Assembly (NCBI GenBank): GCA_024228555.1 | Contig: JAAETI010000710.1 | Location: 1 to 48,886, forward strand | Source: a bacterium | GTDB taxonomy: Bacteria > Actinomycetota > Acidimicrobiia > Spongiisociales > UBA5794 | Direction of reading: 5' to 3' | DNA length: 48,886 bases | Part shown: positions 1 through 48,886 of the stretch, piece after piece | How positions within the stretch are numbered: the stretch's first letter is position 1 | How the letters are laid out: each line of letters opens with the position of its first letter | Made by a program: the position numbers and the translations under genes | The notes under the pieces: model-generated | Told to the model about the DNA's origin: nothing | The model's input: only the letters and a program-made list of their open reading frames with translations | Database searches by the model: none

Positions 1-70
1 GATCGTCAAGGACGAAAACGACAAGCTCGCACGACAAGCGTTCCAGCACTTCAGCGGGGCCCCAGCGTAA
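1..70 (+). CDS. Tape measure protein, C-terminal end (rest at 47019-48815)
   Basis: This is the last 22 codons of the tape-measure protein, in the frame starting at base 2 and ending with TAA at 68-70. The same codons end the full gene at the right edge of the window. The stop overlaps the ATG of the next gene (TAATG). It is partial only because the circular genome was opened here. Confidence 0.95.
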   Translation, partial: IVKDENDKLARQAFQHFSGAPA

Positions 71-141
71 TGGCAATCGCTGACATATTCATCGATAAGC
101 GACCGAAGGTGGGGCTACTGACCATGGATGCATCTCTGAAC
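1..141. repeat. 141-bp terminal duplication, left copy
   Basis: Bases 1-141 are identical to 48746-48886. The duplicated segment holds the end of the tape-measure gene and the start of the next baseplate gene, so it is ordinary coding sequence. The simplest reading is an assembly overlap from a circular or circularly permuted genome. The length, 141, equals the largest default k-mer of a common metagenome assembler, which fits an artefact better than true terminal redundancy. Confidence 0.95.
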
Positions 142-627
142 GAGACGCACGTAGAGTCGGCAGATTGGACCGAGCACCCGGTCGAGCTTGGTGCGGACAT
201 CTCAGACCATCGCACCGTTCGACGCGCGGAGGTCACGATCGACGGCGCTGTATCCAGGATAATCGACCCGTTCAGGGTCCGGTCCCTCTTCGATGGGAGC
301 CCGACAAGGCACCTACAAGCCTGGCAGATGCTGCGGAGCATGCTCCATTCCGGGATGTTGGTAACCGTTGTGACCTCGCTTCGGACCTACGAGAACATGG
401 CGATCCACAGTCTTAGCGCGCCGCGGAACCTGGAGGCATCCGAGGTGCTCAGGTTCTCGGTTGTCCTACGGGAGGTCCAATTCGCGAACACTGCAGCAGC
501 AGGTGATAACCCCGTGCCCACGTTCGCGGATCTCGTGAGCAAGGACGATACTGGCACGCAATCGACGCGGGAAGCAGCCCGTGTGAAGTCTGCCAAAGCC
601 CTCGGACTGCTACGGGTGGCAGCATAA
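70..627 (+). CDS. Dit-like baseplate / distal tail protein
   Basis: 185 residues. The N-terminal segment (about residues 12-60) has the pattern of the Dit-like N-terminal domain of contractile-tail phages: a short strand, an NETH motif, EHPVE, then GADISDH. In this family the protein lies at the tube-baseplate junction and follows the tape measure, as here. The C-terminal third is less conserved, with a stretch rich in Ala, Asp and Thr. The ATG overlaps the tape-measure stop (TAATG), and the stop overlaps the next start in the same way, so it is probably translationally coupled on both sides. The family call rests on motif pattern and gene order. Confidence 0.75.
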   Translation: MAIADIFIDKRPKVGLLTMDASLNETHVESADWTEHPVELGADISDHRTVRRAEVTIDGAVSRIIDPFRVRSLFDGSPTRHLQAWQMLRSMLHSGMLVTVVTSLRTYENMAIHSLSAPRNLEASEVLRFSVVLREVQFANTAAAGDNPVPTFADLVSKDDTGTQSTREAARVKSAKALGLLRVAA

Positions 628-956
628 TGGCCGAAGTGATCCCCATCCGCAGTGACTCCGCTGGCCCGCGCGTGCGCGTGCGGCTAGACGGCTCATTCTA
701 TCGGCTGTCGTTTGCGTGGAATACCAGGTTTGAATACTGGGCCGCATCGGTAGAAAGCGACTCCGGGGACGCGGTTCTGCTGGGATCAGTCGTGCGCGCT
801 GATACCCCGATGACCCTGGCACACCAACAGACGGGGATGCCTCTCGGCGAGCTCGTCGCGATCGACACAAGCGGGGCGGGGCTCGACCCTGGCCGCAACG
901 ATCTCGGCGAACGTGTGGAACTTCTCTATGTAACCGCTTCGGAGTTGTCTGCGTGA
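627..956 (+). CDS. Baseplate plug protein (Pam3 gp18-like)
   Basis: 109 residues, almost all beta-strand by appearance, with an early VRVRLDGSFYRLSFAWN segment followed by FEYW. This is the pattern of the small cyanophage Pam3 baseplate-plug family, which fills the channel between tube and hub. It sits between the Dit-like protein and the hub, its usual place. The start overlaps the previous stop (TAATG), and the hub gene begins three bases after its stop. Confidence 0.7.
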   Translation: MAEVIPIRSDSAGPRVRVRLDGSFYRLSFAWNTRFEYWAASVESDSGDAVLLGSVVRADTPMTLAHQQTGMPLGELVAIDTSGAGLDPGRNDLGERVELLYVTASELSA

Positions 957-959
957 CCC

Positions 960-1952
960 ATGACGACCAAAGCCCAGCGATCAGCGACGCTCACGGTCAC
1001 GAACCCAAGCCGGAGGACTGTAATCCAGTCGGCGGACGGGCAGGGTGTCCTAATCCAGTTCGACGTGATGCGAACGATCAAGCCGGAGGCCAATACGGCC
1101 GCCGTGACGATCTTGAACCTGTCCCAGCGCACGCGGGACACGATCTCGGACGTGACGAGCAGCGTGGCTGCACTGACGCCAGCGCAGCGAGAAGCTATGC
1201 GCGAGTATGCGGCTATGAAGGGGAAGGCGATCGATACGTCTCCGGTGGAAACCGTGTACGACAACCTCGGGATTGCGTATCTCAAACTGGAGGCAGGGTA
1301 CCAAGGCGGCCGCCTGGCGCAGATCCTCGAAGGATCGAGCTCCAAGATCACACATACCCACGTGCGCAACACATGGCGGTCGGAGATCTTCATAGGCGAC
1401 GCGCAGGAGGTCTTGCGGGATGCGTATCTTGGCCGGTCATACAAGCGCGGGACCCCGGTCGTGACGATCATCTCCGATCTAGCCAATGCGTTCGGGGCTG
1501 TCCTGTCATCCCCTGCGCAGGCCCTAATCGCGAACAAACTGTCGACGTTCCCAGAAGCACAAGTAGCCCTGGGCGGTGCGTTCATAGCCCATGGGCCAGC
1601 GTTCGCGCTTATGCAAGAGTGGATGCGAATCCTAGATATCGATTGGACGATGCAGGATGGGGAATTGCTTCTGCTGTCCAAGAACCCCCTAGAGGCGAGC
1701 GCTACGCTGCCAGATCCGCCGCTTGCGGTCTCCCAAGTCTCAGGGATGATCGGCCGGCCGCGAAGGCTCGAGGGCGGTGGTGTGGAGCTGGTGACGCTCC
1801 TGGAGCCGGAAGCCAAGCCCGGCCGACGATGCGCGCTGACATCCCGCTACATCACGGGATCCTACAGGATCGAACAAGTCCGACACTCTGGAGACACACG
1901 CTCAGGGCCCTGGTATTCGACGATGGAGCTTTCCAGCTTGGAGGTCCTCTAA
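960..1952 (+). CDS. Baseplate hub protein (gp27 / protein D-like)
   Basis: 330 residues. The N-terminus (ATLTVTNPS, then VLIQFDVMRTI and VTILNLS) matches the first beta-barrel of phage hub proteins, which form the ring joining the tail tube to the spike. A Lys/Glu-containing helix-rich segment around residues 75-110 and C-terminal LTSRYITGSYRI with a VRHSGDTRSGPWYS motif are also hub-like. The next gene encodes the spike, its expected partner. The ATG at 960 is four bases after the plug stop. Confidence 0.75.
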   Translation: MTTKAQRSATLTVTNPSRRTVIQSADGQGVLIQFDVMRTIKPEANTAAVTILNLSQRTRDTISDVTSSVAALTPAQREAMREYAAMKGKAIDTSPVETVYDNLGIAYLKLEAGYQGGRLAQILEGSSSKITHTHVRNTWRSEIFIGDAQEVLRDAYLGRSYKRGTPVVTIISDLANAFGAVLSSPAQALIANKLSTFPEAQVALGGAFIAHGPAFALMQEWMRILDIDWTMQDGELLLLSKNPLEASATLPDPPLAVSQVSGMIGRPRRLEGGGVELVTLLEPEAKPGRRCALTSRYITGSYRIEQVRHSGDTRSGPWYSTMELSSLEVL

Positions 1953-1953
1953 G

Positions 1954-2664
1954 ATGACCGCACGGACCCCCACGCTCACGGAGGCTATGACCTCCCTTGG
2001 GGAGTACGTACAAGGGCGCACGCGCACGATCACGCCTGCGCGGGTGGTGTCGTTCACGGAAGGATCATCCACGTCCGGAGCCTTTGCTACGGTGCAGCCG
2101 GAGATCAAGGTTAGTTTCCCAGGCGGCGGGTACCGGGACATGGACCCGATCCCCGATTGCCCGGTCATCTTCCCAGGCGGCGGGGGGTGGTCGATCTCCT
2201 GGCCGCTAATACCCGGCGATCACGTAGCGCTGCTCATTGCCGACAGGGACCTTGGGCGATGGCGCCAGCAGGGGCGCGAAGTGGCCCCGGGGGATGGTCG
2301 CAGGCACAACCCGGGGGACGCGATTGTGCTCCCTGGCCTCAACCCTGACACGATCGCCCCGACTACACCGACGGGCGATCTGATGCTGAAGAACGACGCG
2401 GGCACGGTCAGCATCACGATCAAGCCTGACAAGGTGGTGGTCGATGGCGCGAGTGTGGAGATAGGGGCGGCTGCAACCGAGGCCGTCACAAAAGCCGAGA
2501 CACTGATCTCGGTGCTAGATACGGCAATTGGGGCCGCGGTCACGGCCGCTGGTTCGATCGGGCCTCCAAACGGCGATGGTGGGACGTCAGGGTTCACCGC
2601 ACTTAAGACATCGTGGGATGGGGCGAAGGCCACGATCAAGGCGGCAAAGGCGAAAGCGATATGA
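1954..2664 (+). CDS. Baseplate central spike protein (Gp138 / gpV-like)
   Basis: 236 residues. Residues about 25-125 look like an OB-fold spike base of the Gp138 N-terminal type: a repeated FPGGG motif, PLIPGDHVALLIADRDLGRW, then a His/Gly-rich loop and a GDAIVLPGL segment. The segment from about 140 to 175 (DLMLKND, then TVSITIKPDKVVVDG) resembles the repeated strands of a trimeric beta-helix. The rest is Ala/Thr-rich and ends in a basic KAAKAKAI tail. The protein would pierce the host outer membrane. Its stop overlaps the next start (ATGA). Confidence 0.75.
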   Translation: MTARTPTLTEAMTSLGEYVQGRTRTITPARVVSFTEGSSTSGAFATVQPEIKVSFPGGGYRDMDPIPDCPVIFPGGGGWSISWPLIPGDHVALLIADRDLGRWRQQGREVAPGDGRRHNPGDAIVLPGLNPDTIAPTTPTGDLMLKNDAGTVSITIKPDKVVVDGASVEIGAAATEAVTKAETLISVLDTAIGAAVTAAGSIGPPNGDGGTSGFTALKTSWDGAKATIKAAKAKAI

Positions 2665-3023
2665 CCACGCTCCGACTAGACCCGATCACGCATGACCTGA
2701 CCGTTGCTGGCGGCTCGTTTCAGGACGTGTCCGGGGCTGGTGAGATCCAGCAGAACGTGAAGATCCGTTTACTCCGGTTCCGCGGGGAGGTGCCTAGGGA
2801 CGCCAATGCAGGCATGCCCTACCACGACGAGATCATGCAAAAGGGCGTAGCGCCATCGCGGCTAGACTTTCTTTATCGGTCGGAGATTGAAGGGACGCTC
2901 GGGATCACAGAACTCATCGAGGGGCCGGAGATTGAAGTGGATGCAACCCGCAGGATGACCGTAGAGTTTCGGGCTGACACCGACGTCGGCCTGCTCTCAT
3001 TCAACGTGGAGACCATAACCTGA
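2661..3023 (+). CDS. Baseplate wedge protein, gp25 / W-like
   Basis: 120 residues from the ATG at 2661, which overlaps the spike stop as ATGA; an in-frame ATG at 2613 would overlap the spike gene by 52 bases and is not preferred. The protein begins with LRLDPITHDLTV, then contains QNVKIRLLRFRGEVPRDANAG, which is the GPW/gp25 signature of the baseplate wedge that nucleates sheath assembly. The spacing before protein J is the standard W-J order. Confidence 0.85.
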   Translation: MTTLRLDPITHDLTVAGGSFQDVSGAGEIQQNVKIRLLRFRGEVPRDANAGMPYHDEIMQKGVAPSRLDFLYRSEIEGTLGITELIEGPEIEVDATRRMTVEFRADTDVGLLSFNVETIT

Positions 3024-4441
3024 TGGCAGTCGATGACCCATGGGGCATATCAGACGCCGGGTTCTATCGCCCGCGCGCGGATGAGGTGCGGGAGTTCGCG
3101 GTGGATACTTGGAAATCCGTTTTTGGTGCCGGCCGGAACACGGAAAGCGACACCATTGACGGGCATTTTATCGACTTCGCCAGCGAGTTCGCCGCAAAGC
3201 TCTGGGAGGGTCTGGAGGCTACGTACGGATCTGCGTACACCGCGACGGCGGGAGGCGTCCAGCTTAGGGAGCTGGGCAATGACATGATCGGCCCGGCCAA
3301 AGGGGCCTTGGCCACGACGGTGTCGCTGGTATTCTACGGCACGGACACGACCGCAGTCCCGATCGCCACAAGCGCGACTGAGTCAGTCTCAAACGAACCT
3401 TTCTCCACGGACGCAGCGGCCACGGTGGGCGCTGGTGACACCACGTTCGTCGCGGAGATGACCACCCCTGCTGATAGCACCATTATGCGGGTGACGATCA
3501 ATGGTACGGACTTCGACCACACCACGAGCGGTGCGGAGACGCCGACATTTATCGCCGCCTCGCTCGCGGATGAGGTCAACGCCGGCGCAGAGCCGGCAAC
3601 GGCTGTGGCCATCGGTGGGCTCTTGGCCCTCGACGAGGACGATGGCGGATCGATGACCGTGGCCGTATTCGACGACGATACAGGGACTCGGATCACGCTG
3701 AGCGACGCCGCCCGCGTGGCAACCACGGCAACCAACACCGGCCCCACGACGATCGTCGAGGGGAGCACATGGGAACTGTCAAACCCGATCTCCGGCGTGG
3801 ACGGTGTGCTCAACACTGCCGACGGGTTGACCGGCCAGAACGACGAGACAGATCCAGAGTACAGGACGCGGATCCGTTCATCGGTCGTGTTCGGCGATGC
3901 CACAGCGGCCGTTTTGGCGCTGGACGGCGTGACGTTCGCGCGCACCTATGAGAACGACACCGACGCGGTGGATGGGGAGGGCCGGCCAGCACACTCGATC
4001 GAGGCTGTGGTCCTAGGCGGGGATGACGACGAGATCGCCCAAGCGATCTGGGACTCGCGCCGTCAGGGGATCCAGACATTTGGATCGGAATCTGGCACCG
4101 CGACGGACTCGGCCGGCGCGTCTCATACCATGTACTTCAACCGGGTTACCCAGACCACGGTCTACGTGGACGCCATCGTCACGCAGGGCGAGGATTGGCC
4201 GGCCGCGGGGTCGCCCTTGGTGGATATCGAAACGGCCATCGTGGACGCTGTGAACGCTCTCACGGTCGGCCAGGATGTGTCCCCAGCGCGCCTTGTGAAC
4301 GCAATCTATGACGCGGTACCCCAAGTTGCGGACGCCGCGCTCGAAATCGACACAATCACACCACCCGTCGCAACTAGCACGCTCTCCATCGGGATCCGCC
4401 AGACCGCATCCACTACAGCAGCGGAGGTCAACGTTTCGTGA
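3023..4441 (+). CDS. Baseplate J-like protein
   Basis: 472 residues. The N-terminus (GFYRPRADEVREFAVDTW), a GRNTESDTIDG loop and the central GLTGQNDETDPEYRTRIR followed by a C-terminal DVSPARLVNAIYDAVPQV segment are typical of the phage J/gp6 wedge family. Residues about 149-240 hold an inserted beta domain (MRVTINGTDFDH and following) that is also seen in the sheath and neck proteins of this phage. The stop overlaps the next GTG (GTGA). Confidence 0.9.
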   Translation: MAVDDPWGISDAGFYRPRADEVREFAVDTWKSVFGAGRNTESDTIDGHFIDFASEFAAKLWEGLEATYGSAYTATAGGVQLRELGNDMIGPAKGALATTVSLVFYGTDTTAVPIATSATESVSNEPFSTDAAATVGAGDTTFVAEMTTPADSTIMRVTINGTDFDHTTSGAETPTFIAASLADEVNAGAEPATAVAIGGLLALDEDDGGSMTVAVFDDDTGTRITLSDAARVATTATNTGPTTIVEGSTWELSNPISGVDGVLNTADGLTGQNDETDPEYRTRIRSSVVFGDATAAVLALDGVTFARTYENDTDAVDGEGRPAHSIEAVVLGGDDDEIAQAIWDSRRQGIQTFGSESGTATDSAGASHTMYFNRVTQTTVYVDAIVTQGEDWPAAGSPLVDIETAIVDAVNALTVGQDVSPARLVNAIYDAVPQVADAALEIDTITPPVATSTLSIGIRQTASTTAAEVNVS

Positions 4442-5028
4442 GCCACGGATCCCTACACGGCACGTTGCACGCTGCTGATGCTGACCAGGCCCTATCGGTG
4501 GTCGACGGGATCGCCGCTCGGCTTTACGAGCAATTTGAGGAGTCTCCAAACGTTGCCGCTGTGTCGAACTGGATCGCTGAGCAGTTCCAACTCCTTGAGG
4601 AGATGATCCACGACTTGATGTGGTTCCGGTTTACACGCGTCGCGCAAGGCGAGGTGTTAGATGCAAAGCTTGCGAACTGGGAGCGAGTACGATCCGGGCT
4701 CTCGGATGACCAGGTCCGCGCATTGCTGCAGGTGCTGCACCCGGCTCTCCTTCAACACAAGACAGCGGACACCGTGATCAACGTTGCTGCGGCCATTCTG
4801 ACAGGGTCGGGCGCGTCATGGTCGTACGCGGACGATTTCCCCGCGGGATTCATTCTCACGATCGCCGATATCGACAGCGGCACGGCGATCGATCTCAATC
4901 CATTGATCCGGCTCGCCAAGGCGGAAGGCGTCCGGATGCGAACCTTCGTGAACCCGGTATCAGCGGCCGCGTTCCAGTACGACACTGGTCTAGGCTATGA
5001 CCAGGGGGTCTACGCGTTTTCTTTGTAG
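4438..5028 (+). CDS. Tail protein I-like (DUF2612-like) baseplate protein
   Basis: 196 residues with a GTG start overlapping the J stop. A helical N-terminal half contains DAKLANWERVRSGLSDDQVR, resembling the DUF2612/YmfQ group (a fixed distance after J, then LxDDxxR). These proteins join the wedge to tail fibres. The C-terminus reads as beta strands ending with YDTGLGYDQGVYAFSL, a common fibre-attachment-like end. Assignment is by position between J and the fibre plus this weak motif. Confidence 0.65.
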   Translation: MSHGSLHGTLHAADADQALSVVDGIAARLYEQFEESPNVAAVSNWIAEQFQLLEEMIHDLMWFRFTRVAQGEVLDAKLANWERVRSGLSDDQVRALLQVLHPALLQHKTADTVINVAAAILTGSGASWSYADDFPAGFILTIADIDSGTAIDLNPLIRLAKAEGVRMRTFVNPVSAAAFQYDTGLGYDQGVYAFSL

Positions 5029-5034
5029 GTCAAC

Positions 5035-6045
5035 ATGGCGAAACCAGCAGATCTCCCAGACTGGAACACAGGCGGAAGCAATCGCGTCGAGCCTTCGGGC
5101 GGCGTGAAGGTGTCGGGCTTCACCGTCGATCAAGTGCCGTCGTCGTCGATCCAGAACTGGTGGCAGCATCGGGTTTACGACTGGATCCGATTTCTGCAGC
5201 AGGAATCGAAAAGCGGTTACTACGGCGATGGTTCCGACGGAGACGCGACGATCAGTGCCAATACGACGCTTACTCGTACCATGTTCTATAACGATCTAGC
5301 CGTTGACACTGGGTTCAATCTTGATCCAGACGGCTACATCATCCACGTGTTAGGCACGCTCACGGTAAACGGCACGATCAGCCGAAATGGAAACGACGGC
5401 CTAGATGGCACGGCCGTTGCTGGTGGGACAGGCGGGGCTATTCACGCGATGTCCGGTCGGCCCCTACGTGGAGGCCTCAATGGTGGTGGTGGTGGTTTTG
5501 GCGCTGGGTCCGCTGGGTCAAACGGACCAAACGCAGCAGACAGCTACGGCGGCGACGGTGCTGCTGGTGGTGCAGCAGGCGCATGGGGGCCGTCGTCAGG
5601 CGGTACGGCGAGCACGCCCGCCGCTGGGCTTGGATCGATTCGCGTGTTGCCGTATGCGGCGATGGGGCAGATCTTATCCGCGGATGGCTGGACAGCCGTT
5701 CGCGGCGGGGCTGGTGGTGGTGGTGGTGCAGCGAACGCGGCCAGCCATGGCGGAGGCGGCGGAGGCGGCGGAGGCGGCATAATGGTCATCTGCGCCCCCA
5801 CGGTCGTAAGCTCTGGGGCTGTCTCCTGTAACGGGGGGGCCGGCGGTGACGGATTCAACAATACTGGCCAGGCGGCGGGCGGCGGCGGTGGTGGTGGCGG
5901 GCTCCTCGTCGTTCTCTCCAGGGACCAAGATCTGACCGGCGGCGGTACGTGGACGGCAACGGGCGGAGCTGGCGGATCGGGCTTCAACGGCGCCGGGGAC
6001 GGCGTAGCAGGGTCTGCAGGGACTGTTCTCCAGTTCACGATCTGA
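5035..6045 (+). CDS. Glycine-rich tail fibre / adhesin
   Basis: 336 residues. Residues 1-130 form a non-repetitive base. From about residue 130 onward the protein is built of Gly-rich loops, including two runs of eight to ten glycines near residues 240-250 and 285-292. Such Gly-rich stacks occur in adhesin tips of T-even gp38 type (polyglycine-II sandwiches). It directly follows the I-like gene, the usual site for a receptor-binding protein. The DNA has a GGA/GGC microsatellite near 5752-5778 (9-bp period), which could slip in frame. Function is inferred from composition and location; no enzymatic motif is visible. Confidence 0.65.
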   Translation: MAKPADLPDWNTGGSNRVEPSGGVKVSGFTVDQVPSSSIQNWWQHRVYDWIRFLQQESKSGYYGDGSDGDATISANTTLTRTMFYNDLAVDTGFNLDPDGYIIHVLGTLTVNGTISRNGNDGLDGTAVAGGTGGAIHAMSGRPLRGGLNGGGGGFGAGSAGSNGPNAADSYGGDGAAGGAAGAWGPSSGGTASTPAAGLGSIRVLPYAAMGQILSADGWTAVRGGAGGGGGAANAASHGGGGGGGGGGIMVICAPTVVSSGAVSCNGGAGGDGFNNTGQAAGGGGGGGGLLVVLSRDQDLTGGGTWTATGGAGGSGFNGAGDGVAGSAGTVLQFTI

Positions 6046-6049
6046 GTAG

Positions 6050-6058
6050 TGCTATGAT
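6050..6058 (+). promoter_or_regulatory. Possible extended -10 promoter for the terminase block
   Basis: TGCTATGAT at 6050-6058 matches an extended -10 box (TGnTATAAT). No good -35 is seen. Transcription would begin at about 6065, right at the ATG at 6067, which has no Shine-Dalgarno sequence. Together this suggests a leaderless or near-leaderless message. Confidence 0.35.
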
Positions 6059-6066
6059 CTGCACAT

Positions 6067-6753
6067 ATGCCAAGACGCGGAACAGCGACAGCCGAGATCG
6101 TCGAGACGGCCGTTCTGGATATCCGTCACGCTGGGCGCGCAACAATGTTGACGCCAGATGTGATCGAAGAAGTCTGCAAAGTGTTGTTTATCAGCGGGCG
6201 TCGTGGGATGGCGATGACGGTGAGCGGGGTTACACCCCACACGTTTTACAAGTGGCACCGACGTGGCCGCGACGCATTGGCCGAGGCGCAGGTTCGGCTG
6301 GAGTCAGAGGGGATCGATCGGAATCGTCGGGCCAGCGATGTGCCGGATCACGATCTGATCTTTGCCGAGCTCGTGTTGGCGATGGAGTACGTGGAGGCGA
6401 TGCGGGAGAAGTGTCTCCTCGAAGGGATCCAGCACCATGGATCCCGGGACTGGAAGGCGTACCAGTACCTCCTCGAACGCAGCGACGAGCTGGACAAGAG
6501 CGACCGTCAGGGCGAGAAGCACAGCCAGCGATACTGGGATGCGAAGATCGAGGCAGCATTGGGGGAGGCGCTCTCAAATGATGAGCTCCGTCAACTTGCC
6601 TCACTTCTCGAAAAAGTTGAGGAGCGCGCATCCAAGCCGAGTCCTCGCGAGGCGGAGTCTCCTGGAGTTCACACAGGCGACGATGCCAACGTTCAAGGTA
6701 AGCTGGCATCACGTCTTGCTCGCGGAGACCCTGGATCGGGTCCTGTCTGGTGA
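6067..6753 (+). CDS. Putative small terminase subunit
   Basis: 228 residues. The middle contains a helix-turn-helix-like SGVTPHTFYKWHRRGRDA, followed by a helical region with YVEAMREKCLLEGI and a DWKAYQYLLERS motif seen in small terminases that lie before a Terminase_6-type large subunit. The protein would bind the packaging site and present DNA to TerL. Its last 58 codons overlap the start of the large subunit (176 bases). The ATG lacks a Shine-Dalgarno sequence; a possible extended -10 lies just upstream. Identification rests on HTH pattern and position. Confidence 0.7.
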   Translation: MPRRGTATAEIVETAVLDIRHAGRATMLTPDVIEEVCKVLFISGRRGMAMTVSGVTPHTFYKWHRRGRDALAEAQVRLESEGIDRNRRASDVPDHDLIFAELVLAMEYVEAMREKCLLEGIQHHGSRDWKAYQYLLERSDELDKSDRQGEKHSQRYWDAKIEAALGEALSNDELRQLASLLEKVEERASKPSPREAESPGVHTGDDANVQGKLASRLARGDPGSGPVW

Positions 6754-8035
6754 GATCACGCGGCTACTTGTATCGATGCCGCCGAGGCACAGTAAATCAG
6801 AACTGATCTCACGTAGGCTTCCGGCGCTTGCGCTCGGGCGTAACCCCGATGAGCGGATCATGGGGTGCGCGTACAGTGAGCCGTTTTCCCAAGAGTTCAA
6901 CCGCGACATTCAGGGGATCATAACTGGCGACGAGTACCGCGACCTGTTTCCTGATACGCGTTTAAGCCAGCGGCGAACTGGATTCACCGAACGGCCGTAT
7001 CAGCGCAATGCATCGGTGTTTGAGATTGTGGATTGCCGTGGGTACTATAGGGCGTCTGGGATCGGCGGATCGATCACTGGTAAGGGGGCGACGCTCGCGA
7101 TCATCGATGACCCGATCAAGAATCACGAGGAGGCCTACTCGGCCACGCATCGAAAGTCGATTCAGCACTGGTACACATCCACGCTCCGAACCCGGATGGA
7201 ACGCGACCTTGAAGAAGGCTCGACTCCGCCGCGGATCATCGTTGTGGCAACGCGCTGGCACGAAGACGACTTGATCGGATGGTTGCAGGCCACGGACGAT
7301 CGCAACGAATGGCATGCACTCAACTTGCCGGCGATCTTGGATAGCGAACCGCACCCCTGTGACCCTCGCGAGCAGGGCGATGCACTGTGGCCGGTAGGAT
7401 TCAACATCGGCGAGCTGCGCAGTCTCGAGTCAGACGTCGGGCCCCGCGACTGGGAGTCGCTGTACCAGGGACGTCCATCGCCGGCGGGCGGCGGCATGGT
7501 CAAGACCACGTGGTGGCAGCGGTATGGATCGATCCCTGGCCTGCAGGACAAGATCCTGACTGTCGATCCGAACTTCGGGGAGAAGACCAAGGAAGGCAGC
7601 CGGTGCGCCATGTATGTCATGGGGATCCGCGGCCCTGATCGCTACATCATGGACGCCAGGGTGGGGCGTATGGACTTTACGGAGATGCTCGACGCAATCC
7701 GGCACCTCGTCTCGATCCATCCGGATATCACAACGATACTGATCGAGAAAAAGGCAGCCGGTGCGCCGGCGATCAACGTCTTACGCAGGGAGTTTCCCGG
7801 TGTTACCGAGTTCAATCCCACAGGCTCGAAGGAGGCCCGCGTTGCTGCGATCACCCACTACTTCTCGGGCGGTAATATCTTCGTTCCGGATCAGGTGAAC
7901 TGGGTGGGCGAGCTGATCCACGAGTTCGCCGCCTTCCCCGCAGGCCGGTACGACGACCGCGTCGATGCGATCTCGCAGGCGCTTATCCACACACAAGATT
8001 CATTCGCGAATAACTTTGCAGCCCTGGCACGATGA
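6578..8035 (+). CDS. terL: Terminase large subunit
   Basis: 485 residues from the ATG at 6578, which has GGGGGAGG nine bases upstream. A later ATG at 6683 would remove the conserved ARRSLLEF-SWHH segment and is less likely. ATPase: Walker A PPRHSKSE at about residue 66, then the Walker-B-like TLAIIDDP and a VATRWHEDDLIGWL motif. Nuclease: LTVDPNF, LIEKKAAG and C-terminal DDRVDAISQAL, as in RNase H-fold packaging nucleases. It packages DNA into the prohead through the portal encoded next. The N-terminus overlaps the TerS gene by 176 bases in another frame, unusually long for this phage. Confidence 0.93.
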   Translation: MMSSVNLPHFSKKLRSAHPSRVLARRSLLEFTQATMPTFKVSWHHVLLAETLDRVLSGEITRLLVSMPPRHSKSELISRRLPALALGRNPDERIMGCAYSEPFSQEFNRDIQGIITGDEYRDLFPDTRLSQRRTGFTERPYQRNASVFEIVDCRGYYRASGIGGSITGKGATLAIIDDPIKNHEEAYSATHRKSIQHWYTSTLRTRMERDLEEGSTPPRIIVVATRWHEDDLIGWLQATDDRNEWHALNLPAILDSEPHPCDPREQGDALWPVGFNIGELRSLESDVGPRDWESLYQGRPSPAGGGMVKTTWWQRYGSIPGLQDKILTVDPNFGEKTKEGSRCAMYVMGIRGPDRYIMDARVGRMDFTEMLDAIRHLVSIHPDITTILIEKKAAGAPAINVLRREFPGVTEFNPTGSKEARVAAITHYFSGGNIFVPDQVNWVGELIHEFAAFPAGRYDDRVDAISQALIHTQDSFANNFAALAR

Positions 8036-9552
8036 ACATGGACACCCCAGCAAACGACAAGACGATCGAAGCGCTGGATCGGATGATCCGCAAGTATTCA
8101 TCGCCGTTCCGAGAGGACGGTTTCGGGAACCTTGCCACCGGGCTTGGCGTTACCGGCCTTGATAGGGGCCGCGCCTCCCGAGTGGCGCCACCGCAAGACG
8201 TGTCTGAGGACGATGCGCTGAACCTCTACCGAGGTTGTGGGGTAGCTGCCCGCGCAGTCGACATCCCTGCACAGGACATGACGCGCGCAGGGTTTGAGAT
8301 CGTCTTGCGGCCGACGGCTGACAAGGCGGAGGACTTTGACAACGAAGAGGCGCAACTAGTCTCCGACGACACACAGGACGCGCTTGAAAGCCTTCGGGCG
8401 ATCAGGGAGATAAAACGCGCCCTTCGGTGGGAGGCGCAGTATGGTGGTGCGATCGTCTTCGTTGGAATCGACGATGGGAAGGAGCCGGATCAGGAGGTCA
8501 CCGATCTGACCAAGATCCTGTTTGTGCGCGCGATGCATCGGTACAAGGTGACCGTCGGGCCGCTTGTTACCGACGTTCAGGATCCGCGGTTCGGAAAGCC
8601 GGAATCCTATGTCCTCGTGCAAACGAACGGGCAAGAGGGGATCACCGTACATCACAGCAGGGTCCTGGAGTTCCCTGGCTTGGTCGACATCGATCAGGAC
8701 GAACGCGCTACCAGTAACGACGGATGGTCGGACTCGATCTACGTTCGGCTCTGGGATTCGCTGCGAGTGTTCGTAGAAAGCTACGGATACGCTGGGGTGA
8801 TCACTCAGGACTTCGCGCAAGCCGTTTGGAAGATCAAGGATCTGGCGATCATGTTGAAGGCTGGGAAGGAATCCGAGATCCAGTCCCGGGCCCAGCTCAT
8901 GGACATCGTGGCGTCGATCCTAAATGCGAGGTTGCTCGATGCGGACGGTGAATCGTGGGAGCGGCAATCAACGAACGTAGCCGGGTTTCCAGAGTTGCTC
9001 GATAGGTTCGGCGTGCGCCTTGCGGCCGACTGGGGGGGACCGCTTACGCTGCTCCTGGGCCAGACGCCATCTGGTTTCAGCAAGGAAGACGTGACAGGAG
9101 AAGCGAACTGGGACGATGTCATCGCAGGTTGGCAGGAGGAGCGGCTAGTCCCAGAGCTGGAGAAGCTCGTAGGTCTGATGTTTCGGGCAAAGGAAGGGCC
9201 GACGGGTGGCGTCGAGCCGGATCGCTGGAAGGTCGTCCCGAAACCACTCACACAGATGAACGAGAAGGATACGGCCGATCTTAGGAAAACCACCGCGGAG
9301 TCTGACGGTATTTATGTGGCCAATGACGTGCTGACACCCGAAGAAGTGGCCCAGTCGCGGTTCGGCGGCGCTATGTGGAGCATGGAAACCACTCTTGATC
9401 TCGAGGCGCGGGCAGAGATCGCCGAGGCAGAGGAGGAGATGAAAAACAACCCTCCACCACCGCCACCTGTTCCCCCACCATCCCCATTCCCGCCTACGGA
9501 CGAACCGCCGCCAGATCTGGAAGAAGAGGAGCCTGATGGCGAGGAGACGTAG
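8032..9552 (+). CDS. Portal protein (DUF1073 family)
   Basis: 506 residues, starting with an ATGA overlap of the TerL stop. The segment YRGCGVAARAVDIPAQDMTRAGFEI, then RWEAQYGGAIVFVGIDDG and TPSGFSKEDVTGEANW is the DUF1073 portal signature (the family name that also covers Acb1-like domains; here position and length show a portal). It forms the dodecameric DNA gate. The C-terminus is a Pro-rich tail (residues about 467-495, with runs of prolines) and then an acidic end, probably a flexible arm. Confidence 0.88.
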   Translation: MNMDTPANDKTIEALDRMIRKYSSPFREDGFGNLATGLGVTGLDRGRASRVAPPQDVSEDDALNLYRGCGVAARAVDIPAQDMTRAGFEIVLRPTADKAEDFDNEEAQLVSDDTQDALESLRAIREIKRALRWEAQYGGAIVFVGIDDGKEPDQEVTDLTKILFVRAMHRYKVTVGPLVTDVQDPRFGKPESYVLVQTNGQEGITVHHSRVLEFPGLVDIDQDERATSNDGWSDSIYVRLWDSLRVFVESYGYAGVITQDFAQAVWKIKDLAIMLKAGKESEIQSRAQLMDIVASILNARLLDADGESWERQSTNVAGFPELLDRFGVRLAADWGGPLTLLLGQTPSGFSKEDVTGEANWDDVIAGWQEERLVPELEKLVGLMFRAKEGPTGGVEPDRWKVVPKPLTQMNEKDTADLRKTTAESDGIYVANDVLTPEEVAQSRFGGAMWSMETTLDLEARAEIAEAEEEMKNNPPPPPPVPPPSPFPPTDEPPPDLEEEEPDGEET

Positions 9553-10333
9553 AGTCCCAAGAATGCCCGAGGGGCGCATGGTCGCGATCGCGTACTTCAA
9601 GGCGATCCGTCGGCAGGTGATCGCGCCGCTTCTTGCAGCGATCTCAGAGACGTTCGACCTCGAGTCTCTGAAGCTGGCCGCCGCCGTGGATCCTGGCGTG
9701 GGAGCGACCGACCGCGTGGACATTGCCGGGGAGGTAATCTCGGCAGGGCTCCAACTCCGCAACACCGTAGCGCCATTATTTACGATCGGACCTTTGGATC
9801 AGATCACACGCACACACGCGCTCCGTATGGCGGTCATGAACCGATCGGGGTTCACTCGGCAGATGAAGGCGCTGGGTGTAGACGCCATCGGGGAGGATCC
9901 AGATCTGGGGCGCACGATCGAACTGTTCGCGCAGACAAACGCCAGGCTGATTACAAACATGGCAGAGGACCACATCCGCAGGGTGGAGACGATCACGATC
10001 GAAGGTCTGCGATCCGGCAAGACCGCAAAGCAGATGGGCGCGGAGATCAGCAAGGCTGCGAAGATCCCGAAACGTCGCGCTGCACTGATCGCGCGTGACC
10101 AGGTCGCGTCACTGAACGGCACGCTCTCACAGAATCGTATGCAGGCGGCTGGGGTGGAGAAATTCATTTGGCGGACGTCTCAGGATGAGCGCGTTCGACC
10201 AGAACATGCCGCCTTGGAAGGACACGAGTTCCCGACGAGCACCGGCGCGCCGGGGGAGGGCTTTCCAGGCCAACCTATAAACTGCCGGTGCACTTCGGAG
10301 CCGGTCTTGTCTGACGTGGAGATCGCAGCATGA
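9536..10333 (+). CDS. Mu F-like minor head (head morphogenesis) protein
   Basis: 265 residues, overlapping the portal stop by 17 bases with a good AGAGGAG upstream. The N-terminal half is helical. The C-terminal 90 residues carry the phage Mu F / SPP1 gp7 signature: ALIARDQVASLNG, then TSQDERVRPEHAALEGHEF and GQPINCRCTSEP. These proteins sit inside the capsid near the portal and may be ejected with DNA. Position after the portal is canonical. Confidence 0.9.
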   Translation: MARRRRVPRMPEGRMVAIAYFKAIRRQVIAPLLAAISETFDLESLKLAAAVDPGVGATDRVDIAGEVISAGLQLRNTVAPLFTIGPLDQITRTHALRMAVMNRSGFTRQMKALGVDAIGEDPDLGRTIELFAQTNARLITNMAEDHIRRVETITIEGLRSGKTAKQMGAEISKAAKIPKRRAALIARDQVASLNGTLSQNRMQAAGVEKFIWRTSQDERVRPEHAALEGHEFPTSTGAPGEGFPGQPINCRCTSEPVLSDVEIAA

Positions 10334-10383
10334 GTAAACGAGTGAACATGCCGGGCAACCGGCGCAGAAAAAGGACATCATGA
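10330..10383 (+). CDS. Possible 17-residue basic peptide linking two genes
   Basis: An ORF encoding MSKRVNMPGNRRRKRTS starts with ATG overlapping the previous stop (ATGA) and ends with TGA overlapping the next ATG (ATGA). GGAGA lies seven bases before its start. Seven of 17 residues are Lys or Arg. It may only couple translation across the gap, or it may be a true micropeptide. No homology can be judged at this length. Confidence 0.3.
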   Translation: MSKRVNMPGNRRRKRTS

Positions 10384-10820
10384 GCAAAGGCAACACATTT
10401 GAAAACGAACTCTTGGAGTGCATCTTCAACAACGCGGACATTCCGCTGATCGGTGACGCTGGGGGTATCCAGCAATCCGTGGCCAACGGTGATCTATTCG
10501 TGTCACTACACACAGGTGATCCAGGCGAAGCCGGCGTTCAGACCACCAGCGAATGCGCGTACACTGGATACGCTCGCGTGGCGGTGGACCGCGATGGTGC
10601 GGCCTGGACAGTTACCGCGAACAGTGTCAGCCCTGCATCTGATATCGACTTTGGAGAGAAGACCGGGGGGGGCGACGAAACCGTCACTCACTTTGCGATC
10701 GGTACGGCAACGTCTGGCGCGGGTAAGATCCTGTACTACGGCACCATGACGCCAAACATCTCCGTGGTCAACGGGACGATCCCGCGGTTCAGGGACACCA
10801 GCACAGTGACGGAGGATTAG
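10380..10820 (+). CDS. Structural protein of tail-fibre / decoration type
   Basis: 146 residues. It contains LFVSLHTGDPGEAG, then YTGYARVAV, VTHFAIGT and a TVTED C-terminus. This pattern recurs in a small virion-protein family often labelled tail fibre or Gp80-like in phages of many hosts. No enzymatic site is seen. An AAAGGA precedes the ATG at 10380. It opens the appendage block that ends at 16978. Exact virion position is unknown. Confidence 0.55.
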   Translation: MSKGNTFENELLECIFNNADIPLIGDAGGIQQSVANGDLFVSLHTGDPGEAGVQTTSECAYTGYARVAVDRDGAAWTVTANSVSPASDIDFGEKTGGGDETVTHFAIGTATSGAGKILYYGTMTPNISVVNGTIPRFRDTSTVTED

Positions 10821-10823
10821 GCG

Positions 10824-11456
10824 ATGCCATACTGCGCATACGGAGACATGAGAGACGAGAGCCTGATTGAAATGGTCAATCGGGGCGAGGTGCCGCCCGA
10901 TGGTTGGGGCGGCGATCTGCTTCAATCGGTTTCCATAAACAGCGGGGTGCCTGTCGATGATATCGACTGGTTTGCGGTTACGGACGAGACCGATATCCAG
11001 CGGCTGGACGACCGGCTGGAGTGGGAACTTGTGTGGACGAGCGGCACGATCTCGGGCCTGGACTTCACGGTAGACGATGGGGTCAAGTTTGGACTAAAAG
11101 CCGTATGGGTCGGTGGCAAACAACCCGACAACAACGATGGCATCGTGTACCTACGCAATGGCCAAAGTGTCGTTGTGAAGTTCGAGGTGTGGAACCTCGT
11201 AAATGGAGTCCCAGAATCACTGGCCACACAGCTGGGAAATCAGGGCGACATCCCGATCCTTGTGGACGGCATCGGGCGCAGGCTGCACATCGATCTAACC
11301 GCGGGTGTCAGCGAGAGCTGGACGTTGACTCATGAGACAACGATTGGAAGGCAAGCTGAATACATCCTGCCACAGAAGGGGTACAAAAACACCAGGTATA
11401 AGACCTTCGGAGATTCTGTCATCGTGCGGCATTCAACAGAACCGAGCGAGATCTAA
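10824..11456 (+). CDS. Hypothetical virion-associated protein
   Basis: 210 residues, not recognised. It is rich in beta-strand-like stretches with few charged runs, has no signal peptide or membrane segment, and contains three bases of space after the preceding structural gene. The context (a structural gene before, the giant fibre after) suggests an appendage or fibre-base protein. The N-terminal part has YGDMRDESLIEMVNRGE, possibly helical. Function is not assignable. Confidence 0.6.
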   Translation: MPYCAYGDMRDESLIEMVNRGEVPPDGWGGDLLQSVSINSGVPVDDIDWFAVTDETDIQRLDDRLEWELVWTSGTISGLDFTVDDGVKFGLKAVWVGGKQPDNNDGIVYLRNGQSVVVKFEVWNLVNGVPESLATQLGNQGDIPILVDGIGRRLHIDLTAGVSESWTLTHETTIGRQAEYILPQKGYKNTRYKTFGDSVIVRHSTEPSEI

Positions 11457-11478
11457 GAGATAGGCCGGAGCGCATCGG

Positions 11479-14400
11479 GTGCAAATCGTAAAGATCCAAG
11501 AGGTATCTTTCACGATTGCGTCCGGTGCGTCGTCTGGCACCGGTTCGCTCAGCGGGTTCACCACGCTGGGCAAGATGGTGGCGTTTGCGTCGTGGCGCGT
11601 GGCCGATGGTCAGTCGCCGGCCCTTGCGTCTAACACCGATGTTGACGTTTACGTAAGTTCAACTTCGCAGATCACTGCCGAGCGTTGGGGGACGCCTAGC
11701 TATGAAATAACGATCCGCGCGTACGTCATCGAGTTTAGCTCTGACACCACGGTCCAAAAGGGCACGTGGGCGATGACCGATTCCGAGACGTCGGACACGG
11801 CATCGATCTCATCCTCGACGCTGGCCAACTCATTCGCGTGGCACTATCGGAAAAGCGAAGGCGAAGCGACGCCGAGTAATGACTCCGACCCCGATGGTCG
11901 GCTGACTCGCTTTCTTTTCAACTCTACGACCGAGCTTGGTGTTGGGCGGACTATAGCGAAGGGCGCATGTGAGGGGCACTGGTTCGTTGTTTCGTCTAGC
12001 ACGCTATCAGTCCAGCACATACAGAATTCTGTCACCGCGCAAACTGGCACGTCGATCACTGATGCGATCACGTCTGTAACGACCGCGAACACGTTCCTCG
12101 TGGGGTCGATGGACACGGACGAGGCCGTGTACAACGACGAAGGCGTTTGGGTAACAGATCTCCAGAACGCTACAACGTTGCGCTGGCGTAGGAGCTACTC
12201 GTCTGCCGTAGACTCGATTTTCGATGTGATGGTTGTCGAGGACTCGGCGCTGACCGTCCAGCGTGGCGAGTGGTCAGTATCGGGAACGTCGACCAATACG
12301 GCGATCACGATAGTCGACACTGACCTTGCAGTAGCAAAGCATGCCGACGGCACGTCAGGCCGCGCGAGTACATCGGATTACAACAACGGCAACATGGATG
12401 GCCGGTACTGGGAGCTGTGGTTTGGTACCAGCTCTCAGATCAATGGGCAGACGGGGGATGGGCTCGCAGACCTGATCGCGACGTGGGAAGTCGTAGAGTT
12501 TGAGTCAGAATCCAACATCAAAGCAGGCGACGGGGTTTCGGCAGGCGTCGCAACTGTTACAGGGATCAGCGGGAACGTCGCACTCAGTACAGTTGCACTC
12601 GGCTCACTGCCGACACAGGAGCCAGCACGCCCGAATTCCACAAGCGTAAACGTAACCGGCGTGAACTTCGGTGCGTCGCAAGGGACCACAGAAGTCTGGT
12701 TGACAAACGATCCTGTATGGGGTGACGAGACTGTCAAGACTGAGCAGACGTCCATAGACTCGTGGACCGACTCGAGCTTTGGGTTTGATGTTGCGCTCGG
12801 GTCGCTTTCGCAGGGGACGTCCAATCTCTTCGTCGTGAAGGATCCCGGCGGGACTCCGCAGGTCTCCAACTCCCTCGCGATGCTGATCTCCAGTTCTGAC
12901 GTTCACTACGAGTCCGACATGGTGGCGATCCCGACGGGGACCGGCGTCAAGACGCTATTCACGCCCACGATCAGCGACGTCAAGGCATACATCATCTGGT
13001 GGGATGGCTCGGTTGCCGATGACACCACGGAGACGGATGCGACGTGGGGGGTGGCGGTCGTCACGGACGACGAGGCGATCGGTGCTGTCTGTGCTGCAAC
13101 CGATGGCGCGAACTCAGATGTTCGCGAGCAGATCCGCCAGTCCACGGACGGTGGCGGCGCGCTGAGCATCTTCGCGGACGCAGCAGATACAACGTCCGAA
13201 GTTCGCGGCACGCTTACGATCGGCAGCAGCGGACAACTGCAATCAAATCTCAGCCTGAACGACGACGCCGGGTACAACTTGCACGTACTCGCGATCGGCG
13301 GCCGGACAGCGAAAGCGTATATCGGATCATCGACGATCAGCGCCGGGGAGATCGGATCGATCCCGTTCCCGAGCAATCCAGATCTGGCGGTAGTTCTCGG
13401 GGTTGGCGTCACGTTCGGCAGCTCATCTACCGCCGGGCTCCATAACTTCGGTGTCTTCGACGGCTCTAGCTCGTGGTGGATCGCCACTCACTTCTCATCG
13501 ATTGCGACCGCGGAGTCGAGGCTCCGGTCCAGCGCGATCGGTGGTCAGCTCTCAGGTGGCTCGCTTACCTATGAGATGACGTCCCCGGCGTTTGCTGCGG
13601 ATGCTCCCAACCGCAAGATCACTTGGAGCGGATCCAACGCGGACGAGATCGGGATGCTGTTCCTGTGGGTTGACGCGGAGAGTGTCGATGTAGGGACCTT
13701 CACGAAGGAGACGACCGGCGGCGACCCGGTCACTCAGGCGTTGCCCACGATGGGTTTCGATCCCACCGGCGCGGTGATGCTCGCGACCGCAAACAAGACA
13801 TCGGAGACGGTCGACGGCACTGGAGACGTCCAGATCTCGCTAGGGATCAAGCAAGGCGATTCACAGCAGACCTCCGCGAACGTCACGATCGTCAACAACG
13901 CGGGCACGGACTTCATCGCCAGGAAGCGAAGCTCCACATCCCTGGCAATCGAGACGGCCGACGATCTTGCGGGTGGTGTCGACATTGGCGGCGACCTTCA
14001 AGAGTTGACCGATCAGGTTGACGTCGATTGGTCGCCCAACACGACGGCGGCCACCATTTTTGGCTACATCGGCTTGAGCGAATCCGTAGGCGTCGCGGCT
14101 GGAGATGGCTCGGCCGCAGGCGCCGCAACCACCACAGGCATTGGCGGCGCGATCAAGGGAGCGGCCGGCTCGGCCGCTGGCACGGCTACGACCGCGGGCG
14201 TCGGCCAATCCACAATTGCAGCAGTCGCGACCAGCGCTGGCGTCGCGACAGTGGCGGGGGTCGGCCAGGCTGCGGCGGCCGGTGCGGGGAGCTCGGCCGG
14301 GCTCGCGACAGTCGCCGGCGTGGGCCAGGCTATCGCGGCGGGCGTGGGCTCGAGCTCGGGCGCGGCCCCGGCCACCGGTGTCGGCGGGGCGACGGCCGGG

Positions 14401-16629
14401 GCGGTAGGATCTGCGGCTGGTTCCGCAACGACCAGCGGGATCGGCGCAGGGCTCAAGGCTGCGGTCGTCAGCGCCGCGGGCGTAGGTACGACCTCGGGGG
14501 TTGGCGGCGCTACGGCCGGGGTGGCAGGTTCGGCTACCGGAGTCGCTGTGGTCTCCGGCGTGGGCGTTGCGACGGCCGCAGGGGTAGCCAGCTCGGTTGG
14601 CGCTGCGACCGTTTCCGGCGTCGGGCAGGGCGTCACGGCTTCGTCAGCATCGGTTACCGGAGTCGCCACGGTTGCCGGTGTCGGACAAGCGACTACAGCG
14701 GCGATCGCGAGCGCTGCAGGATCTGCGACGACCACCGGCATCGGCCAGGCGGCTGTGGCCGGCGTTGGGACTAGTGCAGGATCTGCAACCACCTCTGGTG
14801 TAGGACAAGCGGCTACGCAGGCGGTGGCTGCGTCGGCCGGGGCCGCGATTGTGGCCGGCGTCGGTCTCGGCGTGCGGCCGGGCGTGGCCAGCGCTGCGGG
14901 TGTAGCGACCGTTACGGGAGCTTCATCCGCTGTAGCTGAGGGGACCGGGTCGGCCACGGGCACCGCCACTGCCACCGGCGTTGGGCAGGACATCCCCCAA
15001 GGGGTCGCTTCCGCGGCCGGCGCGGCAACATCCACGGGCATCGGCCAAGCCACGACCGGCGCCGTGGCGTCGGCCGCTGGCGTAGCAGTCGTCTCTGGGG
15101 TCGGGACAACCGCGAGCGAGGGGGTTGGATCCGCGGCCGGCATGGCGGTTGCCGCTGGAGTTGGCCAAGCCACGACCGGGACGGTGGGCGCCTCAGTCGG
15201 AGCCGCGGTCGTTTCCGGCGTCGGCCAGGCCCAGGCCGCTGGGACGGCTTCTGCGGCCGGCGCGGCAACGGTCGCCGGCGTCGGGATCCCCGTCATCCCC
15301 GGCGTCGGTTCGGCGGCGGGGGCCGCTACATCGACGGCGATTGCCCAAGGCATCGGACAGGGCGTCGGTTCGGCCGCCGGCGCGGCTGTAGCGGCTGGGG
15401 TTGGGCAGGGAACGACCGCTTCGATTGCCTCGGCGTCAGGTGCCGCAACTGTCAGCGGTATCGGCCAGGGCAGCGGCATTGCCGTGGGCTCGGCCGTGGG
15501 CTCGGCGGTTGTCACCGGCGTCGGCCAGGCCACCAAACAAGCCGTATTCAGCGCGGCCGGCGCGGCGACTGTCAGTGGTGTCGGCCAGGACGCGGATCTC
15601 GAAGGGGGAGACGCGAACGCGGCGGGGACAAGCACGGCAGCGGCTGTGGGGGTCCGCATTTTCCCTGGTGTAGGCTCGTCTGCCGGCGTAGCCACGGTTT
15701 TGGGCATAGCGACTGCTGCGACGGCCGGGGTCGGGAGTTCGGCGGGTGTCAGTGCTGTCAGTGGCGTTGGGACCCCCGTCGTCCCGGGCGTGGGCTCGAG
15801 CGCCGGGGCTGCTGTGGTGTCTGGGGTCGGGCAACCAGTTGGCCAAGGGGTGGCATCGGCCGCCGGGGCCGCGACGACGGTGGGTGTTGGGGCGGGAGCT
15901 ACGGCGGCAGTGGCGAGCGCAGTCGGCGCGGCCACAGTCTCCGGGATCGGCCAAGGGACTGGCCAGGGCGTGGGGGGCAGCGCCGGGGCCGCGACTGCCA
16001 CAGGCGTTGGGGCGGGTGTTGTTCCGGCCGTGGCGTCATCGGCTGGATCCGCCACAACCGCCGGCGCCGGGGAGGCGGCAGGCGGTAGCGTGGCCACAGC
16101 GGCCGGATCCGCGACCGTATCCGGAGTTGGTCAAGGGACCACCGCGGCGGTAGCGAGCGCCGCCGGGGCCGCGACCGTCAGCGGGATCAGCATCGTCGCC
16201 ACGTCTGGCGTCGGCTCATCTGCTGGCGTGGCCACTGTCACGGGCGTCGGCCTGCCGGTCCTGCCCGGCACCGCGTCTGCGGCCGGCACCGCCACGTCCG
16301 CCGCGGCCGGCCTCGAGGTACGCCAAGGGGTCGCCAATTCGGCCGGCACCGCCACGGCAACCGCCATAAGCGCGGCTACAGCGCAGAGTGTCGCCATGGC
16401 CGCAGGCCTCGCTCTGACCCTGGGCGTCGGCACTGCCATTGCTCAGGCGGCAGCGAATGCCGCGGGCACGTCATTTGTGCAGGCGTCGTCGCAGGGAGAA
16501 GTCTCACCGCCATACCAGGCCGCCGTGCTCGACGACTCGGTTTTTGGGGCGGCGGTTTTGGAAGACGTCGTTTTTCAGGTGCTTGTGAACGAAGCACCAG
16601 TTTTCGGAGCAATCGCCAATGTGGACTAG
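11479..16629 (+). CDS. Giant repeat-containing fibre / adhesin (1716 residues)
   Basis: GTG start with GGAG eight bases upstream. Residues 1-345 look like beta-rich domains (two related segments, around QKGTWAMTDSETSDT and QRGEWSVSGTSTNT). Residues about 387-470 resemble an IPT/TIG beta domain (VTGVNFGASQGTTEVWL, then a GGTPQVSNSL end). Residues 480-870 are a further globular part. Residues about 874-1667 are roughly forty 20-residue repeats (GVGQATxxGVASAAGxATVS-like). The final 45 residues (QAAVLDDSVFGAAVLEDVVF) are a hydrophobic-acidic cap. It is the longest gene and most likely a long fibre stalk with a receptor-binding or attachment end. The call is by architecture, not homology. Confidence 0.7.
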   Translation: MQIVKIQEVSFTIASGASSGTGSLSGFTTLGKMVAFASWRVADGQSPALASNTDVDVYVSSTSQITAERWGTPSYEITIRAYVIEFSSDTTVQKGTWAMTDSETSDTASISSSTLANSFAWHYRKSEGEATPSNDSDPDGRLTRFLFNSTTELGVGRTIAKGACEGHWFVVSSSTLSVQHIQNSVTAQTGTSITDAITSVTTANTFLVGSMDTDEAVYNDEGVWVTDLQNATTLRWRRSYSSAVDSIFDVMVVEDSALTVQRGEWSVSGTSTNTAITIVDTDLAVAKHADGTSGRASTSDYNNGNMDGRYWELWFGTSSQINGQTGDGLADLIATWEVVEFESESNIKAGDGVSAGVATVTGISGNVALSTVALGSLPTQEPARPNSTSVNVTGVNFGASQGTTEVWLTNDPVWGDETVKTEQTSIDSWTDSSFGFDVALGSLSQGTSNLFVVKDPGGTPQVSNSLAMLISSSDVHYESDMVAIPTGTGVKTLFTPTISDVKAYIIWWDGSVADDTTETDATWGVAVVTDDEAIGAVCAATDGANSDVREQIRQSTDGGGALSIFADAADTTSEVRGTLTIGSSGQLQSNLSLNDDAGYNLHVLAIGGRTAKAYIGSSTISAGEIGSIPFPSNPDLAVVLGVGVTFGSSSTAGLHNFGVFDGSSSWWIATHFSSIATAESRLRSSAIGGQLSGGSLTYEMTSPAFAADAPNRKITWSGSNADEIGMLFLWVDAESVDVGTFTKETTGGDPVTQALPTMGFDPTGAVMLATANKTSETVDGTGDVQISLGIKQGDSQQTSANVTIVNNAGTDFIARKRSSTSLAIETADDLAGGVDIGGDLQELTDQVDVDWSPNTTAATIFGYIGLSESVGVAAGDGSAAGAATTTGIGGAIKGAAGSAAGTATTAGVGQSTIAAVATSAGVATVAGVGQAAAAGAGSSAGLATVAGVGQAIAAGVGSSSGAAPATGVGGATAGAVGSAAGSATTSGIGAGLKAAVVSAAGVGTTSGVGGATAGVAGSATGVAVVSGVGVATAAGVASSVGAATVSGVGQGVTASSASVTGVATVAGVGQATTAAIASAAGSATTTGIGQAAVAGVGTSAGSATTSGVGQAATQAVAASAGAAIVAGVGLGVRPGVASAAGVATVTGASSAVAEGTGSATGTATATGVGQDIPQGVASAAGAATSTGIGQATTGAVASAAGVAVVSGVGTTASEGVGSAAGMAVAAGVGQATTGTVGASVGAAVVSGVGQAQAAGTASAAGAATVAGVGIPVIPGVGSAAGAATSTAIAQGIGQGVGSAAGAAVAAGVGQGTTASIASASGAATVSGIGQGSGIAVGSAVGSAVVTGVGQATKQAVFSAAGAATVSGVGQDADLEGGDANAAGTSTAAAVGVRIFPGVGSSAGVATVLGIATAATAGVGSSAGVSAVSGVGTPVVPGVGSSAGAAVVSGVGQPVGQGVASAAGAATTVGVGAGATAAVASAVGAATVSGIGQGTGQGVGGSAGAATATGVGAGVVPAVASSAGSATTAGAGEAAGGSVATAAGSATVSGVGQGTTAAVASAAGAATVSGISIVATSGVGSSAGVATVTGVGLPVLPGTASAAGTATSAAAGLEVRQGVANSAGTATATAISAATAQSVAMAAGLALTLGVGTAIAQAAANAAGTSFVQASSQGEVSPPYQAAVLDDSVFGAAVLEDVVFQVLVNEAPVFGAIANVD
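12523..12582 (+). repeat. Single outlying copy of the 20-residue repeat
   Basis: Residues about 349-368 of the giant fibre read AGDGVSAGVATVTGISGN, close to the first unit of the main array (AAGDGSAAGAATTTGIGG). It lies 1.5 kb before the array, just ahead of the IPT/TIG-like domain. It could be the ancestral unit or a trace of recombination. Confidence 0.6.
14101..16480 (+). repeat. Array of about forty 60-bp (20-residue) tandem repeats
   Basis: A 2.4-kb in-frame array with a 60-bp period encodes units of the form SAAGxATxxGVGQxxxxGVG. Units diverge in both bases and residues, so it is an old array under selection for the pattern. Small residues (Gly, Ala, Ser, Thr, Val) dominate, as in a stacked beta or collagen-like stalk. 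Recombination between units could change fibre length in 60-bp steps. Collapsed or expanded copies are possible in a short-read assembly. Confidence 0.9.
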
Positions 16630-16978
16630 CAAACTCGGTCTTACCGCCAAGCCTTTGATCCTGGGCCTCACCCAGAGCGGGGTCCTGGTCAACTTCTCCA
16701 CGCTCACAGGGCCCGGCGGATCGGGGGCCCCGCAGCTCCGGTTACGAACGGAGTGCGACAGGCAAGTCAACGCAGTGTCCTTTGATATGGTGATCTATGT
16801 CGACCCTGGCATTCCCGCGCAGTACAACGCGCAGCGGATCTGGGTGCCGGGAGACTTCGCAAGCCTGCGCGCAACCACGTATTTCGGCGAGGTCGACGCG
16901 CAGTTGGACACGGGCAAGGATGTGAGTTTCCCTGACGGCGGCTATTTCACGATCAAATTCCTCGGCAGCCTCGAGTAG
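16619..16978 (+). CDS. Hypothetical small structural protein
   Basis: 119 residues, overlapping the giant fibre gene by 11 bases. Not recognised. The composition is beta-rich with Gly/Pro turns (LTGPGGSGAPQLRL) and no membrane segment or signal peptide. It is the last plus-strand gene of the appendage operon and stops 18 bases before the convergent lipoprotein gene. It may be a fibre-tip or assembly partner of the giant fibre. Confidence 0.65.
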   Translation: MWTSKLGLTAKPLILGLTQSGVLVNFSTLTGPGGSGAPQLRLRTECDRQVNAVSFDMVIYVDPGIPAQYNAQRIWVPGDFASLRATTYFGEVDAQLDTGKDVSFPDGGYFTIKFLGSLE

Positions 16979-16996
16979 TCAGGACGGCCGGCTAGG

Positions 16997-17320
16997 CTAG
17001 CAGTCCGGCTCCGTGGGCGGGCACCGACAGATTCCGTCCACGCAGACGAAGTGATACCAGCAGCCGGTGGGGCCGGCCTGGTGCGTGCACTCGCAATTGT
17101 GGAGGCCGGGAAAACAGGCCGTTCCGCCGCCCCCATCAGTCTCAGTGCCCGCCGTGTCCGTGTCGCCGGACGAGCCCGAGCCTGTCGATCCCGACGTAGA
17201 GCCCGTCGCGTCTGTGGCCGCGTCAGTCCCGCACTCATGCGGATCGGGCGACGACCGGCCGCACGCGGTCAGTGACAGCGCGAAAATGAGCGTCAGTGTG
17301 GAGTGTGTGATTCTGAACAT
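16997..17320 (-). CDS. Cys-rich lipoprotein (moron-like, only minus-strand gene)
   Basis: 107 residues from the ATG at 17320 (an in-frame GTG at 17377 would add 19 residues and spoil the signal peptide). Signal peptide TLIFALSLTAC with a lipobox cysteine followed by Gly (predicts outer-membrane sorting). Then a Ser/Thr/Gly/Asp-rich linker (residues about 35-63) and a C-terminal domain of about 40 residues with eight cysteines, EGF-like in spacing. Such linkers and Cys modules are common in Myxococcota lipoproteins. It is convergent with the appendage operon and transcribed on its own, as in morons that change the host surface. It could act in superinfection exclusion, but that is inference. 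Confidence 0.75.
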   Translation of the reverse strand: MFRITHSTLTLIFALSLTACGRSSPDPHECGTDAATDATGSTSGSTGSGSSGDTDTAGTETDGGGGTACFPGLHNCECTHQAGPTGCWYHFVCVDGICRCPPTEPDC

Positions 17321-17399
17321 GCGGGCAAGGTAGCAGCGCCGAAGGGGTGCCGCCAAAAATGCGGCCGCCTGTGACACCGGCCGCTATCCGTGGTACCTC

Positions 17400-17414
17400 T
17401 ACCCCGCCGGGGTA
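17400..17414. promoter_or_regulatory. Operator-like palindrome TACCCCGCCGGGGTA
   Basis: A perfect 7+1+7 inverted repeat lies between the divergent lipoprotein gene (start at 17320) and the early operon (start at 17601). It is 80 bases before the lipoprotein start. It could be a protein-binding site; no repressor gene was found in the window to match it. Confidence 0.4.
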
Positions 17415-17461
17415 GCCGGGGGTGTTGTGTGTGATTCTCCACCTTTAGCTGGCCTGGTCGC

Positions 17462-17503
17462 GGGCCCCGGGGATTCCAGTCCTGGCAGGGGCCCTTTTAT
17501 TTT
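17462..17503 (+). terminator. Probable rho-independent terminator
   Basis: GGGCCCC at 17462-17468 pairs with GGGGCCC at 17488-17494, with a possible inner hairpin (CCAG/CTGG), followed by TTTTATTTT. The T-rich side makes it active on the plus strand, so it would stop read-through from the appendage operon (antisense to the lipoprotein) before the early promoter. Confidence 0.65.
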
Positions 17504-17524
17504 CGAAAAAGCCTGCTTTTGTTG

Positions 17525-17554
17525 TTGACATACGGAAATAGAAAGCACACAGTA
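17525..17554 (+). promoter_or_regulatory. Possible early promoter
   Basis: TTGACA at 17525-17530 is a consensus -35 box, followed by an AT-richer stretch. The -10 is weak (ACAGTA after an 18-base spacer). It lies just after the terminator and 47 bases before the first early gene (17601). Confidence 0.4.
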
Positions 17555-17600
17555 GGACTACCAAACGCGCTGGCTGGAACCGGCGGAAACGAGAATCACA

Positions 17601-17942
17601 GTGGAACGCGTCAATACCGCAACAGTTGAGGTCCTGAACCTCCGAAACGACTTCTGCGTCAACACCGCAGACATCTCCTACGTCCGCACGGTGGCCCTGG
17701 CCGACGGCGCCGGACGTCTGGAGATCGAGGAGCCCCGGCCGCTCCTGGTGACTTACGACACCGAGCGCGAATTGATCGACGTATGGCCTCACCCGGTCGG
17801 GGTGGAGACCCGCGTGCTGGTCCACGCCAAGGCAGCCACCGAGACCGGCGCAGCCGTCACCCTGACCGATGACGAGCGCGAGGCAATCGAAGACGCGCTG
17901 GTTGACGCGATTCGACGTGGCGAGGAGGCGGCGAGATCGTGA
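17601..17942 (+). CDS. Hypothetical early protein
   Basis: 113 residues, GTG start, first gene of the early operon. Not recognised. The N-terminal 60 residues look like beta strands and the C-terminal 30 (TDDEREAIEDALVDAIRRGEEA) a charged helix. No transmembrane or signal segment. The stop overlaps the next GTG start. Confidence 0.65.
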   Translation: MERVNTATVEVLNLRNDFCVNTADISYVRTVALADGAGRLEIEEPRPLLVTYDTERELIDVWPHPVGVETRVLVHAKAATETGAAVTLTDDEREAIEDALVDAIRRGEEAARS

Positions 17943-18241
17943 GCGCGATTATCACCCGAGACGACCTCCGCCGTTTCCGCGGAATAGGGCTGCGTCGATA
18001 CCGCCGCCAACCGAACGGGTATCGGCCCAAGGCCTGGTCCTGCGGATTTACTCACAGGACAAAAAACGAAATCGATTTTGTCCTTCATAACGGCGGCGGA
18101 TTGGGGGTCTATCTGAACGCAGTTAGCCCAGTATCCGCGCGACTCAGCCATGACTACGAAACCGTGCACGAGGCATTGGCCGACCTTGACAGGCTCCGCC
18201 TTTTGATGGGCTTGCTAATTGGGAAGGCGGTGCAGTCATGA
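17939..18241 (+). CDS. Hypothetical basic early protein
   Basis: 100 residues, GTG start in a GTGA overlap. The N-terminal 40 residues are very basic (RRFRGIGLRRYRRQPNGYR), which would suit nucleic-acid binding. The rest forms a helix-rich end. No family is recognised. The stop overlaps the next ATG. Confidence 0.6.
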   Translation: MSAIITRDDLRRFRGIGLRRYRRQPNGYRPKAWSCGFTHRTKNEIDFVLHNGGGLGVYLNAVSPVSARLSHDYETVHEALADLDRLRLLMGLLIGKAVQS

Positions 18242-18762
18242 GCGATCCAATCACAGACGACCAGATCGATGCCCTGGAGACTGAGGCCGGCGAACATGGC
18301 GACTTAGAAATGGTGGCCATTTGCCGGCGTGCACGCGATGGATCGAAGTCTGCGCGCCAGGAGGTGGCTCGCTGTATCGACGCGGCCCGTGCGATGGATG
18401 ATGGGCGTAGCGACCACGGCCTGACGATCGAAGACTTGCAGGCGCTGTGGGATGCGGGCTTTCGCTACTTCCAGGCCGAAGAGAGATCCTCAGAGAGATC
18501 CTCATGGTCCTGGAATCGGGACCGTGAGCTTGGGGATGACTGGATTCACTGCCACAGACCGGGGCACTTCGATATAAGTGCGAGTTATTCCGATTTGGGC
18601 CGGCGGGACGTCTACACGCACGGATGGCCGTCCGTACACAAGGCCATCGCGGCGTGTGAGATTATTCGAGAGAATGCGATGGCGCTCCGAGTTTCATTGG
18701 ATGCGCTGCGATTAGATGGGCAGAATCGAAAAGCCTTCCTGGCGTCTCCGGGGGTGAAATGA
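18238..18762 (+). CDS. Hypothetical protein with conserved phage N-terminal helix pair
   Basis: 174 residues. Residues 5-50 (ITDDQIDALETEAGEHGDLE, then AICRRARDG and AARAMD) are a short motif found at the start of many small phage and metagenome proteins; its function is unknown to me. A 12-bp tandem repeat near 18481-18505 encodes ERSSERSS. The C-terminal part is unrecognised. Start and stop both overlap neighbours. Confidence 0.65.
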   Translation: MSDPITDDQIDALETEAGEHGDLEMVAICRRARDGSKSARQEVARCIDAARAMDDGRSDHGLTIEDLQALWDAGFRYFQAEERSSERSSWSWNRDRELGDDWIHCHRPGHFDISASYSDLGRRDVYTHGWPSVHKAIAACEIIRENAMALRVSLDALRLDGQNRKAFLASPGVK

Positions 18763-18977
18763 TGAACGACGAAATCAAAACCAGCATGCAATGGATCGGC
18801 GCCGCGGGCGTGTACGAATGCCGGGTAATCTCGCCAGACGGCCGGATCGCACGGTCGGCGCTCAAGCACACCCGCGGAGAGGCGCTTATGTGGATCTCTG
18901 AAAACCTCGCGAGAGAGCTCGAAGATTGGGACCTGAGCGGTGGCGAGTGTGTCGCGGATCAGCATGCGGCTAGGTAA
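18759..18977 (+). CDS. Hypothetical small early protein
   Basis: 72 residues, ATGA overlap with the previous gene. Contains YECRVISPDGRIARSALKH, which resembles a small beta-hairpin, and a helical end. No family is recognised and no membrane segment is visible. Confidence 0.6.
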   Translation: MMNDEIKTSMQWIGAAGVYECRVISPDGRIARSALKHTRGEALMWISENLARELEDWDLSGGECVADQHAAR

Positions 18978-18997
18978 CTCCACTCGGAAGGATCAAA

Positions 18998-19303
18998 ATG
19001 TCCAGACAACTCGAAGAACTGAACCTCTACAGCAACCTCCTCCAAGGCATCGTGCTAGCGGTCGATACCGATCTTCACGGCGGGCGCCCCCTCTCCGAGT
19101 TCGAGTTCGAATCGTGGGCACGCGACGTGCACGAGAGGGTTCTCAAATTCCGCGAGGCGGGAGGAGACGCAGCACCCGCCAGATCAAACGATGACACGGC
19201 GCCGATCAACATAACCCCCCACCCAGTCGTCGAGCATCACTGCGCGGCATGTGGGCGGTTGATGACCCTGCTATTCGCGAATTGCGAGGGTTGCCGTGGC
19301 TGA
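18998..19303 (+). CDS. Small protein with a C-terminal zinc ribbon
   Basis: 101 residues. An acidic helical N-terminus is followed by a disordered Ala/Thr/Asp linker and a CAACGRLMTLLFANCEGC end, two CxxC knuckles typical of a zinc ribbon. AAGGA precedes the ATG. Its last eight bases overlap the next GTG-started gene. One of several CxxC mini-proteins in this region; a nucleic-acid or protein-contact role is likely but not shown. Confidence 0.65.
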   Translation: MSRQLEELNLYSNLLQGIVLAVDTDLHGGRPLSEFEFESWARDVHERVLKFREAGGDAAPARSNDDTAPINITPHPVVEHHCAACGRLMTLLFANCEGCRG

Positions 19304-19574
19304 CAAACATTGGGCGAAGCAGCTACAGACCTGGGTGGACGACGGAACGTTTGAGCGGATGGACGATGCGATTAGGAGCGATCGGACTGTCAAGATCCCA
19401 CGATCCGATGGGTCAGTATCGGACGGCCGCATCACTGGCTTTGGGTTTGGCGGACGATCGGTATCCGTCCGATTCCAAACGCCGGAAGGTGAGCGGTTCA
19501 AGACCATCGCCATCGATGATTTCCTCGAACTCAACCCGACTTTCGGGCCATACTTGAAGGAGGCGATTCCATGA
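19296..19574 (+). CDS. Hypothetical early protein
   Basis: 92 residues, GTG start overlapping the previous gene by eight bases. The core (TVKIPRSDGSVSDGRITGFG, then VSVRFQTPEGERFKTI) reads as a small beta barrel. No family recognised. GGAGGCG precedes the following gene region rather than this one. Confidence 0.6.
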   Translation: MADKHWAKQLQTWVDDGTFERMDDAIRSDRTVKIPRSDGSVSDGRITGFGFGGRSVSVRFQTPEGERFKTIAIDDFLELNPTFGPYLKEAIP

Positions 19575-19595
19575 CGACCGACCAAAGGATAGCTA

Positions 19596-19967
19596 ATGGA
19601 ACTCAGAAGACCGATTAACAGTGAAGCAATAGGGCGAGGAGATCGCTATCCGGAGGCTGAAGTCGACGGATCTGTTGCGTTTCAGCTATGGCATCCCCAG
19701 TGGGGCGGCTACTGTGCCCCGTGCGTGGTCGTCTTCAGCAAGAGCCCCCAGGATGGTGTGGGCGGATGCTTCGACGTCTACGAGTTTCACGACGGCGAGT
19801 TTCCAACAGAACACAACACGTTCAGACGCCACTACTGTGATGCTGATCAGATCGTAGAATTTGGGCTCCGGATTATAGAAATGATGGCGAGCTGCGGGAT
19901 CAGACATCGTTGCGATCCGTGGCTAGACCGGACGATCAAGCGCATCGAGGCAATCAAGAGCATGTGA
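19596..19967 (+). CDS. Hypothetical early protein
   Basis: 123 residues, not recognised. Five cysteines are scattered (GYCAPC early, then CFD, HYC and CGIRHRC), so a metal site is possible but not clear. No membrane segment. It is followed by a 40-base gap with AAGGAGATAATA before the next gene. Confidence 0.6.
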   Translation: MELRRPINSEAIGRGDRYPEAEVDGSVAFQLWHPQWGGYCAPCVVVFSKSPQDGVGGCFDVYEFHDGEFPTEHNTFRRHYCDADQIVEFGLRIIEMMASCGIRHRCDPWLDRTIKRIEAIKSM

Positions 19968-20007
19968 CAGAAGCGCCCGTACCACACCTGAAGGAGATAA
20001 TAAGCAC

Positions 20008-20355
20008 ATGAATCACAAAGTGAAGATGTTCGAGATCCGCGATCGAGGGACGTTCATCCCCGCAATTGCGGTACGGCTCAAGCCAGTGAACGAGGCAGAG
20101 CGGTACTTGGCTGCGCGTGCTGGATACGGTGTCCGCCCGTGGGAGCAGGGCGAATATGTCTTGCTAACGCGCCTGAGTGGCGATGAGCCCACGACGCACC
20201 ATGCCCCGGAACATTGGGGCGGCCGCACGATGCCCGTGGCGCACCGGCACATCACTGAATCGTGGGACGACTTGGAGACCGGCCAGGTAATCGACGTCGA
20301 ACACGTGCTTGGAGAGACTGCCGAGCCGAAGAAAAGCGAGCAAAATGCCGACTGA
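20008..20355 (+). CDS. Hypothetical early protein
   Basis: 115 residues with a strong AAGGAGATAATAAGCAC leader, suggesting good expression. The middle has a YVLLTRLSGDEPTTHHAPEH segment with several histidines. No family is recognised. The stop lies 10 bases inside the next gene. Confidence 0.6.
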   Translation: MNHKVKMFEIRDRGTFIPAIAVRLKPVNEAERYLAARAGYGVRPWEQGEYVLLTRLSGDEPTTHHAPEHWGGRTMPVAHRHITESWDDLETGQVIDVEHVLGETAEPKKSEQNAD

Positions 20356-21250
20356 TTCACCACCGCGAATCTCACAATCCGTCGCTAAGGTGCTGCTCAA
20401 GCAAGGCCCATTCCACGCCTGGCACGCGCACCGCGAGCTCGGCGGTGGGATCGAGAGGACCTCGAAGGCCATGGAGGGAGGCACGCTGATCGATGAACTG
20501 GGGTTCATCCGTGGCGAGCCTGTGGACGCTACAAGGGATCTTGTGTGGACGATGAAAGGAGAGGAAGTCGCAGGGTCATTGATAGAGCGCAGGGCCGGCA
20601 AGGTCGTCATTACCGGGGAGTTCAAAACCCTGCAAACAAATGCAGCGAAGGCGTGGAGGGATGCGGTCCGTGAGGACGGGTGCGTTCCCGTGCTGCAACA
20701 CGTGGCCGATGCTGTGATCCCGGCTATCGACAAGGTCAGGGCTGCGTTTCAGGCCGCTGGATTCAACCTCGAGGCCGCACACGTCAAAGAGCGGATCCAC
20801 TGGGATCACGATGGCATCCCATGCGAAGGGGAGCCGGACGTGTGGGAGATCGTAGACGGCATGATGGAGGTCGTCGATCTGAAAACAACCGAGACGTACG
20901 ACCCTGCGCGGATTGCCCGCTCTGCTGTGGTCGACTGGGCGATCCAGCGCGCGGCCTATCTCGATGGGCTTAGCCGGTTGCATCCCGACTTTGCAGGGCG
21001 CCAGCGCTGGCGCTGGCTCGTCGGCGAGCAAAAACACCCCCACTTTGTGGCGTGGGCGACGGATGGAGATTGGGGACTTCGCCAGATCGGCGAATCACAA
21101 TGGGCGCGGGCCGTGCAGTGGTGGGGCCGGCTCCTGGATCTGGGTTGGGACAAGCCGTGGAAGCCTGAAGATCTACAACTCGAAGCGCCGGAGTATGCCG
21201 TCGCGCAAGAAGAGAGAGAGGCGATGGAATATGAAGACTCGAACCTTTGA
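20345..21250 (+). CDS. PD-(D/E)XK nuclease, RecB/Cas4-like
   Basis: 301 residues from the ATG at 20345 (an in-frame upstream start at 20309 is possible). N-terminus SPPRISQSVAKVLLKQGPFH, then KAMEGGTLIDELGF. The catalytic core is GEPDVWEIVDG followed by MEVVDLKTTE, and a QRAAYLDGL segment gives the QxxxY motif of the RecB family. It would process DNA ends with the RecA-like ATPase encoded next (overlap of 20 bases), a common phage recombination pair. No helicase domain is present. Confidence 0.82.
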   Translation: MPTDSPPRISQSVAKVLLKQGPFHAWHAHRELGGGIERTSKAMEGGTLIDELGFIRGEPVDATRDLVWTMKGEEVAGSLIERRAGKVVITGEFKTLQTNAAKAWRDAVREDGCVPVLQHVADAVIPAIDKVRAAFQAAGFNLEAAHVKERIHWDHDGIPCEGEPDVWEIVDGMMEVVDLKTTETYDPARIARSAVVDWAIQRAAYLDGLSRLHPDFAGRQRWRWLVGEQKHPHFVAWATDGDWGLRQIGESQWARAVQWWGRLLDLGWDKPWKPEDLQLEAPEYAVAQEEREAMEYEDSNL

Positions 21251-22091
21251 AGATTCAAAAGCCGTGCGCGCTGCGGTACCCCTTCTTGTGGGGCTGTCTG
21301 GGCCGTCTGGTTGCGGCAAGACTTTCTCCGCCCTGCGCCTTGCAACGGGGATGCAATCTGTCACCGGCGGTCAGATCTTCGTGATCGACACCGAGGCAAA
21401 GCGAGCGCTCCACTACGCCGACCAGTTCGACTTCCGTCACGTCCCATTCGGCGCCCCGTTCTCCCCGCTGGATTACCTCGCGGCGATCGAACACTGCGTA
21501 AACAAGGGCGCCAAGATCATCGTGATCGATTCGATGAGCCACGAGCACGAGGGGCCGGGCGGGGTGCTGGAGTGGCATGCTGAGAAGCTTGAGAAGCTCT
21601 CGAGCGGCGACTACAAGCGCGCCCAAAAACTAACCATGCTCGCGTGGCAGGAACCCAAGGCAGCGAGGCGCCGGCTTCTGAACACGATCGTTCAGCTGGG
21701 CGTGAACATGATTTTTTGCTTTCGAGCGAAAGAGAAACTCAAAATGGTCAGGGGCAAGGATCCGATCCCGCTCGGGTGGATGCCGATCGCCGGGCCGGAG
21801 TTCGTCTATGAGATGACCTGCTCTATGCTCCTGCCTCCAGGCTCTCAAGGCGTGCCCGACTGGCGCCCTGAACACCCAGGCGAAAAGGCCATGACGAAAC
21901 TGCCGATTCAGTTTCAGGCGCTGGCCAAATATGACGGGCCGATCACCGAGAAGATAGGCGAGAATATGGCGACGTGGGCGGCCGGAGGTTCGAGCCCGCG
22001 AAAGCAGGAGGTGCCGCCAAAAGTAGAATCCGGCAGCGATCCGGGTGAACCCGAGCCCGCCCCGGATTCCGGGACAGATTGGATGAGCTGA
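21231..22091 (+). CDS. RecA-fold AAA ATPase, possibly Sak4-like recombinase
   Basis: 286 residues. Walker A is GPSGCGKTFSAL at about residue 25, Walker B-like KIIVIDSMSHEHEG at about 103. The segment FGAPFSPLDYLAAIEHC and IFCFRAKEKLKMVRG, then GWMPIAGPEFVYEM are shared by a phage ATPase family seen beside RecB-like nucleases. It may bind ssDNA or load onto DNA for recombination-dependent replication. The C-terminal 45 residues are Pro/Gly/Glu-rich and disordered. The start at 21231 overlaps the nuclease gene by 20 bases. Confidence 0.8.
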   Translation: MKTRTFEDSKAVRAAVPLLVGLSGPSGCGKTFSALRLATGMQSVTGGQIFVIDTEAKRALHYADQFDFRHVPFGAPFSPLDYLAAIEHCVNKGAKIIVIDSMSHEHEGPGGVLEWHAEKLEKLSSGDYKRAQKLTMLAWQEPKAARRRLLNTIVQLGVNMIFCFRAKEKLKMVRGKDPIPLGWMPIAGPEFVYEMTCSMLLPPGSQGVPDWRPEHPGEKAMTKLPIQFQALAKYDGPITEKIGENMATWAAGGSSPRKQEVPPKVESGSDPGEPEPAPDSGTDWMS

Positions 22092-22093
22092 AA

Positions 22094-22357
22094 ATGTCCG
22101 CGACGATTGAAATGGAAGTGGCGGCGACGGTCTCAGTAACCAAGCTTGCGGAAGCGTTCTCCGGAATGGGTTTATTCAGTCAGGCAGAGTTCTTTCGCGT
22201 TGTTGCCGACAAGTTCGGGCGGTTCGCGTACGACGGCGGCATACGTCAACGTGACTGGCTCGCGCTTGCACTTTGCCATGAACGGGACGGTAACCACGAA
22301 GCCCGAGAATGGATCCTTCTTCTCTCGAAAGCGATCCAGGATGAGAAAGCGCCATGA
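22094..22357 (+). CDS. Hypothetical small early protein
   Basis: 87 residues from the ATG at 22094, with GGATGAG upstream; a TTG at 22079 would overlap the ATPase stop. Mostly helical, with VVADKFGRFAYDGGIRQRDW and a Trp-containing end. No family is recognised. The stop overlaps the next start. Confidence 0.6.
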   Translation: MSATIEMEVAATVSVTKLAEAFSGMGLFSQAEFFRVVADKFGRFAYDGGIRQRDWLALALCHERDGNHEAREWILLLSKAIQDEKAP

Positions 22358-22494
22358 CCCACCACGACCTACCGCGCGCAGTCTACTGGTCACGCCTGGC
22401 CGACTGGGCCGTCTACCGCCTCCCCTTGTGGATCGTGGCGATCTCGCTGGTGGTCGGGGTGGTCACAGCGGCGCTCTGGATCGGCGGGTTATGA
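22354..22494 (+). CDS. Small single-pass membrane protein (46 residues)
   Basis: ATG overlaps the previous stop. A basic/aromatic N-terminus (about 23 residues) is followed by a hydrophobic segment LWIVAISLVVGVVTAALWIG at residues 25-44. It is immediately before a lipoprotein gene, overlapping at ATGATG. It could be a holin-like or membrane-anchor partner. Function is inferred only from topology. Confidence 0.6.
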   Translation: MTHHDLPRAVYWSRLADWAVYRLPLWIVAISLVVGVVTAALWIGGL

Positions 22495-23264
22495 TGCGCG
22501 CAATGACTATCCGATTCCTACCCCTGACTCTGCTCGTAGCCTGTGGATCACCGGGCGCAGACGCACTGCCCGAAGAGGCAGCCGCACCGCTTGCGGTCGT
22601 GGTCGACGCCGACGGTTGGGAAGGCGTACCTCCACCGCCGGATCCTCTCCCCAAGGCCTTCCCCCCTGAGCCACCCGGGTTCGGCAAGGTGGATCGATTC
22701 GTCTCGCATGACGAGGCCTGTTTCACGGTCACTCACGAACTTGTGCCGTACAAGTGGCGGGGGCCGGTCCGTATGTGGTGCCTCCACCGCAGCCACTCGT
22801 CGTCAAGGAACGGTACTGTGACATCGCGCGTCGATGGCTCGGAGATTCACGACCGAGATCGGCCGACCGCCTGGAGGTTCTGGAATCGTCTGGTGAGCAG
22901 GGGAGTCCTTGATCCGTACAAATGCCCATACCACGCGATCAATCGAAACCTAAAACATACTGCAAATTGCGTGAAACTCCGGCGTAACTGGCCATTCAAG
23001 GACGTCGAGCTCCCCGAAGCCACGAAACGCCAGTGGGCATTGCATCCCCACGATATGGAACGGTTCGGCGCCAGGGGACCGCATGACAACAACGGGAACG
23101 CGTTCAACCACATCCCCGGCTGTTGGGATCCGAAGCAACTGGAGCGGTTCGACGTGGGGATCACGGTAACCGTCTTGGCGTCGCTGAAGATCTGCGAGCG
23201 GTTCGGGTGCAAAACAAAATGGGACATCAAACGTTGCTGGGGCGGAAAGTGCGGGCCTGTGTGA
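22491..23264 (+). CDS. Lipoprotein, possible cell-wall-acting protein
   Basis: 257 residues. The signal peptide (LPLTLLVACG) ends with a lipobox cysteine near residue 18, followed by a Pro/Ala-rich linker to about residue 65. The C-terminal domain has paired cysteines and a HPHDMERFGARGPHDNNGNA segment followed by GCWDP, a pattern I associate with lytic transglycosylase-like phage proteins (RxGARGxxD and PGCW); this is only a weak match. It could remodel peptidoglycan during lysis or entry. The start overlaps the membrane-protein stop. Ends with a Cys-rich KRCWGGKCGPV. Confidence 0.55.
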   Translation: MMRAMTIRFLPLTLLVACGSPGADALPEEAAAPLAVVVDADGWEGVPPPPDPLPKAFPPEPPGFGKVDRFVSHDEACFTVTHELVPYKWRGPVRMWCLHRSHSSSRNGTVTSRVDGSEIHDRDRPTAWRFWNRLVSRGVLDPYKCPYHAINRNLKHTANCVKLRRNWPFKDVELPEATKRQWALHPHDMERFGARGPHDNNGNAFNHIPGCWDPKQLERFDVGITVTVLASLKICERFGCKTKWDIKRCWGGKCGPV

Positions 23265-23485
23265 GAAAGCGCCAGAAAACCAAGACCTATGCATCGTCGT
23301 GGCCCCACGACGCGCGGGTATCCGTGGGCATGCGAACCGGCGGACAGATCCGGATCTGCCTGGAGGATTACGGGGTTCTCCAGGACACCGGGCACGCGTT
23401 CGCCTACCTATCCCGGGCCCGGGCGAAGCTGCTGACCCAGGCGCTGGGGCGGATGCTTGAGGCGGAGGAAGGCGGGAGCATATGA
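23261..23485 (+). CDS. Hypothetical small basic protein
   Basis: 74 residues from the GTG at 23261, which overlaps the previous stop (GTGA); an ORF start at 23123 would lie inside the upstream gene and is not used. Basic N-terminus (RKRQKTKTY), then a region ending in a helix. No family is recognised. The stop overlaps the next ATG. Confidence 0.6.
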   Translation: MRKRQKTKTYASSWPHDARVSVGMRTGGQIRICLEDYGVLQDTGHAFAYLSRARAKLLTQALGRMLEAEEGGSI

Positions 23486-23823
23486 AGGTTGTGTATATCG
23501 CCGGACCATTCCGGGGCCCCACTGCTTGGGATGTCGAGCGAAACATCCGGCGGGCCGAGGAGCTTGCGTTTGAGGTCGCGAATTTGGGTGCGATGCCATT
23601 GTGCCCGCATACAAACACGCGATTCTTTGACGGAACTCTAACCGGTGATTTTTGGCTGCGAGGTACGATGGAGTTGCTCCGACGGTGTGACGCGATGATT
23701 CTCACCCCGGATGGGGAGAATTCGGCCGGGGCGTCTGCGGAGAGGGTTGAGGCCGAGCTTATCCGGATGCCTGTTTTTTACAATGTGCTGAGGTTGGAGG
23801 CATGGCTCGGGATCAGCAAGTAG
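23482..23823 (+). CDS. DUF4406 / nucleoside 2-deoxyribosyltransferase-like protein
   Basis: 113 residues with a Rossmann-like start VVYIAGPFRG, a MPLCPHTNTRFFDG segment and LRRCDAMILTPDGENSAGASAE. This matches the DUF4406 group related to nucleoside deoxyribosyltransferases. Family function is unsettled; nucleotide or NAD-like ligand handling is a reasonable guess. It overlaps the methyltransferase by 22 bases. Confidence 0.75.
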   Translation: MKVVYIAGPFRGPTAWDVERNIRRAEELAFEVANLGAMPLCPHTNTRFFDGTLTGDFWLRGTMELLRRCDAMILTPDGENSAGASAERVEAELIRMPVFYNVLRLEAWLGISK

Positions 23824-24564
23824 AAACCGGCGAAGGCTGGGAGATCCGGCTCGGGGATTGTCTCGATCCAGAGACCGGGTTGGCGTCGCTGGGGTCGGTG
23901 GATCATGTGATCACGGATCCGCCGTATAGCAAATGGACGCACAGTGGCGGCAGGGACGGCGTACGTAGATCAGATGGAAGGCCCAAGGCGGAGGCATTCA
24001 AGTTCGGTCACACGGTAAGCCCCAGTGCGGTCGCGCGCGCTATGTATCCAATCTCGCTGGATTGTGTTGTTCTGCGATGATCGGCATGCGGAGGCCATGT
24101 CTGCGGGTATCGAATCTGCGGGGCATCGGTGCGTTTCCTGGTGTGTGTGGATCAAGCCGAACGGGATGCCCCAAATGTCGGGCGACAAGCCCGCACAGGG
24201 GCACGAGCATATCTTGCTCGGCCATAGCATTGGAGGCGGGCGCCGTATGTGGAACGCAGGCGGAAAACGAGGTGTGTGGAAGGAAAACGTTGAGATGAAA
24301 GATCGGCTGCACCCCACACAGAAGCCCGTCCTCCTTATGGAGTCCCTAGTTTCCGACTTCACAGATCCCGGCGAACTAATCTGCGACCCCTTCGCAGGAT
24401 CCGGCACCACCGGCGTCGCATGCATCCGCCTCGGCCGTCGGTTCATCGGGTGGGAGAAGGATCCCGAGTTTTTCGAGACCGCGGTAAAACGGCTTCGCAA
24501 GACCAGACAGCAGATCACGATCTTCGACGCGAAACCGCAGGGGAAACAGGAAGGCTTGTTTTGA
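23802..24564 (+). pseudogene. DNA adenine methyltransferase split by a frameshift
   Basis: Frame 1 (23802-24080) encodes EIRLGDCLDPETG and the DPPY catalytic motif (VDHVITDPPYSKW), then runs to a stop. A second frame covers 24025-24564 with WIVLFCDDRHAEAM, HPTQKPVLLMESLV and DPFAGSGTTGVAC (the SAM-binding motif). The match is continuous if the frame changes once between about 24045 and 24060. The frame changes forward by one base. It is a D12/N4-N6 methyltransferase that would protect or mark phage DNA. Either the gene is broken, or there is a sequencing error, or a programmed +1 shift; no homopolymer is present at the site. Confidence 0.8.
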
Positions 24565-24899
24565 CCAGCCTCACCCCCCAGAGAATGGCCCCGCCGCGGC
24601 TTGGCGACGCCTACGTTGGCCCGGAGCCGCGGAGCTTTGAACACGAGATCACCGCCGGCGATGTAGAAGCGATCGGCGCGTCGTCGCTCGTCCCATGTTT
24701 TGAGATCGGGGCGCCGGTTCACTGCGAGCTGCCGCCGGAGCCATTGCGGTGGTGGGAGTTCGCGCGCGAAGACGTTGGTTTTGATTCGCTCCCGCCGCCG
24801 TCCGGGTTTACGCGGCGCCAGTGGCGGACCCGCATACAGCAGGCAGATCGCAGTGAATGGCATTACAACCCGATGACAGACCGGCCGCCGACGCCATGA
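24561..24899 (+). CDS. Hypothetical early protein
   Basis: 112 residues from the TTG at 24561, which overlaps the methyltransferase stop (TTGA) and has AGGAAGG six bases upstream; an ATG at 24585 has no such site. Contains PPPSGFTRRQWRTRIQQAD. The sequence is rich in Pro and Trp and has no recognised domain. The stop overlaps the next ATG. Confidence 0.6.
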   Translation: MTSLTPQRMAPPRLGDAYVGPEPRSFEHEITAGDVEAIGASSLVPCFEIGAPVHCELPPEPLRWWEFAREDVGFDSLPPPSGFTRRQWRTRIQQADRSEWHYNPMTDRPPTP

Positions 24900-25282
24900 A
24901 ACCCCCGCCCCCACCCACCGAGCGCGACGAAGCGCGGATCTTCACAGACTGGATGGACCAGCGCGGGATCCTTTTCTGGAAAATACCAAACGAGCAGATC
25001 CTTCTCTCCACTCTCCCGAAGATCCGGCGGTTCAAAGTTCTTAGCCACATGAAGGCTGAGGGCTTCACCACCGGCGCGCACGACTACATCATTTTCTCTG
25101 GACCCAGGGGGGTGAGGCTTCGGGGCCTCCCTGGGATTACCATCGAGCTGAAACGGATCGACGGCACCGCAACCGCTGACCAGCTTGCGTGGGTCGCGAT
25201 CCTCGAAGGGCTCGGCTGGCAGTCAGACATCGCCCACGGCGCCGACCATGCAATCCAGATTCTGGAGGAGTGTTTCCGATGA
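24896..25282 (+). CDS. VRR-NUC domain nuclease
   Basis: 128 residues from the ATGA overlap at 24896. The core GAHDYIIFSG, then GITIELKRIDGTATADQLAW and EGLGWQSDIAHGADHAI has the VRR-NUC order: an Asp in the first strand, the ExK motif and a Gln. VRR-NUC nucleases cut flaps or DNA junctions, so it may resolve replication or recombination intermediates. The position next to other DNA enzymes is supporting. Confidence 0.82.
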   Translation: MKPPPPPTERDEARIFTDWMDQRGILFWKIPNEQILLSTLPKIRRFKVLSHMKAEGFTTGAHDYIIFSGPRGVRLRGLPGITIELKRIDGTATADQLAWVAILEGLGWQSDIAHGADHAIQILEECFR

Positions 25283-25557
25283 TCACAGCACAGATCTATG
25301 AGTGCACGAGATGCCACGTAGAAAAGCACCCCAGCGCGTTCCCCAAGCACCGCGGAACCAGGCGGCGGCAAGCGATCTGCTACGCCTGCCAGCAGGACCC
25401 CTACAGCAAGCGCAGGGGCGACGAACTGCGGCGCACCCGGGCCGAGCTGGCAACCCAAAAAGCCGACAGGGCGGAGCGAGAGGCCGCCGAGGAAGCCGCT
25501 GAGGCCGCGCAGGTTGAGGCTGATCTGCGGGCGGTGCGGGAGGAGGCGGGGTGCTAG
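25279..25557 (+). CDS. Zinc-knuckle protein with C-terminal coiled coil
   Basis: 92 residues from ATG at 25279 in an ATGA overlap. N-terminal CTRCHVEKHPSAF and CYACQQDP make two CxxC pairs of a zinc ribbon or HNH-type core. From residue 50 a long acidic helix of repeated Ala/Glu/Arg forms a coiled coil. No catalytic His is obvious, so HNH activity is not claimed. Its last seven bases overlap the next gene, with a CGGGGTGCTAGA junction found again at 26170. Confidence 0.6.
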   Translation: MITAQIYECTRCHVEKHPSAFPKHRGTRRRQAICYACQQDPYSKRRGDELRRTRAELATQKADRAEREAAEEAAEAAQVEADLRAVREEAGC

Positions 25558-25558
25558 A
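25547..25558. repeat. 12-bp junction repeat, left copy (CGGGGTGCTAGA)
   Basis: Identical 12 bases occur at 26170-26181. Each holds the end of one gene (Gly-Cys-stop) and the GTG start of the next. The two copies flank exactly the 25551-26180 gene. Confidence 0.7.
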
Positions 25559-26180
25559 AGTCGTCGCTGCGCTGTATGTCGAGCGCAATGGTGTCTACTA
25601 CGGCCTCCCCGGTGTTGAACCGTGGGGCTTGCCGGAGAGGGATGCCCGAGAATACGCGGGCCCACATCCGGTCGTGGCACATCCGCCATGTAGCCGGTGG
25701 TGCAGGCTCGCCGGCCTGGTCGAGGCTCGGTGGGGTCACAAGAAGGGCGACGACGGCGGTTGTTTCAAGGCCGCGTTGGCTTCAGTCCGGACCTTTGGCG
25801 GAGTGTTGGAGCACCCAGCATACTCCGACGCGTGGCCAGCATTCGATCTGCCGCGACCACACACGGGCGGTGGGTGGCAGCGGGGGATCTGTGGCGGATG
25901 GAGCTGCCACGTTGAGCAATCCCGCTATGGACACAGGGCCAAAAAGGCGACGTGGATCTACGCCGTTGGATGTGACCTCCCCGATCTAAAGTGGGGTAGC
26001 GTGGCTGATCAACGCCCCGAAGCGTTGGTCAGCTGGTGCGGCAACCACACAGATAAATTTGATCAACGGCCGCGGCTCGGTAAGAAAGCCGCGGCGCGGA
26101 CGCCGGATGCCTTTCGGGCGGTGTTGCTGGCTATGGCCCGATCGGCTGCCCAGCCGCTGGCGGAGGGCGCGGGGTGCTAG
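25551..26180 (+). CDS. Conserved phage hypothetical with HPPC motif
   Basis: 209 residues, GTG start. Contains VVAHPPCSRWCRLAG, ARWGHKKGDDGGCF, VLEHPAYS and GWSCHVEQSRYGHRAKKATW. This set of motifs is shared by a frequent phage protein family. The PPC motif resembles the catalytic loop of cytosine-5 methyltransferases, but the rest of that fold is not evident, so this is only a suggestion. It is flanked by identical 12-bp junctions. Confidence 0.6.
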   Translation: MLEVVAALYVERNGVYYGLPGVEPWGLPERDAREYAGPHPVVAHPPCSRWCRLAGLVEARWGHKKGDDGGCFKAALASVRTFGGVLEHPAYSDAWPAFDLPRPHTGGGWQRGICGGWSCHVEQSRYGHRAKKATWIYAVGCDLPDLKWGSVADQRPEALVSWCGNHTDKFDQRPRLGKKAAARTPDAFRAVLLAMARSAAQPLAEGAGC

Positions 26181-26181
26181 A
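26170..26181. repeat. 12-bp junction repeat, right copy (CGGGGTGCTAGA)
   Basis: Second copy of the sequence at 25547-25558, at the stop of the 25551-26180 gene and the GTG start of a small ORF. Confidence 0.7.
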
Positions 26182-26293
26182 TCTGCGCATAAAGTTGAGG
26201 GTTGACAAAATCAACCCAGTCCAGCACGGTGTTCACGTGCTCATGCAGGAGCGATACGGCAATGCAAAATTCTGGGGCAGCCCACAAGGCTAG
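26174..26293 (+). CDS. Possible small protein (39 residues)
   Basis: GTG at 26174 overlaps the previous stop in the same manner as the gene before it. Encodes DLRIKLRVDKINPVQHG and ends SPQG. A second small ORF overlaps its end in another frame, so at most one may be real in this stretch. No domain can be judged at this size. Confidence 0.4.
   Translation: MLDLRIKLRVDKINPVQHGVHVLMQERYGNAKFWGSPQG
26199..26217. promoter_or_regulatory. Inverted repeat GGGTTGA-N5-TCAACCC
   Basis: A perfect 7-bp inverted repeat with the 5-base spacer CAAAA. It contains a TTGACA hexamer (26202-26207) that could be a -35 box, though no clear -10 follows. It is the most operator-like element inside the early operon, in a stretch with only small ORFs (26181-26392). 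Confidence 0.45.
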
Positions 26294-26396
26294 TATCGGC
26301 TATGTAGGCTGTGTCTCGACTCGCCACCGAGACGAAGGCCCAGGGGCTGCATCCCTTGAGGCTGACCCGACTGGCGTTTTTGGAGTCGGCTCGTGA
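26262..26396 (+). CDS. Possible small protein (44 residues)
   Basis: ATG at 26262 with AGGAG ten bases upstream, ending in a TGA that overlaps the GTG of the next gene (GTGA coupling, typical of this phage). Gly/Ala/Ser-rich with two Cys. It could instead begin at TTG 26202. The coupling supports it, but its composition gives no clue to function. Confidence 0.4.
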   Translation: MQNSGAAHKASIGYVGCVSTRHRDEGPGAASLEADPTGVFGVGS

Positions 26397-26692
26397 GTAG
26401 CCCATTTGTCTACATCGCAGGCGCTTGGAGTGCCCCGGGGGTTCTGTACGCGATAAAAATCGGCATCTCGAGCGATCCTGGGATTAGGGTGAAATCGCTG
26501 CAGACCGGCTGCCCAATGCGGCTGTTTCTAATGACCTTTCTGCCGGTACCAATCGATCAGGCTCCGGCTGAGTACGAGGCGAAGCTGCACAGCACATTTA
26601 AAAAGGACCGGATTATCGGCGAGTGGTTCCGCCCATCAAAGCCGGTGCTCCAGTGGGTGCTGTGGAACATGGAGCATGCCGATGCGTCGTAA
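26393..26692 (+). CDS. GIY-YIG / T5orf172-type protein
   Basis: 99 residues, GTG start. The core FVYIAGAWSAPGVLYAIKIG, then ISSDPGIRVKSLQTGCP, AEYEAKLHSTFKKDRIIGEWF is the Meiotically-upregulated/T5orf172 type of GIY-YIG superfamily (YIAG, KIGIS and the GEWF segment). These are small DNA-nicking or DNA-binding domains often carried by phages. It stands alone without a partner domain. Its last bases overlap the next gene by 17. Confidence 0.8.
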   Translation: MSSPFVYIAGAWSAPGVLYAIKIGISSDPGIRVKSLQTGCPMRLFLMTFLPVPIDQAPAEYEAKLHSTFKKDRIIGEWFRPSKPVLQWVLWNMEHADAS

Positions 26693-27539
26693 GCACGCCG
26701 GCTACCAGCGGCTTCGCCGGGACTTCTTTCGGCACCGAAAACACCGGCCGCTGACATCGGATGCGAAGCTTTTGAAGCTTGTTTTGATCGCGGAAGGGGG
26801 GCTAACTGGCATAATTGAGGCCTCGGAGAGGCAGATCGCGAGGCTTATTTGCGACGCGGCACCGTGGCCGAGCCGCCGAATAGCGGCTGCGGTGAGTGCA
26901 CTCGGGGCCGATCTAGTGATCGATGAGGGGCGCGAATTGTGGTGGCTTGCCGACTGCCTCGAGGAGCAGGCAAACGTCGGAGAGAAGCTCGCATCCCTCA
27001 TTCAGAGGGAATACAACCAGCTCCCCGACTGCGAAATAAAGACCCTCTTCGGGCATAGGTATAACAACTGGTTGACCTATACCCCAAAGGGTAAGGTAGT
27101 CGATACCCCACCCGCTAACAACAATGGTAGGCTAAATCAGAACGAGCACACGCAAAGTCCTATTGGTTGTTCGTCTGTTGGTGTTGGTTGTTCGTCTAGT
27201 GTTCTACGCGAGGCCCTTACCTACAATCACCCACCCCCCCCAAAGGGAGCATCCAACATCATGGTCCCGTCGACCTTCGACCACCAGCACGTAGGAGCTC
27301 TTGAGACCGTCCTGGACGAGCTTGGCACCGCCGCCCGCCGTGTGGATGCCGGGGACTTGGAAATGCGCCTGTGGAAGGGCACAGCGCTTCTGAGCCCAAA
27401 TGGGTATTCGCGCATGGTCGCGGACAACGCGGCATGGCGAAAGCGCACGGACGCAAAGCCTGCGGGCGATGACCTGGCCAAGAAGCAAGCCGCCGCCCGC
27501 GAGAAGATCCGCCGCATGCGCGCCGAGGAGGGATCATGA
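26676..27539 (+). CDS. Putative replication initiation (helicase-loading) protein
   Basis: 287 residues (ATG at 26676 or 26682). Residues 1-110 look like a winged-helix domain (RPLTSDAKLLKLVLIAEGG, then SERQIARLICDAAPW), as in DnaD-like or phage replisome-organiser proteins. Residues 140-195 are an Asn/Thr/Ser-rich linker. The C-terminal end is a basic helix, KQAAAREKIRRMRAEEGS. It would bind the phage origin and recruit host helicase, since no polymerase or helicase is encoded. Identification is by architecture. Confidence 0.5.
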   Translation: MPMRRKHAGYQRLRRDFFRHRKHRPLTSDAKLLKLVLIAEGGLTGIIEASERQIARLICDAAPWPSRRIAAAVSALGADLVIDEGRELWWLADCLEEQANVGEKLASLIQREYNQLPDCEIKTLFGHRYNNWLTYTPKGKVVDTPPANNNGRLNQNEHTQSPIGCSSVGVGCSSSVLREALTYNHPPPPKGASNIMVPSTFDHQHVGALETVLDELGTAARRVDAGDLEMRLWKGTALLSPNGYSRMVADNAAWRKRTDAKPAGDDLAKKQAAAREKIRRMRAEEGS

Positions 27540-27931
27540 GCCGGGCCCCTGAGCAGGCGCAGCAACCCGTCCGGCCCGGGCCGATGCGATCCCCCGATTT
27601 TGTGGGTGAAACGCTGGACGGCTCCCGCGCCGTCGACGCCGCGACTGCGAACGAGAACGAACTCGACTGGGCACACCGGAGACACGACCAGGCGGCCCGC
27701 GAGTACGGCGATGTTGATTATGACTGGGTCCGCGAGTGGCAAAAAACCGGCGCCAGGATCCGCGACATACCAAAGGACATCCAAGCCGCGAGGTTCCGGG
27801 CTTGGCGCGCGCTCGTGCACGCGATCTATCGGCTCAAACTCGCCGAATACGCGGCCGGCCTGCGGTCGATCGAACCCCAACATCCAGACGACAAGAGCAG
27901 CACGGATTCCCCTCACTACAGCAAGCCGTGA
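27536..27931 (+). CDS. Hypothetical protein after the replication gene
   Basis: 131 residues in an ATGA overlap. Helical, rich in Arg and Asp (for example DYDWVREWQKTGARIRD), with a central IYRLKLAEYAAGLR. No family is recognised. It may act with the upstream replication protein, by position only. Confidence 0.6.
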   Translation: MSRAPEQAQQPVRPGPMRSPDFVGETLDGSRAVDAATANENELDWAHRRHDQAAREYGDVDYDWVREWQKTGARIRDIPKDIQAARFRAWRALVHAIYRLKLAEYAAGLRSIEPQHPDDKSSTDSPHYSKP

Positions 27932-28108
27932 ATGACACCGGAAGAAATACGCCCCTACCTCCCGGACGTGATCCGGGTCGAGCCCGCCCAGTGGAACGGA
28001 ATCCAAATGTGGAAGGTCGTTTGTTGGGATGGGGTATCTGAGTGGTGGCATTACATCGAAACAGAAGGAAAAAGACATGACAAAACGAAACAAAAAACCC
28101 CTGCGTGA
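27932..28108 (+). CDS. Small Trp-rich protein (58 residues)
   Basis: ATG directly after the previous stop. Encodes MTPEEIRPYLPDVIRV, then WKVVCWDGVSEWWHY. Six Trp in 58 residues and no membrane segment. It overlaps the start of the next gene by 32 bases. It was just too short to be called by a simple length cutoff, but its context supports it. Confidence 0.55.
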   Translation: MTPEEIRPYLPDVIRVEPAQWNGIQMWKVVCWDGVSEWWHYIETEGKRHDKTKQKTPA

Positions 28109-28274
28109 CCGGATGGACGCACAACTCCAAAGATACGTTCAGGAGGCTGAGGAGTCCGGCGATCTCTCAATGCACGCTGTTGCGATCAGGGCACGCGCGG
28201 GTGTGCTTCGGGCAATGGCCAACGGGCTCGATCTTGATGTGATGGACCACGACAGCGAGAACGATGGGGACTAA
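28077..28274 (+). CDS. Hypothetical small protein
   Basis: 65 residues from the ATG at 28077 with AAGGAAAAAG upstream; an in-frame start at 28029 is possible. A basic N-terminus (KRNKKPLRDRMDAQLQR) is followed by an acidic end. It resembles small helical phage regulators in composition only. The stop lies inside the next gene. Confidence 0.6.
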   Translation: MTKRNKKPLRDRMDAQLQRYVQEAEESGDLSMHAVAIRARAGVLRAMANGLDLDVMDHDSENDGD

Positions 28275-28719
28275 GCCAAAGACCAAACACTTCGCCTTGT
28301 GGGAGTGGGAGAAGTCCGGCAAGGCGCCGCAGCGGGTCTGGCCTGCGATTCAGCGGGTGATGAACGCACTCGAGGTCGGGTACGCGGAACTAGAGGAGAT
28401 GTATGGCGAAGATAGAATCCGCTGCTACATCACCAAGGCAGGTGGATACCGGTCCCAAAAGGTGAACAAGGCGAACAAGGGCCGGGCTACGAGGTCCCGG
28501 CACCTCAAGGGCGACGCGGCCGACGTGGTGTTCTTCCGCCTAGGTCACGGATCATGGGTCCGCATCCCGTTCCGGAGAGTCTTCCACATCTTCGACGACT
28601 TACAGAAGTCCTTCCAAATCCAAAGGGGCGGCCTCGCTGCGTATCCAGATTTTATTCACATTGACACTCGACATGGCGACAGGATCAGGAAACTTCCCCG
28701 ATGGAGACCCAACCCATGA
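28264..28719 (+). CDS. Peptidase M15-like endolysin
   Basis: 151 residues. The YITKAGGYRS, then ATRSRHLKGDAADVVF and GGLAAYPDFIHIDTRHG pattern gives the zinc ligands (SRHxxGxAxD and HID) of the M15 (DUF882/VanY-type) peptidase family. These cut D-Ala or L-Ala-D-Glu bonds in peptidoglycan, so it is the best endolysin candidate in the genome. It is in the early region rather than beside a holin gene, which is unusual. No signal peptide is visible. Confidence 0.85.
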   Translation: MGTKPKTKHFALWEWEKSGKAPQRVWPAIQRVMNALEVGYAELEEMYGEDRIRCYITKAGGYRSQKVNKANKGRATRSRHLKGDAADVVFFRLGHGSWVRIPFRRVFHIFDDLQKSFQIQRGGLAAYPDFIHIDTRHGDRIRKLPRWRPNP

Positions 28720-28943
28720 AGTGGAAGCCAGGCGGGATTGTAGTCCTTGAAGGCGGCGAACCGTTTTTACGGTCTTGCTGGGAATGCAACGAGGCGCACG
28801 CGCACCTACGCGATCGGGAGTCCTTGCACACATGCCTTTTTTGCAACCGGTCTTGGCTGAAGTGCATCGACTTCAACGATTTCAAGAGCGATGAGGACTT
28901 TGACGCCGCCATGGAAGCGGCAGGGATCGAGAAAGCATCATGA
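28701..28943 (+). CDS. Small zinc-binding protein
   Basis: 80 residues, overlapping the peptidase by 19 bases. CWECNEAHAHLRD and CLFCNRSWLKC are two CxxC pairs, a probable zinc ribbon. The C-terminal half is an acidic helix. One of the CxxC mini-proteins in this operon. Confidence 0.6.
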   Translation: METQPMKWKPGGIVVLEGGEPFLRSCWECNEAHAHLRDRESLHTCLFCNRSWLKCIDFNDFKSDEDFDAAMEAAGIEKAS

Positions 28944-30040
28944 CCGACAAAAAACCACCCGAAGGAAAAGCCCGAGCCTATCTGTACCAAGATCGTGTTT
29001 GGGTATGGAGTACAGCGAGAGATCTGTGGCGTGCTGGCCCCGGACGCGAGTCGGGGTATAGCGCCGCTCATTATGGCGTTGCTATTTCGGAATGGAACGA
29101 CGTCAGCTGGGACGACCCGCCCGAGTTTGTGATGGCACCGGATGGGTTGTTCGCTGAGTCCTGTTGGGTTTATGCCATACCAGATCGCGAGGCCCGGACG
29201 TGGGCGTGGGACACGTCCTGTAGCACGAGGGACGATGCCATTTGTGTAGCAATGACAGGGATCCGTGACCGATACGATTCGGACTGCCCCGCCCTCTACG
29301 GCCGGCACCCCGACCACTCCGAGGTGCTGAAGCTGGCGTGGAAGCGGGAGGACCAACCCGTCCCCATCGAGTCCATCGACTGGGCCGCCGTCCACGCCGG
29401 TGAGCTGGTGCCGCCGAGTCGGGTTGTGGTGCCGGAGGTGGATGCGGATGGAGATCCTAGATCTAGGATGGGCAGTTCCGGTTTGATGATTGTCTGCAGA
29501 TCGGGGAAAACGGAGTTTTTCCGGCGCACCGTGTACTCGATGAGTTATGAAGCTGCCAACTACACCCACGACGGCCACCTCATCAGCCACCGGGCAAAGG
29601 GTGGTGGATGGGAACAAGTTACCCCCCAAAGGGGAGGCGACAGCCGGGAAAGACAGGATCCCATAAACCTAGATGTCATCGCCGGAGGCGGGGGGGGTGG
29701 CAATGGGATCAACACGTCAGGCGAAATCAGTGGTCCTAAGGCCGCCGGGTCGTGTGCGGAGAGGGCAGACGCATCGTCGAAGAGCCCCGAGACTGGGAAG
29801 CCGAAGGGGTCCGATACCGGTGAGAGGCCGGCACTTCCACCGACCAACGACCACCGAACCAGCGGGGACATCATCGGAGAAGAGGGGCCGTTCCCCACCG
29901 TGCCGACGATGGACGACTACATCCGGCGCCAGAAAGAAGCCGAGCTCGCCTACTGTAAAACCGGCGTCCATCCGGAGTGGTACCAAGACTGGTTGGCAAC
30001 GAAGGTGTGGAAGTACCAGACGCCGGAGCCCAAGCCATGA
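28940..30040 (+). CDS. Large hypothetical early protein (366 residues)
   Basis: Starts in an ATGA overlap. Residues 1-210 look folded (repeated Trp and a WDDPPEFVMAP segment), residues 210-310 are low complexity with a run of six glycines, and the C-terminus (TMDDYIRRQKEAELAYCKTG) is helical. No family is recognised and no enzyme motif stands out. It is the longest protein in this part of the operon. Two shorter genes follow in overlap. Confidence 0.6.
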   Translation: MTDKKPPEGKARAYLYQDRVWVWSTARDLWRAGPGRESGYSAAHYGVAISEWNDVSWDDPPEFVMAPDGLFAESCWVYAIPDREARTWAWDTSCSTRDDAICVAMTGIRDRYDSDCPALYGRHPDHSEVLKLAWKREDQPVPIESIDWAAVHAGELVPPSRVVVPEVDADGDPRSRMGSSGLMIVCRSGKTEFFRRTVYSMSYEAANYTHDGHLISHRAKGGGWEQVTPQRGGDSRERQDPINLDVIAGGGGGGNGINTSGEISGPKAAGSCAERADASSKSPETGKPKGSDTGERPALPPTNDHRTSGDIIGEEGPFPTVPTMDDYIRRQKEAELAYCKTGVHPEWYQDWLATKVWKYQTPEPKP

Positions 30041-30363
30041 CCATCCCCAACGAAGCAATCGCCGCGGGGATGTGGCTGCGTACTGCGGTGGCTGGGATGT
30101 TGCCATACACAGAAGACTTTAATGCCTTTTCCTTCGTTGTCTGCGACTCGGCGGAAGAGGCCAAGCGAGTGCTGCGGGACCACGAGGCGATGGAGGAACT
30201 GCGAAGCCACGCAAGAGAGGCAGAGCCGTTGCTGCGTTGGGAACATGACCCCACGATACGCGCGTGGGAATACCAGTGGACATCGGACGGCGAGGAACTC
30301 ATGATCCACCATGACGACCCCGCCGACGCGGTTTTGGCCGCTAAGGAGGTCGGCGATGATTGA
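30037..30363 (+). CDS. Hypothetical early protein
   Basis: 108 residues from the ATG at 30037, overlapping the previous stop. Helical with acidic patches, including SAEEAKRVLRDHEAMEELRS and a His-containing end MIHHDDPAD. No family is recognised. Confidence 0.6.
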   Translation: MTIPNEAIAAGMWLRTAVAGMLPYTEDFNAFSFVVCDSAEEAKRVLRDHEAMEELRSHAREAEPLLRWEHDPTIRAWEYQWTSDGEELMIHHDDPADAVLAAKEVGDD

Positions 30364-30742
30364 CGGAAAGCGGGTGGCGGTAATCTTCGGGAGCCGAAAG
30401 GGGCGCATTCCCGAGCACCTTGAACAGAGACTCTACTATCTGCTCAAGCTCTTCAACATCGACGTTGTGATCGATGGCGCTGCCACTGGCGTGGATGGGG
30501 ATGCGCATAGACTGGCTAAGAAATGGGGCTTTAGGACCAAGCGCTTCCCCGCCGACTGGGACCTGTACCACAAGCCAGGCCGCAAGAACCCCGCCGGCAG
30601 GATCCGGAACCGAGAGATGGCCGGCGTCGCGGACCTGGGTATCTCATTCCCTGGAGGGTCTGGCACCAAGAACATGCTGGAACAGCTCGAGCCGGCCGGT
30701 GTGACCACGGTCATTTTCAGGGAGGCCGACACCGATGGCTGA
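30356..30742 (+). CDS. SLOG / DUF2493 (YspA-like) protein
   Basis: 128 residues. RVAVIFGSRKG, then VVIDGAATGVDGDAHRLA, RFPADWDLYHKPGRKNPAG, IRNREMAGVADLGISFPGG is the full DUF2493 order of the SLOG Rossmann group (DprA-like nucleotide binding). SLOG proteins can bind nucleotide-derived ligands, and some act in prokaryotic defence. The role in this phage is unknown. Start overlaps the previous stop. Confidence 0.82.
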   Translation: MIDGKRVAVIFGSRKGRIPEHLEQRLYYLLKLFNIDVVIDGAATGVDGDAHRLAKKWGFRTKRFPADWDLYHKPGRKNPAGRIRNREMAGVADLGISFPGGSGTKNMLEQLEPAGVTTVIFREADTDG

Positions 30743-31010
30743 GACACCGGAAAACGAGAGAGACATCAACATCGCTGCAGAGTTCCTGGCCTTGGTCCAG
30801 AAAGACGCCCGCCGCAAAACCCTGGAGGAGGCGAGGGATTCGGCGTGCCGGTTCTGCAGGGAAGGCTGGCCGGACTCGAGCCCTAGCGGTGACCACGCGT
30901 TCCCGTCTGGTGCCGGCTGGAAACAGTGCATGGCCGCCTCCATCCGCGAACTGCTCACCGAACTCGACATGGAGGAGAACGAAAAATGTCAAAAAACAAA
31001 CACGTACTAG
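30735..31010 (+). CDS. Hypothetical small early protein
   Basis: 91 residues overlapping the SLOG gene by eight bases. Helical, with a CRFCREGWPDSSP segment in the middle (a single CxxC) and an acidic C-terminus. No family is recognised. Confidence 0.6.
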   Translation: MAETPENERDINIAAEFLALVQKDARRKTLEEARDSACRFCREGWPDSSPSGDHAFPSGAGWKQCMAASIRELLTELDMEENEKCQKTNTY

Positions 31011-31276
31011 TCACAACGCAGACCAGCATATACGCCGGGTACACAGAAGACATTGACCGGCGGCCGATCCGTCTCACAGAATGCCGACACGGGTTCTCGT
31101 ACACCCCGGGCCCGGATGACCAAAAGGGGATTTGGTCCCTGGCGACGATCGGCCCACAGGAGGGCTCAAAGATAGGGCCTGCCGTTCCGCAGATGGACAT
31201 CGACCACGTTTACAATGTCGCAATCACGACAACAGCGGCGGAACAGGCGTGGTTGGCGACAGGGTGGGGGAGATGA
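30986..31276 (+). CDS. Hypothetical DUF6948-like small protein
   Basis: 96 residues from the ATG at 30986. Contains LVTTQTSIYAGYTE, RLTECRHGFSYTPG, IGPAVPQMDIDHVYNVA, a pattern that I associate with DUF6948 proteins of phages (weak match). It overlaps the previous gene by 25 bases. No function is known to me. Confidence 0.55.
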   Translation: MSKNKHVLVTTQTSIYAGYTEDIDRRPIRLTECRHGFSYTPGPDDQKGIWSLATIGPQEGSKIGPAVPQMDIDHVYNVAITTTAAEQAWLATGWGR

Positions 31277-31782
31277 ACGGCCGCGGAAACGATTATGGCA
31301 ATGGTGACGGTTATGATAATGGTGACGGTTATGGTTTTGGCAATGGCAATGGCAATGGCAATGGTAATGGTTATGGTTATGGTGGCGGTGACGGTTATGG
31401 TGACGGTTATGGTTATGGTGACGGCGACGGCTTCGGCAACGGCAACGGCTTCGGCTACGGCGACGGCTTCGGCTTCGGCTTCAGCGACGGAAACGGCAGC
31501 GGCTACGGCAACGGCAACGGCCGCGGCAACGGCTACGGCAACGGCTACGGCGGCGGCAACGACGGCACCGGCTACGGCGGCCGGTTTGAGGTCTCGATTG
31601 ATGGCGGGCTAATCGGGGTTGGTTGCGAGACAATGCAGGCCGCCGACTGGCTCTCCGAAAAAGGGGATCGGCTTTTCGCCGAAAACAACGCTACACCCGA
31701 CGAGATTGCAACCGTGAGAGCCCTGGCTGGTGCGGTTATGTCCGGATCCATTGTGAGCAGGGAGGTGGCGGATGACGACTGA
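31273..31782 (+). CDS. Gly-X dipeptide repeat protein
   Basis: 169 residues from the ATG at 31273, overlapping the previous stop. Residues about 6-103 are a near-perfect alternation of Gly with Asn, Asp, Tyr or Phe (GNGNGNGNGYGYG, GDGFGNGNGFGYG). Residues 104-169 form a globular-looking end with FEVSIDGG and GVGCETMQAADWLSEKG. It has no signal peptide, so it is probably intracellular; a phase-separating or structural role is possible. The repeat could vary by six bases without a frame change. Confidence 0.65.
   Translation: MNGRGNDYGNGDGYDNGDGYGFGNGNGNGNGNGYGYGGGDGYGDGYGYGDGDGFGNGNGFGYGDGFGFGFSDGNGSGYGNGNGRGNGYGNGYGGGNDGTGYGGRFEVSIDGGLIGVGCETMQAADWLSEKGDRLFAENNATPDEIATVRALAGAVMSGSIVSREVADDD
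31288..31584 (+). repeat. Hexanucleotide (GGY-NAY-type) repeat tract
   Basis: About 49 six-base units coding Gly-X. The first half uses T-ending codons (GGT TAT, GGT GAC, GGC AAT), the second half C-ending codons (GGC TAC, GGC AAC, GGC TTC), with the switch near 31427. This looks like two separate expansion events. Slippage in six-base steps would keep the frame. Confidence 0.85.
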
Positions 31783-32122
31783 CCGCATAGCCAAGCTGAT
31801 CCGAATCTGCACCGAGGAAGAAGCACGGGCAGCTATCCTGGCCCATGCCAACCGCCAGCGGGAGATCGGGCGGCAGGAGGAGCGGGGGCGGATAGCCGAC
31901 TGGCTAGACGAATGGGCCGAATGGTACTCGACTGACATTTTCTCGGATCCACCGCCGGCCAAATCTCTCACGAAAGAACAGGCTAATACGAGGACCCTCG
32001 ATTCCGCGGCTATGGGGCGATACCTCCTAGCCGCCATCGTCCGCGACTTACGAACAGGCCGACTCCCATGGGAGATCGGGGAGCTTGATTACTTAGCCGA
32101 CGAGAAAGGCACCACCCCATGA
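31772..32122 (+). CDS. Hypothetical early protein
   Basis: 116 residues overlapping the Gly-X gene by 11 bases. Helical throughout, with IRICTEEEARAAILAHANR and an EERGRIADWLDEWAEW segment. No domain is recognised. The stop overlaps the next ATG. Confidence 0.6.
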   Translation: MTTDRIAKLIRICTEEEARAAILAHANRQREIGRQEERGRIADWLDEWAEWYSTDIFSDPPPAKSLTKEQANTRTLDSAAMGRYLLAAIVRDLRTGRLPWEIGELDYLADEKGTTP

Positions 32123-32382
32123 ACGTGTACCGAGTGGACTGCGGCGCCTACTACTGGGTTGCCGCCCCGAATATCAGAGAGGCTGTGTCCGTGATCTGGA
32201 AGTGCTGGCATGACGAGGGTAGCGAAGAAGACAGCGACGACGGGTTCAGTATCGGCAAGGTGCCTCGCAGCAAGTGGCCCGAGACTTATTATGACGACGG
32301 CTTCGGCCGCCCTATGTCGTTCAGCGCCCTCGTCACCAAGCAAACGACCGCGACCGTTCTCACCTGCTCGGAGTGGCCATGA
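32119..32382 (+). CDS. Hypothetical small early protein
   Basis: 87 residues, ATGA overlap. Begins MNVYRVDCGAYYWVAAPN and has an acidic central patch GSEEDSDDG. It resembles a small host-interacting fold but no family is recognised. Confidence 0.6.
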   Translation: MNVYRVDCGAYYWVAAPNIREAVSVIWKCWHDEGSEEDSDDGFSIGKVPRSKWPETYYDDGFGRPMSFSALVTKQTTATVLTCSEWP

Positions 32383-33038
32383 CCGACGATCCCAAACACC
32401 AAGAAGTGTGTCACGTGAGCGCTGGTGAGTACGCCGAACCGTTCGCGGGACCGATGTGCAACGATTACCCCGGCATCCCGAACCCCGATTGCCTGACGAA
32501 CTTGGCGCGCGCCTACCTGAGCATCCGTGCCGAGAGCGAGCAACTTAGATCAATTACGATCAAGGCGAATGAGTTGCTGTGCGCAGCCCTGGATCCCGGC
32601 GAACGGGTGGTCCACAACCTGCTGCTAAACGTAGCTGAAATCATCCGCGATCGGGAATACACGGAGGCTGAGAACGAGCGGCTGGAGAAGGCGATGGGCG
32701 ACCTGGTACACGTCGACCAGGCCCTTGATGCGGAGTTGAAGCTGGCGGAGAAACTGGACGCCGCTAAGGCTGAGATCAAGCGGCTGAAGCAGGAGCTGGA
32801 AACCAGGGTTCTCATCCACAAGGGGCTGGCTGAGTCTCACAGCAAGACACAGGCCGACCGCGACCGCTGGAAGGCCCGGGCGAAGAAAGCGGAGAGCCGG
32901 AGCTCTGGTTTAGAATATTGGGTCCGCGAGTTCGGGCACAGGGCCGACTGCTGGCCCGATCGCCCATTCAAGGAGTGCCGCATGGAAATACAAAAGTTAG
33001 TCGCCGAGGCCCTCGGGGAGTCACAGGAGGAGACATGA
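32379..33038 (+). CDS. Coiled-coil early protein
   Basis: 219 residues from the ATG at 32379 (ATGA overlap). After a short N-terminus with two cysteines, residues about 80-185 are a continuous charged heptad-like helix (NERLEKAMGDLVHV, AKAEIKRLKQELETR), a coiled coil. It could be a scaffold, a host-factor binder or a regulator. No enzymatic domain is visible. Confidence 0.65.
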   Translation: MTDDPKHQEVCHVSAGEYAEPFAGPMCNDYPGIPNPDCLTNLARAYLSIRAESEQLRSITIKANELLCAALDPGERVVHNLLLNVAEIIRDREYTEAENERLEKAMGDLVHVDQALDAELKLAEKLDAAKAEIKRLKQELETRVLIHKGLAESHSKTQADRDRWKARAKKAESRSSGLEYWVREFGHRADCWPDRPFKECRMEIQKLVAEALGESQEET

Positions 33039-33244
33039 TGTGCGAAAAATGCTGGGGAGACGCCTACGGTGGCGGTTACTTCGATGGGTGCGAAACCCAG
33101 ACGGAGCGTTACCACCAACTACTCGACGAACGGGCCGCTAACCCCTGTTCCCCCGAGGAACAAGCTGGCCAGTACTGGGACCCGGTGAAGCAGGTTGACA
33201 CAAGGGCCAGGGAGCCACAGGAGGGCGACGATGACTCGGCTTGA
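33035..33244 (+). CDS. Small Cys-containing protein
   Basis: 69 residues from ATGATG at 33035 (TGA of the previous gene overlaps). Begins with MCEKCWGDAYGGGYFDGCE, a CxxC with a nearby third Cys. The acidic C-terminus ends QEGDD. The junction CAGGAGGGCGACGATGA at its end is repeated at the end of the next gene. Confidence 0.55.
   Translation: MMCEKCWGDAYGGGYFDGCETQTERYHQLLDERAANPCSPEEQAGQYWDPVKQVDTRAREPQEGDDDSA
33218..33234. repeat. 17-bp junction repeat, left copy
   Basis: CAGGAGGGCGACGATGA is identical at 33435-33451. Each copy covers a Shine-Dalgarno site, a gene start and the end of the preceding gene (QEGDD). The two copies flank exactly one gene, 33231-33455. Confidence 0.75.
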
Positions 33245-33455
33245 TAGAGCCCTCCACGCTTGGCCAGGGGTAGACGAAGGCCCCTCGCCGGCCTATGTCC
33301 ACGGTCCGCTGTTCCGCGCGGGGATGCTGGAGTTCGATGATTACGACGAGACATGGGATCTGAACGAGAAAGGGAGGGACGCCATGGAGGCGCTGGGGTA
33401 CCGCGACGACGGCTGGGGAGGTTGGAGACAGCTGCAGGAGGGCGACGATGAGTAG
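33231..33455 (+). CDS. Hypothetical small protein in a repeat-flanked slot
   Basis: 74 residues from ATG at 33231. Contains HAWPGVDEGPSPAYVHG and an acidic helix ending LQEGDDE. No family is recognised. It is bracketed by the identical 17-bp junctions, suggesting that it may be a single-gene cassette. Confidence 0.6.
   Translation: MTRLDRALHAWPGVDEGPSPAYVHGPLFRAGMLEFDDYDETWDLNEKGRDAMEALGYRDDGWGGWRQLQEGDDE
33435..33451. repeat. 17-bp junction repeat, right copy
   Basis: Second copy of the sequence at 33218-33234, placed at the start of the next small membrane protein. Confidence 0.75.
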
Positions 33456-33579
33456 CAATACCCTGTATCTGGCCTGGATCGCACACACCGCCGTGCTGGG
33501 TTGCTCGCCATCGTTGGACGCATTTCTCACCTGGCTTGTCATAGGCGTGGCGTGGACATGGAACTTTTGGCGACTATGA
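33448..33579 (+). CDS. Small membrane protein (43 residues)
   Basis: ATG at 33448 overlaps the previous gene; TGA overlaps the next ATG. Mostly hydrophobic with five Trp; a likely membrane span covers LTWLVIGVAWTWNFW at the end and a weaker one near LYLAWIAHTAVLGC. It was missed by length-based calling. It may insert in the host membrane; function is unknown. Confidence 0.6.
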   Translation: MSSNTLYLAWIAHTAVLGCSPSLDAFLTWLVIGVAWTWNFWRL

Positions 33580-34070
33580 CTAGCGACGACCACAATCGGC
33601 GGGAGGCGTGGGTCTCCAAGGTCAGTATCGACGTTCTTATGCATGGGGAGCACGAGACTAGGAAGCTTCGAGACTACGAGCGACTGATCGTAGTCGCCGC
33701 CATGGAAGCCGAGGCCCACCACTGGGAAGCCGAGGCCCACCACTGGGAAGCCCTCATCCTGGCGCGGTTCCCAGACGGCTGCCCCTGGTGCGAGACCACC
33801 GAGAACTGGCTAGACGGCATCACGTGCCGAGAATGCGGAAACTGTCCCTTTGACCAAGCGGAAGCGAATGTTCAAGGTGAGCTCAATCTCCTGAAAGTCC
33901 GCTACACCAAGCTAGTGAAAGCGGCGGAGGAGTTGGCCAAATGGATTTTTTCGGAAGACGACCCCATGCCCCCTGGTATGGAGGCCGCCCAGACCCTCGC
34001 CGAAGATATCAACCGAGTCCGCCGCGCCCTCGAGGAGCTGGACAAACCGAAGGAGAACGAAGATGAGTAG
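33576..34070 (+). CDS. Hypothetical early protein with zinc-knuckle and tandem duplication
   Basis: 164 residues from the ATG at 33576 (ATGA overlap). A helix with duplicated EAEAHHW is followed by CPWCETTENWLDGITCRECGNC, a four-to-five-cysteine zinc site. The C-terminal third is a charged helix. A 21-bp perfect tandem repeat (33705-33746) makes the duplicated AEAHHWE residues. No family is recognised. Confidence 0.6.
   Translation: MTSDDHNRREAWVSKVSIDVLMHGEHETRKLRDYERLIVVAAMEAEAHHWEAEAHHWEALILARFPDGCPWCETTENWLDGITCRECGNCPFDQAEANVQGELNLLKVRYTKLVKAAEELAKWIFSEDDPMPPGMEAAQTLAEDINRVRRALEELDKPKENEDE
33705..33746 (+). repeat. 21-bp perfect tandem duplication
   Basis: Two identical 21-base units encode EAEAHHW twice, with a partial third (GAAGCC) after it. 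The exact identity indicates a recent event by slippage, in frame. Confidence 0.85.
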
Positions 34071-34407
34071 CGGCGACAACACACGAGACACCCGTAAGCA
34101 CCCAGTGGTCCTGAACGATGAGATTCGGACCGATGATCCCCAGCCTACGCGCGAAGCAGTTCGCGAATGGTACCATCGTACAATCGAGATTCCGACGGGG
34201 TTAGTTCGGGTGCAATTGTACGGAGCCCGATATCACCAAGACGACCTAGCGGTACTGCTTGGGAATCTGGACAGCCCGAAACCGAAGGAGCCGCGTGAGT
34301 GCCAATGCCGGCACCGCAGGATCACCGCAAACGATGGCGAGCGGGTCACCGACGTATCGACCACGCTGTGCCCAGTGCACGGCAAACTGGAGAATCGCGA
34401 TGAGTGA
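34063..34407 (+). CDS. Hypothetical early protein with Cys/His end
   Basis: 114 residues, overlapping the previous gene by eight bases. The C-terminal part has CQCRHRRITAND and then CPVH, a possible zinc site. The N-terminus contains TREAVREWYHRTIEIPTG. No family is recognised. Confidence 0.6.
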   Translation: MSSGDNTRDTRKHPVVLNDEIRTDDPQPTREAVREWYHRTIEIPTGLVRVQLYGARYHQDDLAVLLGNLDSPKPKEPRECQCRHRRITANDGERVTDVSTTLCPVHGKLENRDE

Positions 34408-34597
34408 CGAAGCATATTTCACCATGATACCCGGCGCGTTCTTATGCATGGAGTGCAAGCGGTACGAGCCGGTGAATGCAAGAGCGGAGAGGATCCAGTG
34501 CGCCTGCGGGCGGACGTACCGCATCCCCTGGGATGACGGCAAGGCAGTGCGCGTCACCGCCGAGCCCACCCTAAGACCGAAGGAACCGAAATGCTGA
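34400..34597 (+). CDS. Small zinc-ribbon protein
   Basis: 65 residues from the ATG at 34400. FLCMECKRYEPV and IQCACGRTYRI form a classic two-knuckle zinc ribbon. Ends with a Thr/Pro/Lys tail. It overlaps both neighbours by a few bases. Confidence 0.65.
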   Translation: MSDEAYFTMIPGAFLCMECKRYEPVNARAERIQCACGRTYRIPWDDGKAVRVTAEPTLRPKEPKC

Positions 34598-34779
34598 TTG
34601 GACGAAGAGTTATCTGGTACGGCAAGAAATACTGGGTATGCGGAGTGTTCTGGGAGTCCACAGGATCGTGGCTCCTGCTCCTAGCTGACGATGGCGGCCT
34701 GACCGACGTGCAGAGCTGGGAATGCAGCGTGTGCGACGTGCCCAAGCTTCCGGACGACCGCCGCGAAAGCCCGATCTGA
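34591..34779 (+). CDS. Small hypothetical early protein
   Basis: 62 residues. A hydrophobic-aromatic N-terminal half (WYGKKYWVCGVFWESTGSWL) with a late CSVC pair. No clear membrane span because of interspersed charged and Gly residues. No family is recognised. Confidence 0.55.
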   Translation: MLIGRRVIWYGKKYWVCGVFWESTGSWLLLLADDGGLTDVQSWECSVCDVPKLPDDRRESPI

Positions 34780-34820
34780 CCGCCAACCAAGCGCGGTTGC
34801 GCGCCCCGCACAATTGTGGT

Positions 34821-35120
34821 GTGATCTGTGCAGTGGGATCCGTGGACCGCAAAATTTACACCCGAGAGGAGATCGACCTCGCTGCGTCAATGGGGCGGCC
34901 ACTCGACGGCAAGCGGGCAAGAGAATTCCGCGACTCCATAGAAGTGGCGATCGAGACCGCTCTGGTGTACGGAAAAGCCACGATCTCGCTCAACCCGCCG
35001 GAGCTCGCCGCTGGGGTCTGTGACTACATCCGCAGCCTTGAGGTCCCAGGACTCCGATCCGGGTTTGTCGGGGGTTGCGTGACCCTCTCATTTCGAGACC
35101 CGAACCCGCCCGACCAATAG
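34821..35120 (+). CDS. Hypothetical protein, last gene of the early operon
   Basis: 99 residues if it starts at GTG 34821; GTG 34833 and 34842 are also in frame and no Shine-Dalgarno sequence decides between them. The open frame extends back to 34722. Contains YTREEIDLAASMGRPLDGK, then IRSLEVPG and VTLSFRDPNPP. No family is recognised. The long non-coding region follows. Confidence 0.45.
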   Translation: MICAVGSVDRKIYTREEIDLAASMGRPLDGKRAREFRDSIEVAIETALVYGKATISLNPPELAAGVCDYIRSLEVPGLRSGFVGGCVTLSFRDPNPPDQ

Positions 35121-35646
35121 GGTGCCGGAAGATCTGGCGGAAGTCTGTGAGGCGAGTTGCGCCTTTCTCGGGATGGGATTGGTCGGGCTGGGACGGGACG
35201 GGGTGTTCACCTCCACCCTGGACGCCATCGGGAGTCCGGCCGGAAAAGCCGGAATTGCCGAGATTGCCGAGAACTCCCCCGCACCAGTAACCCCCCCTTT
35301 CCGGTGCGGAAGTGCAGTGATCTGCAGCGAAGTCCAGCGATGGGCCCGTAAGGCACTCTCCAGGGGTTCCCAGGGGTTCCCAGTACTGCGGGCCATGTGA
35401 GCCGGGCGGGATAGTCGGAATAGTCGGGCGGCAATGCCGACCCCTGGCCGGACGATAACCCCCCTTTCCATCCGTGCGTTTCTGGGGCGTTACTGTGAGA
35501 ACCCACACATTCATCCGCGACACCAGCTGCACAAAAGTAGCTACAAGCCGACGGAAACCCTCCTTTTTGCATTGACACCATCCGCAGCGTAAGCGAAGAA
35601 CGCGCGCTTGCAATCATAGCCGCAGAAAGCGCACCCTATTTCGTGC
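35121..35646. other. Repeat-bearing intergenic region at the early/head border
   Basis: 526 bases without a convincing gene. It contains three short perfect tandem duplications: ATTGCCGAG twice (35254-35271), CAGGGGTTCC twice (35361-35380) and ATAGTCGGA/ATAGTCGGG (35411-35428). TAACCCCCC(C)TTTCC occurs twice (35288-35302 and 35456-35469). There is a hairpin TCCGGC-N7-GCCGGA (35235-35253) and a TTGACA box (35572-35577) with no clear -10. It may hold the origin of replication, a packaging site or the promoter for head genes; these cannot be separated from sequence alone. Confidence 0.55.
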
Positions 35647-36834
35647 ATGCGACGCGACGCTGAGGCCCACATCCAGGACTCAGGAGCCGGGGACACAGCC
35701 AGGCGGTGGGACCGTGGGACGCTCAAAAAGGCCACCACAGACGAGTCTACAGGGTTTCTCCACGTAGACGCCTCCGTGACCCGGGCCCCTGCGGTCTTCC
35801 CGTACCTTCGACCCGACGGGACAATCCGGAGAGAATTGAGGCTCCCAGGGGACGTCTTCTCATCCAGGAATCTCGACTCGATCGGGAAAGCTACGATCAC
35901 GAACGACCACCCGCCGGAACGGGTCACCACCAAGAACGTTCGGCGGTTCTCCGTAGGGGCAGGGGACGGAAACGCCCGGGTTGACAAGGACCACGCGGTG
36001 GTCGGCCTGGTAGTGACCGACGACCCGACTATCTCCGACATGAAGGGCGGCAAACGCGAGGTTTCGCTTGGCTACACCGTCAGGCTCGAGCCCTCGTCTG
36101 GGGTCTTCAACGGCGAGCCCTATGACGTGATCCAGCGCGATCACTTCACCAACCACATTGCCATCGTTACGCAAGGGCGGGCCGGACCGACCGCACGCGC
36201 GCATATGGACAGACTGGATGCGGTCCAGATCGAAAGCACGGATGAACCCATGACGAACCCAACCCCGGCGGCAAACCCCGCCCCCACTGAAACCGCCGGT
36301 TTGAAGGTCGACGGGCTGGAGATCCAGCTCCCCACCTCGCATGCCCGGCACATCGCAAAAGCGTTCGAGCAAATGCAGGGCAAGCTCGACGCGGAAACCG
36401 TCCTACGGAAGAAGGCGGAGAAGGATCTAGCCGAGATCAAAGAAAAAGAGCCTGAGAAGCAAACACTCGACGCCGCAGAGGTTCAGAAGCTCGTTCAGGA
36501 ACGGGCCGAACTGGTCGACACCGCGACCAAGATCGGTGGGTACGACGAGGCCGCAATCAAGGAGATCACCGCACTCACGAACGACGAGATCAGAACCCGT
36601 GCAGTGGCCGATCTCCTCGGCGCTGACAGTGTCAAGGGGAAGTCAGACGACTACATCCAGGCCGCTTTTGAGATCGCTGCGAACGCAGTCCCCAAGAAAG
36701 ACGGGGCCCAAAAACTCGGCGATGCAATCCTTGGATCGGGGCGCGTGACAGTTCAACCCGACGCTCTGAAAGAGCTCAACGACGCATGCTCCGCTGCTGT
36801 GTCTGAGGCTGACAAAGCCTGGGAGGTGAAGTAA
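35647..36834 (+). CDS. Prohead protease-scaffold fusion (DUF2213)
   Basis: 395 residues. Residues 1-190 match the DUF2213 head protease group (GFLHVDASVTRAPAVFPYLR, then PGDVFSSRNLDSIGKATIT with NDHPPE and a VSLGYTV segment). Residues about 200-395 are Pro/Ala-rich then a long charged helical scaffold (AETVLRKKAEKDLAEIKEKE). Protease and scaffold are thus one protein. An in-frame ATG at 36250 lies at the domain boundary and could give a separate scaffold, as in phage lambda, but its Shine-Dalgarno is weak. The start ATG at 35647 has no good Shine-Dalgarno. Confidence 0.8.
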   Translation: MRRDAEAHIQDSGAGDTARRWDRGTLKKATTDESTGFLHVDASVTRAPAVFPYLRPDGTIRRELRLPGDVFSSRNLDSIGKATITNDHPPERVTTKNVRRFSVGAGDGNARVDKDHAVVGLVVTDDPTISDMKGGKREVSLGYTVRLEPSSGVFNGEPYDVIQRDHFTNHIAIVTQGRAGPTARAHMDRLDAVQIESTDEPMTNPTPAANPAPTETAGLKVDGLEIQLPTSHARHIAKAFEQMQGKLDAETVLRKKAEKDLAEIKEKEPEKQTLDAAEVQKLVQERAELVDTATKIGGYDEAAIKEITALTNDEIRTRAVADLLGADSVKGKSDDYIQAAFEIAANAVPKKDGAQKLGDAILGSGRVTVQPDALKELNDACSAAVSEADKAWEVK

Positions 36835-36836
36835 CC

Positions 36837-37343
36837 ATGACGATTCCGCAGACCACCGTAGCTCAGGGTTTGGCGATCGGCCTCGAAGGCCAGCTCGTTG
36901 ACCGCAATCGTGCGTCGATCCTCACCGTGTTCGATGATGCGGACGGCTTTTTCGGCCGCGCCATCGAATGGGACAACGGCACCGTCGACAACAAAGTTAG
37001 GCAGCCCGCATCCAGTGGGACGCTCGCCGGGATCTCGGTCTATACCCACGAATTCGATTCGGTCGACGTGGCAACCGCTGGCGCTGGTATCCCATCCGGT
37101 CAGAACTTCAACATTCTGCGCCGGGGCCTGATCTGGGTCGCAGCCGAAGTCGCGGTCACCGCCACGAATGGTGTCTGGTACCGCTTCCAGAATGCCGGCG
37201 CTGATCCAGAGGGTAACGGCCGATTCCGCGACGACAATGACAGCGCGTCCGGCGACGTCACCCAGATCACGAATGCTAGATGGCACACGAACACAGCCGT
37301 AGCTGGTGATCTCGCACTGCTGGAGATCTGGCTCACCGCCTAA
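36837..37343 (+). CDS. Capsid cement / decoration protein
   Basis: 168 residues, beginning two bases after the protease gene. The central part with VRQPASSGTLAGISVYTHEF and a LRRGLIWVAAEVAVTATNGVWYRF segment fits the structural cement group (DUF2190/Gp24-type) that lies before the major capsid gene. It would stabilise capsomer contacts. The position between scaffold and capsid genes supports this. Confidence 0.75.
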   Translation: MTIPQTTVAQGLAIGLEGQLVDRNRASILTVFDDADGFFGRAIEWDNGTVDNKVRQPASSGTLAGISVYTHEFDSVDVATAGAGIPSGQNFNILRRGLIWVAAEVAVTATNGVWYRFQNAGADPEGNGRFRDDNDSASGDVTQITNARWHTNTAVAGDLALLEIWLTA

Positions 37344-37361
37344 GTTTGGGGACATGAAACG

Positions 37362-38393
37362 ATGAACACTCAAAACGAACACGCCCCCAAAATCACGCCC
37401 GGCTGCAGCGAATACAAGTTCGATGTGGCCGAGTGCTTCCACTACTACAACCTTGGCCACCTAGACGCTGCAACCAACCTTTTTCTGTCACGCGAGCTCC
37501 TGGCGACGATCCCGAAGCTCCTGCAGGTCGTTCACGGGCAGAAAAACGCGCGCCTGCTGTTCCCGATCAACAGGTCGATTCCAGCTGGCGCGCAGTCCTA
37601 CAAGTGGGAACAAGAGGAGGACTTCGGATCGGCCGCATGGGTGACCGGGCATGGGCACTCAATCCCAACGGTGAACAGCGTCACGGAAGAGAAGCTCAGC
37701 CGGATCGAGTCTTTTGCAACTGGCGCGATCTGGACCGTGGACGAGATCCGGACGGCCGCTTTCGCTGGTCGGCCGATCAATCCTCGCTATGCTCGAGCAG
37801 CGCGCCGCATCATGCTCGAGTTTGAAAACGGGGTCGTTTTCAACGGCAACAGTGACCGGAATATTACCGGCGTGTTTTCGGGGACTGCGATTACAAGCAT
37901 CCCGGAAGCAGCCGCGTCGAATGGGTCATGGGCGATCGCCACCCAGGCCAATCGTGACGACATCCTGGAGGACTTGCACCAGATCGGGAACGACATCGTG
38001 AACCAGTCACTCCAGAACTACGGGAACAGCGGGGTGCGCTTGATCATGAGCCTGGCCAAGTATCACGTGATCAGTCAGACGTCGATGTCAATCACGCAGG
38101 ATCACAACGTGACGATCCTGAAGACGTTCCTCGAGCAGAACCCACACGTCTCGGAGGTGATGCCCGTCGATGAACTGCGGGCCGATGGCGATCACGCTGG
38201 GGTCAACTCAAGTGAAGAGATCATGATGGCGTACGAGCCTTCTCCAGATAACATGGAAATGGTCGTTCCACTTGAACTCATGCAGCACGCACCAGAGCGG
38301 GTAAAACTCGCAACTGAGGTCATGTACGAGATGCGCACGGGGGGCATGTCGATCTACAGGCCTTTGACTGCGTCGATCCGGACGGGGATCTAG
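37362..38393 (+). CDS. Major capsid protein (DUF2184)
   Basis: 343 residues. Motifs of the DUF2184/encapsulating HK97-fold family are visible: NLGHLDAATNLFLSRELLAT, ARLLFPINRS, TYKW-like AQSYKWEQEEDFG, RRIMLEFENGVVFNGN and a C-terminal MSIYRPLTASIRTGI. It forms the icosahedral shell after protease processing. The DUF4054 gene follows directly. Confidence 0.9.
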   Translation: MNTQNEHAPKITPGCSEYKFDVAECFHYYNLGHLDAATNLFLSRELLATIPKLLQVVHGQKNARLLFPINRSIPAGAQSYKWEQEEDFGSAAWVTGHGHSIPTVNSVTEEKLSRIESFATGAIWTVDEIRTAAFAGRPINPRYARAARRIMLEFENGVVFNGNSDRNITGVFSGTAITSIPEAAASNGSWAIATQANRDDILEDLHQIGNDIVNQSLQNYGNSGVRLIMSLAKYHVISQTSMSITQDHNVTILKTFLEQNPHVSEVMPVDELRADGDHAGVNSSEEIMMAYEPSPDNMEMVVPLELMQHAPERVKLATEVMYEMRTGGMSIYRPLTASIRTGI

Positions 38394-38396
38394 CCC

Positions 38397-38789
38397 ATGG
38401 CCGTCACCCCAGAGGACGTGAAGGAGGCATCCCTCACGTGTGAGTTCAAGGAAGATCCACCCTATTCGGACGTGGCTATTCAGCTGCGGATCGATAGGGC
38501 GGAGCTGTTCGTGAACGCGGACCTCTGGGGTGACTTGGCCGATCCTGGCGTCACCAATTTGGCCGCCCATTTTCTTGTGATGGATTCGCTGGGCGGCGTG
38601 TCGTCGGGCGGGGCCATTGCGTCAGAGAAGGCGGGGGATGTAGCGGTTGGATATACAAACCCCACGCCATCACGAGACGATCAAAGCTTCACCACGACGT
38701 CCTATGGCAGGACGTTCCTCACACTACGCCAGATGGTCCCCGCAATCGGGACAACGAGCTACCCGACCACAGGCAGGAGCCTCAATTGA
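38397..38789 (+). CDS. Head completion / connector protein (DUF4054)
   Basis: 130 residues with IDRAELFVNADLWGDL, then NLAAHFLVMDSLGG and YGRTFLTLRQMVPAIG, the DUF4054 connector pattern. It binds the portal exit to close the head. Its stop overlaps the next TTG start. Confidence 0.8.
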   Translation: MAVTPEDVKEASLTCEFKEDPPYSDVAIQLRIDRAELFVNADLWGDLADPGVTNLAAHFLVMDSLGGVSSGGAIASEKAGDVAVGYTNPTPSRDDQSFTTTSYGRTFLTLRQMVPAIGTTSYPTTGRSLN

Positions 38790-39259
38790 CGGTGAAGGAC
38801 ATCGACCGTGGATGGGCCAAGATCATGCGGGAGCTCTCGATTTTCCAACGTGCTCATGTGTTCGTGGGCCTGCAGGGAGCGGCGGCCACGGAGACGATCG
38901 ACGGCGCAACGATTGTCGAGATCGGAGCCGCTCACGAATTCGGCACGACGCGCGTGCCCGAACGATCATGGCTCCGATCTACGATGGATGATCAACAGAA
39001 TGCGATCGTGAAGAAGATCGCGGATGAACTCGCCGCCGTAGCAGACGGGAGGCGCACTGCAATTGCGGCCCTGAAACGGCTGGGGCTCTTCGCCGTGGAA
39101 CTCATTCGCAAGAAGATCCGCAGCCGGATCGCGCCACCCTTGAGCTCGGCAACGATAGCCGCCAAAGGCAGCACGGTGCCCCTTATCGACACCGGCCGCA
39201 TGATGCAATCAATCACCTACGTTGTAAAACTCAGCGGGCAGGAGATCGCGGCCGGATGA
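38786..39259 (+). CDS. Neck protein, HK97 gp10-like
   Basis: 157 residues, TTG start in a TTGA overlap. HVFVGLQG, AAHEFGTTRVPERSWL, then APPLSSATIAAKGSTVPLID with a following TGRMMQSITY is the HK97 gp10 / Mu gpG-like neck pattern. It helps join head and tail. The stop overlaps the next ATG. Confidence 0.78.
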   Translation: MTVKDIDRGWAKIMRELSIFQRAHVFVGLQGAAATETIDGATIVEIGAAHEFGTTRVPERSWLRSTMDDQQNAIVKKIADELAAVADGRRTAIAALKRLGLFAVELIRKKIRSRIAPPLSSATIAAKGSTVPLIDTGRMMQSITYVVKLSGQEIAAG

Positions 39260-39828
39260 CGCTTTACGTCCCATCTACGCCGAACATGCTTGGCCGATCT
39301 GCGCTCGAATTCAGCCAGCTGCTCGAACAAGACGCAAGCTACGTCAACCCGGCGTACATCCCCCAGGAGGAGGAGACGCTTCCACAGCGGCAGCACGCGG
39401 GCTTGTGGCTGTACCAGATGGCCGTAAACGAGGAGGTCCAGGCCTTCATGATTGCGGCCACAGACCAGGGGTCGCAGGCATCTGTGGCCACCACGGACGC
39501 AACGCCAACGAACATCGTGCAGATCTCCGTGGCCGATGGCGAATGCGTGGAGATCAACGCATCCATCGACGGGAAGCAGACTGCGGGCGGCGTCTCGCAC
39601 GCGTTCCAGCGTCTCTGGATCAAAGCCGTCCGAGTCGACGCAGGCGCAGGGCTCGAAGTGGTGCAGACCGTCGACGACACAGGCCCGAGCTACGATTCAA
39701 ATGGGCTGTCCACTGTGAGCTACCGGATCGTTCCAAATGCGGGGAACAATTCGCTTGATATCGAGGCCACGGGCGAGGCTGCGACGAACATCACCCACAC
39801 AGTGATCTACACGCTGAGGCGGTTCTAA
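39256..39828 (+). CDS. Hypothetical fibre-base or neck-appendage protein
   Basis: 190 residues, not recognised by family. Beta-rich (VEINASIDGKQ and LDIEATGEAATNITH). Stop and next start overlap (TAATG), and the next gene encodes a long glycine-rich fibre, so the two may form a head or neck fibre. It is placed between neck genes, not near the baseplate. Confidence 0.6.
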   Translation: MTLYVPSTPNMLGRSALEFSQLLEQDASYVNPAYIPQEEETLPQRQHAGLWLYQMAVNEEVQAFMIAATDQGSQASVATTDATPTNIVQISVADGECVEINASIDGKQTAGGVSHAFQRLWIKAVRVDAGAGLEVVQTVDDTGPSYDSNGLSTVSYRIVPNAGNNSLDIEATGEAATNITHTVIYTLRRF

Positions 39829-41612
39829 TGCCACACGGAAAAGTAGGATCGCACGCTTGGTGGGCCTCGGATGGGACGTCCAGGGACGCAATCGGCACAA
39901 ATCACGGGCTGCTGGTAAACGACACGGCCACGCTCTCGGACGGGACGCGGCATATCTGCGCAACGGTTCCAGGTGCGACCACGTCTACATGGGCTGCGCT
40001 CGCATCGTCGGAGTCGCTTGCTGTGACGCTTGCTGCTGGCAACGTGACTGGCGGAAACGACATCGTTATCAGCTCAGGTGACGAGCTGCGCGGTGTAGAC
40101 GCGACCGACGCGACCATAACCGGGCTGACCACTCGCGGCGGGGACTACACAGGAACAGGCTCGGACAACGCGGGCGACATGGTGGTTCAGGGCGGGGATT
40201 CTTCCAGTCCGAGCGGGGGAAGCACTGGCGGACTGCTCGCCATGCGAGGTGGAAGCTCGTCAGGCGGTCTCGCGCGTGGTTTCCAGATCGGGGGAAGCAT
40301 CGGAAACACTACGGAACTGTCCTGGGTTCGTGGTGTTGATGCAAACAGTGGCAATGGAGCGGGTGACATTGAGGTGGCGGGGGGAACTGCTACCGCCGGT
40401 GGAGCCTGTGGCGTTGTCACAATTCATGGTGGTGAGCCCTCTACATCTGACGCAAATAATCGTCCTGGAGGGGCCGTCACTATCCACGGCGGTGATGGTG
40501 GTGGAGGGGGGCTTGCGGGCACTCATTTTGGCGGAACCACTACAGTTCGCGGCGGCCATGGAGAGTTTTTGGGCGGCGGTGGACACCTGGTTCTCGCCGC
40601 TGGCGATGCCGGTAGCGAGTCGAATGTGCCGGGAGGGTACATCGCAGTAACTGGTGGTGCATCCACGGGGAATACAAAAGGCGGTGACATCACATTGACC
40701 CCCGGCGCATCATCCGGGAGCGGGCGAGCAGGTATCACGTTCATTGTTCCGGCTACCAGCGGGAGTGGCCCTGCAGGAACAATGGTCATCGGATCTGCAA
40801 CCGAACCGCCGGTTACTGGAAACGCTCTGAACATCACCGGTGTCGGCGGGCGAATTGGGGGGTACGACGTAGCGACCAACCTCACGCCGAAGCACGTTCG
40901 CTTGGGTGTTGTTCACTACACGAACGCCAGCGGCATGGCTTCAGTGATCTCTGGGGACACTGAAAACGGGGGAAACGTCGTGAAGATCGGCGGTGGTGAT
41001 GGGAGTTGGAACGCAGCAACGTCTATCGAATTCTATACAGCGGCGAACAGTACGACGACGGCCGGAACGGCCGCGGGATCGATCAATAGCAGTCAGGACT
41101 GGACCATTGGGGAAGATGGTGGAGGTGCGGCGCACGTCGTCCATGGCGTTAGCGGCATGTTCCGCTCTGAAAGCACGGACACGGCCAATAAGTCGTTTTC
41201 GTTCGTCACGACGCCGTACAACACATCCGAAGGCAACATTCGATTCCTGTCGACGTCGACCACGAATGGCGCAAATACGATGACCATTGGAGGCGGCTCA
41301 AGCGTGGATGGCATGACCGCAATCCAGTTCTGGACGTCCTCTGCTGTCGACACGAACGCCACGCAGCGCGGAGTCATCACGACCGCTGGTCTGCTGGACT
41401 GGGTTGGCGATGTCCGCGGTCGGACCTTTTTCGCGGACGGTGACGAGGGAACCGGCATCGCAAGTACTGTGGCCATGACCAACGTGGATGACACCGACGT
41501 CGCTGGCTCTGCGCTTGCGATGACCAACAACACTGGTGACGGTCTGGCTCACGCCGGTTTCTTGAAATTCTACATGGGGACAACTGCAATCAAGGTCCCC
41601 TATTTCACATGA
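39828..41612 (+). CDS. Glycine-rich head/neck fibre
   Basis: 594 residues. Residues 1-90 are a base, 90-310 a run of GGD- and GGS-containing strands (for example VVQGGDSSSPSGG, VTIHGGDGGGGG) like a beta-helix stalk, and 310-594 a globular or trimeric end. A cluster of such repeats occurs in fibres of unrelated phages. It is encoded in the neck block, so whisker or head fibre is more likely than a baseplate fibre. This is inference from position and composition. Confidence 0.6.
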   Translation: MPHGKVGSHAWWASDGTSRDAIGTNHGLLVNDTATLSDGTRHICATVPGATTSTWAALASSESLAVTLAAGNVTGGNDIVISSGDELRGVDATDATITGLTTRGGDYTGTGSDNAGDMVVQGGDSSSPSGGSTGGLLAMRGGSSSGGLARGFQIGGSIGNTTELSWVRGVDANSGNGAGDIEVAGGTATAGGACGVVTIHGGEPSTSDANNRPGGAVTIHGGDGGGGGLAGTHFGGTTTVRGGHGEFLGGGGHLVLAAGDAGSESNVPGGYIAVTGGASTGNTKGGDITLTPGASSGSGRAGITFIVPATSGSGPAGTMVIGSATEPPVTGNALNITGVGGRIGGYDVATNLTPKHVRLGVVHYTNASGMASVISGDTENGGNVVKIGGGDGSWNAATSIEFYTAANSTTTAGTAAGSINSSQDWTIGEDGGGAAHVVHGVSGMFRSESTDTANKSFSFVTTPYNTSEGNIRFLSTSTTNGANTMTIGGGSSVDGMTAIQFWTSSAVDTNATQRGVITTAGLLDWVGDVRGRTFFADGDEGTGIASTVAMTNVDDTDVAGSALAMTNNTGDGLAHAGFLKFYMGTTAIKVPYFT

Positions 41613-41637
41613 TGGAACACACGAAGGAGCAACAAAG

Positions 41638-41994
41638 ATGAAGAAGACCACAGACGTACGATCGATAGACCTGGACATTGTCCCGACGAACCGGTCCGGC
41701 AAACCCCTGCTTGAGGGCCGCAAACTGTCCGCCTATCTTGTGGACGCGCTGGACCAGGCGTGCGAGCAGACGCCGTCCGGCGGTGCAGCGGCATCTTCCC
41801 CTCAGGATCTCCGCATGCGCACAAAATTGGCCGACCAGATCGCGCCTGGGGGCACGCTCCTGCTGACGGCTGATCAAGCCGGGCTCGCTGAGCGCTGTGT
41901 TGCGCTGCACTTCATGCCGGCGATTGCGTCCAGGCTGCTCGCTGCCATCGACGCGGAGGAAGCTGTCGGGGCCGTCGAGGAGGCCGCCGAGTGA
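41638..41994 (+). CDS. Hypothetical protein before the metzincin gene
   Basis: 118 residues with AAGGAG upstream. Contains LDIVPTNRSGKPLLEGRKLS and a Ala-rich end. No signal or membrane segment. Its stop overlaps the lipoprotein start. No family is recognised. It may be a small chaperone or regulator for the following genes. Confidence 0.55.
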   Translation: MKKTTDVRSIDLDIVPTNRSGKPLLEGRKLSAYLVDALDQACEQTPSGGAAASSPQDLRMRTKLADQIAPGGTLLLTADQAGLAERCVALHFMPAIASRLLAAIDAEEAVGAVEEAAE

Positions 41995-42539
41995 TCCGGG
42001 CTCTCCCACTGCTAGCGTTGTGCGCGTGCGCCCCTGTGGGCGTGTACGGGCCGGGGTTCGAGGCCGGGATCGATGCTGCTATCGACGCGGGGCTGCCCGT
42101 CGAGATCTCGGAGGATCCAAGCGCGCCGATCGTGGTCCGGGAGCGTCCCGGACTCAAAGGGATGTCCGGGCATGCATACGATGATCGTGGATGTAGGAGG
42201 ACAGTCCACGTCAAAAAACTTGACTACCCGCCCAACGTAATCGCCCACGAGATCGGCCACGCGTTGGGCCTCGACCACGATGGCGAGGATCGAAATCTCA
42301 TGAGGCCCATCATAGGCCCCGAGGACAACGAGCTGACCAGCGAACAGCGAGAGGAGGCCCGCCGCACGCGCGATCTGTTGGAGATCTGCAGAGTCGCCCG
42401 CGAAGAGTCCGCTCGATCAAGTGTCGCACCCGCCCCCACGGGGAACCTGGTACCTCCTTCTACTGGGCCCGGGCGTGCGTTCCATCGGATTGCTACAGCA
42501 CACGGGGGCGGTGCTGCGACGCTACGGAGGCGCCCATGA
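41991..42539 (+). CDS. Metzincin-type metalloprotease lipoprotein
   Basis: 182 residues, GTG start in a GTGA overlap. A short signal ends in a lipobox (LALCAC) with Cys at residue 13, so it is a probable lipoprotein. The central IAHEIGHALGLDHDGEDRNL contains HExGHxxGxxHD, with a Met in NLM as the Met-turn: the matrixin/metzincin zinc site. The last 40 residues are disordered and Arg/Pro-rich. A phage-encoded surface protease could degrade envelope or extracellular proteins for lysis, release or penetration. It lies in a mini-operon with a basic protein and two membrane proteins. Confidence 0.8.
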   Translation: MIRALPLLALCACAPVGVYGPGFEAGIDAAIDAGLPVEISEDPSAPIVVRERPGLKGMSGHAYDDRGCRRTVHVKKLDYPPNVIAHEIGHALGLDHDGEDRNLMRPIIGPEDNELTSEQREEARRTRDLLEICRVAREESARSSVAPAPTGNLVPPSTGPGRAFHRIATAHGGGAATLRRRP

Positions 42540-42892
42540 GACGGCTAGCACTCGTTGCGATTGAACTGCTCCAATGGGTAGGCCGGTGGGTCTTGCGTAG
42601 GCTTGGGCAATGGGGCCGGCGCAAAGTGATCCATTGGATGGAGGGGAAGATCGAACTGTTCGGCGAGAAGATGAGCAGGCACGAGAAGGCGGGCCACATG
42701 CTCCGTGCGGACTGGTTCGAGGGCCGCATTGCGCGGTGGACTGCTGCCCTGCGATGGGTTCGCAGGCACTTCGTCCGGCTCACACGAAGGATGGGCCGGC
42801 GGCTGTACAGGGAGATTGAGAACCGCGTCGAGGACCAGGTCCCCTGCGAAACCTTCGCTAAATGGTGCATGGACAAGCCGAGGGGGAGATGA
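42536..42892 (+). CDS. Very basic amphipathic protein
   Basis: 118 residues, ATGA overlap with the protease. Around a third of residues are Arg/Lys/Trp/His (VGRWVLRRLGQWGRRKVIHW; LTRRMGRRLYREIENR). Such amphipathic cationic helices may disrupt membranes or bind DNA. No signal peptide. It could be a lytic effector, but this is inferred from composition. The stop abuts the next ATG. Confidence 0.6.
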   Translation: MRRLALVAIELLQWVGRWVLRRLGQWGRRKVIHWMEGKIELFGEKMSRHEKAGHMLRADWFEGRIARWTAALRWVRRHFVRLTRRMGRRLYREIENRVEDQVPCETFAKWCMDKPRGR

Positions 42893-43321
42893 ATGGATCT
42901 TTCGGAGCTTCTCATCCAAATAGCCGCGGGTTTTATCTCGCTCTATTTCGGAGGCAGCGCCGCGATGAAGGTCTCGGATCGCGTCAAAGCTGGAAGGGCC
43001 CTTCATGAGCCGCCGCCAACACCGCCCCAACTCTCAGCGAGCAGCCCGGGCACCACGGGACCGATCGCGATCGACTCAAGGCTTGATGACAAGATTCACG
43101 ACGGACTCAGGCAAGTCGAGGACCTTCACGAATGGCTCCAACTGAAAGACCCAGAGGGACGATACAGATGGGATACAACAGCAGCACGATCAGGGATCCA
43201 AGAGCTAAGATCGGAGAGCAACTCGCTTCTCCTAGGGCAGGCGAGTCTATCGCAGGCGCTACAAGAAGCGCGATCCGAATTGCGCAAATTGCGGGACGAA
43301 GTGATAAGGGACGGGAAGTGA
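42893..43321 (+). CDS. Membrane-anchored coiled-coil protein, possible i-spanin-like
   Basis: 142 residues. An N-terminal hydrophobic segment IAAGFISLYFGGSAAM (residues about 9-24), a Pro/Ser-rich linker, then a charged coiled coil in the C-terminal half (SLSQALQEARSELRKLRDEV). Topology is that of an inner-membrane spanin or a holin-like anchor. No lipobox. Its stop overlaps a tiny membrane ORF. Confidence 0.55.
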   Translation: MDLSELLIQIAAGFISLYFGGSAAMKVSDRVKAGRALHEPPPTPPQLSASSPGTTGPIAIDSRLDDKIHDGLRQVEDLHEWLQLKDPEGRYRWDTTAARSGIQELRSESNSLLLGQASLSQALQEARSELRKLRDEVIRDGK

Positions 43322-43377
43322 TAATAGGGATCGTGGTTATGGCAATCTGGATCCTTGCCGTCATAGGACGTTGGTAA
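43318..43377 (+). CDS. Possible 19-residue membrane peptide
   Basis: GTG at 43318 overlaps the previous stop (GTGA), and TAA overlaps the next ATG (TAATG). It encodes VIIGIVVMAIWILAVIGRW, almost wholly one membrane span. A longer in-frame ORF from 43132 would overlap the gene before it by nearly 190 bases and is less likely. It could be a pinholin-like peptide or only translational glue. Confidence 0.35.
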   Translation: MIIGIVVMAIWILAVIGRW

Positions 43378-43742
43378 TGATCAGCATCGATCTCAGCAAC
43401 ACGGTTCGGCGTTTCGCAAAGGACTACACCGTGCGCACGCGCGCAGCGGCATCGTTTGTGAATGGAGAACTGGTGCCGGGCGCTGAGACAAGTCGGACGA
43501 CCAAGCTGCTGATCTACCCCATGACCGGCCGAGAGCTGATGCGTTTACCTGAAAATGAGCGCCAGCAATCCAAGGTCACGATCTTCTCTGCCGAGACGTT
43601 CCACTCCGGAGATCGATCCGACCAAGTCCCCGCCGAGATCATCGAATACGGCGGAGACGACTACGAGATCGACAAACGAGAAGCGTGGACTGACCAGGGC
43701 AAGTACTGGCAGGGCTCTGCCACGCTGAAAGGCCGCGGATGA
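43377..43742 (+). CDS. Neck / head-tail joining protein
   Basis: 121 residues from ATG at 43377. Contains YTVRTRAAASFVNGELVPG, LIYPMTGRELMRLPENERQ and QVPAEIIEYGGDDYEIDKRE followed by W-rich YWQGSATLKGRG. The order matches small phage neck proteins that precede the tail terminator. The family name is not certain. The stop overlaps the next start. Confidence 0.6.
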   Translation: MISIDLSNTVRRFAKDYTVRTRAAASFVNGELVPGAETSRTTKLLIYPMTGRELMRLPENERQQSKVTIFSAETFHSGDRSDQVPAEIIEYGGDDYEIDKREAWTDQGKYWQGSATLKGRG

Positions 43743-44530
43743 CCGCGGAGGTCTTGGATTGGGGGACGGCTGGCAATGCCATGCGCGACTATGTGGTCGC
43801 AGCGCTGGCGGTGCCGGATGCGAATGTGATCTGGGCGGATCAGACCGGGGCTCCGCAGCCTTCCTATCCCTACGCAAAACTCAAGATATTCGGGATCCGG
43901 AATCTCGGCAACATCGAACACCGACACGACGAACAGATCATGCTGGACACGATCACGGTCGTGAACGCGTCTGCACAGACCTACACGGTCATCATGGACG
44001 GCGTGAGCTATCCTTACGCGGCTGGTGGCGGGGACTCTCTGACGGACATCAGAGACGCGCTGCAGGCTCTCGTAGACGCAGGGGAATCGGACGTCACGGT
44101 CGCGGCATCTGGGGCAGCGGCGTTCACGGTGGCTGGATCAAGCGCCCGTATGGCGTTTCACATCACCACGACACCGGTCGCAGACATCACGCGCGTGTCC
44201 ACCACTGACGGGATCAGCGCGCGATTGTACTGGGCTTCGGAGGCCACGTTATCCGTGGATGTGAGATCGGATCAAACGGTCCCACGACTTGGCTCTCGTA
44301 CGCTTGCGGAACGGCTCCCCTTCGGTGCCGCGCAGCAGTCGAATCGGAAGCTTTTCAAAGACGCAGATATCGCTTTTTACCGGGTCGCTGGGATGACAGA
44401 CCTCACCGGCCTTGTGAGCGCAGACATGGAATCCCGGACAGTCGCTGATCTGATCTTCGGCTTAGGGCCACAGGTCGCTGAAGACCTGAACTGGATCAAC
44501 ACACTCACAACCACTCCAACATGGACGTAG
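43739..44530 (+). CDS. Tail terminator / neck protein (LIC_12616-like)
   Basis: 263 residues. The start ATG overlaps the previous stop. The C-terminal half has GSRTLAERLPFGAAQQSN, followed by ADIAFYRVAGMTDLT, and the N-terminus NVIWADQTGAPQPSYPYAK, as in the LIC_12616 terminator family. Residues about 79-158 carry an inserted domain (TYTVIMDGVSYPYAAGGGDS, then DIRDALQALV) related to those in the sheath and J proteins. It sits between neck and sheath genes, its expected place. Confidence 0.72.
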   Translation: MTAEVLDWGTAGNAMRDYVVAALAVPDANVIWADQTGAPQPSYPYAKLKIFGIRNLGNIEHRHDEQIMLDTITVVNASAQTYTVIMDGVSYPYAAGGGDSLTDIRDALQALVDAGESDVTVAASGAAAFTVAGSSARMAFHITTTPVADITRVSTTDGISARLYWASEATLSVDVRSDQTVPRLGSRTLAERLPFGAAQQSNRKLFKDADIAFYRVAGMTDLTGLVSADMESRTVADLIFGLGPQVAEDLNWINTLTTTPTWT

Positions 44531-44534
44531 GGCT

Positions 44535-45884
44535 ATGCCGCTTTCAGATCTGATCACCACATCCATCACGCTCGACACCGTCCGAACTGCACGGGCTGGC
44601 TTCGGGATCCCCCTTATCCTGGTTGCTCAAGGCGAGGCTCCTGCGGGGTTTACGAACCCCACCACGTACGTGGGGAACGATATCCCCGGCGACATGGTCA
44701 ACGACGGCTGGACCACGTCAGATCGCGCCCATGTCATGGCGACCGCGATGGTGACGCAAGAGCCGCGGCCACGGTCGGTTGTGGTCTACGAACGCGCGAC
44801 GCCAACGGCGGGGGTATGGCAAGTTGACGTCGATGCGGCAGCAGACGACGGCGACTATACGATCACGATCGACGGCGTGGACTTCACGCACGCGGCTAGC
44901 AGCGAGACAGCCACGGAAATCAAAGATGCTTTGGTCCTTTTGATCCCCGGTGCATCCGGGCTGGACATCACAGCGGCAACCGTAGACACGGATTCGCTCT
45001 CGCTGACCGCAGACAACGCCGGTCAGACGTTCACGATCACCGTCACAAATGCGAATAGCAACCTGACCCTCTCGGTCACCACGCCAAGCGTTGGCGCTGA
45101 CTCGGACTTGGTCGCGCTTCAGGACATCGACGATTCCTGGTACTGCATTCTGGAAACGACTCGGCTGGATTACAATATCAAGACGATCGCGACCTACGCA
45201 GAGACGCGGACCAAGATCTTTATCGCGCAATCAAGCGACGCGGACGTCCTGACAAGCGCGACGGATGACGTCTTGAGTATTTTGCAGGATCTCCAGAGGC
45301 TGCGGACGGGGTTCGTGTACCACGACAGCGACGCGGAAGCTCGCGACACGTCTTGGGCGGGGAAGATGTTGCCGCAGGATCCTGGCTCCGCAACGTGGGC
45401 GTGGCAGGTTGTGAGCGGCGTACCGGTACCAGACCCGGCCCTGACGTCTGCGCAGATCGCCAATATCAAGGCCAAGAACGGGAACTGGTGTGAGGACATT
45501 GCGGGCCGATCAACTGTGCTCAACGGGCGCACGCCAGGAGCGAACTTCTTGGATATCGTTCGGGGTCGGGACTGGATTGTCGTCAACCTGAATCTTGACA
45601 TCGCGGAGGCACTGCAGTCGGCCGACAAGATCCCGATGACCCAGGAAGGGATCGAGATTCTCAGGGGGATCGTGGAGGCTCGCCTTCTGCTGGCCGCTGG
45701 CCAGGGGATCGTGACCCGTGAATCCATCGTGGTCGACGAGCTTCTGATTGACGACGACGGCTCAGGGGCGCCATTCGTGAGCGACACGGTCAAAGCCAAC
45801 CGCGGTCCGCTCCCGATCACATTCCGCGCGACAGTGCAGGGGGCCGTACACGAGGTTGCCATTTCGGGGACCCTCAGCATCTAA
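44535..45884 (+). CDS. Tail sheath protein (DUF3383)
   Basis: 449 residues. Ends of the family are clear: TLDTVRTARAGFGIPLIL near the start, VKANRGPLPITFRATVQGAV near the end, with the central YHDSDAEARDTSWAGKMLP. The sheath contracts around the tube. Residues about 105-188 hold a DYTITIDGVDFTHAASSETA insertion of the same type as in the terminator and J. One of the strongest identifications in the genome. Confidence 0.9.
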   Translation: MPLSDLITTSITLDTVRTARAGFGIPLILVAQGEAPAGFTNPTTYVGNDIPGDMVNDGWTTSDRAHVMATAMVTQEPRPRSVVVYERATPTAGVWQVDVDAAADDGDYTITIDGVDFTHAASSETATEIKDALVLLIPGASGLDITAATVDTDSLSLTADNAGQTFTITVTNANSNLTLSVTTPSVGADSDLVALQDIDDSWYCILETTRLDYNIKTIATYAETRTKIFIAQSSDADVLTSATDDVLSILQDLQRLRTGFVYHDSDAEARDTSWAGKMLPQDPGSATWAWQVVSGVPVPDPALTSAQIANIKAKNGNWCEDIAGRSTVLNGRTPGANFLDIVRGRDWIVVNLNLDIAEALQSADKIPMTQEGIEILRGIVEARLLLAAGQGIVTRESIVVDELLIDDDGSGAPFVSDTVKANRGPLPITFRATVQGAVHEVAISGTLSI

Positions 45885-45896
45885 GGACATCGAGAC

Positions 45897-46331
45897 ATGC
45901 CAAGCACAAACATCGCAACGATCGACCCACAGCAGATCTTCATACAGCTGGGCACCAAGCGAATCACCGGGTTTGCGAGCGGCCAGTACTTCAGCGCCGT
46001 GAAGCGAAACGATGATTCCGTGTACGAGGAGGGTTCAGATGGGGAAGGGTTGCGCGTGCGGATCCCATCCAACGCCTGGGATCTGACAATCACGCTTATG
46101 CAATCGTCCCGCTCAAACGACATGCTGTGGGAACGCTACCTGCTGGACCTAAACGCACCCGGCGGGCTCGTGCTTCCGTTCAAGGTCACACACCAGGGCA
46201 CGCAGCTCGTGTCTGCCAAGACGTGGATCACGAAGCCAACAGACTTCACGCTCTCCAATGGGGTCGAGACCCGCGTGTGGCCACTGCTGGCCACGTTTTT
46301 GGTGGGGACTGTCCAAGGCATATCTTCCTAA
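45897..46331 (+). CDS. Tail tube protein (DUF3277)
   Basis: 144 residues. ASGQYFSAVKRNDDSVYEEG, then RVRIPSNAWDLTITLMQSS and a KTWITKPTDFTLSNGVETR segment fit the DUF3277 tube family. It assembles into the inner tube. The position directly after the sheath is standard. Confidence 0.9.
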   Translation: MPSTNIATIDPQQIFIQLGTKRITGFASGQYFSAVKRNDDSVYEEGSDGEGLRVRIPSNAWDLTITLMQSSRSNDMLWERYLLDLNAPGGLVLPFKVTHQGTQLVSAKTWITKPTDFTLSNGVETRVWPLLATFLVGTVQGISS

Positions 46332-46360
46332 CCCACAGCCCGCATGTCTGAAGGAGACAC

Positions 46361-46840
46361 ATGGCACGAAGCAATACCACAACGAAAATCGACGGAATAA
46401 CGTACAAGATCCGCCAAGTGGGCGGCCTGGATGGCCTGCGGGTGAAAGCACAGGCGCTGAGAACACTCGGGGGGCCGCTTGCGTCCGTGTTCGCACAGGG
46501 GGGCTCGGTCGCGTCGTTCCTAGACGCAGATCTTGACGACGAGGCAGAGCGCGGAGGTGTCACCGCGGCCATTCGGGAGGCTGCGGCATCGGTGGATCCG
46601 GATGGCCTCGTGACCCTTATGAGGCTCATGTGCTTCGGCAATGTGTCCGCCAAGGACAGTGATGGCGACTGGCTCGACGTCGACGACGCGGAGAGCTACG
46701 CGGAAGTGGTCTCCAGGTCGTCCAACCCGATGCACGATGTGAACCTCTTAGCCCAACTGCTCATGGCCAACCTCCTCCCTACATCAGCCGGCGACCGTAC
46801 GAACCAACAGGAGGAATCGCCGGCGGCAGATCTCCAGTAA
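46361..46840 (+). CDS. Tail assembly chaperone, first part
   Basis: 159 residues with GAAGGAG eight bases upstream. IDGITYKIRQVGGLDGLRVK, then a helical region with MRLMCFGNVSAKDSDGDW and VNLLAQLLMANLLPTS. Position between tube and tape measure and the helical content fit the tail chaperone (G-like). The -1 frame is open from about 46663 to 47019, so a frameshift may join it to the next ORF. Confidence 0.72.
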   Translation: MARSNTTTKIDGITYKIRQVGGLDGLRVKAQALRTLGGPLASVFAQGGSVASFLDADLDDEAERGGVTAAIREAAASVDPDGLVTLMRLMCFGNVSAKDSDGDWLDVDDAESYAEVVSRSSNPMHDVNLLAQLLMANLLPTSAGDRTNQQEESPAADLQ

Positions 46841-46875
46841 AGCCTCCCCCGAACCTCACTGAACCCGCAAATCTC

Positions 46876-47019
46876 ATGCCTGCATTTCGTCTCATAGCTG
46901 AGGGCCGCGCCACGCTCCGCGAGCTGGAGGACTATTACTCCATTGAGGACATCGCAGACATGAATGACGTGATGGATATGATGGCGCTCCAGCAAGATCA
47001 AAGCCGGAGGGGCGGGTAG
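46876..47019 (+). CDS. Tail assembly chaperone, second part (T-like)
   Basis: 47 residues: MPAFRLIAEGRATLRELEDY, then YYSIEDIADMNDVMDM. It lies in the -1 frame relative to the preceding gene and ends with a stop overlapping the tape-measure GTG. The SIEDIADMN pattern is usual for the second chaperone of contractile-tail phages. It could be made alone or by fusion through a -1 shift. It has a length below usual calling cutoffs but is well supported by context. Confidence 0.75.
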   Translation: MPAFRLIAEGRATLRELEDYYSIEDIADMNDVMDMMALQQDQSRRGG

Positions 47020-48815
47020 TGCCCAAGGTTCGCGATCTATTCGTTGAGGTTGGCTTCTCCGTCAAAGGAGCCAAGGCCGCAGAGGCTGCGATCGGCAAAA
47101 CGCGCAAGAGTCTCGGCAATTTGGCCAAGCAGGCCGCCGCCGCCGCGGTTGCGATCGGGTCTGCGTTTTTAGGCTTCGGAACGTTGGCGGTGAAGACCGC
47201 GGGTGCGTTTGAGAGCCTGAAGGCATCGCTCAAAACGGTCACCGGATCCGCCGAGGCTGCGAATGCTGCGTTTGCACAGATCAAGTCGTTTGCAAGTACG
47301 ACCCCATTCGATCTCCAGCAGGTCACGCAGGCGTTTATCAAGCTGAAGGCCTTGGGGCTGGATCCCTCGGAGGAGAACCTTCGATCGTTTGGCAATACCG
47401 CATCCGCGATGGGGAAGAGCCTCAACGACGTCACCGAGGCGGTGGCGGACGCATCAACCGGCGAGTTCGAGCGCTTGAAAGAGTTCGGAATCAAGGCGGC
47501 ATCGCAAGGCGATCAGGTCGCGCTTACGTTCCAGGGCATTACTACGACGGTCGGGAAAAACTCGAAGGAGATCACGGCATTCCTCCGCGAGATCGGCGAG
47601 GAGAACTTCGCCGGCGCGATGGAAGAGCAAATGGGCACCCTTCGGGGGATCATGTCCAACCTCGGGGACAACTTCGATCAGTTTCTTGTGAAGGTGGCGG
47701 AGTCCGGACCGCTCGATGAGTTCAAGGCGCTCGCGTCTGAGATCCGGGATGTCCTGGGCGGTGATGACGGTTTGGCCAAGGCGCTCGGCAAGACACTCGC
47801 TGACGCGATCAAGACAGTCCGAAAGAACCTCCCGCAGATCATTGATGGATTCAAGTCGTTCGTGAATGGCACGATTGCGCTGGTGTCTGCGGCGGTCAAG
47901 CTTGTCGATATCATTGGCGGTCCGGGCGGTCTCATTGGCGTGCTGATCTCATTGAAAGGCGTGTCTATTGCTACATCGCTGGCGATGTCCGGGATGGGCG
48001 TCGCGGGCGGCGCGATCGGAGCTGCCTTGGTGGCCGCTGGTCTTATCGTCGTGCACTTTGAAAAGAAGGTCGCCGCGCTAAGGGCGACAACACGCGGCCT
48101 CACAGAAGACCTAGCCGGCGCGCGTCTACAAAGTGGTGAGCATCTAAAAACGCTTACATCTGACGAGCTGCTAAATCTAAAAGAACGCATGAAGCGTGCG
48201 TCTCCGGAAACGCGCGCGCAGATCGAGGCCGAGATCAACAGGCGCGAAGATTTATCCGGCGGCGGCAAGGAGGAGCAGGAGCGCGTTCGCACTCGCAACG
48301 AAGTCGCCGCGAGAGGATTCGAGCTCGCGCGTGCGAGGGCAGCTGAGGATCCGCAGATGCGAAGGTTCCGCCGCGAAGCTGCTCGGCGTGGGAGAAAGGT
48401 GGGGAGCACGGATGCAGCTGTAGCGGCCGCTGAAGCAGCGTTCGCGGCCACGATCGAGAAAGGTGGAAATATAAAGGCGGCAAGAAAGGCCGGATTCGCC
48501 AAGCTTCGTGGCCTTTCCGGTCTGGGCGCACCGAAAGAAGAAGAGCAAAAAGAGAAAACTTTCGGCGAGCTGATCGGCCTTGGCACCACCGGGACCAAGC
48601 TGGGCGCGTTCAATAGCCGCGCCGAAAACCCCGTGCTCGGCACGACGATCAACCGTTTCGACTTCTCGCCGACGATTACGAACAAGTTCAACGTGACGCA
48701 ACAGCCTGGAGAATCGGGAACTGACTTCAGCGAAGGCGTGCGCAAGATCGTCAAGGACGAAAACGACAAGCTCGCACGACAAGCGTTCCAGCACTTCAGC
48801 GGGGCCCCAGCGTAA
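47019..48815 (+). CDS. Tape measure protein
   Basis: 598 residues, GTG start overlapping the chaperone stop (TAGTG). VRDLFVEVGFSVKGAKAAE at the start, then ASLKTVTGSAEAANAAF and ASTTPFDLQQVTQAFIKLKA are typical of the tape-measure N-terminal domain. A hydrophobic segment around residues 295-350 (LIGVLISLKGVSIATSLAMS) likely crosses the host membrane. The C-terminal half is charged and helical. It sets tail length; at roughly 1.5 angstrom per residue this predicts about 90 nm. The gene wraps across the window ends. Confidence 0.93.
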   Translation: MPKVRDLFVEVGFSVKGAKAAEAAIGKTRKSLGNLAKQAAAAAVAIGSAFLGFGTLAVKTAGAFESLKASLKTVTGSAEAANAAFAQIKSFASTTPFDLQQVTQAFIKLKALGLDPSEENLRSFGNTASAMGKSLNDVTEAVADASTGEFERLKEFGIKAASQGDQVALTFQGITTTVGKNSKEITAFLREIGEENFAGAMEEQMGTLRGIMSNLGDNFDQFLVKVAESGPLDEFKALASEIRDVLGGDDGLAKALGKTLADAIKTVRKNLPQIIDGFKSFVNGTIALVSAAVKLVDIIGGPGGLIGVLISLKGVSIATSLAMSGMGVAGGAIGAALVAAGLIVVHFEKKVAALRATTRGLTEDLAGARLQSGEHLKTLTSDELLNLKERMKRASPETRAQIEAEINRREDLSGGGKEEQERVRTRNEVAARGFELARARAAEDPQMRRFRREAARRGRKVGSTDAAVAAAEAAFAATIEKGGNIKAARKAGFAKLRGLSGLGAPKEEEQKEKTFGELIGLGTTGTKLGAFNSRAENPVLGTTINRFDFSPTITNKFNVTQQPGESGTDFSEGVRKIVKDENDKLARQAFQHFSGAPA

Positions 48816-48886
48816 TGGCAATCGCTGACATATTCATCGATAAGCGACCGAAGGTGGGGCTACTGACCATGGATGCATCTCTGAAC
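48746..48886. repeat. 141-bp terminal duplication, right copy
   Basis: Identical to bases 1-141; see the left copy. Joining the two ends once gives a continuous gene order from tape measure to the Dit-like protein. Confidence 0.95.
48815..48886 (+). CDS. Dit-like baseplate protein, N-terminal end (duplicate of 70-627)
   Basis: The first 24 codons of the gene that starts at base 70. It is cut by the end of the window and is part of the duplicated end, not a second gene. Confidence 0.95.
   Translation, partial: MAIADIFIDKRPKVGLLTMDASLN

Follow-up and report, generated by a model that had tools for sequence, protein, structure and literature searches.

The Alishewanella phage LSH1 encodes, as gp34-gp36, a three-gene module of virion proteins (PMC13243795, 2026): an adhesin whose long C-terminal part is predicted as a poor beta-helix, a result that its authors left unexplained, a protein matching the fibril of podophage GP4, and a small Ig-like protein (PMC13243795). 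The reference for the second of these is fiber I gp80 of the Ralstonia podophage GP4 (PF23140, PDB 8JOU), and the LSH1 authors see in 8JOU_g a fibril that joins an adhesin to the collar (PMC13243795). A long fibre attached at the neck and ending in a carbohydrate-binding module has also been described in the contractile Anabaena phage A-1(L), where it is assembled from a separate bead protein present in many copies (PMC10966104).

Here we describe a phage locus that can be compared with these systems. The window, a stretch of 48,886 nucleotides analysed at its full length, is one entire contig of a 1027-contig assembly, and encodes a homologue of GP4 gp80 (10380-10820) near a large, putatively adhesive protein on the same strand that contains a region of 20-residue period, as would be expected of an LSH1-type module. 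The position of the small Ig-like protein is taken by a 119-aa ORF, for which the one match is a weak one to another array locus, L116 (E 0.003-0.005). This likeness sets the published description of the LSH1 virion proteins beside genes of the window. GP4 differs in being a podophage, whereas the window phage is contractile-tailed, and the A-1(L) fibre, likewise compared by its description (PMC10966104), shares neck attachment, a contractile phage and a terminal binding module with the proposed appendage but is assembled from bead copies rather than from an internal array.

Results

Genes for terminase, portal, MuF, head protease, major head protein, neck, sheath, tape measure and baseplate were identified on the contig with Pfam and PHROGs, and the contig is therefore a contractile-tailed phage. 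The giant gene lies in its head module, after the portal, MuF, gp80-like and 210-aa genes. The features considered are as follows.

6362-10333, +, terminase large subunit, portal and MuF (Pfam, PHROGs)
10380-10820, +, gp80-like protein, 146 aa, likely fibre base or connector (PF23140, phrog_240, PDB 8jou_a)
10824-11456, +, 210-aa protein between the gp80-like and fibre genes (no Pfam or PHROG match)
11479-16629, +, giant fibre/adhesin gene, 1716 aa (ORF, GTG start)
11479-12510, +, N-terminal part, probably four tandem beta-rich domains of ~85 aa, d1-d4 (mutual sequence comparison)
12517-12576, +, outlying 20-residue unit, IKAGDGVSAGVATVTGISGN (unit profile, 24.3 bits)
12577-12903, +, region labelled IPT/TIG-like by the sequence-only reading, label unconfirmed (no Pfam match; AF2 pLDDT 31.6)
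12904-14091, +, two further regions without a family (no Pfam match)
14092-16491, +, array of ~40 units of 20 residues (lag-20 identity 0.45; unit profile)
16492-16626, +, short C-terminal tail with about three ~10-residue repeats, AAVLDDSVFG/AAVLEDVVFQ/VLVNEAPVFG (sequence reading)
16619-16978, +, 119-aa protein, its gene overlapping the fibre gene at the 3' end (ORF position in array loci)

The gp80-like protein matches PF23140 (5.4e-18), the head-protein PHROG phrog_240 (3.4e-17) and PDB 8jou_a (6.9e-7), which stands for 10 identical chains; the chain cited by the LSH1 authors is chain g of this entry. Among the fetched loci no homologue of the 210-aa protein was found. A small ORF of similar size occupies the place of the 119-aa protein in most array loci, and this protein could be the third component of the module. 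When host relatives were searched with the giant or with the portal, no related prophage came up, and a single distant array-like protein did (L002). Elsewhere on the contig, an ORF at 31132-31782 (+) is rich in GN/GY/GD dipeptides and carries 6/12/18-bp tandem repeats at 31289-31578, whilst a further surface protein may be encoded between the neck genes and the tail genes, where a 594-residue Gly/Ser-rich product (39828-41612, +) has no PHROG match.

The array spans aa 872-1671, that is about 40 units and ~800 of the 1716 residues (47%), in line with the sequence-only reading, which had counted about forty 20-residue repeats over nearly half of the protein. Across aa 872-1716, identity at lag 20 is 0.45, as compared to a maximum of 0.27 among lags other than multiples of 20; in the DNA of the gene, periodicity peaks at lag 60, the 60-bp period already noted. 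Twenty-five regular units (14092-15591) are followed by an irregular unit of 22 aa (15592-15657) and by ~14 further regular ones (15658-16491). Position 10 is Gly in 39/39 profiled units, and A12, G16, V/I17, G18, V5 and S7 are also strongly conserved. A 677-aa antisense ORF with Pro/Ala/Thr repeats overlaps the array stretch (14064-16097, -); we rejected it as a gene, considering it a shadow cast by the periodic, GC-rich array, though an automatic gene caller could take it for real.

The single unit reported 1.5 kb upstream of the main array also proved genuine: at aa 347-366 it scores 24.3 bits, whilst the best scores in 200 shuffles of the N-terminal part had a mean of -2.2, a 95th percentile of 4.0 and a maximum of 16.4. 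Between this unit and the array lies a 505-aa insertion made up of the 12577-12903 region and the two regions of 12904-14091. An IPT/TIG-like domain had been proposed for the first of these, a label that neither Pfam (no match at E ≤ 10) nor an uninformative AF2 model of the outlying unit with the supposed TIG domain (pLDDT 31.6) confirmed. Upstream of the outlying unit, d2 and d4 match each other at E 3e-6, and d1 and d3 just at E 0.01-0.05 in this four-sequence comparison. The N-terminal domains had no homologue by tblastn or in the fetched loci, and a profile of them returned itself alone from 296 genomes; tblastn of the giant and of its N-terminus against phages and viral contigs gave no match, partly owing to low-complexity masking of the array. 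The giant matched no Pfam family and no PHROG at E ≤ 0.1, tail-fibre PHROGs included, and nothing in the PDB by sequence; its fragments gave no useful Pfam or PHROG match either. Ten array relatives likewise gave no significant tail-fibre PHROG and no useful Pfam or PHROG name.

AF2, applied to aligned stretches of eight units taken from the window and its relatives, predicted two strands per unit (pLDDT 77, pTM 0.73). Foldseek with this array model returned no match below E 0.001, and in structural comparison it was no more than moderately similar to beta-helical and antifreeze proteins (best Z in VIA 9.4, against 3jx8). For repeat sequences, those with 20-residue units included, AF2 has a known preference for beta-solenoids (PMC11795689). 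As this bias was shown with perfect repeats and the window units are imperfect, we consider a beta-solenoid fold likely rather than firm. The array could instead be a flexible, largely disordered Gly/Ala/Ser/Thr/Val linker, an entropic spacer that would leave the adhesin role unchanged, and its composition would suit one, with A, G, V, T and S making up 88% of residues and 16 charged residues in 800. Disordered linkers require no exact period; here a strict 20-residue phase is held over 40 units, with an invariant G10 and a conserved hydrophobic pattern, and an equal period recurs in unrelated phages with other consensus sequences. The tendency of AF2 to over-predict solenoids for repeats (PMC11795689) and the suspicion of hallucination voiced by the LSH1 authors for a comparable domain (PMC13243795) both favour the linker, but the former was demonstrated on perfect repeats, whereas the units here are 47% identical at the protein level. 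We regard a disordered linker as the less likely reading, with a modest chance of being right, and retain the solenoid as the working fold.

Since BLAST low-complexity masking hides the array, viral contigs were scanned for runs of two or three units by means of degenerate DNA patterns, and all frames were then scored with an iterated unit profile. Arrays are present on at least 44 distinct viral contigs, 35 of them with five or more units; that of the window is the longest found, the next longest having 32-36 units. The N- and C-terminal parts of these proteins are mostly unrelated to one another and to those of the window, and in several other phages the array gene neighbours head, portal or tail-fibre genes. 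Insertions of at least 80 residues between units occur in 7 of 72 array proteins, the window's included, and in L275 the insertion is an apiosidase-like glycosidase (PF13204, E 1e-35) together with a second domain (PF12904, E 4e-12). As six other array proteins also have a domain between units, the simplest reading of the outlying unit is that a payload was inserted into the stalk near its outer end. The domain combination that had gone unrecognised is not unique, for the array recurs with different payloads and outlying units occur in six other proteins.

Several of these loci merit separate mention. The L275 gene (1909-4374, +), with its glycosidase between units, is a candidate phage depolymerase. 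A 9-unit array gene is identical letter for letter in six viral contigs (L185, L195, L214, L220, L222 and L238). The C-termini encoded by L033, L040, L162 and L231 have in common an acidic-hydrophobic motif (EDEELLLLI-like), absent from the window protein, which is possibly an attachment or assembly signal.

Among named phages, Microcystis phage Mae-JY04 encodes a 'hypothetical protein' (WWT39678.1) with a 16-unit array of the same 20-residue repeat, immediately after a gp80-like gene; unlike the window protein, it has 625 aa and another N-terminal domain. Slicko01, a named relative of LSH1, encodes a protein of 1843 residues (WGH49683.1; L258, 4570-10101, -) that has a 20-residue period with a different consensus, and an N-terminal region described as lyase-like (PMC13243795); the gp80 profile had no match in Slicko01. 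The period in this relative suggests that the unexplained LSH1 domain may be the same kind of stalk. A virion-detected fibre of Sinorhizobium phage phiM5_19, encoded near a weak gp80 relative, was rejected as a member, as it has no array.

With the window gp80-like protein as query, a gp80-like neighbour was found beside array after array. By profile search, a gp80-like ORF is present in 27 of 58 array loci as compared to 2 of the 167 loci without an array that these scans also brought in (Fisher p = 1e-16; here and below, counts include related contigs, and p-values, which ignore relatedness, are optimistic), on the same strand as the array in 27/27 cases and upstream of it in 26/27. Where at least 4 kb of upstream sequence is available, 18 of 20 array contigs have the gene (2 of 93 negatives, with at least 8 kb), and most gp80-negative array loci therefore merely end too near upstream. 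We also performed the reverse test, starting from gp80 alone, on 45 non-duplicate loci with enough downstream sequence. Arrays were recognised by profile in 20/45 downstream regions versus 5/45 upstream, whilst a dominant period of 20 or 40 residues was found in 35/45 downstream versus 4/32 upstream (Fisher p = 1e-8). The larger count by period than by profile indicates that, at the sequence level, the 20-residue period persists even where the residue consensus differs. Some gp80 homologues have no recognisable array; one scan returned at least 565 gp80-like relatives.

The description of the gene as a giant fibre is thus well supported, if indirectly, by the phage contig, the head/neck cluster, the gp80-like neighbour and the presence of arrays beside gp80-like genes elsewhere. 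It might nevertheless encode a conventional baseplate tail fibre set apart from the baseplate genes, and array genes do adjoin tail-fibre genes in L051 and L114. We judge this improbable: the giant has no tail-fibre PHROG match, its gene comes after portal, MuF and gp80, and a separate Gly-rich fibre-like gene, recognised by sequence reading, follows the baseplate genes (5035-6045) and has the look of this phage's ordinary tail fibre.

Finally, we compared the DNA of the units with a null in which synonymous codons were shuffled within the same protein. Unit-to-unit DNA identity has a mean of 52% and a maximum of 72%, the latter reproduced by the null, and is flat with distance; adjacent units (0.525 versus 0.520, p = 0.23) and the longest exact repeat (17 bp, p = 0.45) are also as expected, and the all-pairs mean alone is slightly above it (0.517 versus 0.512, p = 0.005). 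Tandem Repeats Finder did not call the array, which has no clear excess identity over the protein-level expectation of the kind that marks a hypervariable DNA tandem repeat. The period thus belongs to the protein level and is not a fresh DNA tandem repeat: the array is old, maintained by selection on the protein, with no trace of recent duplication and, in the window, no sign of ongoing length change by slippage. Between loci, the arrays of the homologues L027 and L253 are collinear at ~80% DNA identity, and the difference between L074 and L088, a more distant pair, amounts to whole units; the length of the stalk thus changes slowly. Neighbouring units are near-identical in L114 (1.0) and L038 (0.98). 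That recombination drives a variable-length repeat for quick tuning of fibre length, as the sequence-only reading had proposed, has very little chance of being right, for although the L114 and L038 units and the L074/L088 difference would fit it, unit similarity in the window is barely above the null and flat with distance, and L027 and L253 have stayed collinear.

Discussion

We propose that the giant is probably the large outer adhesin-plus-stalk subunit of a virion appendage mounted on a gp80-like base. Building on the array and how old it is, on the phage setting, on the linkage to gp80 and on the payloads inserted in relatives, we infer its fold, orientation, virion location and ligand as follows. 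The base would be the gp80-like protein, whose counterpart in podophage GP4 is called fiber I. Residues 1-871 would be the payload, several adhesive and probably beta-rich domains among which a single stalk unit has stayed behind, and the 40-unit array the stalk, its 20-residue rungs probably forming a two-stranded beta-solenoid some 19 nm long (40 rungs of roughly 0.48 nm, an inferred value). The C-terminal tail would likely attach to the gp80-like fibril or to a neighbouring small beta protein, and hence to the head-tail junction. This orientation, C-terminus toward the virion, is the least secure step; it is argued from the LSH1 module and from the fact that the N-terminal payloads vary. 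Such an appendage would probably touch polysaccharide on the host surface first, ahead of the receptor-binding proteins of the tail itself.

More broadly, many kinds of tailed phage may share an undescribed class of modular appendage, consisting of a gp80-type base gene and a stalk of strict 20-residue period but varying residues, with adhesin or glycosidase payloads anywhere along it; we hold this to be an even proposition. The repeat of the window protein is in any case not unique, and the protein is a very long member of a widespread and unnamed gp80-linked stalk class. The array has no name in Pfam, PHROGs or the literature searched, and its repeat motif occurs in no paper's text.

Hundreds of environmental phages have a gp80-like gene, and the large gene adjoining it is usually unnamed, missed by profile libraries and by low-complexity-masked BLAST. 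Recognising the 20-residue stalk gives these genes a testable role, and may account for the domain described as 'hallucinatory' in phage LSH1 and its relatives. Taken as a protein design, the stalk would be a modular scaffold found in nature, on which enzymes and binding domains sit at fixed distances from the virion.
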